This document shows positions 1 through 64,000 of a stretch of 64,000 bases of DNA, one piece after another. The notes below the pieces were generated by a model, which was given only the letters and a program-made list of their open reading frames with translations, was not told where the DNA came from and ran no database searches. Position 1 is the first letter of the stretch, and every line of letters begins with the position of its first letter. Source of the DNA: Botryosphaeria dothidea (Eukaryota; Ascomycota; Dothideomycetes; Botryosphaeriales; Botryosphaeriaceae); assembly GCA_011503125.2 (NCBI GenBank), contig WWBZ02000082.1:1-64000 (forward strand). The letters run 5' to 3'. The translations under genes were made by a program, and so were the position numbers.

Positions 1-304
1 AAGATTATATCCTCGAGACCGACTTGTCTTCATGGCGAAGGTTATGTTGGTGAACATCTCTTAAGATGTGATTCTGTACCTACGCTTCATTCAAAGCGTC
101 TCTCGGTTCTCTGCAGCGGAACCCTTCACATCTCCTAGATTTTCTGTACAGCTACGAAAAGCTTCGTTGTATCAAGAAATTCCATTATTTCAGAAACTGA
201 AGGACATCATGCCGTAAATCAATGTGGCAAGATAGAGGGATGTAAACATCGCGGGCGTGGAAAATTGGTGAGAGATTTGGGCATGCGCCGGAAAGGCAGA
301 ATTG

Positions 305-829
305 TCAGTAGTATTCGAATATTGTGCCCCCAGAAGAAGAGATGGAGAGCAGGTCCTTGAAGACTTGATTCGTACGGGTATCCTTCATCTGGGTGTCATG
401 TTGTGGCGCTTGACCCATACCTAACGAGCGAGTTCGGAAGAACCGCATAATTTCGATAGCTGTTGCGAATACGGCCCGAACTTTCTTGTCCCTCCGTAAA
501 GCTCTGATTATCAACGGGATGAACATCGGCTGGTAAGAGGCTTGGTGGTGGCAGATGTATCGTTCTGCAGACTGGTGGGGGGCAGGCGCAAATCGCGCTA
601 GCAGCCCAACTGAGTCAGGTCCGAGGTGGGCTGTGACGTCCCACGTCCGAAGTGGCAGCTCCCCTTTCGTGTACCTTCTACACTCGACCACAGCCTCTCC
701 CTCATTACGCCCCTCCCTACAAACCCGCCGCATCCTCTCTATTACACGTTGCGGCTTCGCGAATAAAACCATCGTGCCGCCATCCCGCGACTGACGTCCC
801 GATACCGAACAAAGGCAGCTGACTCTCAC
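305..829 (-). CDS. uncertain small ORF, possible hypothetical protein
   Basis: An open frame of 174 codons lies on the minus strand, 101 bp from the Sec18 start and divergent from it. It is rich in Arg and has no motif I recognise. The most protein-like part is the C-terminal half, where hydrophobic and basic residues alternate. A donor-like GTACAC and an acceptor-like GCTGCTAG in the middle could mark an intron, and the second in-frame Met (about codon 20) is another possible start. The region is GC-rich, so a chance frame of this size is possible. No function is proposed. The flanks, 1-304 and 830-930, show no other gene; 830-930 is the probable sec18 leader. Confidence 0.25.
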   Translation of the reverse strand: MRVSCLCSVSGRQSRDGGTMVLFAKPQRVIERMRRVCREGRNEGEAVVECRRYTKGELPLRTWDVTAHLGPDSVGLLARFAPAPHQSAERYICHHQASYQPMFIPLIIRALRRDKKVRAVFATAIEIMRFFRTRSLGMGQAPQHDTQMKDTRTNQVFKDLLSISSSGGTIFEYY

Positions 830-930
830 AATACTGCTGCCTCGACTTTCCGTAAACGTGGCAACACATCATCCACGCACATAAATTCCGCACGAACTAG
901 ACTTTCAAGACTATAAAATCTTCGTCAACC

Positions 931-3610
931 ATGTTCAACCGTGGTAACCTCCCGTTCGGGAGCAAGCCTGACGCTGGAGCACCTCGAAGAGATGGATACG
1001 GACCGCCCCCCGGCCATCAAGCCCCGTCGGCGGGCTACGACCCGCGCGCCGGTGGCCCCGGAGGCCGCTCACCTGGATACCCTCCTGCCCAGCAGGTTGC
1101 CGCAAGGAGGCCAGCTCCCGGAGGTGCGCCGGGCGGTGGTAGTCGCCAGGTGCAACTGAGGCCTGTCAAAAGCCCCGGTGGTAACGCATATGCATTTGGA
1201 AACGTGTAAGCTCAATGCCAAAGCCTCGAATTCAATTATGCCATCCTAACCATAATCTAGTGTTGCTGTCTCTCCCGCCGACTTTCCACCCTCGCGCGAC
1301 GGTAACGACATTTACATCTTGGTCAACGGCAACTACGTGCTCTCCGCGAGACCCACCGAAACCTGCAGACCCGGTGAAATTGGCCTCACGGATAGGCAGC
1401 GCACATGGGCAGGTGTCAGCCTCGGCCCCAATGATATCGTCACGGTACAAAACTATGATCACTTCGCTGAAGGCGGTGGTGCGTACTTGGCATCCGTAGA
1501 CATCGAAGTCGGATTTGCCGGCAGAAAGACCACAGAAGCTCCGTATGATCAGGATGAGCTTGGCTCATTTTTCGCCAGGGTATGTGTCATAACGCAAATG
1601 GCGAAAGAATTGAGTTGACATGTTGCAGAACTTCGAGAATCAAATTCTCGCGCCAGGCCAGCAGCTGCTCATGGACCATAAGAACATCCCCCTAACTCTC
1701 ATTATTCGTGCCGTCCGCCTCGCGGACCTATCCATGGAGAAGGCAAACACAGACACGCCGCCAGTTTCGGATTCCCGCGCTCGTGGTATTCTGACCCGTC
1801 AAACGCAAGTCGATTTCTTCAAGAGCGCGCAGTCTGAACTCAAGTTGAAGGGGTCCTCTAGAAGACCAGCTGCGAACTCTATTGTACAGCCTGGCTTCAA
1901 GTTCGAGGACATGGGCATCGGTGGTTTGGACGAAGAATTCAGCGCTATTTTCAGAAGGGCCTTCGCGTCACGCATTTTCCCTCCTGGTCTTGTGGACAAA
2001 CTCGGCATCCAGCACGTTCGCGGTATGCTTTTGCACGGTCCACCCGGTACCGGTAAAACTCTTATCGCACGTCAGATCGGCAAAATGCTCAACGCTAGAG
2101 AACCGAAGGTCATCAACGGTCCTGAAGTCTTGAATAAATTTGTTGGTCAGTCAGAGGAGAATATCCGGAAGCTCTTCGCCGACGCGGAGAAGGAGCAGAA
2201 AGAGAAGGGCGACGAGAGCGGCTTGCATATTATCATCTTCGATGAGCTTGATGCTGTGTGCAAGCAGAGAGGTAGCGGTGCTGGTGGCGGCACTGGAGTG
2301 GGTGACAGTGTTGTCAACCAACTTTTGTCGAAACTCGACGGTGTCGAGCAGCTGAACAACATCCTTCTCATTGGCATGACCAATCGGATCGACATCATCG
2401 ATGAAGCCCTCTTGAGGCCTGGGCGCTTGGAAATCCAGCTTGAAATCAGTATGTGAACTGCCATCCATGCTGGAGAACAAGAATGCTAACAGAATTATCC
2501 CGTTAGGTTTGCCTGACGAGCACGGTCGTCAGCAGATTATCAACATCCACACCTCCAAAATGCGCAATAACGGCGTGCTGGAAGACGATGTCGACGTTGC
2601 TGAACTCGCGAAGTTGACGAAGAACTACTCAGGCGCTGAGATCACCGGCTTGGTCAAAGCAGCATCTTCTTTCGCGTTCAGTAGGCACATTAAAGTTGGA
2701 ACGATGGCTTCTATCTCGGATGATGTGGTCAATATGAAGGTCAAGCGCGAGGATTTCTTATGCGCCCTCGAGGAAGTTCGTCCTATGTTCGGCGTCTCCG
2801 AGGAGGAATTCGAGAAATGCATCAGAGGTGGTATTATCCACTATTCGACGACGATCAACTCCATTTTGGACGAGGGTAATCTCTACATTAATCAGGTCCG
2901 GAAGGGCGGTTCGCCACTACTATCTGTCGTGCTTCATGGTCCTCCCGGAAGCGGAAAGACGGCATTGGCGGCGGAATTGGGGATGAAATCCGAATTTCCC
3001 TTCATCAAACTTATTAGTCCCGAGGACATGGTCGGCTACGGCGAGATGCAGAAGGTACAGCTATTGGACAAGACGTTCCGAGACGCTTACAAGAGTCCGA
3101 TGAGCGTCGTGGTTATCGACAACATCGAGCTGCTGGTCGATTGGGTCCCGATAGGTCCGCGTTTCAGCAACACGGTTCTCGTGGCATTGAAGGTTCTGCT
3201 CGGGAAACAGCCGCCTAAGGTAAGTAACGCAAGCGAGATTCCCAAATGATGCGTTGCTGACGGCAGGCGAGTAGGGCCGACGACTGCTGATTCTCGCTAC
3301 GACGACCGAACGGTCGGTACTGCAGCAGCTTGACTTGTTCAGCCGCTTCGACGCCGAGATTGCGGTGCCGAACGTGAACAGCCAGCGTGAACTCGGGTTC
3401 ATCCTGGAAGAGTCGGGCGCATTCTCGAGCAGCAACCAGGTCAAGAGTGCTATTGACGAGATTCAGTCAACCACGGGTAGCGCAGAGGTGGGTGTCGGAA
3501 TCAAGAAGATTCTGACGGGCATCGAGACAGCCAAGCAGGACCCACAAGACATGGCCGGACGGTTTGCAGCGGTCATGTCGCAAGCAATTGCAGCACGTGC
3601 GTATGCATAA
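931..3610 (+). CDS. sec18: Sec18/NSF, vesicular-fusion AAA ATPase
   Basis: Hexameric AAA+ ATPase that, with alpha-SNAP (Sec17), takes apart cis-SNARE complexes after membrane fusion in ER, Golgi, endosomal and vacuolar traffic. Five exons (931-1205, 1261-1579, 1629-2448, 2507-3219, 3275-3610) give 820 residues, the usual NSF length. A Gly/Pro-rich N-terminal tail of about 85 residues precedes the substrate-binding N domain. D1 has Walker A GPPGTGKT at about 335-342 and Walker B IIIFDELD at about 399-406, followed by an arginine-finger region (LLRPGRLE). D2 has Walker A GPPGSGKT at about 616-623 and the NSF-type Walker B VVVIDNIE. Introns are 49-58 bp. The acceptor at 3274 was chosen over an earlier CAG because it keeps the D2 frame. 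All motifs are intact, so the protein should be functional. It is surely an essential single-copy gene. Confidence 0.97.
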
Positions 3611-6046
3611 GGGAGATCGGAGATGGAGTAGAAATGGGCGGGCAGGCAATGCACGGCATGCAGTCTGCATGGCCGTTGGGATAGAAGATAGGCAAGATCA
3701 ATGGATGGCGGCGCTGGCAAATGCAGTGCAACGGTGCACCTGGTATCAAATTGACCACGCGCTGGCTCACATGGGCATGGTTTGACAGGCCGGCGGTTGG
3801 TCGCACGGCAGGCTGCCAGGCTGATCCTGAGAAAACGTGGAGCCGGGCAGAGCACGCTCCTGGTACCGCAGCGCGAGGCTTCGGCACACGCGACGCGTAC
3901 TAGATGAGAGATGAGATGACACGGCCTGGCTGGCTGGCTGACGGACGTCTCCATTTCATCTCCAGGCTGCGGCCTAGTGCTTGACGGCTCCGAGCGTCAT
4001 GGTTCAGGTACTTTCTTAGCTCTCACGCCGGAAGTGACCATGCTGGAGTCAGCCCCAGCCCCGGACCTCAGCTCGAACTCCGACTGCAGTTCACGCGCGC
4101 TGCAACGTTGGCAGCCTGGCCGGATGTTCCTCACGGTGGGTAACGCGGTCGGATGTTTGCAGCAGCAAGCAAGCAGCCGCGCACGCGCAGAGGACGGGCG
4201 GACGCAGCTGGCCGGCCGAGTTTCCAGACTGGAGGCGCAGATTGCAGATGCCCTTTCGCTACTTGCTACTCCTGCGCTGCGAGCTATACGACAATCTCCT
4301 ATGGCGCGGGGCGGAAGAGGATCCCTAGGCGCCGTTGGCCGCGCCTTTGGCGAAACACAGCCCTAGCGGCAAGGCCAGGCCAGGGGCATTCGCTGGAGCA
4401 ATTAAGAGAGTCCAACGTTGGGACGCCGTCGATAGTGTGGTCGCGGCGCGCTAGTCACATGAAGCGCGACGACGGCGGCAGGCTCACCGCCATTCAGCGC
4501 GCGGCAGTGCCTGGCTAGCAGCGGCCGACCAGGCGCGGCAGCGGGCGAGGAGGCCTGCGATCACAGCGGGCGGTGGTGATCTGGGGTGCGCGGTGTGGTT
4601 GTGAGGACGACGGGGGCGAGGGCGAGGGCGCGCGCGCTCGAGCCCCCACCGGCGGGCGCTGATTTGTGATGACGGCGGGCGGGCGCATTGTCGGCAGGTC
4701 ACGCCAGAGGAGGGCGCTGCGGGCGTGGGAATTGCGTGCAGCGCAGCGCGAGCACATGAGTTGCGCTGGATGCGCGCATCGCAGTCAGGCAGCAGCGCTT
4801 TTGGGACTAGCCCAACGGATGACGCAGGCCTTCGCGGGCTGGAGGGGCTTGCAAAGAAGCCCCTGCAACATCATGTCAAGCCGCAGTCAATTGAGCCGTT
4901 CTCCCCACTCTGCGCCTCTGCCCGAGCATTCTAGGGCTGCCGGCAGGCCAATGGCCGCCGTCCAGGTCGCCGCGCCGTTCGGCTGCTCGTCCACTGCAGG
5001 CAGCGCGACAGTGACAACGCATCACCTCTCTCTTACAGCGCAGCAGAGCAGCAACCTGCACCACCCTCCACCATGCATGCAGTCGCCGCGCTGCAGCTGC
5101 GCCAGCGCAAACTGGGCCCGCACTAGGCCAACGCTTTTCTTCGCGCAGCCGTGTTGATGCTTTCGCCCGGGCCTTGGCGCCGCCCTCAACCCACGACGCC
5201 CGCCAGACTGACCTCCGCGCAGCCTGCCATGCCCGTCGCCGAACCCCAGATCCCTCCACGCCCGCGCTGAGCCAGCACTGCCCGAGTCTAGTGCCGCCAT
5301 GCGTCCAATTGACCCGACGACTGCGCTGATACGCCCTAGCTCCCACGCAGAGCGCCTTGACTCTGCACACGCCGCCATCGCCCCAATTCCTGCTTGCTCT
5401 CTGTCTTTTTTTGCCACTGCCTGCCCCTAAGGTTACGCCCCAGGCTCAATTGCTCCAATTGCCCATGGTGCCGCCTCCGCTCCCGCCCAAGCGTCTGGCC
5501 GGAGCATTGCCCCCGGCCGTGTAGGATCCCAACCTAGCCTCGCCGCTGCCGGCGCTTTTCTAGAGCCGGCCTGATCATGTCAGAGGGAGGGACATTGGCC
5601 CGGACGGACGCGGAAGAGAGTTTCATAGGACCGTCCGTAGGACTGGCCATGCAGCTCTATCACAGCTAACCCTTCACCCTGAGCGGGGTCCGCATGTATG
5701 AGAGATCACGGCTCACGGATCACGCCAATCCCCTTCCACCTGCCTTGTCATGGTCCAGGACGGCATTGCGGGACGGCCGACGGCGTGATGGCCTCGTCTT
5801 CCCGCCGGGGTGACCCTCCCCCTCCGTCTGAAGGGTATAAAAAGGGGTCCTGTGTGCGGGTTCGGACGACCTTCTCTTGATTCTCTTTTATTTCCTCAAG
5901 CACATCTTTACCCTGTTTGCTACCACTGCTCCGAGCATATCTTACCCGAGTATAGCTACTCTGTATCATCAGGAAGCAAACACAGTCTTCAATCGACCCA
6001 CACACCCATCTTCGTATAACATATCACCACTCAACCATCCATCACC
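3611..6046. other. 2.4 kb gene-free GC-rich interval
   Basis: No conserved coding sequence was seen on either strand. The many open frames overlap in several phases, use Arg/Ala/Pro/Ser-rich low-complexity sequence and carry no motif, as expected of GC-rich noncoding DNA. The right end is the promoter and leader of the KxDL gene: a TATA box at 5836, then pyrimidine-rich DNA (about 5870-5900) and a leader of roughly 170-200 nt. The rest is unexplained. Confidence 0.6.
5836..5843 (+). promoter_or_regulatory. TATA box for the KxDL-domain gene
   Basis: TATAAAAA lies about 210 bp before the ATG at 6047, and a pyrimidine-rich initiator-like tract follows 30-50 bases downstream. Strong TATA boxes are uncommon at fungal housekeeping genes and often mark regulated or highly expressed ones. 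That regulation is inference. Confidence 0.55.
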
Positions 6047-6872
6047 ATGTCTTCTGGCTACTACTCCTACCCTGCCTACCATGCTGGCAACTCCCAGCCC
6101 ATTGCCATGCCCTCCAAGAGGCACGGCGCTGAGGCCTACTACCCTCCTCAACAGACTGGCCATCACAGCCGATACTCCGTCTCTCCTCCGGAGCCTGCTG
6201 ACTCTGTCACCACTGGTGGCCCGACCTCCTACGACCCCACTGCCACTGGCTCCAGCAGCTATGCTGGCTCTGCTTCCGAGTATGAGATGAACGGCCGGGA
6301 TGGCGTTGCCAGCGTTGATCTCATGGACTACATGGGCGAGCGCCTGAATGGCGCTTTCGACCCGATGCCATTGGACCGCAGTCTGGCAAAGCAGGCGCAA
6401 ACGTGAGTATTCAATTCCAGTTTTTTCAATTTTTCAAAAGAAAGGCGGGGCATGTCCAATCTGCCAGCGAATTCGGCGGCAAGCCAGATTTCGGCAGATT
6501 TGGAAGATTTCGAAGGAGCAAACGCGGGCAAAGCCGCTGGCAAAGAAAACGGGGGCTGACGTGACGATTGCACAGATCTGGAGAGCTCAATGCCAAAACC
6601 CGCGAATTGATGCAGCTGCAAGCCCTTGCACGCGAGCGCCTCGCCGCCACGCAAAGAAACTTTGCCGACGGCATGAAGGCCGCGAAGGAGGTGCAGCGCG
6701 ACCTCGACTGGACGCAGAAGCGCGTTTCGTAAGTCCGCTCATTTCCCCGGAAGCGCAATTGGAGCAAATACTGACTCTTGCCACCAGCTCCATCAACCAG
6801 CGCGCTGCCCGCAAGTATCCCGAGCAGTACAAGAGAGCCTCGGAGCGGTACCCCGCTCCCGTCGATTACTAG
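6047..6872 (+). CDS. KxDL-domain protein (KXD1/BLOC-1-like)
   Basis: Three exons (6047-6402, 6576-6728, 6788-6872) give 197 residues. The first 118 are low complexity, rich in Tyr, Ser, Pro and Gly, and start with a Tyr-rich stretch. Residues about 119-185 form a predicted helical segment resembling the KxDL domain: a Leu/Arg heptad region, then QRDLDW at 159-164, then an Arg/Lys-rich stretch and a YPEQY motif near the end. KXD1 proteins belong to BLOC-1-related complexes that act on endosomes and lysosomes or vacuoles. The signature Lys is Gln here (QRDL rather than KxDL), so the assignment is by overall pattern. The first intron (173 bp) is long for this window. Function in filamentous fungi is not established. 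An alternative is an unrelated coiled-coil protein. Confidence 0.68.
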
Positions 6873-9800
6873 GCAATCGGCGACTTTTGTTTTCCTCGTG
6901 CCTTTTTCCGAATTTCCTCGACCGATAGACCTGGGGACTCGATATGACCAAAAAGTAGCGTTGCTGTCGTTTTCGACCCTTTTTACCGACAACCCTTGTA
7001 CAAACACCACATCCTGCGCACTCACGACATAACGACGATACCACAACCACGCTCGATTTTGCTTTCAGATTCTGCTTCTTTCCTCTCTTAATTCCTTCAA
7101 CATTCACTTCCCGCCACGAACGCTGCTAGCGACGCGACGTCCGCCTTACGCTCAGGCACGTCGCCCCTGCATTAGGGGTCCCTTTCTCGCGACACCGACC
7201 GATCGGACGGGATCAACGTTGCATGTGCACGACAGCAGTCAGCCAGCCACTGCCGTTCCCGCCGAGGTCATCGGAAGAAAAAAAAATTGGTGAGGTATGT
7301 CGTCTGCGGTGGTCGTCGCCACGGCCGGACGGTCAGCCCTACCGCACCCTGTCGCCCCCAAAATATGCACGTCTCGTCACGCGGCTCGGACCGCAACCCC
7401 CAACCCATACTCCGGAAATCTGCACGGCACCCTCCACAATCACGCACATCACGCAAAGCATCAGAGACACCACCCGTCTCGGCGCGGGACAATATGCAGC
7501 GCACAAGCCAACTGTTGATTTCTACTTTTGCCGCGCGGAAGGGCGACCCGAGGCCGTGGCTCAGCCTTTTTCACTTTCTGGAACTGCCGCGGCAAGTGAG
7601 TGTACTGTGTGGTTTTCCATGCCCACGCGGTGACCGCGTGTCTTGAGTATGCGGTTACGGTTGCCGTTCTTGACTCGAAGCGGATTTTCTCAATTTACTT
7701 CTTCTTTCGTATTTCCGACATATTCTACATTGTGGGCGGCAAATTGAATCTCTGGACTACAGGTGCCTCTCCTATTTGGAAACTGGGTGGCTTTCTTCCC
7801 TGCCGTTTTTTTTTTTGGCTCCCTCTCATAGCTTCGTTTGGGAATTGGGTGTGACTGAGGTTTTGCTTACTACTTATGCTATGATCTTTTTTTATGCTCG
7901 CCTCCGCTTTCCCTCCTGCGGACCTTGACGTGAGTGGATGAATGGAGAGGAGGGGAACGACTCCCTTGCTTTATGCACAAGTACGGATTTTATGCAGAAT
8001 TTCCTGCCTGGCCGGCAGTACTCGTCAGCCCGACCCCCCCGTTCGGGCAATTGACTGGCTGGAGCGGGGAGCTTGTCAACCACCGGCCATCTGGCTCGCT
8101 GGTACTGGCTGCCCCGGTATACGGGCTGTGTGATGAGCCCAGGGTAGACTAGCCAGGGGGGCAAGACAGGCAGGCTTCGAATGCCCTCCTGCCCTTTTCT
8201 GTGCCCTCATCCGTCCCGCCACGGCCCTTTCTGTGCCGGCGATTCGTGAAGCAGTAGGCTTTATCCGCCCGATGGGAGCACGGCGGACCGGCCCCTGCCC
8301 AATCAAACGGGCCGTCCCCCCTCCTCCCCCCCCCAGCCCGCCCGTCTCAGAGTTGAGCCAGTTCTAGTAGGGCGGGCGACGGCTCGAACCGCGTTCTGCG
8401 GGAACTTACCGAATTGGGAACGGGGACGGGGGGGTGGTGGAGGGGGGCGCGGCATGAGCGGCATGCGCGGCAGGTAATGTGACTGTGCCGTCATGCGGGT
8501 GCTTGTATGTGATTGTCCGTGCAGAAACACACGCCCTCCCTGCTGCTCCGCCCCACCTGCCAGTCGTTGTTGCTGAGGGGATTGGTTGGTGTCGATGTGG
8601 GTGGCGTGGGAGGGGGCATGGGTATGCAGAGGGGACTGGGGTTGGAGGTTGTGGTTCTTACTGAAGATGGGAATTTTTCGTGAGATTGGCGACAGGGGTG
8701 GGGGTTCAATCTGGGTGTGAAGCCGTGACGACGGGCATTCAATCTGGGCGTGGGTGTGGGGGTTCGTGGCGTGGGTGGTTGGGAAGCGGCGCGATGGGTG
8801 TCGTTTCGCATTTGAGGGCGAAGCCGCAGGGAATACGCGAAGTGCTGCGTCATCACGTGTGTGCCTCGGCGGGCGTGAATTGTTGGCGGAGTGTATGTAC
8901 AATTACTGTTCACGCGACGTTGCGTGCGAGCATCTCGTGAGGTGGATAAAGTGAGCGTGGAATATGAGATTCGGTGACAGTTGATGTGGCGGATGTGAGT
9001 TAATGTATTGTTGAGAGTTAGGCGTCCACGGCTGACAACTTTGTTGAAAGTGAGGAGCACGAGAGGTGTTTGGGATTGATGAGAACTTTAAGCAGGATGG
9101 CGGGGAAGAGGTGGCTCGAGCACCTATTTCTTTTCTTATTCGAGGCGCGGGAAAGTAGCGGTGTTGGTTTTGCTTCGCTTAGACCGCCTTCGCAGCAGGG
9201 GTACAGGCACGGAGGCTACTACGAGCGCTGGGAGTGGCTTCTTCTCCTATATAGGGGCCTACCCATGTCCTTGGTACACATTTGGCGCTGCCTTCTTTGG
9301 ATCGAGTCACGGCAACTAATTCGGGGGCTGCGACGAAGTCTTGTGTCCCTTCAAGAACATCTCGCAACGGATTCACTATGCGAATATTGCTCGCGATCCG
9401 GAAGGATATTGAGCAACGCTACAGGGTCAGCACGGACTGCGTGAAAAGACTTTCTTGGCAAGGCTTCTTGTAAGGTCTTGCTGCACCCATACTGATGAAA
9501 GACGGTACTGGAGAATGAGCAAAAGCGATCATATTCGTCTTGGAGACCTATGGGAAGAGCAAAGCTTGCACTGGTATCCGTCGGGAGGTTTCCCGGCTTC
9601 CTAAAGCCATGTTCCAGGATCGTAGATCTCTCACTCTCTACTCTTCCTTTCCGAAAAAAAAAACCCCCAAGAATGTGGGTGGATGAAAGCTGTGAATTCT
9701 GTGAGACGACTCTTGGTTGCATGGAATCGTCGCCGGACCGAATTCTCTAAAGTTTGCGCCTGGCGAGTATGCACCAATCAGTCACATAGAAAATAGCCCC

Positions 9801-10050
9801 TGCCAGTTCTAAAAGGACTAGTCCCGTCCTTTGTTCGCGGCTCCTTTTCTAACTTTCGTTTCTTCAGTATCTTCTGCAAGCCCTGTTTCGATTAATAGTA
9901 GGTCCGAGACCAATATGCCGATTACAGGACGATCTTATAGACTAGTGTTGTGATGGCATAGTGGGTAAAGCCACGAAGCTGTCGGATGATTTGTTGCTTA
10001 AGTACAGCAATGCAGTGAGATGGCATGCCTACTTGAACGGGCAAGCTCCA
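6873..10050. other. 3.2 kb interval without a supported gene
   Basis: The left part is the 3' UTR and downstream region of the KxDL gene. The rest has GC-rich stretches with spurious open frames on both strands (for example 8303-8902 minus, Pro/His/Thr-rich) and T-rich tracts near 7808-7820. No motif, tRNA or transposon signature was seen. It ends 3' of the hypothetical gene at 10051. Confidence 0.55.
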
Positions 10051-10740
10051 TCAAGTAGCATTTCCCGTCAGTTTGCTCCAAGGATCTTCAATGAAGCTTG
10101 GAAGGAAGTAAGCAGCATCTTGACTAGCGGTCTGGCCACTCTCCGCAGAATGAACGACGCCCTTCATGGCGTCATGACTGGTAGGCTGCCTAATCTCTTG
10201 CGAGGTTTGGAGGGCCGAGTCAGCGGGAGTGCTAGAAGGTTCGCTAGAAGGCTTGATGGGAGGGTCTGGAAGCTTCTGGCCCATGGCAAGGAAGCCAGCA
10301 AGACCAGAACCGGCTGCATTGGCTTGACCCTTTATCTTCTTCCGATACTTCCTGGCATCACTAGCCTTCATGCCTGCAGTTGGATCGGTGCGGTTTTCGG
10401 GATCAGAACCGGGGCCATGATTCGCCGAAGCCGCGGCCAGCGGTGTGGTGGTTGGGGCTGCAGCTGCAGGGCTCGCAGCATGCTCAGTGGATGATTGAGC
10501 AGTGACAGCCTCAGGCGTGGAGTCAGGCGCGCCGCTTTCATCGCTTCTGCGACGAGGGCCCAGGGGAATGGAGTTGCAGCCGGACGCGTCGTTGGAGAAG
10601 TCTGCGTAGTTGAACACAGTGAAGGCCTTGTCATGCTGGCGCTTTCTGGTGGTGCCGCGGCTGCGGCCGAAACCCGAGATACCCAAAGCAGCGGCGATTT
10701 CGCGCTCGGTTTCCGGATCCTGTTCAGGCTCGGAGGACAT
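10051..10740 (-). CDS. conserved-looking fungal hypothetical protein
   Basis: A single exon gives 229 residues. The N terminus is acidic, followed by a short hydrophobic/Gly motif (AALGISGFG, about 17-25) and a basic stretch (TTRKRQ) that could be a nuclear localisation signal. A long disordered Ser/Pro/Ala region has a basic patch (RKYRKKIKGQ) at about residue 130. The C terminus ends in an aromatic/acidic motif (YFLPSFIEDPW) just before a short tail. From memory, a motif pair of this kind occurs in unnamed ascomycete proteins, but I cannot name the family. The conserved ends with a disordered middle argue for a real gene. It is divergent from the FUSC-type gene, with 444 bp between the start codons. 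No function is proposed. Confidence 0.62.
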   Translation of the reverse strand: MSSEPEQDPETEREIAAALGISGFGRSRGTTRKRQHDKAFTVFNYADFSNDASGCNSIPLGPRRRSDESGAPDSTPEAVTAQSSTEHAASPAAAAPTTTPLAAASANHGPGSDPENRTDPTAGMKASDARKYRKKIKGQANAAGSGLAGFLAMGQKLPDPPIKPSSEPSSTPADSALQTSQEIRQPTSHDAMKGVVHSAESGQTASQDAAYFLPSFIEDPWSKLTGNAT

Positions 10741-11184
10741 GATTGCGAGTGGAAGCTGGTCGGGCGAAGGTGGAAATTGGTGCTGCGATCAGTAATTGCC
10801 TGGGCGGCCGTGCGCAAGCTGGGTGCGCGGTGGCAGCTCGTTCGGCGCAACAAACGCTCCTGGGGGTGAGCGAAGAAAGCAGGAGCGCAGGCCTGGGGGC
10901 CGGCAGGAGCAGAAGACGTGCAGAAGGCGGTGGATGGGTTTTGGATGGTGTTGTTGGGCGGCGGCAAGTCGGGCAAACCACCGCAGCTGCAGAAGGGCCG
11001 TGCGGTCAAGCTCCGCGTCGCGTCAGCTGGAGGTCGATGATGATCCCGACCGCATGCCAGCAGGCCGCCCGGCACACCACGCCGTCCACACCGTTCCACA
11101 ATTCTGCCCTCTTCCCCCACAGCGATGCGAAGCCTGCAACACCACGCCCGCTGTCCCAGTCTGCCGCGAGCGAAGTGACCGACC
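10741..11184. promoter_or_regulatory. shared promoter region, hypothetical / FUSC-type gene
   Basis: 444 bp separate the divergent start codons at 10740 (minus) and 11185 (plus). The sequence is GC-rich with no clear TATA box. Both promoters must lie here or overlap the coding ends. No specific operator can be supported. Confidence 0.5.
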
Positions 11185-14100
11185 ATGAACGGCGCCTCGC
11201 AGCAGTCGCAGCCCTCAGTTAGCTCGCGTCGCTTTCTCCGCCCCAAGGTTGGTTTGTACCACGCCCCTCTCCACGTCCACCTGCCGCCCACAATGCTGAT
11301 CTGTCCTTGGAATAGCTGCGTCAAGCCACCCTGATCCTGCCCAAGACCGGTGAACGCGTGCGCCGCACTTTCACTCTGCGCTCCCCGAACAACGAGCCGG
11401 CCGACGATGATGCCGACGACACTACGCCGTTGCTGGGTGGAAACGCCTCGACGCCGGCCAGACACCAGGGACAAGTGGCCAAAACACTGGCCAAGGTCCG
11501 CAATGGCTCCAAGAAGGCGTACAGCTTTGTCACCTCACCACTGGGCATCAATCTGCTGAAATGCTCGATTGCCTATGTGCTGGGTAGCATGGCCACCTTC
11601 ATACCGGTCATATCCAATTTTTTGGGCCACAATGATGGCAAGCACATGGTGGCCACCGTCACCGTCTACTTTCATCCGGCTCGTTCTGCTGGCAGTATGA
11701 TTGAAGCTTTCATGCTAGCCATCATAGCCTTCGTATACGCCACCGTGATATCCTTCGCCAGCATGGGTGTCTCTATAGCTTTTGGGGAGGCCGATCTACT
11801 TGTACTCGGCCATGCCATTGTGCTCATCGTTTTCTGCGGCGGAGGTCTGGGACTGGTCGGTTGGATTAAGCAGAAGCTGGGAAATCCCTTGGTCAACGTG
11901 GCTTGCTCTCTGACTTCTCTTGCCCTCATCACCATTCTCACCAAGGAAGGCGCCGTACAAGCTGCCACCTTCTCATACAATAAGGTTGTTCAAGTCCTGA
12001 AGATGGTCTTCATGGGGATTACCGCCGCGACTGCAGTCAGCTTGCTCATCAGGCCCATTTCCGCCAGGAACAATCTGCGCAACGACATGCGAAAAGCCAC
12101 GGACATTCTTGGTGACATGCTGTCCGAAATCACGCGTAGCTTCCTGATGGGTGCCGAGGAGGAGCTGAAACAACCCGAGTACGTTCAGGTCTCGAGCAAA
12201 TTCAAGTCTACCTTTAGTTCGATGACCAAGAACCTGGGTGAAGCCAAGAAGGAGCATTACGTCCTTGGGACTGAAAAGGAACATCATATGGAGTCACGCC
12301 TGGTCAGATGCATGGAACGTCTTGCCCAGAACATTGGTGGCTTACGTGGAGCTGCCCTCACCCAATTTGCGCTCATTGCGAGGCCACCAGGCGCCGGGCT
12401 GTCACCTGTTATAACGAGGAACAATTCCATCGGATCCTTGACACGCGTCAATTCGGCGGATTTCCAATCGTACTTCAATCGACCATCCAGTCAAACAAAC
12501 CTCAGCAATATGTCTGCTAGTGGTCTGTCGGCTATTGAAGAAGCAGGAGAAGAGAGCAGTGAGGGAGGTGAGAGCCGTGTGCTTTCACCCGCAGCAACAC
12601 CAGGTGCATTTGCCACCGCTGAAACACCTGCCGATATTTTCACAATGTTCATTTCCTACCTCGGACCGTCAATGAAGTCTTTGGCTTTCACCCTCAAAGA
12701 GGTCTTGGATGATCTTCCATTCGGGCCTGCGCCGAACTACACCATTGCGGTCAACAGTAACTTTCGTAGCAGCCTGATGGAAGCCAAGGAGCTGTTTGCA
12801 AAAGCAAGAAAAGAGGCACTGGAAGCCGTCTACGCCAACCGCGGCCTGAGTAGATCGAAACCCCTTGAGGTTCTTGCAGACTATGAGGAAGTGGCCGCCA
12901 GCTGTGGTTACTTTAGTTCTGCGCTCCAGGATTGTGCTGAGGAGATGATCGTCTATCTCGATATTTTGGAGGAACTGAAGCAAGACGTGGAGCGCAGCCC
13001 GAGGCAAAGAACATGGAATTGGCTCATTTTCTGGCGCAAGCACAAAAACGCCGCCGGCGAGGAAAGCAGACCTGGTGAGAAGGTCCTACTTGTAGGGCCG
13101 AGAGACGTTGCTAATTAAGTATCAGATTCGCCTGATTTCCAAAACGAAAGCACTGCCCAGGGAGTTTCGCAAGACATTCCAGAGGTCGCCAGACGTCCCA
13201 GTCACCCAGCTCAAGCAGCAGAGAAACCCCGCAGGAAAGCTCGTCTTCTGTACCGCATCTACCGCTCTTCCGCTTTCCTTCGGAGAGAAGACATCAAATA
13301 CGCCATCAAGGTCGGCATCGGCGCTATCTTGTATGCAATGTGGTCCTTTATTCCTGAGACGCGCCCGACTTACAGCCATTGGCGTGGCGAGTGGGGTCTG
13401 TTGTCTTACATGTTGGTCTGCTCTATGACTATCGGAGCATCGAACACCACGGGTTATCAGCGGTTTTCTGGTACCTGCCTCGGCGCCGTATTCGCTATAG
13501 TTGCCTGGATTGCTGCTCATGAGAATCCGTTCCTTTTGGCTTTCTTTGGCTGGATGGTCTCGCTATATTGCTTTTACATCATCGTCGGAAAGGGCAAAGG
13601 ACCCATGGGTCGTTTTATCCTGCTGACGTACAATCTGTCTGCTCTGTATGCGTACTCGCTCTCTGCACAGGATGCCGATGATGATGACGATGAGGGTGGA
13701 GTGAGTCCGGAGATCTGGGAGATTGCGAAGCACCGCGTGGTCGCTGTCATGGTCGGCTGTCTTTGGGGTATCATTGTCACCCGTCTCATTTGGCCCATCA
13801 GCGCCAGGCAGAAGGTCAAAGATGGCATCTGCGTTCTCTGGTTGAGAATGGCCTTAATCTGGAAGCGCGATCCTCTGTCGATGCTGCTAGATGGTGCATC
13901 TGCGTCCACTTTTGCCGACATTCGAGAGTCGATTCAGTTGCAACGTTTTTTGAACCATCTGGAGGCGCTCCGTAAGGCAGCTACTTCGGAATTCGAACTC
14001 AGTGGGCCATTTCCCAGCAAAATATACGGCAGTTTGTTCCAAACAAGCGGGCGTATACTGGATGCTTTTCACGCAATGAACAACGTAATTTCCAAGGACT

Positions 14101-14563
14101 TGAAAGCATCACCTGGCGAAAAAGAGTTACTTGTATACACCAGGAACGAGCGTATTCAGCTGTCCTCGCGCATTAGTCACTTGTTCTCAGGTAAGCCGAA
14201 TGCCCTGCATTTCTATTCATTCTGCTAATATTCCTCGATCAGTCATGGCGTCTTCAATGAAGTTGGAATACCCATTGAACGATGCGCTGCCAAACATAGA
14301 GCACACACGCGACCGCTTACTTGCCCGAATTTTCGACTTCAGAAAGAATGGGGACAAGAACGACATTGCCACGGATGAAGATTACGAGCTTCTCTACGCT
14401 TATGGTAAGTTAAAAGGGCATGACAAATTGAGATGAGACATCTGCTAATTACGAATTCATAGTGTTGGTAACTGGACAGATTGCGCAGGATATTGCGTCT
14501 TTAGGACAGGACATTGAAAAACTCTATGGCGTGCTCAATGAGGACAACTTGAAGCTTCAGTGA
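11185..14563 (+). CDS. ArAE_2_N / FUSC-family membrane transporter
   Basis: Five exons (11185-11247, 11316-13074, 13126-14190, 14243-14404, 14463-14563) give 1049 residues. The protein has two similar halves. The N-terminal half has about six hydrophobic segments (about residues 100-270) ending in an RPISAR motif near 268-272. After a large soluble middle region, the second half has another membrane block (about 665-830) that ends in the equivalent WPISAR near 831-835. This matches the fungal family with an ArAE_2_N N-terminal domain, a central FUSC-like domain and a C-terminal DUF2421-type domain, related to fusaric-acid resistance and aromatic-acid exporters and to yeast Bre4. Substrate and membrane are unknown. 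The 51-bp intron at 13075 is a multiple of three but contains a stop, so it must be spliced. An acidic DADDDDDE run sits in a C-terminal loop. Confidence 0.9.
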
Positions 14564-14929
14564 CTGTAGGTGGAGGCATGGTGCAGTAGAGATACACGTC
14601 GAATTTATTGATGAATCAAATCTTCGCAATATCTTACAACCCACATATGTCGACCAGCACGTTTTTGCGTATCTCTGAAACCTCAACGAATCACAATCGT
14701 TTTCTTTTAGGGCTGGAATATGCCGCGGCATGGAGTCGGCAAAGCGGAAAGTAAGCATGACATCATCTATAGCCGAAGACGTGCTTCCCAATCATCTGCG
14801 AGGCCTGTGAAGACAAGCTTTCCATCGTTTGGACTCTAAAACCAATATTCTCACACAGCAGATGTGCACACGTCAACACAATCCAATTGATTAGACAGTA
14901 TCAAAACAAGAGACTGTCCACTACAAATC
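14564..14929. other. short intergenic region
   Basis: 366 bp between the FUSC-type gene and the HAD gene, both on the plus strand. It should hold the 3' UTR of the first and the promoter of the second. No clear TATA box or other motif was seen. Confidence 0.5.
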
Positions 14930-15778
14930 ATGCCCTTCGATCCAACCAAAATTCGAGCCCTTTTCTTCGACGTCTTCGGCACGTGCGTCGACTGGCGCTC
15001 GACCGTGACGACGGCGCTCAACGAGCAAGCCCACACGACGCTCAACGACCCCACCGCCTCGCTGGCCACGGCTGTGCGCCTGCGCGCCACCGACCTGACT
15101 CTCGACGACTGGGGTACCTTCGCCCAGGAGTGGCGCAACGAGTACAAGACCTTCGTCCGCGGCGCAGCGAAGGCACTGGAGGAGAGCCAACGATCCGGCA
15201 CACGCTCTTCTCCTTTCAAGAGCGTGGATCAGCACCATTTGGACTCGCTGAAGGACTTGCTGGTCAAGTGGCAGCTCGATGGCCTTTGGACCCCGGAGCA
15301 GGTCCAGCGCCTCAGCCTCGTCTGGCACTTCCTCGCGCCCTGGCCGGACTCACCCGCGGGTGTCGAAGCGCTGAATGGGATTGATGGAGGGAGGCTGACG
15401 ACGGCGACCTTGAGCAATGGCAATGCGGCACTGTTGAAGGACCTGACGGCGCATGCACGCTTGCCGTTCACGAAGGTGTACGGCGCGGAGGATTTTGGTG
15501 CCTACAAGCCACATCCAAGGGTTTATCTTGGCGCGGCGGAAAAGCTGGGGTTGATGCCGGAGGAGTGCGTGCTTGTGGCGGCGCATTTGGGGGATTTGAA
15601 GGCAGCGAGAGGGTGTGGGTTGGGGGCGATCTATGTGGACAGGCCGAGGGAGGAAGATTGGAGTAAAGAGGAGGCTGAGAAGGCGAAGGAGGAGGGCTGG
15701 ATCGGCTTGTGGGTGGGTGAGGGGGAGGGCGGGTTTGGGCGGGTCGCGGAAGTCCTGGGTGGGAAGAAGCATGAATGA
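14930..15778 (+). CDS. HAD-superfamily hydrolase, 2-haloacid dehalogenase-like
   Basis: A single exon gives 282 residues. Motif I is FFDVFGT with the nucleophile Asp14, followed by the CVDWR loop typical of type II haloacid dehalogenase-like proteins. Motif II is TLSNG (about 163-167). Motif III is the Lys in YKPHPRVY. Motif IV is the VAAHLGDLKAARGCGL segment, the form seen in many fungal members. An alpha-helical cap lies between motifs I and II. Family members hydrolyse 2-haloalkanoic acids or act as phosphatases; sequence alone does not tell which. The C terminus has a Lys/Glu-rich helix and a Gly-rich tail. No signal peptide is seen, so it is probably cytosolic. The active site is complete. 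Confidence 0.9.
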   Translation: MPFDPTKIRALFFDVFGTCVDWRSTVTTALNEQAHTTLNDPTASLATAVRLRATDLTLDDWGTFAQEWRNEYKTFVRGAAKALEESQRSGTRSSPFKSVDQHHLDSLKDLLVKWQLDGLWTPEQVQRLSLVWHFLAPWPDSPAGVEALNGIDGGRLTTATLSNGNAALLKDLTAHARLPFTKVYGAEDFGAYKPHPRVYLGAAEKLGLMPEECVLVAAHLGDLKAARGCGLGAIYVDRPREEDWSKEEAEKAKEEGWIGLWVGEGEGGFGRVAEVLGGKKHE

Positions 15779-16265
15779 TGTTCTTGTGGTGGACAGTGTG
15801 GTTCTTTCTACCCGCTGAATCAGAGCCGGGGTTTTTCTTTTTTTCTGGCTGATGAGCCACTTTCTCCTATTTTCTGCTCACGTTTCAACCTGATTCCGTC
15901 AGGTCGAGGTTTCGCCTGTCTGGTCCAATCCCGTGTCACGTTACTCATGCGAAATACCTTTAAGCCAGCCTTCCCCATATCCCCGCACGAAAATTTTCAT
16001 TCTCCACCTTTCAGTCTTGTCCAATACTGCGCAGAATTTCAGTACTAAGTATAGTGCATACAGCAAAGCAGAAAGAACGGGCATCGAACAAAAATCCGTG
16101 TCGTGTGCGGCACGAGCCGGAACAGCGCTTTCTGTCGTTATTCTAGATACCTCTACCTTAATCTTTGAACTAACAAGTCCTTAGGCAGATTCTGGCCTCC
16201 AAACTTACAGGTTCGGTACCGCTCGCACGGAGACAAGCGCCGCGACGGTCCCCACCGGTTTTTGT
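15779..16265. other. intergenic region before the truncated HET gene
   Basis: 487 bp. Neither strand shows the N-terminal HET motifs (YxALSYxWG, WIDxxCINQ) that should precede the next gene. The last about 60 bp stay open in the frame of the HET fragment but do not resemble a HET domain, which places the truncation point close to 16290. Confidence 0.5.
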
Positions 16266-17588
16266 GTGCGTTGCTGGGATGTCGATTTCGATGCGGCTGC
16301 TGGTATCAGTCCGGATTATGGACTCCCCGGAGTGAGTCGAAGTCGAATATCTCCGCAGCAGGAGTTCCGCCTGGGGAGCCGCTGCCTCATATCAACACTC
16401 CGTAATCCGAGAGCTTCTATCCACCAGTCGAAATGGTCAACGCGAGGATGGACATATCAGGAAGGCCTCTTCTCCAGAAGACGACTTGTCTTCACGGGCA
16501 GCCAGATGTATTTCCAATGCCACCGGATTGCTTCGAGTGAGACTGTTGATAGGCTACAGGCGGTTAGTCCACGGAGGTTTCGACATCTGAACTGGTACAA
16601 GATGGTTGAGCAGCCTCAGCCTCACTTCGAAGTGGGCGACCAAGCAGGAGACATTTGGCGCAGAATATGCGAGTTTTCAAAGCGCGACTTGAGCTTCCAG
16701 AGCGATGCCCTCGATGCGATGATGGGTTTGCTACAGAACTATCAAGAGAGCTACGGAACGTTTCGACATCTTTGGGGCCTACCCGTTGTCGCTTCCCGAT
16801 GTGAGTACGAGCTCCCACCATTCAAAACGACACCACCCGAGCTGTCGCAATTCAGTACTACGTCAGCTCTATGGACGAAGCTTTTCTCACTAGTGGATCC
16901 CCGCGTTTCTGCAGAAGGCGTTATTGGCCGTAAGGCCGTTTGTTGGAAGGTTGCACTCTTCCGCTCTCTTTGCTGGGAGGTCTCCGTGCCATGCCACAGG
17001 CGTGGCTGTTTTCCAAGGTGGTCATGGACTGGATGGTCCGGAGGATCGTTCTCACACAACCGCCATAAGACTCGTTATGTCGCCAAGCAGTGGTGGTGGA
17101 AGCATTCCATGTCCCTGGAGCTGACCAGCGGGTACCATGTCCAAGAAGATGAATTGGAAATGTTGTTCGAAACGTCTCCGGGTGGATTGGAGGTGGCATC
17201 GGTCCTGATCATGACAACTCTCGTTGTCGAGTTGCAAGTGGGTTATCTGACATCAAAACGCGAATGCGTAGACGAAAAACCTTGGAATTTCCCTGTCACT
17301 GCTACTAGCACAGAATGGACGGTCTCTTTTGAATGTGCCGATGTATGGGAATCCTATCCCCTCCAGCTAACCAAAGCACCGGCGAAGGGAAAGGACATGG
17401 CAGACTACGAAGATGGATACGAGGCTGTGGTCCTAATTGGAGTATCGTATCAAGAACAGAAGACCGCAGCATTCATGATAGTCGTCGAGAAAAAGGACAA
17501 TGTTTTTCAGCGAATAGGGTTAAGTGTAGTCTGCCCGGAACGTCTTCAAGCATCAAATGGGAAAGTTCGCACGGTCCGGCTTGGGTAG
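16266..17588 (+). pseudogene. N-terminally truncated HET-domain protein
   Basis: An open frame of 440 codons without introns begins in the middle of a HET protein: AAAGISPDYGLPGVS matches the point just after the HET core where such proteins read roughly IVAAxGxxPxYGLPGVS. The downstream hallmarks are intact: SKWSTRGWTYQEGLFSRRR, then FTGSQMYFQC, and further on RRGCFPRWSWTGWSG. The N-terminal third, with the invariant YVWG and DQxCINQ motifs, is missing, and the 487 bp upstream cannot encode it. No ATG lies near the beginning of the frame. HET proteins trigger cell death in non-self recognition; this one has lost the core that defines the domain. The frame has no stop codons, so the loss is recent or the piece is still used. 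A distant upstream exon is possible but not seen. Confidence 0.75.
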
Positions 17589-19330
17589 CGCTTTGGTGAT
17601 GGGTTGTTATTATTCTAGTTCGGGTTTGAAAGATTCAACTATTAGCTTCTACCTCCCACAGAATCTGCAAACCAGGCAGGGAGTTCATGATAACTTAGCA
17701 GCAACCATGGAGTCTGAACAAGAATCAGGTATCTCTATAGGCGGTGAAGAAGAGACGATGCTCGCTTCAGCAACTCTAAGTCGAGACCGCAGTGATCTCA
17801 TCTTGTTGCTACTCCTTTTATGCCACTTTGTCCTCTAGTGTGGTTTAAGACTCCGTTGCCCGCCCGGGGATAGCGCGGAACGGGGCAGGGCTGGCGGGGG
17901 CTGTCGGCAGCGGAAGTGGGCCGACTTTTCCGGCGGTGGAAACAGATCAAAGTAGTTAACGTGGTGTGGAGCACGCATGAGGGGCGGTGTTGCCGCGCGG
18001 TAAAAAGCGGAGTGGGAATAGAGACTCGGCCGCCTTGTGCTGTATCAGGTTGAGGTACGTCCGTAGAGGTGGAGGTTGCAGTAATAGGCAGGCGGATAAA
18101 GATTGATGAGACGTCCGGCAGCAGAAAGTCGTTGCCGGATTGGGCTGGATAGCAACAAGCCACGCGCAGCACGGTGACCACCAGAGCACTTAGTCGTGCG
18201 CCGTCGGACGATCATGGGCGGTACAGCATCCTGTTGGCTGCGGTCAGGCCCTGGTCTTTTGTTGCGTCTTGTCACCAAGAGCAGAGAGATTTGTTAGGCC
18301 AGCCGCAATCGTCAGCGCCAATGCCAGGCTCCCATGGGTTCTAGACTTGGCTGTTGTCGATGGATGTGCGGCAGTCGGCAAAATGTGGCTGGTGGGTGGG
18401 AGAGCGTTTTGGGCAGCGGGCAGGGATTGTAGCTAGGGCAGAGTAAGGGGCATGCCTGTTATGTGTGTGGTTGCTCTGGCTTCCCCTATCCGGGGCGCAA
18501 TTTGCCGACGGCCAGAATACGCAAGACACGGAGCGTGAATCATGGCGGTGGAGGAGATCGGGCTCGGATCTCAGTTGACAGTTGATCAGAGAGGTTGAAG
18601 ATGAGGCTGGCCAGTTCATTTTGGTGGGCGGCATCCTCCGCTGTGGACCCGCAGCCCGTGTTGTGGCATATGGCTCGCTTCGAGGTGCCCTATGTGTTTG
18701 ATGCTCACGGCGAGAGGTTGCGCAATTGCTTCCAGGAGGCCGGCGCCACGGGTGCGGTGTCGGTCTGTGACGGTGCCGCCAGGAGCCGGGCAAGGGGAGG
18801 CACACGGTATCACGGGCTGGGATGGTGTTGAGGAGGGCGGCGGCGGCGGCGGACACTTGGCCCGCGGCTGCAGCTAGCATCGGAAGCAGACGGGGCGCAG
18901 GTAGGACGCGATGATGGGGGACTGCTTCCTCAATCGGCGCAATGGGGCCCGAGAAACGGCTGGGCTGACTAGCGACCTGTTTGCATCGCAGATCGCCAGC
19001 GCTCGTTGCTTTTTCGCGCTTACAACGACCGGTTCGCATCGTCGCGCAGCCCAGGGTATGCCTGTTCTAAAATTCCTCGATTGGCTGCCCGCGCCATTTG
19101 CGCTCCTGAACGCCTCTCCAATCTGCCTCGCGACTCCGGCGTCTAGCGCAGGCCTCCGTCCGCACCAGCGCAACTGAGTGGCTGCGCGCGCGCCTCGTGG
19201 AGAGCAGGCATCCCGCCGCCCGCCCAAGATGATCCTCGCAGCCGTTTATCGCCTGAAGAAGTCGCCCGGCTGCTCCTCTGCATCGAGTGATTGCTCGCCG
19301 CCGCTGCGCCCACGCCCTGCTCGCTCTGTC

Positions 19331-19356
19331 TCAGGCTCAGGCTCAGGCTCAGGCTC
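19331..19356. repeat. (TCAGGC)n microsatellite
   Basis: Four tandem copies of the hexamer TCAGGC followed by a partial copy. It lies in noncoding sequence and is a candidate length-polymorphic locus. Confidence 0.85.
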
Positions 19357-22300
19357 ACGTCTGAGGTCGCGGCTTCCCCACACGTCAACACCTGATTTCT
19401 ACCGCGCTAGAGCGCCTCTGCCGTCTCGCCCATGACTCGCCATCTGTCGTCGAGTGTGCAGAACTCTGGTCCCGCTTGCCTGGTCGCCCGTCCATCAGTA
19501 GCGCGTCTCAGCAGCTCCCGATAGCTAACGGAAGCCAGTATCAGAAGGCCCGCCGCCGTCATGGTCAGATTGCATTTTCCGCCCATCTTCGCCTCACCAC
19601 CCTAGCCGCCATTCAGCACCTGCGCCACTCCCTATCTAGATCCCCAGCAGAATCCTGCTTGCATCAGACCGGAGCCATCTCACTGCATGCCATGCTAGCT
19701 CTTTGCATGCCGCTCTGCATATTCCTTCGTTTCCACACGGCCCCCAACCTGAGACACGTCCAACGAGCGGCTCCATCACCACCACCGCTCCTCGAACAAT
19801 CCGCTGTGGCCTGTTGTTGAGTTGCCAGCTCGGCAAGATATACTTTCCCCTTCCTTCTTGCATCATGCACCGTACCAGCATCCCTGCAATCTACGCAACA
19901 GTAAGCCCACTGCCGCCGGCGGATCCCGCGTCTCCCGTCCTGGCTCCCCCACGTGTTACGTGCAAGCATCGATAGGGCTCTGCATGATGAAGATACATTG
20001 ATCACCATCTTCGATGTGGTGCTGCTTGACCTTCTCCTTTCTGCTTGGTTGCATCGGCTCATCTACCTACCATTGGATACACACCGAGCTCTCGAGGTGT
20101 CGACTGTCGTCATCTGTTCGACATGCCATCTCCTTGCACGACTCCCGTTCATTCCACTCGACGGAGCAGCGGCGCGAAAGTATCGCCTGCAAACAAGCAT
20201 CTGATAAACTCTCCCACCCGGTGCCACGCGCCGCCGTTCGCGGGGGAGCCTTGAATCACCGAACGATGATGTTGCCCCCGAGCATAGAGACCTCGGCTGC
20301 CCGGAGACTTTGAAATGCAAGGTATGTATTTCGCGGGTAGCATGTGGGGAGCGGGACGGGTAAGGTGAAGCACGACGAAACGGGAGTGCAGAAGGAATAA
20401 GAGTGTGGATGGGGCCGACCCGAGCCGAAAGACGGCCGCACGCGCAACCGTCTCAAGCACCGTGACCGACCAAATCCTTCGCTCTCATTCTAACAAGGTT
20501 CTCGGTCGCCTTCTCCCGTTCGACAGTTTCTTTGGCTGTGCCCCTCCGCTGTGGTCCGAACGATACTTTCGGCACCGTGGAATCTGCTCTGGCAACAGCT
20601 CCCTTGATTCATCTGCCTTGCTTGCGTGGAGCAGACGTCACAGCACATGTGCCGCACCTGCAGGTCAATATGAAGGATTCCTCACAAACCCTCTTCTTCA
20701 CCTGTGAACCATGATGCCTGCCTGCCGTCTGCTTCCAATTACCCCTTTCATCCTTTGACTCCCTGGCGCCCATATGGAGAAATAGCAATTCCCCGGGGCC
20801 CATTGCGCACGAATGCGCCACGTGAAGACACGAAAAGATGCAGCAGTTACCTTGCGATACCATTCGAGGCAAACCAGGCCGCGAGGTGGTGTGGGTAGGA
20901 AGATCTCGCTGTACGCGCATGTACATACGAGCGCGCAGGCAGCAGTGTACAGCTCCACCCATAATTGTTCGTCTGGACGCAGCCACTCATAATGGGCCAA
21001 ACCCCCCCTACCCCGACCTGACCTTCACAAGGTAGCGACCCCCACCCAAAAAGTGCATAGACGCAAGGGCACGGGATATCAACCCATACACGGTTTGGCG
21101 AGGGAGGACACTGGGCATTCGAGACCAGAGAGCGATGATCCCATGTAATACGGAGAGAATCTCATGACCTTTTTCCCTCGTTACCTTCCGAACGACGTTG
21201 TCCTTTGTCCTCACCGTTTCCTTTTTCCTATTTCCTCTTAAGCGAACCTACCACATACTCTTTTCTCCACTCCGCGACCTGCCAGCCGGGTCTCTTGGTG
21301 TGATAAGCGAAGAAAAAGCCCAGCGCTTCGCGGTAAATGCGGAAATTCAAAAATTAGGAATAAAAATCTGCTAGGGCAGAAGAAACAGCGTCTGCCTCGG
21401 ACTAATGCCATTTTCTCTCCATGAAGGATCTGCAGAGACAAGGGAAAAAAAAAGAAGAGAGAAGAGGTCACAGACAGCACCGGCGCAAAAAGCGAACTTC
21501 GGCAGCCGGAAGTGTTTCCGCAATATCGATATGCTATAAGTATGTGCGTCGCTTTTGCAAATGTTCAGCCCACGTGCGCGGCCGGCCGCCAGCCGCCCGT
21601 TAGCCTTGGCGCCAATTGCGAAGATCACATCACGACCATATGGAGAGATGAAGCATTCGTCCGGACGCAAGCGTTGCGTCTTCCTAATGACAAAGCAATG
21701 TGGACGAATACTTTCAAACCCCCATGGCGGTTCTGATATGCCATTTGTGTGGCTTCTGGGATTTCGCATGCGGCGCCAGCCATTGGGCTGCAGAACCCCT
21801 TCTGTATATGCTGCATGTACACACGAGCCACCCGGCCAGCCCTGTCCGTTTGACGAGAGCGGGAAGGTAAAAAGGGTGGTGCGCTCCTCCTCCTCCTGAA
21901 CGTTCGAGAAGGAAGATGGTGCACAAGCCACCAGGGAAAAAAAGCGTATATCGGGGCACTGGTCAGCAATAGTATAGACACGGACGACGCGCGCGCCCGC
22001 TCGGACGGATCGGAATTTCGCCTCTCTTTCTCCTCTCATCCAACTCTCATCCTGAACAAGATTTTCGGCGGTGCAGGGTACACTCACGCCAAAATTCGGG
22101 GTGCGCGCGTCAAAGCGGTGCCGCTCTGGCTGATAACAGATAAGCATTTGTTATTCCATTTTCTTTGCGTGAGTGCGCATTGGTTATCACGGATGGAGCG
22201 TGGGATGAAGACGATGATGTGCGTTGCCGGTGGGAGGTTGTGTTGAACAGAGAGGTAAAAAGAGAGTTTATATTAAGGGGCAATAGTAGTACCCGTTCGT

Positions 22301-22648
22301 CGTCCAACAGATCAGAGCCACGAAGGACAAGAAGGAAAAGGTTGCGAAAGAGACGAGACGAGCGAACGTCAAAATTAAAGATAAAAAGAAGCATCGCAGT
22401 GACAGGGAGCGGGCATGAAGAACGCCTGCGTATTTATTATCATCATTATCATCATCTCCAAAGTCTTCATTCGATGAGACACCGTATCGAGGCGTCGTGG
22501 CTATCAATCATTGAAAGTGCGTGCTTTCAATTCAATTCAAGAGCGAATGGCGCAGCTTCGCCTGGGCGAAGCGAGAGTGTTGGAGGATAAGAATATAGTA
22601 TCAATCGGCGGCACAGGGGGTTGGGGCGTGGGGGTTCAGAGAAAATAA

Positions 22649-22655
22649 GACAGAC

Positions 22656-22690
<35 letters not shown>

Positions 22691-22700
22691 AGAGAGACAG
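22649..22700. repeat. (GACA)n/(GA)n microsatellite
   Basis: GACA repeats run from 22649 to 22660, followed by an uninterrupted GA run to about 22687 and an imperfect purine continuation. It lies in noncoding DNA. Confidence 0.9.
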
Positions 22701-25375
22701 AGCACAGGCGCAGGGCTGTGTAGCATCGACGTATCCGCCAAAAGAGCGGCGGAAAGAAGCGAGAGGCTCCTGCTTGCGCGCCATACCGTAGGTTACAACC
22801 TTAGGTACCTGCGGCGCGGCCAGGGAGACATGGCATGCAACAACCCTCTCCCTGACCGCTGTATGGGCTCTCTCGCGCAAGCCTCGCTCATCGGACCTCG
22901 CTCGCTTGGACCTCGCAAAACTACGCGAGTGAGAAAGAGGGCAAAGTCAAGGGAGACCCGTGCTCCGGGTCTGTGACATTGGTGATTGAGAGTGTCTGTG
23001 TGTATGTTTGGAGGCCGTTGTGCGGGCATTGCGGCCGTAGAAGGCGGCGAACAGGAAGTCGAAGCGCGTCCCGTCCGCGGCCGTCTTCGCTCGCCGTGAA
23101 AAGCTGCCGGCCGCGGTGCCGCCGGCGGGCCAGCATCCGCGTGTCTCTTTTCTCCACGACAGAAGACCAAGTAAGTCCCTTGGGTACATGCCGGAGCGAG
23201 CAACCCTGGCCGCCGTCCGGCAGCAAAAGTAGTAGGGCATGGCACTATAGTCCCAACCACACCGAGCATTTCGAACACATTAAGTCCTAAGAAGAAGGGA
23301 TGTCCGAGAGGGCCGCAGAAGGCCACACAATAAAATCATGCGCCAGCTGCACGCGTGCGAAGATTGAGTAAAGCCTGAAGAAAGAAGTACCAGGTAATTG
23401 ACTAAGCCGCGGGGTACGTGAAAACAACCAAGTGCAAAGCGGCAAAAACAGCGCGGCACAGCGAGATCACAGCGGAGCGGCAGCCTCGATCGAGTCAACA
23501 GGGGACCGAGGCCTGCCGACAGCCCTACTGCGCTGCGTCTGGGGGGGGAATCAGCCCATTCTGCACGGCAGCTTTGCAACACTAGAAAGAGTGGGGAGAG
23601 AGGAAGCGTTGGCCGGCGGGTTGGCGCGCGATGGCGTCAAGCCCAAAAGAGGCGAACCAGCCATCCATGCAGCAAAGCGCGTGGCAGCAGCAGCAGTAGG
23701 GATTCTTTTTGGCAGCAGCAAAGGCAGAGCCAGCCCGTCCGCGGAAGTGCTACGCCCGTTCCGCCCACCACGACGTGCTGTGAGGGCGATGTGTGTGCCC
23801 TTTAGTCCGTACCACTCTTTGCCCGCCCGCCTGCCCGGCTAGCTCGCGGAAACGCGCCCGCTAGGCCATGCATAAACGCCCGCAAATGGCTTGAACGCTG
23901 ACGACCAGACTTATCGCAATCGCTCCGCGTCCCGCTCGCATGTGTCACCCACAGCCAGTCCGGCGGGCGCCCTCTGCTGCCCACGGCCCTCTGCCGCCGC
24001 CAGGCGAGAGCTCGATTCAAGCTCCATCTGGCCACCCGTCCGAGGACTGTGCGTCGCGTTATTGCATGCCAATCTATTTGTAGGTAGGTGGTCGGTATAG
24101 CAGCGGCAAGAGCGTTGCAGATAACATTTCCAGGCTTGCTACACTCATCCCATGCAGCCTGCATGCATCATCTACCGCCGATGCGTGCACGCACTGTGGA
24201 TCATTATTGGAGGCTGCCAGACGTCCCATGAAGCTATGACTTTAATTTTTGTTTTCTGCTATACACAGGTATATTGACGGGCTCTGCTTATTGTCCTGAA
24301 CGAAAAGGACAAAGAGGGGGCAGGAGAATGAGGGATCGAGGACAAGGGATGCTGCCGGGACGGCTCCGGAGGCTAGCTAGGCTGCGTGCGGAGCAGATGC
24401 CGTTGTTGAGCTGGACCTCGACAAATCCGTCTTTTGGAGATGGGTATGGTGTAGCACAGAAGTCCCGTCTTCTACATCTGGAAGCAAAAAAAAAAAGAAA
24501 CAAAAAACAGCGGTACTGGGGGGTCTTTGCATGATAAGGGAAAACTCGCAACAAAATGAAAAGCCTGCGGGAATCTCATTCAGGCTGGGATCTAGACGGC
24601 TATCATCGGCTAATGGAAAAACAGAAAAATAGATGGTTGCAAGGAAAAGAGCTGATTGGAACAAAATCCTGACAGACAAGCACTTTTTGCGAGAGATAGC
24701 GGGGAAAAAAGTAATAATAGTATAGACGGAGAACACCTTGCTGCAATGCACCCCCCAACATGCGACGCCATGTAAAAGCCCAAAATGAGCCACCTCCGCG
24801 GCTCGTGCCGTGACATTGGTCCCATTACTCCAGAACGCCGTACCCTATGCAAGTCTCTATGAGGAAGAGACCCAAGAAAAAGCCCGATAATGTTCTGGCA
24901 AGTCACAGTGTCGTGTACTTGCAGCAACTGCGTCTGCCTACAATGCTTCCGTGGATGCTCCGTCGGACAGCGTGCCGGACGCTCCGCCTGTGTCGTTTTC
25001 GGCGGAAATCGGTGGGGTGAGAGAGGAGTAGGAAAAAGGAATGTATTTGGGGAATCGAGAGTCTTCGAACCTCCGGAATCGAGAGTCTGTGACCCTCAAT
25101 CCCTTCAGGAGAGTGAAACATTGGGTGTTGTGGATGGCCCCCGCGCAGAGCGTGGGGGTTGACTGTGGGTGTTGTGCCGCGAATTGACATGGTGGACTCT
25201 TCGTAAACCGGCACGCGCGTTCACATGTCTGCGAAGACAGCGCCAGCGACGCATGGGAGGTGAAACACAGGAAGGTGGCTTCAACTATCCCAGGGCGCGC
25301 TGCAGCAGGGATGTGTCGCAGGGAAAAGGCTCTCGAGCGATCGTCGTGGTCGCCGAGAAGCCGTGAGCTGCCTGT

Positions 25376-26174
25376 TTAGAGGATGACGCACTTGGGCTTG
25401 TGCTCCTTCCCTCCTCTGCCGCCCTTGTCGTCTCTGTAGCGGCGGTCTCCTCGGGGGCCGGCGGTCGGCGTGCGGACGCCTTTGCCGCCCTTGGGGTCGG
25501 AGCTCTTGGAGTTCCTGCCTGCCTGTTGGCGCTGGCGGCGGAGTTGGCGCACGACGTCGTAGAAGGCTTTCTCCACGTTGACACAATTTTTCGCGGACGC
25601 TTCGACAAAGTCACATCCCAGTTCCCTGGCCAGCGCGCTGCCCTCCTGGGTGGAGACCTCGCGCTCGGTTACGCGGTCGCATTTGTTGCCAACGAGCATG
25701 ACTGGTGAGGGGCCGAAGGAGCCAGAACCAGCGGACGTTGAGCTGAGGGGCGATCCGGGATAAGTGGGGGAGCTGGAGAAGGCAGATTCCTTGACGCGCT
25801 GTATCTGGTGGTGAAACTTCTGTATGCGTGCGAACGACGAGCGCGACGAGATGCTGTAGACCAGAACGAAGCCCTCGCCGTCTCTTATCCACTGGTCCCG
25901 CAGCGCCGTGTACTCCTCCTGGCCTGCGGTATCCAGCACCTCCAGCATGCACGACTGGCCGTCGATCTGCACCTGCTTGCGGTACGAGTCTTCGATGGTC
26001 GGGTCGTAGGTCTCGACGAAGTGGTTCAGGCAGAGCTGCGGATGGCGGGTTGGTTAGCAGAGAAGCGAAAGAGGAGAAAGAGAGCCCGGGGCGTACCTGG
26101 ATGGTTAACGCGGTTTTTCCTACACCACCGTCACCCAGCACCACCAGCTTGTACAGAGTCATCTTCCCCGCCAT
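25376..26174 (-). CDS. ras2: Ras2-type small GTPase
   Basis: Two exons (26174-26097 and 26035-25376, 61-bp intron) give 245 residues. G1 is GDGGVGKT (14-21), the effector loop is YDPTIEDSY (36-44), G3 is DTAGQEE (61-67), G4 is NKCD (143-146) and G5 is EASAKN (171-176). A Ser/Pro/Gly-rich insert of about 28 residues (110-137) between the switch regions and G4 is typical of the filamentous-fungal Ras2 group. The C-terminal hypervariable region is basic and ends in CVIL, a CaaX box whose Leu predicts geranylgeranylation. In related fungi Ras2 acts above cAMP-PKA and MAPK signalling in growth and morphogenesis. The first intron interrupts right after G1 (TALTIQ). All catalytic residues, including Gln65, are present. 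Confidence 0.96.
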
Positions 26175-27836
26175 GGTGGCTGCGAGCTGCGGTGCGCGTC
26201 AGGGAGCTTGGCTGGGGGATGTCGGGCGATGAAGTCGGTTGGCGGGCGGGCGGGCGGGAGCGAGTCGGGTCGTTGGGGCGTATTTACGACAGATGGGCGG
26301 CGGGAATGCCTTGCGTCTGATGGTCGCTCGGAGACGCAGCGGCGGCAGCTATGGGACTAGTTGGGCGGCCACGTGTGAGGGGCTTGTGTTTTGCGTTGCG
26401 GCGTGCAACGAGGGGCAGATGGCTGCGGTGAGGTTGGGCGCGAGGGCGATTTGCTGGTAGCACGACGCTTCGTCCGCTTGTCGGCCGGGCTCCGAGGGCG
26501 TTTGGAGGGAGCAATTGAGCAACGAGGGAGGCTCACGAGGGGAGGGTGAAACGAAGGTGAGGAGCGGTGGCGTGTAAGTACGACCTTTGGGCCCTGTGCG
26601 AGGTCGGCTGGGAGAGCGTGGGTGATGGGCGCAGTGCTGGCTTGGTGCAGGAGGGAGATCTGGGCTAGCGACACGTGAATGGGCTAAGGGTGCGGGAGCT
26701 GGAAGAAGGGTGTCAGAGCTGCGGGCGCGCGGGCATTGCTCGCTCGCACTGGCCACAGGCGCGAGGAGAATTTTCGAAAGGAGGATGGGATGGGCAGCGT
26801 GCAAGTGGAGTAAAAGAAGGCCGTGGCCATTGGCCCGGCGAGGCACTGGCTCTGGCTCCTCTGGCGGACGGGGAGCACACTAAGCGTCGCGTCTTGATCC
26901 CCCCGGCCACGGCCACGGCCACTGCCACTGCCACCTGCACCTGCACCGCACCGCACCGCGCAGCTCGCTCGCAGCGCTCGATTGCGGCCGGGAGATCAGC
27001 TGGGCGCGAGTCGTGCTGGCCAGGGCCGCGCGCGCACACATGGCCGCTCAGGGCGCCCGCGGCCGCTGTTTGACATTCATTGCCGCCGTTGCGCGTTGCG
27101 CCGTTGGGTGCGCGCGCGCGTGCGGACGAGCTGCCCACGGCCCGTTTGCCTTCATGACTCTCGCTGAAATGAGGAGCTGCAGGCCCTGCTAATAAAGAGG
27201 ACAGACCCCACCTATTCCCCAGAGCGCGCGCTGGAGCACCTTAATCAAACGCTAGGCCGCAGCGAGCAGCAGCAGGGAGCGCTTCCCCGAGCTGTCCGTC
27301 CGTACGCGGGCCGACGCCCGAAGCCCGCCAGTGCGCGCTGATTCGTGCTGCCCACCACCGCACGCCCCGTGTGCCGCGGCCAGCCTCGCTGCAGTTCCGC
27401 AGTGTCGGACAATTATCGAGTCGCAAGCTGGGCTAGTCAGCGCCAGCAACCACCACGCCGGAACCACCGCGTCCTTGGCCCAGCGCTGCGCCCCGGCCTG
27501 CGGGCTCCAGCAGCGCCAGCAGCAACAACTGCGACACGCGCATCCGCACGCATGCAGCCGCAGCCGCCCCGGCCGCACGTGACCGCCCTCGCGCAGCAGT
27601 TAATAGCAGCGCGCCCCGGGCCCAGGAGAAATTGTCTTATTGCTCTGATTTCCGAGCGGGGAGCGGCCCGCCGTCCAGATGGCGGGCGGTGCGCAGCGCC
27701 TCATTTCTTGGGCAATGCGGTACGTCCTGCTCACTAAACACGCCGTTTGATGACCCTCCCTCGTCCCTCTCTCGTACGAATGCTGTAAAATTATCACCGC
27801 GCAGGCGCCAGCTGCCTCGATTCGACCCGCCCATAA
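26175..27836. other. upstream region of ras2
   Basis: 1.66 kb between the ras2 start and the 3' end of the acyl-CoA synthetase gene. It should hold the ras2 promoter and leader near its left end. The rest is GC-rich with Arg/Pro/Ala-rich chance frames and a hexamer repeat at 26904. No conserved gene was seen. Confidence 0.5.
26904..26958. repeat. degenerate GGCCAC/TGCCAC/CTGCAC hexamer repeat
   Basis: Nine consecutive near-hexamer units: three GGCCAC, two TGCCAC, two CTGCAC, then shorter CGCAC units. It lies about 730 bp upstream of ras2 and may be length-polymorphic. Confidence 0.8.
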
Positions 27837-30212
27837 CTACAGCTTGGGCACGCCTGCTTTTCTCGCTTCCGTCGCCTTGTGCGCACCCCTGCCCTTGGCC
27901 TCGAAATACTCCTTGACCCGCGCCCGCGCGACCTCGACCACCGCCGCGTCCTCGACCGTCGCCGGTACCTGCACCTCCTTGTCGAACTCGTCGTGCACCG
28001 CGTTCTCCACGAGCTCGCGCAGCACCCGCCGCAGCGTCTTGCCGCTCCGCGTCTTCGGGATCATGCCCTTGCCCTGGATCATCCCGCCGAGACTGGCAAT
28101 TGACCCGATCTGCTCGCGAACCGAGCCCTGCACCTCTTGGAACAGCTGCTGGTCTGGCAGCGCCGGCCCCGGGTGCTCGTGGGTCGACAGCGTGACGAAC
28201 GCGAACGGGAGATGGCCCTTCAGCGCATCCGGAATCCCAACCACGCACGCTTCCGCCACGGCGGGATGCGATGTGATCGCCTGCTCGATTGCGCCTGTTG
28301 TCGGGGTCAGCGGTGTTCGGGGCACGCCAGGACAGGGTCTTACCAGTGCTGAAACGGTGAGCTGCAACGTTGATAATCTTGCCCTCTGTTAGCAGGAACT
28401 CTCCAGCGTAAGGGAAACACTGACATCATCCGACCTCGACATCACATGCACGTATCCGTCGTTGTCTATCATGCCAGCGTCACCAGTGTCGATCCAGTGC
28501 CCGTTGAACCTCTTCATGTATCCCTTGTAGAACCTCTCCTCATCCTGCCAGAGCGTGGTCATTCCCGTGGGCGCCAGCGGCATGCCGAGCACAATATTTC
28601 CCATGGTGCCCTGTTTCACTTCGTTGCCGTCGTCATCCACCACCTTTACGTTAAAGCCGGGCATCGGTTTACCCGCGGATCCTGCCTTGATCGGCAACGG
28701 CTTTGGGCTCTCCGCCGCATCGAACCTTCCTCCGGCTGCTGAATTCAACGCGAGCCCCGAAATTGGCGATCCGGATTCGGAACTCCACCAGTTGTCGTTG
28801 ACAATTGCGTTGGGAGCGCAGTGTTTATCCAAAAGCCTCTGGTACATGGTCACAATACTTGGTTCGCTCCGCTCGCCCGCCAGGAACAACGCCGTCAAGC
28901 TTTTCAGCCCGCCACGTTGGCCAGCCTTCTCGAAAAAGACATTATCTCCGTCCTCTCTCCGGATTGCCCGCAGTGCCGTCGGCGCGGTGAACATGGTTTT
29001 GACGTTGTATTCTTCGACAATTTGCCAAAAAGTGCCAGCATCCGGCGTTCCGATTGGCTTACCTTCGAAAAGGACAGTTGTCGCTCCGACGAGAAGTGGA
29101 CCGTAGACGATGTACGAATGCCCAACAACCCAGCCAATGTCCGATGCACAGAACATCACATCGCCTGGACCTTTGAGGCCAAACATATAGCGCATAGAAA
29201 AGTTTAGGCCGACGGCATGGCCGCCGACTTGCCGAAGGACCCCCTTCGGAAGACCTGTAGTACCTGCACGTATGACTCAGTCCAGGACTTCAGGCCATAA
29301 TGCTGCTAAGAAGAAAAGGGAAGGAAACTAGAAGAAGAAATAATGACTGTAAACGAGAATGAAAACGAAATTTCTTACCGCTTGTGTAGATGATATACAG
29401 TCCGTCGGTTGACTTGACAGGAACAGGACCTGCTTTAACTCCTCTATTTCTAGCACTCTTGACAATTCTTTGCCAGTTTCTTTCCCCGTTTTCCTTAGCA
29501 ACAGGATCCCAGCGAAGCTGATCGCGTTGCCAAATTATGGTTTTGGATGGCTTGAAGCTGCTCTTTCTAATGGCATCTTGAACAAGTTTCTGGTAACCAA
29601 GAGGGCCCTTCGTCCCCTCAATGCCGCAGGAAGCAGTCATTATTGCGGCTGGGCTCGAGGCTTCAATTCTCTGGGCTAAGGAGCCGGAAGAAAACCCCCC
29701 AAAAACAACAGCGTGGATGGCGCCGAGTCTAGCAACAGCCAGCATAGCAAATAGAGCAGCAGGAACCATTGGCACTGGATGACGTTAGCCTCGGCAATTC
29801 TTCAGTCCGAGCAAATAGGGAGCTAACTGTAAATGAGAACGACATCGCGCTTCTTGACGCCCTCTTCTCTCAGAACGCCAGCCAGGATCTCGACCTCTTC
29901 CAGCAGCTTCTGATAGGTGATCTTCTCCTTGGACCCTGAGACAGGCGAATCCCAGGCAATGGCGACGGCATTGCCATTTCCGGCAAGCACGTGGCGATCG
30001 ATGCAGTTGTAAGCGGTGTTTATGTCGCCATCGGGGAACCACGACCAATGTCGATGCTCGACGCCAATTTTGGGCAGATCCTTGGTGGTAAGGGCGAGAG
30101 CGCACGATGGCTGCTTATCCCAGTGCAAATTGGCGGCGTGCGCGCTCCAGAAGGCTTCTGGATCGCGCAGTGAGGCTTGGTGGACATGGTCCTGACGGTG
30201 AGGGGTACCCAT
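27837..30212 (-). CDS. acetyl/propionyl-CoA synthetase (ACSS3/PrpE type)
   Basis: AMP-forming acyl-CoA synthetase that activates a short-chain carboxylate with ATP and CoA. Five exons (30212-29828, 29774-29379, 29263-28425, 28377-28344, 28294-27837) give 703 residues. The N-terminal acetyl-CoA-synthetase domain includes HWSWFPDGDINTAYNCIDRH, and the P-loop-like motif TSGTTGLPKG is formed across the second splice junction. NDNWWSSESG and DTGDAG motifs follow. The C-terminal domain carries PKTRSGKTLRR with the catalytic Lys. The overall pattern is closer to propionyl-CoA synthetase/ACSS3 than to Acs1; the real substrate is not proved. The third intron is best read as donor GTCAGT and acceptor CAAG (28378-28424), which restores DDIINVAAHRFSTG; the nearer CAG is only a few bases from the branch site. 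The end (PKL) is not a clear peroxisomal signal. Divergent from the NAT gene. Confidence 0.93.
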
Positions 30213-31326
30213 GGTGTGGCAGTGAAACAGCCGCTTTGGGCAGATGGCGCGGGAAACCCAGGGAACGGGGCGAGGCGGGTGGACGCGGATGGGATGGCGC
30301 CGGAGTTTAGAAGGGACGAGGGCGAGGGCGGTAGCGGTACCAGGGCTCGCGGCGAGGAGCGGACAGGAAGCGGTCGCGGCGGGAGTGAGTGAAAGTCAGA
30401 AGTATTGATAAGTGACGTCCATCGGACGGGCGGCAGGGCGCTGAGAGCCGAGGCGGCCAGGGCCGCGGTGGAGAGGCCGTCGGCTGTCCGGTTGAGGCTC
30501 TAGAGGGCGCAGGGTTGGTGGAGACGCATGGAGACCCCGCATCGCACGCCCCCCAGCCAAGGGCGCAAACCCACACGTCCGTTCCGCCCCCGCCGCCAGC
30601 TAGCAGCATCCAAGGCCCCAGACGTACCAGACGCGCGCGCGCGCCCGAGGCGGCTGTCGTCGGTCCAGCTTCCGATGGTTGGCTTTCTTTGGCGCGCTGT
30701 GGCAACGCAAAAAAGCCGTTTGTGCAGCTCTTTCATCATCCCCTTGCCTGCTGTCCGGATGCAGGTCTGCAGGTCTTGCACAACGTCACACCCAGAGATA
30801 GCAATCTACACGCAATTGCGACGACATCGCCTCCACCTCTGTCAACATTCCAAATGACCTGTCGCTATCAGCCACCTCTCGCATTCGTTCTCGCCAGCAA
30901 GTGACTGACGAGACTGAGCAGGTCGCAGAGCTGCCATCACTAACAATCGGCCCGTCTAGGCACTCGCCATCGTCGACTTCCCAAAACGGAAGTTTCCCAC
31001 TTCTCGCAGAACCCTCGATCTCCGAGTGCCAGCTTGTCGTCTATCTTGCTGGTAGGCCCCGTGAGGTGCGATCAAGCGGAACTGCGCAGAAGAAAAGTTT
31101 GCAGCACTCAACATGCAGCGGAGGCTTTTGCTGTCCTACCGTGCGTGGTCTTGGCATTGGTGACTCATCCGCTCATCTGGTGATTGCGCACATCTGCCGT
31201 TCCACAACATCTCTGCATCCGCACTGGTCTGGACTGCCCTTACTGCACGCGGCATCGAGCCTTTGCAGCTTACTTGGACATCAGCTCCTGCTGTGATCAA
31301 CCCTCTCGTCACATTGTCGCTTCACC
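30213..31326. promoter_or_regulatory. divergent promoter region, acyl-CoA synthetase / NAT
   Basis: 1114 bp separate the two start codons, so both promoters lie here. The left half is GC-rich; the right half is richer in A/T and pyrimidines, as in a fungal leader. No TATA box or named operator could be assigned. The arrangement allows co-regulation, which is inference. Confidence 0.5.
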
Positions 31327-32390
31327 ATGGGCTCGCCTCTGACCTCGGAGGAGATCGATCGCTATTTTGATCACATTCAGCTGCCCCAGAAGTTCCGGCG
31401 CGAGAAGAGCCCTGCTCTGGATGCTGCGTATTTGGCAGCTTTGCACGTCCATCACATCTCCACTCTGCCCTACGAGAACCTGTCCCTGCACTATGCAAAG
31501 GAGGTCAACATCTCCCTCGATGCGCACCAGATCTTTGCAAAGTTCTTGGCGAATGGACGCGGTGGCTACTGCATGGAGCACAGCATTTTTTTCAACAGCT
31601 TGCTACGAGCGTTGGGCTTCCAGGTCTACTTGACCGGGGCTAGAGCAAGGCCTCGCAAGAACGGCGTTCCGCATGGCGACTATATGGGATGGTACGTGCT
31701 TTTTCTTCTGCACTCTATCGTTTCCAGCCATGTTGCCGCACCATCATAATTACTCGTTTTCTGTTGGTCGCAATTACTGCATCACTTCGTCTCCCTCACA
31801 ATCCCAGGGTACACGTCGTAAACATCATCACCCTACCCGACGGAACGAAGTGGGTGTCCGACACCGGCTTTGGCGGCGACCAAATGCGGCAGCCCATGCC
31901 GCTGGTCGAGCGCCACATCACGCACAACATCGGCCCGCAGGAGCTCCGCTTCGAGCGCGCCAGCATCCCGAACGCGACCAACACCTCTCCCGAAAATCAC
32001 AAAGCCTGGGTCTACCAGTACCGCAACGGCGGCGACCAGCCGTGGAACTCGTTCTTCTGCTTCACCGAGACCGAGTTCCTGCACCAGGACTTCGAGGTCA
32101 TGAATTTCTATACCAGCAAGCACCCCGAGAGCTTTCAGACCTCCACGCCGCTGGTCGTCAAGTTCTTGCGTAAAGATGACGAGGAAGGCGGCGCGGGGAA
32201 GATCTACGGGAAGCTAATGCTAGTGAACGGGGATGTTAAGGAGAATCTGGGCGGGCAGACGCGCCTGGTCCGCGCGTGCAAGTCCGAGACAGAGCGCTTG
32301 GAGGCCCTGCGCGAGGTCTTTGGGATCACGTTCACGGCGGAGGAGCAGGCTGGAATCAGAGGCAGGGTCTCCGAATTGCCGCCGAATTAA
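31327..32390 (+). CDS. arylamine N-acetyltransferase
   Basis: Transfers an acyl group from acyl-CoA to arylamines, arylhydrazines or arylhydroxylamines by a cysteine ping-pong mechanism. Two exons (31327-31691 and 31808-32390, 116-bp intron) give 315 residues. The triad is visible: Cys82 in GRGGYCMEHS, His124 in VHVVNI just after the splice junction, and Asp140 in SDTGFGG. The PYENLS motif near residue 48 is also typical. Fungal NATs can use acetyl-, propionyl- or malonyl-CoA, and in Fusarium one of them (FDB2) detoxifies plant benzoxazolinone products. Substrate here is unknown. The gene is divergent from an acyl-CoA synthetase that could supply its donor. All catalytic residues are present. 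Confidence 0.95.
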
Positions 32391-34404
32391 GCATATGCCA
32401 TGACTGCCGAAAAGTCCATGAGTAGGTGTGGGGAAGAGTCGGGAAAAGAAGGTTTCGCCTTTGGTGCCTTCCCTCGTGTTCGGTAGTTGTACATCGAGCA
32501 CGGAAAGGGAAATGACATAGATTTTAGAAAGAATAGAGTAGAATAGGTTCAAAGCTACCAAACATAGAACATAGGAGAGAATGCCGGCAGTCACGTCTGC
32601 CAGATTCGCGTTTGCATTTCCGTTTACCAACTGGAGGGAAATAGTGAAGTCTCCCCGCCATGATGTCAAAGTCACTGCTAGTATTGGTGGAATCCCATTG
32701 ACGAATAGAGTTAAGATGATCCCAGGCAGCATTCTAGATTAAGGAATAGCCGATGCCCCGTTCGCATGGAAAGCCGTCAGCGCCAATCAAGGCCCGGGTG
32801 CAAGCATCTCGGAGATCCAGGACCTAATGAGGGGATCCAGGGAGGGGATCGAGAGTCACAATATTGGTGGTCGTTGCGTGGCGGGTTGATTATTAAGAAG
32901 AAGCGGGGTATAACATCCTAGCTATTGGACTGGAAGCCACCCGGCGCTTGATGCTCGGGCCCTTCGGATGGACATCCGGCCGCGGGTACGACAGCCAAAG
33001 GGAAAAAAGCCAACTAAGGGTGTAGCTCGCGGATGATGCGCCGCGGCGCCTCCGGTCCCGCGGTATCCAACGGCAGGCCACGAATTGTCGCGAGAGTCAT
33101 GGTCAGCAATCAAAGCTAAAGCCAATGGGATGGCTGAGACAACACTCAAGGCCAGCAGCGGGGGCGGCGGCGACGCGAGGAAATGCCAAGCGGCAGGATG
33201 GTACCAAAAATAAGAAGTCCGGCAGCGTCTCGAGTGAGTGGTCGTGAAGGTGTAGTGTAGCATGCGTGTAAGAGAGGGGGCATCGGAGTTGCCGAAATAG
33301 TCGCCGCCGCCACCGCACGTACGCCGCGCCGCGCGCTGCGTGAGGAAGTCGCCGATCGCCTTCTCCACAGCGTGAAAAGGACGCTCGAATGACTGCTCAG
33401 CTATTTCTGCGTGCGGCTATTCGCGGGCGTTATGGCCATGAAAAACAACAGAATCAACGTTCGCCTATTTGACTTTGGTGGTGCGACAGAAGCTTTCGGG
33501 GAAAACGGCAACCACGACGATGATCTTTTATGGGACCTCGTCCTCTTCTTTCGGCAAGTGTGCAGCCTCTCTCGTGGCCACCCGGAGTCCCGTTCACATG
33601 CGTACCCAAGCTGCCGATACTGATCCTCAGCTCCCTGGTACTCAGCTGATCTGCTGGTTGCCTGGTACAGAAGTGCCCAATTCAACCCACTGATCGTCCC
33701 CACAACAGTGACACCTGACCGGTGCAAATAGAACAAGATGGTACACGGAGGAAGTACCGCTTCGCTTTACGGCCTGTCCGCCGCCCTGACGACACCGCCG
33801 CTGCCATGTCGGCCCATTTTCCGCCTGTCAAGCCGACAGCTCGCATTATGCCTCGTCCCCGATGCCTCTTCTTCTTCTTTTCCCAAACAAACTTCGGGCT
33901 CGTCTGTCTTTGCCGAAATCGGAAGTGCACCGATAAGCAGTTTCTCTGTCTCGGATTTCTACCACTGCACGCACACTTTGGTGCATGTGTCTATACATAC
34001 CCCTCGCAGCGAATTCAGCTATGTTGCTTGCTGCCTAACAATGCAGGCAGCTCTAAATCTTTCGTACTGAGGAGAACAATCAATGAAGGCGATCAGACCA
34101 TCCGCTTTGTCTCCTAAACTTCTTGATATTCCTGTTGTCATTTCGAAGTAATGAAGCGGAATCCGATGATGAGACGCGGTCACGCGGTACCATCTCACCT
34201 GCGAGTGCCATATAAATGATATGTGAAGACAACTTCTTTATGCTCTCGTATGGCTTAGGGTATCCAGAAGTGGGTAGCACAGGAGATATCATCAATGAAG
34301 CGAATCCGAGTTCAAGACTCATGGTTGATAAACTGGCAACGTATTTTCTGCTTTGGCTCCAGGACGTGGTTTATTTTGCCACAGATGCACTAGCTGCTTA
34401 GACC
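32391..34404. other. 2 kb interval between convergent genes
   Basis: It lies between the 3' ends of NAT (+) and the AAA ATPase (-). A minus-strand frame whose own part is 32391-32732 encodes a hydrophobic, membrane-like stretch and then runs antisense into NAT. I could not assign it. Other frames are short and without motifs. No RIP signature and no transposon motif were seen. Confidence 0.5.
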
Positions 34405-36703
34405 TTAGAAGTCTGACCACTCGCTATCGTTGTCCTTCCTCATCGTCTCCACATGGGACTTGAAAGTCCTGCTCATGTCCATGATCCTCTTGAAATGCTC
34501 CACTCGAACCACCGTCATAGCCTTCTCATCACCCGCTTCCTCCATGCACTCGAACTCGGCCAAAGAGATTGCCGTCTGGAAGGCATTCCTGATCTCTCTG
34601 CCATTCCAGTCCACGTTGCCCATCTCCTCGTCATCCAGAACGAACCTCTCGGCCTCCTCGTCGATCCTGATCTGGCCTTCCATCTCGCGCTTCAACTTCT
34701 CGATGAAGCTCTGCCAGATGACCCTGCGCCTCTCGCGATCCAGCTTGTCGAAGCCGATGACAACGTGTACGCGCGACATGAAGGCCTCGTCGATGTGCTC
34801 GACGCGGTTGGTCGTCAGGAAGAGCAGGCCGCCAAAGTACTCCATCTTACGCAGGAAGGCAGCAACAACACCATTCCTTGCGAGGTCGGCCGTCTTGCGG
34901 CGCTCGAGAAAGATGTCGGCCTCGTCAATGAGCAGGATGGCGCGCCAGCGGTGAGCGAGATCAAACCACTTGGACAGCTCCTTCTCGATGGCCTCCTCGT
35001 TCTTGCCGAGATCGCCAATCGTCAGGCTGAGCAGCGGGCGCTTCGTGCTGATAGCAGTCTTCTCGACCGTGTACGTCTTGCCGACACCCGGCGGGCCGTG
35101 CAGCAGCACGACGACGCCCTCGCCCTTGTTCTTGATGAAGTCGGCCGACCAGTTCTTACGCGACGACACCTGCCGGTGCGACAGCGCGCGGATGATGTTG
35201 AGGTTATCGACGCCGATGTTGGCGTCGGGCACGTAGTCGGGCGGGCCCAGCTCGCCCATGTGGTCGACGTGGACGGGCATCCAGGCCTTGTTGTTGAGCG
35301 CGAAGGCCAGCATCACCGGCGAGACCAGGAAGAAGTGGTCGCCCGAGAGCATGTCGATCGAGACCTGGTTCGGGTCGATGCCTGTCGGCTTCATGTACTT
35401 AAGGCCCTTTGCCTTCTCAAGGTCCTCCGGCGTCGGGTACTCGAGGTAATTATCCCAGGAGAACTCCCACTTGTTCTCCGGCACCTTCCCGCCCCTGTGC
35501 GGCAGCTTCGTCTCGGCGACGATGGGTCCATCGTAGTATTGTTTTGCGTTGTCCATGAACTTTCCATTGTAGGACAAGTACGAGTGACCGCTCCAAGAGA
35601 TCCTGCAAGCCTTTGCACCTCTCTCCTGGAACTTTCTCCTGACCTCTCCGCCGTCAAGCTTGTCGAAGTAATCCCTCGGGTACACCGGGAGCGTCGTTAC
35701 CGACTTCTCACCCTCGAACCATGGCACCTCAACATCGACCAGGGCACGGCGCATGCGCGCAGTCTTCCAGCGATGGCCCAGGAACCAGACCTTGACGTTC
35801 CACTTCTGATCCTCCTTGTTGTCGGCGGTCTCGAACGAAACGCTCTCGATCGCGCAACCCAGATTCTCATCGTCCACCGAGCAGTAAGAAAGTGTGCCGG
35901 GGCGGAGGAGGTACCAGATGTCCTCGAAAGTGGTGGTCGGATCCTCCCTCTTGAGACGCCGCCTCGCGGGCAGCACGAGACGCTCCACATGAGGGTCCAG
36001 GAACTCCAGCAGGAGACGTAGGTGCTCGTATTTCACCGAGGTGTCATCAGGCTCTTGATCAGCCTCCGTGACGCGGTCAAGCGCAAGCTTGTTTTTGAGG
36101 TTCCGGAGCTCGGTGATGTGGTGGACGAGAGCGCAGTAGGGCTCATGGACGGTGACGGTGTCTCCTGTCAAGTTTTGGCTTTCAAACAATCAGCACCAGT
36201 CGGAATCATGAGGGAACAACGCCTGATTACCTTGGGTAGAACTCCACGACCTCCCTGATAGCCTCGAGCAGCCAAGAAGAATGAATGACCATGCGGGTCT
36301 CGCCGATCTTGAGAATGCGCTTGTTCTCGAGCGTGGCAGGCTTCTTCTTCTCAGGCTCCAGAGGCTCTGGAGCCGCAGCCGCCTGAGCCATGTACGAATC
36401 CATGCCCTCATCGGCGAACTTCTCTCCCCACAAGCCTCCGTAGAACTTCGGCCTATTTGAAGCAACATTGAGGTTTGTGATGATCTCGAAGACGGGATCC
36501 CTCACGTCGACATTGGCCCTGGTATCCTGCGTGACCTGCAGGTCGAACGGCGTGCCGTCCTGCTTGACATCGAACCTCGGACCATACTCGTCCTCGCACT
36601 CAACCTTGTACCGGATCAGGGCATTGAGCTCCTGGCGGAGGTCGTTCACGCTGTTGGAAGCGGAGTCCTCGATGACATTGTTTTGGTCCGCCATTGTGTT
36701 CAA
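34405..36703 (-). CDS. AAA ATPase with fungal DUF7025-type N-terminal region
   Basis: Two exons (36703-36231 and 36178-34405, 52-bp intron with an AAAG acceptor) give 748 residues. The N-terminal about 150 residues are charged and contain an EKKK segment. The middle (about 210-270) resembles the DUF7025 region common in fungal AAA proteins (LLLEFLDPHVERL, then WYLLRPG). The C-terminal AAA domain has Walker A GPPGVGKT (519-526), Walker B LLIDEADIF, sensor-1 TTNR and a sensor-2 region (NGREIRNA). A second in-frame Met at codon 4 is an alternative start. Such proteins are abundant in ascomycetes and mostly uncharacterised; they resemble the BCS1/ATAD type in the ATPase domain. It ends with an acidic tail. 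No transmembrane segment or mitochondrial signal is evident, so the location is open. Confidence 0.92.
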
Positions 36704-37995
36704 AGCCTTCGAAGCTTCACTTCCCGCGAAAAACGCTTAGCTGCTGCTCCTGGGACCATTCACATCGATTCAATACTTACAATTTCGAATTTGACTGGTT
36801 CTTGCTTTGAAGATTGTTTGGACTTGCCAGATGATCGTCTGTTCGAAGAAATCAAGCAGAGTCTGGCTGGAGGAAATATTCCCCCACAACACCACGACTA
36901 TAAGTACACACCAGCCATAAGAGCCTCAGTCATGTTGACTCTTATCTTACCCCGCAATTTGTGGGACTCGATTGCTGGCAGACGGTGCCTGTGTAGGCAT
37001 CAGCGCGGGAGAGTCAAAAGCTTGGCACTAGGCAGAAGGGCGACAAAAGACTCACTGTTGCACAGACCCTAGCCCAGCTTGATCTAGTCCTTCCCTTCGA
37101 CGTCGAAAGATGCACTTCTCCAGGATCCCGTTCCGTCAGTCGTGATTCACCTGCAGAGGAAACACACATCAAGGGGCCAAAAGTTGCGGGACCGGATCAG
37201 CGCATCAGCGAGGCAGATCCCGAATCCTACCTGGAACTTCCCGCTCGCAAGGCAGGTTTCACTGCACTGTATCGCAATAATGCTCCGATGCCCTACCTCC
37301 TATCGTGTTTGTTGGAGCAAAATGTGTCGGATACGCCATTCTTGAGAGGTGCCTGTTATATCTTGGCGTGGCTGAGCGGCGCTTCTGCCTGGCGTCGGGA
37401 CCGACTCTTCACCTTGTGCCTGAGTCCCGCGTAGGTTACGCACAAGAATCGTCACAAGTGACGATGCAAAAGGATTAGTCCGGGATGTTGTTGTGGAGTT
37501 GGAAGAGCGCTTTCTCTTTTCCCGTCATGGCCCAATGAGTCTCAGGATGCGGATGCCTGCTTGCTCACGTTGACCGGTCAGCCACCCCAGCCACCCCAGC
37601 CACCCCACAGCAAGTTTGTTCGTGAAGCTGAGTGCAGGATCACGAAGGTCGTTTGTTGGAACCGCCGATATACCTTCACTTCCACTTGGAAGTACTGATG
37701 CCTTATTTGAGGCATTAGTACTCTACCAAAGCAAGCGAAAAGGCAACTGGAGCTTAGCGAGCGTGCTTCAGCCATGACACTCTACTTTGAATCAATGGAG
37801 AACAGACAGACTCAGCTTGGAATCATCAACATGACAATAACGCAAAAGGAACGTAAATGCTAATGAGATACTACAGCTATCAAACTTACACGCACTTTTC
37901 CCTGAAACATTTTCCTGATTGACCCCATCCGAATGCCCACCAGAACGCCATCGACTTCAACCCGCCAAAACGACAAAGCAGACTTTTTTGTATCT
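36704..37995. other. 1.3 kb intergenic region
   Basis: The left end is the promoter of the AAA ATPase (minus). The right end is the 3' flank of RPA190. A short CCACCCCAG repeat lies at 37581. No gene or RNA was recognised. Confidence 0.5.
37581..37608. repeat. (CCACCCCAG)3 minisatellite
   Basis: Three tandem 9-bp units, the last partial, in noncoding DNA between the AAA ATPase gene and RPA190. Confidence 0.85.
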
Positions 37996-40900
37996 TTAGG
38001 AAACCGGTGTCAAAATGTCAAACGAACCAGTTCCGACTCCGTTGATCTTGCCGACCACGATGCGCGAAGAAGGATTGTCAAGCGTGTCAATGTCCTCCTC
38101 CATGACCGCGTCCTTGAGGAATCCGACCGTCGTCTCAAAGCTCATCTTCATGAACGGCGAGACGTTGCTCTTGAGACCCATGCGATTGAAGGCCGTATAG
38201 CCGCCGCCCCTGGTCATCACGTCGCCGATGAGGTTGAGATGTCTGTTGTCAACCGAGATACCGTGACCGCCGAAGACAGCCGACATTTCGCGGACGATGC
38301 TGGCGCGCGCTGCCTCGACGCCGTACAGGCGGAGAATCTGCGCGATGTCGTTCGTGTACATTTTGTTGGGGTTGTGCACGTCCTGGTAGTCCCTGAGCGC
38401 CAGCAGCGCACTGCCGTCGACCAGGACAACCAGCTTCTCCTCGCTGTCCACCTTCTCCGTGGTGGCCATGCAAGACTTGATCCCAGGCACGTGCTGGATC
38501 ACCGCATCCTTCAAGGCTGTCTCGACGAGGTGGAGCATGAGGAGCTTGGCGGTCGAGGCATCATACTCGAATGTAACCTCGCACCACGATCCCTTTGCAT
38601 CGTCGAACTTGAACGAAGTGACATCCTCGATCTTACCCATGATGCGTTGCGCACGCTCTTCAGCCGCCACCTTTCTCGCCCTGCGGCGCCGCGACTCCGA
38701 GTCACTCTCCGAATCATCGTCATCGTCATCAGAGCTCTGTCCAACCTTGGGGCTGCCTCCGTATGTCTCATCCTCTTCCATAGGGTCAGGGGTGCTGTCC
38801 CTCTGGCGATTGGCTGCCGCAATGGCCTCTTCATCGTCATCCGGATTTTCGTAAGATGCCTGCATAGCCCGGTTTGCCTTCTGCTTGTCGTTCGTGGCAT
38901 CTTCCTCATCAGCGTCATCGGCGTCGTCTTCATCACCGTCACCATCGACGACTCCATCACCCTCATCAGCCTCGTCTCTGTCCCCTTGACGGGCTTGGTG
39001 CTGCTTCACCGTGCGGGAAGACTTTCCGACTTCAGGGAGAGCGTCCGACTTTGCTGCAGCTTTCAGCGTCTTTTCTTGACCCTTCTTCTTGAGCAGATCA
39101 CGGATAAGCTTCCTCAATCGGAGAAGGAACTTCGACTCGATTGCGCGCTCGACATCCTTGACAGTAATGGCGTACTCCTTGCAGTACTCCTCAGCAGGGA
39201 AGAAGTTCAAGCGGATCTTGTAGATCTTGGCTTGAGCGTACGAGACACCCTTGCCAAGCGTTTCGCTGACAGACACGTCATCGACAATTTCGGCCAGCGA
39301 CAGGCGGCTGATGCCCTTGGCGAAGCGCTCAGCCTCCTCACGGTTGACCTCCTCGTTCATGTATAGGGTCATGCTTGGTGTTGATATGGAAGCAGAAGCT
39401 GTCATGACGATTTCGCGAAGACGGGGAATACCAAGAGTGACGTTCTTTGCGGAGTGTCCAGCCAAGTGGAAAGTGTTGAGCGTCATCTGAGTAGATGGCT
39501 CACCGATGGACTGACCTGCAACAACTCCCACTGCTTCTCCCGGCTCGATGAGAGATTTCAAATACTTGAGATCCAACATTGTGTTGAATGTCTTCTTCGA
39601 CAAGCCATTCTCAATCTTTTGCTTCTTGTCCTTGATAAGCTTGTCCGGATTGTCTTCAAGGTACTTCTTCTTCGCGGTGTAGAACGATTCGGAGGTAACC
39701 GCGTAGCGACCAGGGTTCCACTTGGCAAGCGCAGGATCCATGCATCCAAGATCTCCTGTCTTGCGGTACTTCTTCGCAGCGTTCTTGTTCCACTCGCTCG
39801 CTTCCTCGTTATGCAGCTTCGCCAATTGCCCTCTGACGTCCATGGACTCAAAGACAGACGTAAAGTTCTCAGCAGAGAACCGGAAATCATTCAAGTAACG
39901 CACCCTAGTCGGATCCAGACCATCCTCGCCGTACAAGAACTGAATCATCGAGCCGTCCGAATCACGGACAGTGGTATCGTAGTGAACCTTGAGGCCCTCC
40001 ATACCCTTAATCAAACATCTTTGCAGATATCCAGAGCGCGAGGTCTTGACAGCTGTATCGATCAGACCTTCGCGACCAGCCATGGTATGGAAGTAGTACT
40101 CTTGAGGCCTGATGCCAGTCAAGAAACGGTCAACGACATAACCACCTGCTCTGACACTCGACTCGAACGGCTTGAAGCATGGAAGTGTTTTACCGCTGAC
40201 CATGACAGGAACACGCCTTCCTTCTAAGACTTGCTGTCCAAGGTTGCAGGAAATCAAATTGGCGTTGACCTGAGAACCCTTGGCACCAGTAGAAGTCATG
40301 AGCTGCATTCGGTTGTGCGGGAAAGGCTTGACCAAGCCATCCGGCAAACAAGCACCAGTAACTGCCGAGGACACCTTGCCGGATGCTGCGTTGGTAAGTT
40401 GATCAAGACCGTGCTGCTTCGAGTCGTCACGCAGCACAGTCTCTAAACGTCTCAGGAGCTCAAGGTTATCGGACCGGAGTTTCTTGTTGTCCAGCGACAC
40501 GTACTTCGAGGCAACCTCGAGACCAACAGTTTCGGCTCCGTGCAGTGCTTTTCTTCTCGCTTCTTCTCCCTCAGCTGTCAGGATCAGATCGTCAACGCCG
40601 CAAGAGTGTGCTCTCATGTGGAGCAACTTCGTAAGCATTCTTCCCAGGGCACTCAGCAGGCGCCCAGCCGCGGTATGACCGTAAGCCTCGTAAACCGCAT
40701 TGATAAAGCCACCAGCCGCAGGGCCGATTTGCTTCTTGTCCATGATTCCCATGAGCAATTCACCATTCTGGAAAATCACGGTACCCTCCTCGGAACCCTT
40801 TGCCCATCTGTCGGCAGCGGTCTGCGACTTCGAGGTCATGGTGAGAGGACCGTGGGTCTCCGGCTTGATGTTCTTTAGCAGGGTGGTGATGAGCTGCTTT

Positions 40901-43526
40901 CCGGTCCAGAGAGCACGAGGCTTCCACACAGTGGGGGGCACAGTCTGCAATCGTCCAGTGGTCGTGTGGTTATCTTCCGGCCGGACGGCGGCGTACAAGA
41001 GCTGGTTGTACTCCTCGCGGGTGAAGAAGGAGTCTCTGCTGCACAATGCTACACTGATGGAAATATGGTCCTGAATCAAACCGCGCAACGGATTTCCCGC
41101 TGTGGCTGAGAGGTACTGATGATCGGCATCTGCAATGGTAGCAGCCTCAGCACGAGCAAGTTCGTTCTGCGGGAAATGCATGTTCATTTCGTCGCCGTCG
41201 AAATCCGCATTGTAGGTGTTACAGTTGGCGTAGTGCATACGGATTGTGCGCTCTCCAGGCAGTACGCGCGCTCTGTGCACCATCATTGACGGCTTGTGCA
41301 GGGTCGGCTGTCTGTTCATAATCACACTAGAGGAGAAATAACATCAGCGTCTTTGTCCTCCGGATCTCGAGACGGGCCCCACTCACACATCACCGTTGTT
41401 CAGGTGTCGATAAACCTTCTTGTTCCTGCCACCAGAAGTTGAAGTCGAGGGTGCAAGCAGCTGGTTTGCTATCGCCATACGCTCCTCGTAGTTCTTCTTC
41501 GCAAGTAAGGTAACATTTCCGTCTTCGTCTTCCACAGCAACAGCACCAGGCCACTTATCGGGACCATTCAGAACAGCCTCCTTCAACTCATCAAAGTTGT
41601 GGCTCGTCACCGGCTCGGGGTAGTGGAGTTTCTTGGCAAACTACATTTCATTAGTCTGAGGTTCAATGAGATCACTTCAGTGTACATACCACTGGTGGGA
41701 CGCCGATTTCGTTACCTATAATTATCGAGGTCAACATATCTGTTCGCTTAATAGAGAATGAATTCACAAACTTTGGAGGTTGACCTGAGATTGACGTATG
41801 TTAGCTGGTTTTTTCTCCAATACGAAGGAAGGGTCTGACTGACATCTGGCGAGATAACACTGCGGGCCGCGAAATTCACACGTTTACCCATCATGTTCTT
41901 CCGGAAAAGACCCTCCTTCTTCTCCAGCTTCTGCTTGATGCCATCCTCGTTTCTCTTGCCAGCAGCACCCTGCGTGGGATTACGGTCGCGGTCAATAAGA
42001 GAGTTGACCGCATCTTGCAGCTCTGCCGTGGCGTTTTGCAAATCGTCGTAGGTCCTCGCTCCGCGGTTATCAACGCCGGAACCGTTCTTAATTTCCTGAG
42101 TGATCTGGTGGATTTTGTCGCAAGCCATCAGAATGCCCTTGTACAGAGAGTTAATCGAGGCTTCCGCAATGGCATCGCCAGTCTTGGCTTCAGGCCTGAA
42201 TTTGCTCGGAGGAACAAGGAGTGACTTGATGAAAAACATGTCCGCAATGGCGTTACCTGCTCTCGGGGAGTAGACAAGTGAAAGGATCTCCTTCTCCTTC
42301 TGGAAAAGGCGTTGAAGGCTGTACCGTACTTCTGTGGAGCTGACATACGACTGGCCCTCGGTTTCCTCCTCGGCCTTTTTCTTCTTGCTCGAAGTCATTG
42401 ATGCGTCAGCAATCAAGCCGTCAGCAATCTCTTCATCCGCATCAATGGATTCGCCATCTTCAGACTCCACCTCGCCCATATCAGCGACACCTTCATCGAT
42501 ATCCATGCGATCCGCGCTGCCCTTGTCCTTGGAGGCCTGGAGTGTTCGTTTCCTGGCGATTTCCTCAACAATTGGTGCGCTGGATTTGATGTCCTTCTGG
42601 ATATTGGCATTTTTGTCCTTTTTAGACAGCGGCTTCCTGAAAATCTTGACGTAACGGTCCTTCCTAAAAGTAGGAGAGATGGCTCCACAGCTCGCGCATT
42701 TCCGGGACTTCGTGATGTCGGCCAGAAAGTCCTGCAAATATGTGATTAGAGACCGAAATCCTCAACAGAGCGCGAGATTATCATACCTTAATGATGAACC
42801 TGCGCTCCTCAGCGATGGCCTCCGTCCGCTTCTCCGGCTTGCCAGCTTTTTTGTGGATGCCAGCAGCCTTCAGAGCCCGCTTAACGTAGGCCTCGCGCTT
42901 TTGAACAATGTTCTCGCTCTCGTCCTCTGAATCCACATCGTCGCCCTCCTCGTTCGAGCCCTTCACCTTTGGGACCTCCAGACTGTCAATTTCGGCGGCC
43001 TCCTTCAATAGCCCGTGGTGAATCAAGCGCAGCTTGCACAAGTAGAGGTTGGTGACAACTTTTGACATTTTCAAGCCGTGGCAGTACTGGCATTGTGCGC
43101 GGAGAAGGCGGAGCAATTGGTCCATAAAAGTCGGGTGGTAGACGCAGACGGGGAGCTCGATATGTCCAGAATGGCCCGGGCAGCTTTTCACGGTCAGACC
43201 ATTGAACAAATTCACAGAGGCGGGGCCCTGCCTACCGGTATTCGTCGAGGTTACATGTTGCGCAAGGCGCACCCATAAAAGATCCCAATTCGGGCGAATG
43301 AAGTCCACCAGGCACCTTGAGGTGAGTCCCGAGTGTCAGTCTTTCTCTCTCGCTATGTGGATCCCGGCCAACTCACAGGGTGGCCGAGGGTGTCGAATGT
43401 CGTGGCAGAAACAATCCGCTTCACAGACAACGACTTGATATCATCAGGGTTCAGAACCCCGAACTCGACACCAGAGATGGCGCTCGAGACGGGGTCTGCG
43501 ATGTTCATGCCCGTGTTTGGCGCCAT
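37996..43526 (-). CDS. RPA190: RNA polymerase I largest subunit (RPA190)
   Basis: Catalytic subunit that makes the pre-rRNA in the nucleolus. Eight exons (43526-43377, 43315-43236, 43183-42787, 42731-41844, 41784-41772, 41715-41690, 41640-41387, 41326-37996) give 1712 residues. The N-terminal clamp has the zinc-binding CATC and CPGHSGHIELP motifs, the second formed across intron 2. The active-site loop NADFDGDEMN lies at about 642-651 with the three Mg-binding Asp at 644, 646 and 648. GEAVGVVAGQSIGEPSTQMTL, a bridge-helix/trigger-loop hallmark, follows. A long acidic, repeat-like Asp/Glu region (about residues 1290-1420) is characteristic of Pol I rather than Pol II, and there is no CTD heptad repeat. 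Exons 5 and 6 are only 13 and 26 nt. Introns are 49-61 bp. It shares a 302-bp promoter with PRP3. Confidence 0.98.
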
Positions 43527-43828
43527 GGTGGAGGAATTTCGGGGTTGGGCAGGTCTGCGCGGCGAGATCGCGCACGAGGAGTGAAAGATTCGCGCGCGGC
43601 GGCGGCGAAGGGAAGCGCGATGGAGGTCGTGCCAAAAATTTGGGCCGGCGTTTTCCCGGCAGTTTCGCAGTTTCGCAAAATGCCGATCCATCTCTGCACC
43701 GCCCCACACACCGCCCAGGCTGCAGTGCTCCAGCTTCACGTCGCCAGAATTTCTGGCCGGCGCGCGTGTCACTCCTCTTTACTTCTTCGACCTCTGCCGC
43801 CACACCACATCCACGCCCAGCCATCGCA
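43527..43828. promoter_or_regulatory. bidirectional promoter RPA190/PRP3
   Basis: 302 bp between divergent start codons of two essential genes in ribosome and RNA synthesis. No TATA box was seen, as expected of housekeeping promoters. Precise elements cannot be named. Confidence 0.6.
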
Positions 43829-45582
43829 ATGGTCGAGAAGCGCGCCTACCCGGACGATCAGGGGGGAGACTACAAGCGCCCCCGCTCCAACAACGCCTCG
43901 CCAGCTCCGCTCGTGCATGGTCCTGGTGCGAAGCCCGACATCTCTAAGGCCATCGCCGAAGCCCGCGCCCGCGCCGCCGCCGTCAAAGCAAAGCTACAAG
44001 CCCAGAATGCCAGCTCCGCATCTCCCTCGCCATCACCGGCGCCAGGCACTCCCGCAACAGCATCTCCGCCGCCCGCTCCGAGCGCCGCAGAGGCAGCACG
44101 TCTGAGGATCGAACAGATGAAGGCCCGCGTGGCTGCCGCCACCAAGAAAGTCGCGACACCAACACCACCACCTCCCCCTCAGGAACATGAAGACACATCG
44201 TCGCGCGCGAGGGGTGGGCTCAACATCGGGTTGCACCCAGCTTTGCTCTCGGACTCGGCCCCGGCAAAAGGCAAGCAGGCCATCCAACCTAAGTTTGCAA
44301 CAACAATGGCAAACAGACGGACCGAGTCGCCTCTTCAGAAGGACAAGAAACAGTTGGACTTGTCAGGTCCGAGCTTGGAAGAGCTGAAGAACAATCCGTA
44401 CTACGATCCCAATGTCGGAGGTGCGCCGATGGGCAAAGCTAGGCAATCTAAGCAGCTTGTTTTCAACCAGAAAGGCAAATTCATTCAACAGGCCAATGCT
44501 TTGCGGAGGCAGGCGGCGCTTGAGCAGATGAAGAAGAGGATTGCAGAGCAAGCTAAGAAGGTCGGCTTGGATGGAGAAGATAACGAAAAGAACTTCCTGG
44601 TTGCGGCACCGCCGGAGGTCGAGTGGTGGGATGAGGGACTAGTTGGCTCTGAATACGACCTGGACAAGGCTAAGCTTGAAGGATCCGACTCTATTGTCAC
44701 TATTTACGTTCAACACCCCGTTCTCTTAGAGCCGCCCCAGGAGAAGAGAACTGTCGATTTGAAGCCTTTGCCTCTGACGAAGAAGGAACAAGCCAAGCTG
44801 CGTCGCCAGAGGCGTATGGCAGAGCACAAGGAGCAACAAGCCAAAATTCGATTGGGATTGGAGCCACCCCCTCCGCCAAAGGTCAAGAAGAGCAACCTCA
44901 TGCGTGTGCTAGGTGAGCAGGCAGTCAAGGACCCGACGGCCGTGGAAGCCCGTGTCAACCGTGAGATCGCCGAGCGTGCGGCGAAGCACGAACAGGATAA
45001 TCATGCCCGTATGCTTACCAAGGAACAACGCCATGAGAAGCTAGCAGCGCAGCAACAAGCCGATTCGGCTAAAGGAGTGAGTAAACCCTCAAGCTTGTTG
45101 AAATTACGGGTACTAACTCTGCTCAGATCAACATGTGCGTATTCAAGATCGACAACCTCAGCTTCGGCCAGCACAGATACAAGATCGACATCAACGCCAA
45201 GCAGAACAACCTCACCGGAATCACAATCCTGAATCCAAAACTAAACCTCATAATTGTCGAGGGAGGCACACACTCAATTCGTAATTACAAGAAGCTTCTT
45301 CTACAGCGCATAAAGTGGACGGAGAATGCAATGCTACAAAGTGTACGTGAGGGCAACCGTGAAGCAGAGGCCGCTTGGCTTCAGTCGGTGGACGATCAGG
45401 GCGAGTTAAAGGACTTGAGCTTCAACAAGTGTACATTGGTTTGGGAGGGTGAGGAGAGAGATCGTGCCTTCAAGAAATGGTTTGGCCTCAAGACCTGTGA
45501 GACCGATCACGAGGCAAAGGAGGCACTGACGCGGTCGAAAATGGAGAACATGTGGACTCTGGCAAAGACTTGGCAGGAGTAG
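43829..45582 (+). CDS. PRP3: U4/U6 snRNP protein PRP3
   Basis: Core component of the U4/U6 and U4/U6.U5 tri-snRNP; it contacts the U4/U6 duplex and U6 RNA before spliceosome activation. Two exons (43829-45076, 45127-45582; 50-bp intron) give 567 residues. The N-terminal about 130 residues are Ala/Pro/Ser-rich with a helical Lys/Arg-rich segment. The central PRP3 domain begins near ELKNNPYYDPN and includes a conserved WWDEG motif and the basic KKEQAKLRRQRR helix. The C-terminal DUF1115-type domain includes NNLTGITILNPKLNLIIVEGG and RIKWTE. An open reading frame extends upstream of this ATG, but this start was chosen because it yields a typical Prp3 N terminus and leaves room for the RPA190 promoter. 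All domains look complete. Confidence 0.96.
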
Positions 45583-46970
45583 TTACATCTGCTGACGACG
45601 GGGGCATGGAGAGGTGAACAGCCAGGAGGAGCAACCGGGGGGGGGGAAGAATATGCGCGAGAGAATAATGGAATATGAACATTTATATGACAATAAGGAG
45701 ACACCCTTCAAAAAGAGCCTTGTGATGCGCCAGATTGTCAGTAAAATTTGACCAAGCTTGGTCATATGCTCCATCCTTGGGTATTATGAAGTGGCACACG
45801 ATATGCAGATAATTCTTCAGTACGTAGAGTGTATGATCGTAATTTGATTTGTGGCTTCTGGCTGGGTTTCAACTACCAGGCCCTGTTCGCCGGATTCTCA
45901 ACCTGTGCGTTTACATATCATAGAGTAGCTGAAGTAGCATGGTGTTTCATAAGCCTCCCTTAATGGATAAATTGTCTAGAGCTGGTCCCAGGATTATTGG
46001 AACGGCGAGGGCAAACACAGCATGCTGGAATCGTGCGTTCGTCCAGACCTCAAGCGTGATCCATCTTTATGGAAGTCAATCTCTGAACAAATGCTTCAGT
46101 TTCCCATGATATGACGGCGGTGGGCCCAGCCTGGCTAAAAATTTGGAGACGAGAGAATATCTAGTGTACATATACCTTATCCTTTACCTCCTCCTTCGCC
46201 TACGGGCACACAACAAACAGGCCTCTGGCCTAGTGGTGCGTCCGTGAATTTACACAAGAAGAACTGCTAACCTTGATCTCAGTAAGACCAAAATAACCCA
46301 CAAACACGGCAAGAGAAGACCAAAATAGGGCAACCGAAAGTTCGAATCCGTTCGAGCGCAACTGGTCTCTCCATACGCTGAATAGCACGCGACGTATGGG
46401 TAGCTACAAAGCAAACATTCCTCCGAGTCTAAGTTTCTTTGCGACGAGCTGGAAAATTACTACCCCAGCCCGGCGATTTCTTTTGCTCTTTTGCCAGTCG
46501 TTACGTCGACTGTTGTTGTAGCTGTCCTTGTGAAATCACTGCCTCGTGCAACCTCAGTTACCTCTCTGATGAGAGCCCGTATTACTTTGGCAGCCACTGC
46601 ACTCACTTTATATAAAGAGTGTCTGCAAGGATCATTATTTCTAGCGGTGCTTACTTCTATTAGCTCATCCGTGAGCCCAACCTATCTTACCCACCTAAGA
46701 GAGCTCTCTCTCTCTGCCGCTGCAAAGATGATGTCACCCCCGAATGGCTTTGCGCCTCACTCCGCCCTTCTCGCAATGCTATTCACGGGCCTTGGGACTT
46801 AATGTGAACGGAAGCACCAGGTCCAACCAGGTTTCTATTTCTATGATACACATCAAACTGGGAACCCTTTGTCCCTCAACCAAAGAACTCCATATGACTC
46901 GTACCTCATAGTTGTCTTTCTCACCCGCCACCAGTACTAACTTCTCTCTCCGTCACCACACCTCACCAGC
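45583..46970. other. 1.4 kb interval between convergent PRP3 and RAD3
   Basis: 3' flanks of PRP3 (+) and RAD3 (-). It is more A/T-rich than the window average. No coding potential was recognised. A GGCCTAGTGG box at 46227 and a GTTCGAATCC box near 46340 were checked for a tRNA and rejected. Confidence 0.55.
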
Positions 46971-49390
46971 CTAAACATCAATCCCAGCCATGACTTCGTC
47001 CATATCGCCTCCTTGATCAAATTCATCAGCCACATCCCGCATCTGCACCTCCTTATCCGGAGCATCCATGAGCATCCTAATCTCTTCTTCCTGCCTCTGC
47101 TTCTGATACTGCCGTAGATCCTCCGGTCCCCATACGCTGATTCCCTCCGCCAGCTGATGTCCGAAGCTCTTGCTCATGTCCCGCAAGAACTTCTTCGCCA
47201 TGGCCGCCGCCTGATCGATACTCATGTTCGAGTCTGCATCCGACAGATGCTGTGCGATCCACTTGGGCAGCTGATTGCGCTTGTTCCTAAACCGCTTGTC
47301 CGCCAACACCATGATTCCATAATCGTCTTTACCCCGCAAGACGCGTCCCAGGCACTGCGCGGCGTGGCGCATCGCGTCGAAAGACAGGAAGTCGTTCTCG
47401 CGGATGTGGTACGTCTCGCGGAGGAACTCAAGGCGGGCTTTCAGGATACGGGACTCGGTGTATTGGAATGGCACGCCGATGCACAGCACAGTGCGGCCGT
47501 AATGGTGGTCGAAATCGATACCCTCGCTGACCTTTCCACGGGCGACGCAAAGGAGTACGGCGCCGCGGCCGTTGTTGCAGGCGGTGCGGTAAGTTTCCAG
47601 GGCAAGAGAGGTTTCCTGAGCATCGGGGGTCTCGACGAGGATGAGTTTGTAGCGCCAGACGTCATCGAGGATTCCCATACCCTGCCATTGGCTGATGACG
47701 GATTCCATGTAGAGGTAACTGGGGAAGAAGACAACAATGCCGTCAGGTGTGAGCTTGCAGAATTCTCGGAGGAGAACACCGTAGTTCTTGACCACGTTTG
47801 GATCGTTGCGAACTCCGAAGCTAGAACTGATGGCTGCCTGGTCACTGCCTCGCGTTACAATCATCGGCAGGAAAGACTTTCGGTCAAGAGTCATGGTGTA
47901 CGACTCTTGCACTACCGTCGAGAAATTAAGCATCTTGGGATACATGTCCAAAGGCGAAATCGTTCCAGAGGTTATGATGACGGAGCTGAAGCGCTCGAAG
48001 ACAGGTTTAATGGCAATAGAGGCATCCAGACATGTAAAATGGAAGATTGGATTTGGGACGGTGGCACCCTCGGCCTCGTACGGTTCGAGAATGAGGAGGA
48101 ATCCAGTGTCGTAAGTAGCGACCAGAGTTGCAAATGTTGCAACTTCTTGCAGTGGTTGATAGTCTTCGATATTTGTCAACTCCAGCGTTCGCACCAATGA
48201 GGTCAGTCGCTCAGCGCAAAATCGCAGTGGTTTTCGTTCGATAAAGGTAAGCTCCTTAAGATGTACTAAGAATGACGGTGGCGTCTCGGCAACTACATGA
48301 AGCACCTTCATGCGTGTCTTCAGATACTCGATGAACCGCTTCAGGAATGATACGAAATGCTCTGCTCGGCGGATGTTACCAGGCACTGCTTCTTTCAGCA
48401 AGTCATCTGGCAGTGCGGGATTAGACATGAAAGCGTCTTCATCTCGTGCTTGGTCAGCTTCGCGAAGACCTTCAACGAGCTTCTTGTACTCGTTGCTTAG
48501 CTTTTCAGCGTCCGTTGCTTTCATCTCGGTGATCTTCCGCTCCAGGTTATTTGCACCGCGCGTGGCCTTCCGTAAGGAGTCTTCTGTCAGGTCGATACTC
48601 AACGATTCGATGCAAACGTTGTCGATATTGTGAGCCTCGTCAAAGACGACGATGCAATCCTTGGACAGTTCTTTCGACACCCGTTCTGCGATCTTGGGGT
48701 CGAGCAAGTAGTGATAGGAGTAGATGATGACGTTGCAAAAAGGCATCATTCGCCTGGCGGTAAAGTATGGGCATTGCTTGTGTTCCTCTCCGTACCTCAA
48801 GATGTCATCAAAGGTGAAGACTCCCGGGGGGATCAGATTGTGTGGCTCTAACAAGTCCAAGTTGTCGTGGTAGATGCAAAGATCGACATCCTCGCCACGC
48901 TCCTTCTTCTCCTTGACGAAGCCAGCAGTCAGGCTGCGGCATCTAGCATCGACTACAGAGCCATTCTTCTCCCGCTTTACTGAAGGATGCAAGCACAGGT
49001 TCTTGCGACTGGTCAGACCTAGGCCTCGGAAATCCTCTTCATAACCGAGCTGCTCGGTACGGTACTTCATCAGAGCCTTTAGTTCGTGCAGCGCCTTTTC
49101 GATCTCAGACATGGTACGCGAGCAATAGATCAATTTACGCTTCTCTGGTTGATGCTGCTGATAGGCAATAATCAGGGATAGTAGGGACACGGTCTTGCCG
49201 GTGCCCGAAGGCATCTCCAGGATGCAATTTCCGCCGGCATCAAGAGTGCGCTTCAGATCGCACATGTACTTGTACTGCTCTGGGTAGATGCGCGGATACG
49301 GAAAAAGCACCGGCAGCTCACTGCGACGCGTTAGGCAGATGCACGGGGACGGCGGGCGAGGGTGGTGACATACTCGATGTTGAACTTCAT
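46971..49390 (-). CDS. RAD3: RAD3/XPD DNA helicase of TFIIH
   Basis: ATP-dependent 5'-3' iron-sulfur helicase of TFIIH, needed for transcription initiation and nucleotide excision repair. Two exons (49390-49370 and 49316-46971) give 788 residues. The first exon codes only for MKFNIEY; splicing to LPVLFPYPR restores the conserved N terminus and puts the Walker A Lys (MPSGTGKT) at residue 48, the same number as in yeast Rad3. The four Fe-S cysteines are at 115, 133, 154 and 189, close to yeast positions. The DEAH box (VVFDEAHN) and C-terminal motifs VARGKVSEGIDF and QCLGRVLRGKDDYG are intact. A longer frame that ignores the intron exists upstream but lacks any similarity. The acceptor is GTGAG, since the nearer CAG breaks the frame. 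It shares a 322-bp promoter with LTN1. Confidence 0.97.
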
Positions 49391-49712
49391 ATTGATGGAT
49401 GTTCGTACGATCGCCGGACGGAACTACTCTGTTGAGGTTGAAAGGAGGCGACGATGTGGTGAGCGCCCGGGAGCAGCAGTTCACATTGCCGTTTGCCTCC
49501 GAGGAGAGGATGGTGAGGCGGCAGTTGCTGACAATGGAATGCAGATGAGCCGTCTCTTCGCCTTGGCACGAGTCAGCCGCTAGCGCCGGGAGTAAGCGAG
49601 TCTTGGCGCGTCTGCCTGTGCCAAGTGCGTCATCACTGTCCCGCCGTCGGCGACCTTTTCTGACTGTCCACCAGCCCACTCTCACCACACGCCAACCCGC
49701 TTCACCCGCACC
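49391..49712. promoter_or_regulatory. bidirectional promoter RAD3/LTN1
   Basis: 322 bp between the divergent start codons. No clear TATA box. It is the second divergent housekeeping pair in this block. Confidence 0.6.
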
Positions 49713-52700
49713 ATGAGCAAGAAGGCCAGGTCACAGGCCAACAGCAGCCGCGCTGCTACCGGTGCCTTTGGCGGCGGCGGCGGCGGCGGCTTCGGCTTTG
49801 GCTCTGGCGCGTCCTTCTCTGCTTTCGGCGCCTCAGCCTCCCCGCTCTCCTACGTATCCGAACCGCCTGACCTCTCGTCCATTTCCGACGCGAACACGGT
49901 CGTCGCATTCAAGAACTTGTCGAAGAAGGACAGCACAACAAAGGCGAAGGCATTGGAGGATCTGCAGTCTACTGTCACATCGTCGGGCACACCGGTCGAA
50001 AATGCTGTACTGGAGGCTTGGGTGCGTTCCTCTCGATCATGTAAATACAAGGAGGTAGTGTTAATGAAGGCGCATTCTGCCAGGTTCAAATATATCCTCG
50101 TACATCCATTGACGCAGCTCGACGAGTCCGTCAGCTTGCGCACACCGTGCAAGGCCAGATTGCCGCAGCATGTGGAAAGCGTATTGCAAAACATATGCCC
50201 AAAGTTGTCGGTGCCTGGCTGGCCGGACTCTACGATAATGACAAATCTGTCTCGCTGGCTGCGCAAGCTTCCTTCAAAGCCGTCTTCTCTACGCCCGAAA
50301 AGATGCACAATATCCACAAAGCCTTTCAACAGCAAATTCTCGAGTATTGCCGAAACGTGATCGACAAGGAGACCCCAAGTACATTAAGTGACGAGAGGAA
50401 CACGAGCCCAGATGATGCTGAGGCAAAGTACAGTAGAGTCATTGCCTCAAGCATAGCGGTCATCTCTAGCCTCCTCACGGACCTCTCGGCTGAAGAGCTT
50501 GCGAAGGAACAGAGCAGCTATAAGGAAGCTATACAAGACAGCAGGCTTTGGAATTTTTCTTCTTATAGTGACCCGGCTGTCAGGAGATCTATTCATAGGC
50601 TACTTAGGACGTGCATGGCGAAGGAGCGTGGTAAGTCTAGCACGTTTGTCACGGAGCTTCTCGCGTACTAACTATTGTATTACTTAGATGCGGTATCTGG
50701 CAACCTTTCAACAATATCCAAATCTTACCTGGCCAACGCCATGAACTCAGATCAGACTCTTTCCGCGTACGAATTCTCAGAGACATTGGTCGCCCTCACC
50801 AAAATCTTCCCCACTGTGTGGACGGAGCACTACACGTCGAAGAAAACGCCAGTCGCAAAGCGTCTACGGCAATTCTTGAAGCGTGGCTCCCAAGCTGGTC
50901 CCCGAGAGTACTGGGAGAACGTCAGCAGGATCGTCTCCGGCCTGCCGAAGGAGATACTGCCTTGCGACTCAGCTGAGACCGTTGAAATGTTAAATGCGGC
51001 GCGCAGTGGCATTATTAGCAAGGATGAGCCCCGATCCAATCTAGGAGCTGCATACACTGCATATTTCAACATTACAGCTACGCTTTCCGCAACGTTCCCC
51101 GAAGAAGAGCAAAAGAAGTTGTTGAGTGAGATGGTTTTGCCTCTCATACTTCAGTACATCAAGCCCTCCCAGGAGACTGCAACTTGGGGAGTCCCAGCAC
51201 CTCAAGCGACAAATTTGATCAGTCAGGCTCTCGCAATTCCGGCTATGCCTCTGGTGTTAGAAGCCGAGTGGGAACGGATAACAAACGTCCTGGTTGAGGA
51301 CATGAAGACGTCACTACCAGCGCAGTCTAAGGACCACGAGGCATCTCAGAGCCAAGTGAATGACGAGGGTCAAAGATGGGCTGCGGTTGCATCTAAGTTG
51401 CTCGAGAAGGAGCCTCCGCAGGCCACACGTGAACGACTTGCGAGTTCGTCGTCACAGGTCCTTGTAGAAACGATTGAGTTACTGAAGTCTCGCAACGGTA
51501 AACCTTTTGGGGCAGCAGGTGTAATTGAGGCAATGCTCAGGTCTTTCAAGACATTCCTCTTCGAAGACACTCAATGTGCTGACCTTCTCACTTCATTCAT
51601 CACGAATGATCTTCCTTCACTTTTCCTGTCTCCAGCATCTCCAAAATTGGCCTCAATCTTGCGCGCCTATAACGATCGCCCGGGCTTTGAAGGTGCCTGG
51701 AAAGCAACTCTCAAGTCCTGCGTTGACGAGTCCGATCCCCAAGCACAACTCACAGCGCTTGCACAGCTTCTGTCGGCAATGGATGCACAAGGTCAGATTG
51801 CAGTGTCTGATTCTGAGTTGCAAGCGTTCCTTCTCGAGAGGTTCCGGCTCTCCATTCAAGGCGAGGCAGATTGGACTTTCCCCAACCAAGTTCTCAAGCA
51901 ACAATCTGTCTTATCAGATGATACCGTTGAAGGAGTGCTGTCGGACTTGACGCAATCGCTCTCTATTTCTGGTCAAGCCCAGAATGCACTCCAAGGTCTC
52001 TCAAATATTGTGCAACGGAGCCCCGATCTGGTCAAAAAATTTGTCCCGACACCAAGGGGGTCCACGCTGCTTCAGAAGCTAGTCTCCATCACAGAGAACC
52101 CGAACGACGAAATCGCGGAACAAGCATCAAGTTTAGAGACCCGCATAAAGTCTACACTATCAGACAGTAGTAGCAAATCAGCTCTTCAGAGCTCTATTTT
52201 CGACGTCATTTCCAGGGGCCTGGTCGAAGCCGCTTCGGATTCCGTGTCACCAAGTACGCTTGTCGAACTCACCAAAGACCTCTTCAATGACTCTGATACT
52301 GAAAGCTTGGAGCTTTTGCAAAACCTTCTACCCACGCTTGATTCTTGGGAGGCTGCTCTGGAGCCTTTTCTCAAAACTCCTCCGCATCCGACTTTCTCCA
52401 TTACCAATCCACTTGGCGGTGGCGTGTACTTGGTAGGACAGGAATTTCAGCCGGCAAAAGTGTCTAGGGACTCCGAAGGCTTTTCTCCTGCTTTGAGGAT
52501 GGCTGCGTACACAGCACGTCTTCTCACCAAGTTCCCAATTCTGGAAAAATTACCTAAGGAGAGGAGAGCTCAACTTTTTGAGCAGCTTCTTTTGACCGTG
52601 CAGCTCACGAACGATAACATCAGCCGTGCAACCGCGAATGACGTTTTCAACGTTTACACGTCTCACACAGAGAATGATGCTGTCGAGGTTGTTGCGGATG

Positions 52701-54783
52701 TCCAGGCTTTGCTGGCTGACTGGATATCAAAGTCTGGGGCTTGGTGGACTGGAGACCTAGAATCCGAGTACTCCTTTGTTCGAGAGGCATTGGAACGTCT
52801 CCGCGAATCCTCTCGAGGGGTTTCATCTAAGGCATTCTACAATGCTCGAGCATATGCGTCTACAATCTCAGAGCTTATTGAAACACATGGTTGGCCGAGC
52901 AAAGAGACCCCAAAGATGGAAGAGAGCTTGAACGAGATACGGAAAAGCAAGGACATTTTCCTTGTTGCCGCATTTCTGTACGGCCACAGCACTCCTTTGA
53001 CGGCCCACGGCTCTTCTTCTCGCATGTGCAACGAGCTAATTGCACAGCTGACTGGCCACAACATTACCCAAGACGTACAAGGAGGGCTAATCCAGCTGGT
53101 ATTGCTCAACGTCATCGTTGCTAACCAAGACGATATCTCGGATACGATTGCGAAGCAGCGCCTTATCTTTTTCGTCAAACACGTGAGCGAGTGGCTTGAA
53201 CTGCAGGATGATGATGCTATTCCTCTTTCTGTCAAGGCAGAAGTCTACCGTGGCTTCTCACTTCTTCTTCCGGTCATGAAAGGCATCTATGGCGAACATT
53301 GGGAGAACATTCTAAACTCGCTGACTGGCTTCTGGTCATCAGCAAGTGCCTTTAAAGACCAAGGAGTTGGGTACGAAGCGGCAATCCCCTGCATTCATGC
53401 GTCGCTCAAGCTTTACGCAACGCTGAAAGTCCTTCAAGCCGACGAGGATCCGAACGAAGATCTGGTCGAGATCTGGAATTCGTCGCAACCTGCAATATCC
53501 AAAGGTCTTATCGAGCTTCTGAAACAATCAGAAGGCTTGGATGACTATAATCATCAGCCTCTTAAAATTGTGAACGAATTGCTATCGCGGTACATCAGTT
53601 CCATCTCCGTCGCTCAGTTGGAGAACACCGAAGAGCTCTTCCCACTGCTGGTCACAGAATCGAGTTCAGTGCAACAGGCAGCGTTCGACATCTTGCACAA
53701 GCAGATCCCGGCTGCTCAAGAGGAAATCTCCATCAACGCGGCGCTTGAGAAAACAACCGCTCAGTTGCCGGATGAACTGCTTTCGCTCGTTCTTGAGCCA
53801 CCATCCAAGGAGATCATGGGACGGTGGGACTTCAATCGGACAATGCCGCTCAGCCTTCGTGGCTATCTCTTCAGTTGGCTGCTTATCTTCGACCACTTCA
53901 CAAACTCGGTAAGCCATGGTTTCTCCAAGCTTGATCCACATTTACTCACAACAATTCACAGTCATATAAAGTCAAGACGGACTACATCGAGCACTTGCAG
54001 AAAGAAGGACATGTACCACAGCTTCTTGACTTCCTCGCGGAATTCCTGGGTCACACGAAGGGCAAGCCCATCGACATTTCTAAGTTCGACATCACACAAT
54101 ACGACCCGCACGCAACGGATTCCCCGATTACAGATGCCCGGTATCTTGCGGCACACCTCTACTTCCTGACTCTGCAACATCTCCCCTCGCTTTCCAAGTC
54201 CTGGTGGATTGACTGCAAATCGCGTCAGACCGTCCTCGCCGTGGAGATCTGGACGGAACGCTTCATCTCGCCGCACATCGTCTCGGCGGCGCTTAGCGCC
54301 GTCAGCGACTGGGCCAACAGCGTCGACAACGCCGCGTCCGACGAGGCCCTCACCATTAAAGTCAACCAGCGCGGCAAGGAGATCACGGCCGGCTATGAGG
54401 TCGACGAGCAGTTCATGACCATCGTCATCCGCCTGCCGCCGACCTACCCGCTCGCGCCCGTCCTCGTCGAGGGTGTCAACCGCGTCGCCGTGTCCGAACA
54501 GAAGTGGCAGGCCTGGCTGCGCAACTGCCAGGGCGTTGTGACCTTCTCGAACGGAAACCTCGTCGACGGCCTCATCTCGTGGCGCAGGAACGTCGTCGGC
54601 GCGCTGAAGGGCCAGACCGAGTGTGCCATCTGCTATAGCATCATCAGTGCAGACAAGCAGCTGCCGAGCAAGAGGTGTAGCACGTGCAAGAACTTGTTCC
54701 ACACGAGTTGTTTGTACAAGTGGTTCAAGAGTAGCAATGCGAGCAGCTGTCCGTTGTGTAGGAATCCGTTCAACTATGGTTAG
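49713..54783 (+). CDS. LTN1: Listerin E3 ubiquitin ligase (LTN1/RKR1)
   Basis: RING ligase of the ribosome quality-control complex that ubiquitinates stalled nascent chains on 60S subunits. Four exons (49713-50021, 50084-50630, 50688-53908, 53962-54783) give 1632 residues. The N terminus is Ser/Gly-rich and followed by a conserved helical region (VVAFKNLSKKDSTTKAKALEDL). The bulk is an alpha-helical HEAT-like array typical of Listerin, with low local similarity. The C-terminal RWD-like region precedes the RING: CAICYSII at the start, then CSTCK, FHTSCLYKWF and CPLCRNPF, with eight metal ligands present. Each intron is in a frame-preserving position. The 62-bp first intron follows a Trp codon. 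Most likely single copy. Start at the first Met, 322 bp from RAD3. Confidence 0.95.
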
Positions 54784-55657
54784 GCGGATTTGGGACACTG
54801 GAGGTGAGTAGTTGAGAATTGTGTGGATGGTAAACGAGTCAAAAAAAAGAGCTGAATGATAGGGTTGAAAGTTATTCTGGAGTATGTAGGTTTAGGACAA
54901 TGGTCCCGAAGAAGCTTGGGATTTTGAAAGCATAGCACAGGCAGTAGAAGGTTGGTGCCACCGGTGCTCGTCATCTGTCTCGTCCAGAACTTTTTCAGAC
55001 CCTTTAGATATTCCGCTCTAATCCCAAGACTGCACCACGGCAACCATCCGTGAGCTTAAGCTACTGACCCCTGCTCTCGTTCGTTAACAAGCAAATGGAG
55101 ACCGTGCTCAGCAAGTGATTGCGACGACCTTCTTGGGGTTTGTGAGTAGATTCAGCGACGGCCCAAGTGATCACTCGAACCCGTAACTCATCTGTTGGTG
55201 TAGTAGGCTCCGGCCCTTCTTCTTGGTGCGATCTTCTTACTGTAATGGGTATAGGAGGAAATCAGTACGGTGAGGGCTAGCCTCATTGGGAGAATTACTC
55301 TTTTGTTCCTTCTTTTTGTGAGGCGGCTGTGAAAATCAGGAAATGACATCCCACCCATGAACTCTATGAATCCCCAGCGGATGATAACTCACAAACTTCA
55401 CCATACGTAGTCGAAACCTTCATCTGGACGCAAATGTTCGCTATCAACCTGACGCCTGCATGGGTATGACTGTTTACATAGACCGTCTATTGCTCCAAAC
55501 GGAACCAGTTAACGTGTGTTGACCACCACAGTACATATAACCATCAAATCTGAAGATTTTTTGCAGCAAATCCATTCAAAACGCGCAGAACGCCGGGCGC
55601 CATCCACTGCAAACCTGGACGTTACACAAGCTGGATGTCAGACGCATCATTTTCCCT
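54784..55657. other. intergenic region between LTN1 and the HET gene
   Basis: 874 bp between convergent 3' ends. Frames are short and A/T-rich, without motifs. No repeat or RNA gene was recognised. CpA and TpG are common, so there is no RIP. Confidence 0.55.
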
Positions 55658-57628
55658 CTAATCACAAGTCTCGCGATCCATCATACCCTCCCAATCACAA
55701 GCCCCGACGAGCATGAATTCCGTTCTCGACTTCTTGCGGAGCACGACGGGTGTCGGACAGCCGTGCAGAACCCATACCTGATCCCCAACAACCGAAGGCG
55801 AGGGCACCAACCCAATGGCGCCCTCATCCTGCCTACCGCGACAAACACGCCTCCAACGTGCGTGGTGTAATAAATTTTCCAGACCGCTCAGGCTGCCCTC
55901 ATGGTACTCTTTGACTAATCCACGACGTTTGAGGGTCAGCAACAGAAGGATGCGTTCTTCCGAGACATCTTTCAGGCGCCAGTCGCGGTCTTCAGTCATG
56001 TCCTTAACCATTGCGTTCACCTGGAAGGGATCTTTATCCTTTGTCGTGAAATGGGGGTCGAAGTCTTCGAAACGGCGCGGGTGGATGGCAGAAATCGTTT
56101 CCACGAGCCTACCCTTTACGTGCAGGCGAGGGTCGACGCTCCGCTGCTCGGTCTTGTGCTTGTACTTTCCGGATGACTTGAAGCTCCAATCCCCGGGGAA
56201 GGTGTTGAACTTGGCGATCACGCTGGTGAGGGGGAACATGCGGATGCGAGTCGACCAGTCTGGAACCCAGGAGGGAAGATTGTCGACGCGTTTGATGTTG
56301 TAGATCTTGTCGCAGAATCCGCGTACCAGCAGGTCTTCCGTCTCCTCGATGCAAGCTCTGGTCGCGTCGATGAAGACTTGCTGATCAGTGAGTTTGTAGT
56401 CCGGGGTGATGAGCCTTTGACCTGCAGGGTGGAGCCCTTGGAAAGCGTAGATGACGTCTTTCTTCTCCGTAACTCCCAGATTCGCGCGGATCCGGGTCTG
56501 GGAGAGGTAGCTTTCGTTACTCGCGAGGTCCGGAAGCCCTCCAGCTGCGACGGATCGGAGGGAGCCCAGGAGCATGGTGAACTTGCTCCAGTACGAATTC
56601 CTGTAGAACTCAGGCATCTTCCCCTTTAGGTGAAACAGCCACGAAAACGGATCCCAACCGGATCCCTCCTCCCATATGCTGGGCGCCATCTTGTGAGCCG
56701 TATCAGGACAGACTTGCGTAACATAAGTAGAGGTCAATAACAGCTCGTCAGGAGCAAACATCGACTCTCCCAACATCATACACACAGATTTGGAAAGGAC
56801 AGCTTCTTGAACTATCCAGCACCTTAGGAACTGAAGCAGAAATAGTCGGCCAAATTCGAGCGGCGCCGGGGGGGGGTTGGTCGTCGGAGAGCATACCCAA
56901 GGCTGCTGAAAAATATCAGAAAGTCCTTTCAGTCCTTGCACGAACCCGCAGTCATCAAACGTCCTTGCTGTGCCCGGGCTCTTAAAGAGTGATCGACTTC
57001 CCCGAGGTGGCGTTCCGTGGAGCAAGCATTTCTCAGTACAGTTACTTCTGAGGTAGTTGCATGCCAAGCGCTCGTTTTCCTTGCCAGCAGCTTTAATCTC
57101 GGGAGGTCCTGCGAAACTGTAGTCTTGGGAACCGAGACTTCGAGCAATATCAGTAATGATCTGGGTGTACCGATTCGATTCTCCAAGCCATGCAAAGGTT
57201 CTCTCTGCATTCTTGTAGATATCTGCCATGATGGTAACCTGCTGACTTCGCTCAGGAAAGCTTTCCTGATTGATGCACAGCTGATCGACCCACAGATAAG
57301 TCGTCTTTCTGGCGTTGATGACACGCGGAAGGAGATGACGCAAGGTTTCGGTTATCGGAAGCGTCCGTTTATTCGCCAGGTGAAAGGTGCTCGATTTTGT
57401 CGGATCACCCCAGACGTATGATATGGCTTCATACGGAGGCGCGCGGTCGACGCATCCGTGAAAGAGTTCCACGTTCACACCGACGGGTTCGTTATTGAGT
57501 CGGGAGATGTTTCCGCGGCTGATTTTGATGAGCCTGAACTCATTGGGATATCTCAATGGATTGTATAGGAAGACATGCTGGACAGATGAATTATGATGCT
57601 GTGTAACTAGAGACTGATCAGGCTTCAT
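55658..57628 (-). CDS. HET-domain protein
   Basis: Two exons (57628-56897 and 56830-55658) give about 634 residues. The HET core is complete: YEAISYVWGDP near residue 70, LWVDQLCINQES near 112, and a Q-V-x-IMADIYKNA segment. After it comes the CWIVQEAV motif, restored as QPWFLRCWIVQEAV once a 66-bp in-frame intron (56831-56896) is removed; unspliced, 22 residues of low-complexity Pro-rich sequence break the motif. The C-terminal half is less conserved and carries the SWVPDWS and VWVLHG motifs usual in this family. HET proteins mediate vegetative incompatibility and cell death in ascomycetes; the partner is unknown. The ATG is 29 bp from a retrotransposon LTR, so its native promoter is probably displaced or deleted. 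Confidence 0.88.
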   Translation of the reverse strand: MKPDQSLVTQHHNSSVQHVFLYNPLRYPNEFRLIKISRGNISRLNNEPVGVNVELFHGCVDRAPPYEAISYVWGDPTKSSTFHLANKRTLPITETLRHLLPRVINARKTTYLWVDQLCINQESFPERSQQVTIMADIYKNAERTFAWLGESNRYTQIITDIARSLGSQDYSFAGPPEIKAAGKENERLACNYLRSNCTEKCLLHGTPPRGSRSLFKSPGTARTFDDCGFVQGLKGLSDIFQQPWVCSPTTNPPPAPLEFGRLFLLQFLRCWIVQEAVLSKSVCMMLGESMFAPDELLLTSTYVTQVCPDTAHKMAPSIWEEGSGWDPFSWLFHLKGKMPEFYRNSYWSKFTMLLGSLRSVAAGGLPDLASNESYLSQTRIRANLGVTEKKDVIYAFQGLHPAGQRLITPDYKLTDQQVFIDATRACIEETEDLLVRGFCDKIYNIKRVDNLPSWVPDWSTRIRMFPLTSVIAKFNTFPGDWSFKSSGKYKHKTEQRSVDPRLHVKGRLVETISAIHPRRFEDFDPHFTTKDKDPFQVNAMVKDMTEDRDWRLKDVSEERILLLLTLKRRGLVKEYHEGSLSGLENLLHHARWRRVCRGRQDEGAIGLVPSPSVVGDQVWVLHGCPTPVVLRKKSRTEFMLVGACDWEGMMDRETCD

Positions 57629-57657
57629 TTATATAAAAGATGCTTCGGCTGATAGAG

Positions 57658-58437
57658 TGTTACGACGCAGCCTCCACAGGTTAAGGAAGTTAGGGATCAG
57701 CCCAGCTAGGAACGATAGAAGTGGGAGTCCTAAGGATCTGAGGTCACGTGACCACCGCGATCAGTTAGACCCACCCGCTTATTCGCCAAGATAAATAAGC
57801 GGATAAATCCTCTAAGTACTCCCGCTTAGATACTTTACTAGGCTTAGAAGAAATAATAGATAAATTTATTTCTTTCTAATATAGCTTCCTTACGGGTCTA
57901 TACGGGGCTAGCTACCTATTGTGATGGCTTGTATCCGGTGCACTCGCGGAAATACAGTGGCATTCTATCTACGAGAAGACTAAGCTAAAGAGAAAAGGAA
58001 GAAAGGTTTAAGCAAGATAGCGCTGCTTATATATCTCTCCAGAGTTCCTTTTACTGGTAACGAGTTGCAGGGTTTTCTTATTGAGCTTCAGGGTCCTCTC
58101 GACCCAAGGTCTCGCCGCAGGATCCATCCAAGTGTTACGAAGCAGCCTTCCTAGGGAGTATAGGAAGGTCGGGAAAGGCGTTCGAGGAAGCCCCGCGGGA
58201 GAAAGGAATCAATCACGTGACTCTACACGTGACCACTCCACCAAGACCCACATGTCGCCCTTAGGAGCCGGGCAACAAAGGGTAACCGTCGCCCACCAGA
58301 GCCGGGCTACATTAGGCAACACCAGATTGTATAGAACTCTCCTACGTATATAAACCACGCTCTCTAGATAGCTTTGACCTTCGTGGTCAACTTCAACAAT
58401 AGAACTTCGCAATAGAATTTGGACTCTATTGGTAACA
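57658..58437 (+). repeat. 5' LTR of the Gypsy element
   Basis: Begins with TGTTAC and ends with GTAACA, a perfect 6-bp terminal inverted repeat; 780 bp. A TATATAAA box lies at 58347-58354, about 90 bp before the end, as expected of an LTR promoter. The candidate 5-bp target site TAGAG precedes it, but the other copy is not in the window. Most of the LTR keeps CpA and TpG; only 57,790-57,919 lacks them. Confidence 0.82.
58347..58354 (+). promoter_or_regulatory. TATA box in the LTR
   Basis: TATATAAA in the 3' part of the LTR. It is placed to start transcription toward the gag region, away from the HET gene. Confidence 0.55.
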
Positions 58438-58676
58438 AGGCCTTCGCACGCAGTGCTTAGTCTTCAGTCGTCTACTCGTTCCTCACGTACCTCTTCTTGT
58501 ACCCACTCAAGGAAAACCCTCGACAGGTTTTCTCCCTCTTTGGTGTTTGGATCCTTAGAGGTAGAGGCCCGCTCGTTACACTTTGACCACCATCCTTGCA
58601 AGGAGAGGGACCTTTTCAGAAACGAGTTCATCAGGTTAAGTATCACCCCGCCTAACGCGTTTAGGGAAAGCATACG

Positions 58677-60300
58677 ATGGCACCGGGATCTCAGATGGAT
58701 GTCGACCTAATGGAGGGTCGCGCTAAGGGTGCTCAGGGGCGTACTCCGCCCGCGCTATAAATAGAGCCTACTCGAGAAGAACTCTAGGCACTTATTTAGG
58801 AATAAAAAGCCTAGATCGAGCGCCTGCTGGCGCATCAGATAAAACGGAGCGCTACTAAGGTTAAAGTAGCGGTACCCGAGAAGTTCGATAGGGATAGGAA
58901 GAAGCTCTAATCCTTCCTACTCTAGATATAACGCTACCTCTAGTTTAACTAAGCATAATTCGACAACGACGCTAAGAAAGTACTCTTCGTATTAACCTAC
59001 CTTAGAGGAACGGCAGAGGCATAGATAGAACTATACCTTCGCGACTACCTAGCTAACGAATACTCTCTCGAGAAGAGACGGGCAAAGACTAAGGAAATCT
59101 TCGATACCTACACGGGATTCGCAGATAACCTTAGGGCTACTTTTAACGATCGGGACGAAGTCCGCAAAGCCTCTAACGATATTATAACCGTTAGATAGAT
59201 AGGATCTATAGCTGTCTATACAACTAAGTTTTAGTAGCTTATAGCCTACCTCGAATAGTTAGACGAGACTTTCCGCGACCTCTTCTATAAGAGCCTAAAG
59301 AACGAAGTTAAGAAGAATATAATTACTTACGAATACCTACCTACCTTCTAGAAGATAATAGACCTTACGTCTTAGATCGACGGTCGTATATACGAATAGA
59401 AGATAGGTTCTCGATAATCTAATACTTCGAAGCCACGCCGTAAAAGAATAATCCTCGAAGGCGGAGACGCTATAGCCCTCGACGCGGCTAATAGATAGGA
59501 TCCTAAGAAGGATAATAATAGTTATAACTATAAGAAGCCTAAGGAACCTAATCTAAACTAGACGGATAAGTAGAAATAGCGCTATAAGGATCGACTCTAT
59601 ATTACCTACGGTAGTAATAAATACTTCTCTTCTAAGTATTCGTAGAACCCTCGTAGTAAGAAGAATAATAAGTAGACTTCGAGCGCTTAGCGTAAGGCGT
59701 CGGTTATATCTCGCTAAGATAACTACGATACGCTATACTAGATAGCCTATTACGATAACGGCTATTAGGCGTATTAAACTAGTAAAGATATCTCTAGATA
59801 GTACCCCTACGAACCTTAAAACTTCGGTATAATAACTAGAAACGAAGAAGTTATCGAGACCGATAATATTATCGATAGTTTCCCTCTAGATAACGAACTA
59901 GTTAATAGCGAAATAGGAGAACTATACGAGAGTACTAGTAAAACGTAGTCGGATAATACACCTATACTATCGGATAAGCTAGATACTCTTATCTCGCTAG
60001 AAGTCCTCGCTAAAAGATACGGTATTAGTAATTATCTACGGGATAAATAGGGTAATCTTAGCTAAATAATCTAGATCCTATACTAGAGAAGTATCGCGCT
60101 TACGGTTATTTAGGGATAGCGTTAGAATACTCTTTAGGAAACCCGAATCGAATAAGACGGGAAGAAGTACGAACTCCTAGTAACTAAAGAAACGATACTC
60201 GTCGAACGCTACTACTAAGGAACCTTAGCACGCGAGTAAGTAGACTACGACTCCCTTCGGGAGCTAGCACGGATTCTCTACTAGTACGGTACGATAACGA
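58677..60300 (+). pseudogene. Gypsy gag, RIP-inactivated
   Basis: One frame runs from the ATG at 58677 with repeated TAG/TAA stops but no visible frameshift. It includes a retrotransposon Gag region (about 58,880-59,400; FDND, VLTYLRGTA). A zinc knuckle at 59598-59639 keeps CX2CX4HX4C spacing, but all three Cys and the His read Tyr, which is what TGC-to-TAC and CAC-to-TAC changes would produce. The right limit is approximate. No function remains. Confidence 0.85.
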
Positions 60301-60589
60301 TCTAGTATTATATACTCTAGTAGATTCCGGATAAGAAGCTTAATTAACTAACCTTTAGATATTAGGTTCGAAAAGATAAAGTCTACTAGCGAAGAAAGTA
60401 GAACGCCGATAAATAGACTAACTAGAAGTAAGTATATCTCTAAGTTAACGAATAGAAAGACTATATATATAGTAAAGTCTACGGCTACCCTATACTAAAA
60501 AACTAGACGGCCCTACGGTAATAGAACTAATCTAGGGACTATAGTCTAGGTCCCTTTATATAGTATTACGTATATTAAATACGGAAACT

Positions 60590-62187
60590 CTTACCGGACT
60601 AAATCTATAGAAATAGTTTAAAATATAGGGAATACTTAACGAAGTATCTACTAGAATCCTAATCGATATAGGATTAAGCGGAAATTTTATCTATAATAAG
60701 CTTATATAAAAGATAAATATCCTATACCGTAAGAAATAGAAACCGTATTTTCTTAGTAGATTCGACGAATTCTAGGTAGCCTACGAAGAAGACTAGGTAA
60801 AGATAGAAACGAAGAAAGTAATTCTTCGAATAGGAAATTATTAGAAATAAATTTCCCTCGACGTCTAATATATTCCCGGGCACGATATTATTCTAGGTAT
60901 ACTCTAGATCCGAATATAGAAATCTATCTTCGACTTCGGAGAAGAAGACTCTATTATCTTTCGAGAGAAGCTTAAGAACCTTCTACGAAAATAAGAATTA
61001 TAAAAGAAGAATAGATTATTAGATACCCTTCGAAAACTTCTATCGATATTAATACGAAAAGTAGCTAATATAAGGCCTAAATATAGTAACTATATAGGCG
61101 ACTCCGATAGTAGTATAAGTTAGTACTAGAATTACGACGTAAGTAGCGAAGCCTTCTCGGTAAAATATAGCCCTATTATAGAAATAAGCCCTACTAAGCG
61201 AAACGATACCCCCGACTTAAGCTACGACTCTAGCTACGATAGCGTAAAGCCTAGTAATAGTAGTATTAACGGTAATAATAGCGTAAGATCTAGTAACGAT
61301 AGTATTAACGGTAATCTTAAGAAAAGCGTAAGATAGAACTAGAATAGTAGCGTGCGAGACGCCGTCTTCTTAGTAAAATATAGTACCCTAAGCGGAATAA
61401 GACTAACTAAGTTAAATATTCCCGATAAATAAGTATAGTATATATTACGAAGGACTACGAGGAAAAGATATAAGGCTAAGAGTAAGACTTCGCGTAAGTA
61501 ATTAGTAGCTACGGAACCTTAGATCGACGTCTAAATAATTTTAGAAGAGATACTTAAGCGTATAAGACGCTAAGGCTACTAGGTCTACCTTATATATATT
61601 AAACTCTTATAGACGGTATAATAGAGAGTATTAGCTAAAGCCGTACGGGAGAGGCTTAAGAATAAGGATAGTTCTACTCCTATTAGGAGAGACGATCCCG
61701 CGAGGATTAAAAGAGGATAATACGGTAGTTTAGAGATATAGAATAATCTATACGGAGAACCTCTAATACCGGAAATAGAAACGGTATCTAGCGAGTACTA
61801 GAACTTAAAAGCTATTTACTAAGAAAGAGGAAAAGGAGATTTACTAAAGTATTAACTATAGGACTACGAGATTCTACTTAAGCCGGGCACGAAGCTAGCT
61901 TATAAGCCTATCTACTTCTTATTAGTAAAGAAAATAGAGGCTTTAAGGAAATATATCGAGAAGAATCTCGAACGTAGATATATTCGGCCTTTAACGTTAT
62001 TAGCCGGATATCCGATTCTTTTCGTCCTAAAGAAAAATAGTAAATTACGCCTCTATATCGACTACCGATAACTTAACGATATTACGATTAAGAACCGCTA
62101 TCCGCTTCTACGTATCGACGAGCTCTAGGATAAGTTAGGGAAAGTAAAGTATTTTACGAAGCTAGACCTCCGGAAAGAATATTACCT
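60590..62187 (+). pseudogene. Gypsy pol fragment: protease and reverse transcriptase
   Basis: The protease active site near 60,665 reads DIGLSGNF where Asp-Thr-Gly-Ser-Ser-Gly is expected; the changes fit ACA-to-ATA and TCA-to-TTA. The RT region (about 61,890-62,186) keeps RRYIRPLTLLAGYP, LRLYIDYR, NDITIKNRYPLLRIDEL and YFTKLDLR with interspersed stops. The catalytic YxDD lies beyond the break and is absent. Protease and RT share one frame. Confidence 0.87.
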
Positions 62188-62189
62188 AG

Positions 62190-62441
62190 TATTAGGCCTC
62201 TTAAGCGCTACTACCCTAGGTAACTAGGTAGATACTTAATAGTAACTAGAGGCCCTAGCTTTACTAAGAATAACTTAGTTAGATACTAGGGCACGGGCCT
62301 AGCGCTAAGCGACTAGGTATATTTACTCTTCGCCCTTTCTTTCTAGACTCTCTTTTCTTTCTTCTTATATATAGATTTTTAGTTAAAAGTAATACTATTA
62401 TTTCGGCTTTGCTGCCTTATATAATCTATATACTACTAATA
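62190..62441 (+). repeat. LTR of a second, inserted retroelement (RIP-mutated)
   Basis: TATTAG at the start and CTAATA at the end are what RIP would make from TGTTAG...CTAACA. The segment (252 bp) begins exactly where the Gypsy RT reading stops. It contains TATATATAG near 62,366-62,374. The call rests on the termini and the interrupted RT. Confidence 0.6.
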
Positions 62442-63212
62442 AGAAACCTAAACTCGATAACCTAACACCCGTACTATTAACTAGAATCTAAACTTAATAA
62501 CCTATAACTAGAACCCGATAATACTAATAACCTATAACTAGAACTTAATAATACCGATACTCTACGATAAGTAACCTAGAAATATTAAAACCTATACTAT
62601 TAGAGAAATAATAGTATAATTATAGGAAATCTATCTTCTTTAATAAGATATAAAGATCCTCGTTAACCCTATACTAATCTCTTTAGAGTTTTTACCCGTA
62701 ATACGAGTTAAACTACTCTAAAAAACTAGAATAATTAGCGAAGATTATAGCGTAATAAAGCCTATTCCCCGTAAGCTATAGTCGTAGCCGTACTAGTAGT
62801 ATCGCTAGTACTACCTCTATTTACCTAAGCGATAATAAAGAAGAATTATTTAGTAATATAGTTAGGGGACCTAGCTAGAACCTTAACGAGTTTATAAGTA
62901 GTACTATCCTATTTTAGGGCTTTTCTAATACCTTAGACTAGTAAAGTTAAGCTACCGGTCCTATCTTACGTCGTACTACCTTACGTAGAAACCTAGAACC
63001 CGAAGAACTTATATATTTATTAGCCACGGATCTTAATCTTACTATTAACCCCGGAATACTAAGTAACTACGAACTCGACTCTATTCGCTAGCCTAACGAA
63101 TATATCTTCTATAACTAGTATACTATAGTAATAGTAAACTAGCGTACTAAGTTCTACTACGTCCTCTAAGTTACTTAAATAGCTACTAGTAAAGAGTATA
63201 TAGCCTACGTCG
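62442..63212 (+). mobile_element. internal region of the second LTR element, unassigned
   Basis: RIP-saturated sequence, with stops of the RIP type in one long plus-strand frame whose translation is Ser/Asn/Thr-rich. A 20-bp direct repeat lies at 62495-62514 and 62525-62544. No capsid, protease or integrase motif could be recognised. It could be the gag of a Copia-type element, but I cannot show that. Confidence 0.4.
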
Positions 63213-63235
63213 ATTAATTAATTAATTAATTAATT
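63213..63235. repeat. (ATTA)n tail, probable LINE 3' end
   Basis: About five copies of ATTA. Read on the minus strand it follows the LINE 3' region, in the position of the simple-repeat tail of many non-LTR elements. Confidence 0.65.
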
Positions 63236-64000
63236 TATTTTACGTCTACTCTAAGTTAAAAACTATCTAGACGGCCCTATTTAAAGGAGCTTCCTAGGGG
63301 GTACGTAGTTTCGAGAAAGGTAAAGGCACGTTAGAGAAAAGGAACGGTTAGATCTAGGCTTTCGAGATAACTAATACTAAGAAAAGTAAGAGGGTTTAAA
63401 AAAGTAGTAGGTAAGGAGCGTAAGCGGATAAGTAGGTATTTTAAATCCCCTCGGATAGTTCGTTAAGGCGCCATTTCCGCGTAGCGATCCTCGTTTCTTT
63501 TAGATATTCTAGTATAGCTAGAATACCTTCTCGGGTATTTAAAACCGAATTAAGGCTAGGGCGTAGTGTCTCTAGGCGTTCTTTTATTTTAAGCCGGGGG
63601 GCTTTATAAAGAGAATATCCTAGTATAAGGTATCTAGGGGTTTATTTAGCCGTTCCGCACGTATATAGGTCCGTTTCCGCGTAGGAGAACCTATATAGGT
63701 AGGACTTAAAGTAGCCGTATCCTACTTTTAGTTAGTAAAAGGCGGAGGCTATTTCCCGCTCCGTAGGAGGGAGATTTAGCTTTTTCCTTATTTTCCAACT
63801 AAACGTTTTTAAATAGGAGGATTCTCGGGCTAGTTTCTTAAGCTTTTCCGCTTTAAAGAGCCACTCCTTATCTAGTTCTTGCTTTACTAGCATTCGGTAG
63901 AAAGCTAGGCTAGATTCTTTAGTTTTTAGAGGGCATTTTGCCGCGTACTTTGCTAGGGAATCAGCTTCTTCGTTTCCTACTATATTCCGGTGGCCGGGAA
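63236..64000 (-). mobile_element. Tad1-like LINE 3' end, antisense, runs off the window
   Basis: On the minus strand one frame (63998 to a stop at 63441, 185 codons) reads PGHRNIVGNEEADSLAKYAA, the RNase H HxxxxGNExAD motif. Further on come a GYFKSYLYRF segment, a TCGTAK motif and the C terminus YLKETRIATRKW, which resembles the conserved end of fungal Tad1/CgT1-type LINE ORF2. Two RIP-type stops interrupt it. 63236-63440 is the 3' UTR. The rest of ORF2 lies beyond 64000. Confidence 0.82.

Follow-up and report, generated by a model that had tools for sequence, protein, structure and literature searches.

The sparse CpA left in the RIP-saturated repeats that close the window (the whole analysed stretch of 64,000 nucleotides) can best be explained by ordinary RIP near saturation with a graded flank preference at CpA, a reading to which we give a probability of about 0.8. 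Attack on CpA is slowed when G stands at -1, C at +2, or either C or G at +3 relative to the cytosine, about 1.6 to 3 fold in each case and nearly independently, and GCACG and GCACC mutate some 3-4 times more slowly than the median context. A high RIP dose would strip nearly all other CpA, and the slow contexts would remain and appear exempt. Since GCACG and GCACC are only slow, and the DNA is near saturation, the exemption of CACG proposed in an earlier note on this DNA is probably an apparent one. The mutating machinery is most likely a RID-type cytosine methyltransferase route.

Repeats and surviving sites at the end of the window

The RIP index falls only in the repeat block that ends the window and is at least 0.98 in every 1-kb row of positions 1-58000. 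This block holds two repeats (Table 1), and homology to the Ty3/gypsy-like family stops at 62190, where the second repeat starts. A piece of the first element (59400-60900) occurs in at least 39 other genomic places at 85-94% identity and the second repeat in at least 39 others at 93-97%, which gives at least 40 places for each with the window's copy included. Among sequences of solved structures, Ty3 reverse transcriptase/RNase H is matched (E 1.5e-12) by a reverse transcriptase piece taken from L029, another copy of the element, a likeness to Ty3/gypsy retrotransposons, from which the copies examined here differ in being RIP-mutated. Pfam scans of element pieces gave no significant family, and no repeat pairs of at least 40 bases, as candidate LTRs, were found within 57000-64000.

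An exact recount of 59222-63330 (4109 bases) agrees with the earlier note that ten CpA remain, eight in CACG and two in CACC (they begin the plus-strand survivor rows of Table 1), and that CpG is plentiful (216). The stretch has three TpG and 716 TpA, and it is indeed RIP-saturated. Two TpG had been claimed, at 61351 and about 62412; their positions are 61353 and 62413, and a third, at 62410, had been missed. Read on the other strand, 61353 is CACG, 62410 is GCAAA and 62413 is GCAGC, so the statement that survivors lie in CAC holds for all ten CpA but for only 11 of 13 sites when both strands are taken. CACG makes up 9 of these 13, compared with 5.9% of the 7955 CpA on both strands of window positions 1-58000 (binomial P for at least 9 of 13, 5e-9). 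All 13 carry either a G directly ahead of the CA or a C directly behind it, compared with 46.4% of unmutated CpA (P 5e-5, for a rule framed post hoc).

Table 1. Repeats closing the window and the CpA that survive in and beside them
Feature	Positions	Strand	Observation
Ty3/gypsy-like retrotransposon copy, internal part	58135..62190	+	RIP-mutated, saturated from about 59222
Second repeat family (repeat 2), 1024 bases	62188..63211	.	RIP-saturated
CACG (CCACG) survivor	59434..59437	+	CA in 12/30 copies with letters, window's copy included
CACC (ACACC) survivor	59959..59962	+	CA in 11/33 copies
CACG (GCACG) survivor	60229..60232	+	CA in 10/33 copies; 21 TA, 2 CG
CACG (GCACG) survivor	60268..60271	+	CA in 12/33 copies
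CACG (GCACG) survivor	60881..60884	+	CA in 31/38 copies
CACG survivor, TpG at 61353	61351..61354	-	CA in 12/38 copies
CACG (GCACG) survivor	61888..61891	+	CA in 26/36 copies
CACG (GCACG) survivor, repeat 2	62292..62295	+	CA in 3/8 copies with letters
GCAAA and GCAGC survivors, TpG at 62410 and 62413	62410..62414	-	CA in 5/10 and 3/10 copies
CACC (ACACC) survivor, repeat 2	62466..62469	+	CA in 3/10 copies
CACG (CCACG) survivor, repeat 2	63025..63028	+	CA in 6/10 copies
CACG (GCACG) survivor, beyond repeat 2	63327..63330	+	Read in window's copy

Flanking bases and CpA survival

Context effects were measured in an alignment of 38 genomic copies of the main, Ty3/gypsy-like family, in which the 6 least mutated copies formed the panel defining CpA sites and the remaining 32 served as targets. 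In place of an unmutated parent, ancestral CpA was taken from these least mutated copies, whose RIP indices are still 0.18-0.45; because they are already partly mutated, fast contexts are under-represented and the rate ratios below are probably underestimates. The sampled DNA comes to about 226 kb of distinct sequence from a 51.7 Mb genome, selected around both repeats. In the window's own copy, CA is kept at 6/14 CACG, 0/2 CACC and 0/117 other panel-defined CpA sites of 59222-62190.

G at -1 is the strongest single determinant of CpA survival. Across the 32 targets, CA was kept at 419/2061 GCA, 155/2049 ACA, 80/1844 CCA and 34/968 TCA (survival of 0.20, 0.08, 0.04 and 0.04) and, by the bases that follow, at 147/490 CACG, 66/263 CACC, 38/374 CACT and 19/503 CATA; CATG survived more often than CACG, yet with only 9 records. 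GCACG was kept at 106/226 and TCACG at 5/75. Removal of the 39 of 276 sites with a state other than CA or TA changes survival little (CACG 136/448, CACC 49/231, GCA 327/1518, TCA 22/712). With T in a given position as the reference and a bootstrap over sites, the relative mutation rate is 0.35 (0.26-0.46) for G at -1, 0.59 (0.44-0.74) for C at +2, and 0.55 (0.43-0.70) and 0.63 (0.47-0.77) for C and G at +3. Neither C at -1 (0.83) nor G at +2 (1.07) brings appreciable protection.

These effects are nearly additive. At unseen sites the AUC is 0.585 for CACG alone, 0.753 for a model in which the effects at -1, +2 and +3 add up, and 0.758 once it also includes a CACG term. Under the additive model, GCACG and GCACC mutate at 0.26-0.29 of the median rate and about 7 times more slowly than TCATA. 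Including -2 and +4 in the context model gives an AIC of 2931.9. Sites 60881 and 61888 keep CA far more often than the average GCACG, and context beyond five bases must therefore matter; 60881 also ranks first among the 21 heavily mutated copies (CA in 15/21). In those copies, 32 sites keep CA in at least 3 copies, 24 of them GCA, 17 CAC, 29 either and 10 CACG. Context effects are found on both strands, with a weaker -1 effect on the minus strand (GCA 56/326 vs ACA 36/276). Relatedness of the copies was rejected as a source of shared survivors, which do not track it (r 0.08).

The enrichment of CACG also depends on dose. When 386 intervals of 500 bases from 39 segments were sorted into seven classes of rising RIP, the CACG share of CpA went through 0.061, 0.072, 0.135, 0.188, 0.215, 0.308 and 0.348. 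In the 10 copies of repeat 2, the sites with CA in at least two copies are GCA or CAC in 12/12 cases, and those with CA in one copy in 5/19. The sequence outside both repeats consists of flanks of the same elements, repeated sites included, and is not fully independent; under heavy RIP, survival there was 0.53 for GCACC, 0.22 for GCACG (6 distinct sites in each of these G-preceded classes), 0.054 for HCACG, 0.044 for GCAD and 0.008 for HCAD (H, not G; D, not C). CACG exceeded CACC in 9% of bootstraps after G and 43% otherwise under heavy RIP, and in 77% and 19%, respectively, under lighter RIP. A seemingly clear excess of CACC over CACG outside the repeats (CACG higher in 0/300 bootstraps) came from counting the same site in many copies, and with clustering by site it was not firm.

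Whether in the main family, in repeat 2 or in the sequence outside both, CACG thus undergoes less mutation than CpA does on average, and to this extent the earlier claim that CACG is spared was sound. A CACG-specific exemption does not follow: across the sampled copies CACG is kept more often than CACT, but CACC comes close (0.25 vs 0.30).

Part of this preference, the effect of G at -1, is also seen at a secondary target. Mutated fractions at panel sites were 0.90 for CpA, 0.24 for CpC, 0.06 for CpT and 0.003 for CpG, and CpC, mostly as CCT, is hit in a dose-dependent manner. CpC was mutated at 0.310 with T at -1, 0.178 with C, 0.171 with A and 0.046 with G, so that protection by -1 G is common to CpC and CpA. 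On balance, we lean towards a form of RIP that here reads at least five bases, with G at -1 strongly slowing mutation of both CpA and CpC, and C followed by C or G after the CA slowing it further, and that takes its targets in the order CpA > CpC (CCT) > CpT and leaves main-family CpG essentially immune. Such a form would give the RID/DIM-2 route a specificity of its own, to which a small extra CpG effect may belong.

Alternatives to a graded preference

Two alternatives keep some plausibility, both of them doubtful. C to T change could occur everywhere and be better repaired as a mismatch in GCACS. This fits the counts, with which making and repair are alike compatible, but enzyme preference is the simpler reading; the preference probably sits in the enzyme that acts on cytosine, not in later mismatch repair, and we infer that this enzyme is RID. 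About as doubtful is local duplex stability, by which G+C-rich surroundings would make the cytosine harder to expose. The protective bases are all G or C, and a model of stacking energy over -2 to +4, built on nearest-neighbour energies, beats no context, with an AIC of 3239.9 vs 3597.5. However, stacking-energy models range over 3201.8-3376.8 and G+C count gives 3353.9, whereas the base-specific model reaches 3005.6; moreover, C and G do not protect appreciably when they stand at -1 and +2, respectively, which is hard to reconcile with stability alone.

Shielding of CpA by a following CpG, or by its methylation, was the mechanism suggested in the earlier note, and the counts make it unlikely. 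CACC survives nearly as well as CACG in the main family, and outside the repeats CACG has no firm advantage over it. No protection comes from a CpG lying upstream, where the relative mutation rate is 1.15 (0.85-1.84), and G at -1, the largest effect, needs no CpG to protect and also does so at CpC. Some observations do favour a shield. CACG is the best survivor among the well-sampled main-family contexts, and its lead over CACC widens to 0.30 vs 0.21 under a stricter choice of sites; mutation of CpG itself is very rare in this family, at about 0.1-0.5% of strict sites. In the survival model, a CpG(+2) term added to the additive effects has a rate of 0.63 (0.38-0.97) and lowers the AIC by 13 (2992.8 vs 3005.8), and all five CpG terms on a -3..+5 model improve it by 20, sites being treated as independent in both comparisons; in a logistic fit, by contrast, the CpG term is indistinguishable from zero (0.34, -0.56 to 1.35). 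Ranking within the window's own copy slightly favours a CACG-only rule over the additive model (AUC 0.969 vs 0.948, from 6 survivors among 133 sites). CpG may therefore have a slight additional influence in the main family.

That the survivors are post-RIP CpA, created by decay of CGCG to CACG, is highly improbable. All seven survivors in 59222-62190 have CA in 10-31 of 38 copies and TA in 7-26, and from this split they are old CpA. CpG decay does have traces: T stands in at least 1 of 10 copies at 30/81 CpG columns of repeat 2, and where all main-family panel rows have TpG, CpG is found in 81/834 of the target cells listed, against 0.1-0.5% before other bases. CGCG is present in some copies at 2/19 CACG sites, 58484 (8 copies) and 60229 (2 copies), but the latter is the only survivor in 59222-62190 with any CG copy, CACG is still kept at 136/448 without the two, and main-family CpG is nearly unmutated, with MIP-like change of CpG to TpG at no more than 0.1-0.5% of strict sites. 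An element simply rich in CACG from the start can be dismissed, given that CACG forms only 19/262 ascertained sites and, in window positions 1-58000, accounts for 5.9% of CpA, that TACG/TA stays at 0.053-0.062 across RIP classes, and that survival site by site contradicts it.

Comparison with known RIP systems

Descriptions of RIP generally rely on dinucleotide indices. The extended context measured here alters how survivors in RIP-saturated DNA are read, where a 3-4 fold rate difference can mimic absolute protection. It would also sharpen estimates of RIP dose per copy, and offers a concrete specificity for comparison with RID and DIM-2 mutants. Among accessible papers and passages, a literature search found none on -1/+2/+3 context for RIP at CpA. 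Magnaporthe has a preference written as (A/T)pCp(A/T).

C to T change in these sequences is concentrated at CpA on both strands and confined to repeated DNA, as in RIP, and the genome of this ascomycete contains RID-like and DIM-2-like methyltransferase genes. One PF00145 gene (C47:268204-269118), whose closest named relatives are in Diplodia, Neofusicoccum and Macrophomina (52-57%), is by its motifs a putative member of the RID/Masc1 class. The likeness to RIP in Neurospora crassa includes C to T change on both strands, preference for CpA, repeats as targets, dose-dependent saturation and the presence of these genes. The difference lies in the quantified -1/+2/+3 preference and in the secondary targets, which here are CpC (CCT) and then CpT, while main-family CpG is hardly touched; for N. 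crassa the reported order is CpA>CpT>CpG>CpC (PMC5496416). Among Dothideomycetes, the available portions of reports on Leptosphaeria maculans and Zymoseptoria tritici describe a CpA-dominated signature (PMC4352252, PMC10294615), which is common with the DNA studied here, and stay at the dinucleotide level. CpG in Z. tritici is reported to be preferentially methylated, yet without a high mutation rate (PMC8016269). RIP-like hypermutation in Microbotryum falls at TpCpG (PMC5381629); there, as here, the base before the target cytosine matters, but the target in that basidiomycete is CpG, which in the main family here is spared, the target being CpA.

The RIP-saturated stretch and its survivors

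The stretch at 59222-63330 of the window is saturated with RIP and borders a normal gene-rich region in a genome of 51.7 Mb and 78 contigs. Its repeats are listed in the table below; the Ty3 match of the main family was obtained with a reverse-transcriptase piece taken from another copy (E 1.5e-12).

Features in and around the RIP-saturated stretch
Feature	Window position	Other places in the genome	Identity or remark
HET (heterokaryon-incompatibility) domain gene	55658-57628		adjoins the RIP-affected repeat block
Retrotransposon family (up to 62190), part	59400-60900	at least 39	85-94%
Retrotransposon family (up to 62190), part	from 61000 on	at least 29	84-92%
Repeat 2	62188-63211	at least 39	93-97%
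Another repeated segment, past repeat 2	63212-63601	L021, a locus on contig C58	98%

CACG accounts for 9 of the 13 CpA or TpG survivors in this stretch, against 5.9% expected (P 5e-9), and a wider rule, G before CA or C after CA, is common to all 13. The counts made in the earlier note were correct overall, with one TpG overlooked and positions off by 1-2 bases. Two GCACGA sites, at 60881 and 61888, retain CA in 31/38 and 26/36 copies, above the window's other GCACG survivors, and a longer context may be involved. Surviving CpA outnumbers surviving TpG in 36 of 38 main-family rows, perhaps reflecting an A-rich coding strand in the parent.

Sequence context of survival in the main family

Thirty-eight copies were aligned on window coordinates; CpA sites were taken from the six least mutated and scored in the other 32, giving 7467 records at 276 sites with 725 survivors. 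Requiring the bases at -1, +2 and +3 (one before CA, two after) to be unchanged removed 1823 records and kept 5644, with 624 survivors. The effective sample is sites, not copies, and includes 19 CACG sites. The analysis covered about 226 kb of distinct sequence from two repeat families with their flanks; none of the copies used was an unmutated parent.

In the 32 target copies, survival was highest for CACG (0.30) and CACC (0.25), followed by CAAC (0.13), CATC (0.12) and CACT (0.10), and lowest (0.04) for CATA and CAGT; CATG (4/9) is too small a sample to interpret. The preceding base has a larger effect, with 0.20 for GCA vs 0.04-0.08 for other bases, and survival is 0.47 for GCACG and just 0.07 for TCACG. 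Shuffling of site labels never matched the observed CACG, GCA or CACS values (0/5000 each). Relative to T, mutation rates in a survival model were 0.35 for -1G, 0.59 for +2C, 0.55 for +3C and 0.63 for +3G. The direction was unchanged when the nine-base context had to be identical, when TGCA and CACA were left out, and when each strand and each half of the element was taken separately; on the minus strand GCA (56/326) only modestly exceeds ACA (36/276). Leaving out the 39/276 sites with any non-CA/TA state gave CACG 136/448, CACC 49/231, GCA 327/1518 and TCA 22/712. For instance, at 58484 CpA and CpG states stand side by side, with TTACG in 15 copies, TCGCG in 8 and TCACG in 6.

In 39 merged segments totalling 200.6 kb, CACG takes up a steadily growing share of CpA as RIP increases (0.061 to 0.348), with TACG/TA flat, and the enrichment is thus dose-dependent rather than one copy's quirk. 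In the heavier half of copies, GCACG was kept at 35/104 vs 11/1565 for contexts lacking both -1 G and CACC/CACG. The CACG pattern of the earlier note therefore extends to many copies, in which CACG is mutated less than CACT, and CACC survival is close and stands out beside it.

Models built on base identity fit better than those built on stacking energy or G+C count. This speaks for recognition by the converting enzyme rather than for simple duplex stability; selection by repair instead of targeting is a possible alternative. Saturation accounts for the remainder of the pattern, as the counts in the heavier half of copies show.

A following CpG or overlapping preferences

The earlier note had proposed that a following CpG, or its methylation, shields the site. 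The survival model put a CpG(+2) interaction at 0.63 (0.38-0.97); in a logistic model it was not separable from zero. The term improved AIC by 13, with sites taken as independent, but raised unseen-site AUC only from 0.753 to 0.758; in the window's own copy (six survivors) a CACG-only rule did slightly better than an additive rule, 0.969 vs 0.948. Protection by an upstream CpG was looked for in the survival model and none was found. Outside both repeats, survival under heavy RIP, with sites clustered, was 0.53 (0.10-0.77) for GCACC and 0.22 (0.03-0.44) for GCACG; under lighter RIP it was 0.45 and 0.61, with overlapping intervals. In repeat 2, each of the 12 sites where two or more copies have CA was GCA or CAC (10 places read of at least 40). 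A shield specific to CpG is thus not supported, although a small extra CpG effect may exist, and CACG is read as the overlap of two ordinary preferences, against C at +2 and against C/G at +3. Together with G at -1, these preferences leave behind the slowest targets.

Other targets, methylase genes and known systems

CpC, chiefly CCT, is also mutated from C to T (1343/4664 at strict sites). Over the 32 copies, where a lower index means more RIP, mutation and index are correlated at r -0.88 for CpA, -0.78 for CpC and -0.68 for CpT; CpG mutation lacks a dose relation (-0.10, at most 0.9%). CpC as a dose-dependent target ranks ahead of CpT in the main family (58330-62190, with copies in loci L001-L060). 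A -1 G protects CpC too (0.046 mutated vs 0.310 after T), so the -1 rule is independent of CpA and of a neighbouring CpG. Not every CpG is immune: unlike the main family, repeat 2 (62188-63211 with L030 and L061-L068) has C/T variation in 30/81 CpG columns, possibly because its copies are older or its CpG is methylated. In the main family, at positions with TpG in every panel row, CpG is read in 81 of the 834 target cells listed.

Four cytosine-5 DNA methylase matches lie at three places in the genome. One such protein, with a BAH domain, looks like DIM-2 by sequence; the closest named proteins to a second come from Diplodia, Neofusicoccum and Macrophomina (52-57% identity), which would place the fungus near Botryosphaeriales. 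This placement and the names DIM-2 and RID for these genes are presumed from similarity. A third match (G000:C78:878421-879377, in the same genome) lies within a 1907-residue open frame.

In the literature searched no report of -1/+2/+3 context at CpA was found, which is weak evidence of absence. Reported signatures are CpA, CpT and CpG, with CpC absent from the main text (PMC4352252); 240/242 RIP mutations in Z. tritici fall at CpA (PMC10294615), and in that species CpG is preferentially methylated yet without high mutation rates (PMC8016269); and TpCpG is described in Microbotryum (PMC5381629). A further source gives the target order CpA>CpT>CpG>CpC for N. crassa and a different one for Trichoderma (PMC5496416); N. 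crassa thus ranks CpC last, whereas in the main family here it stands ahead of CpT.
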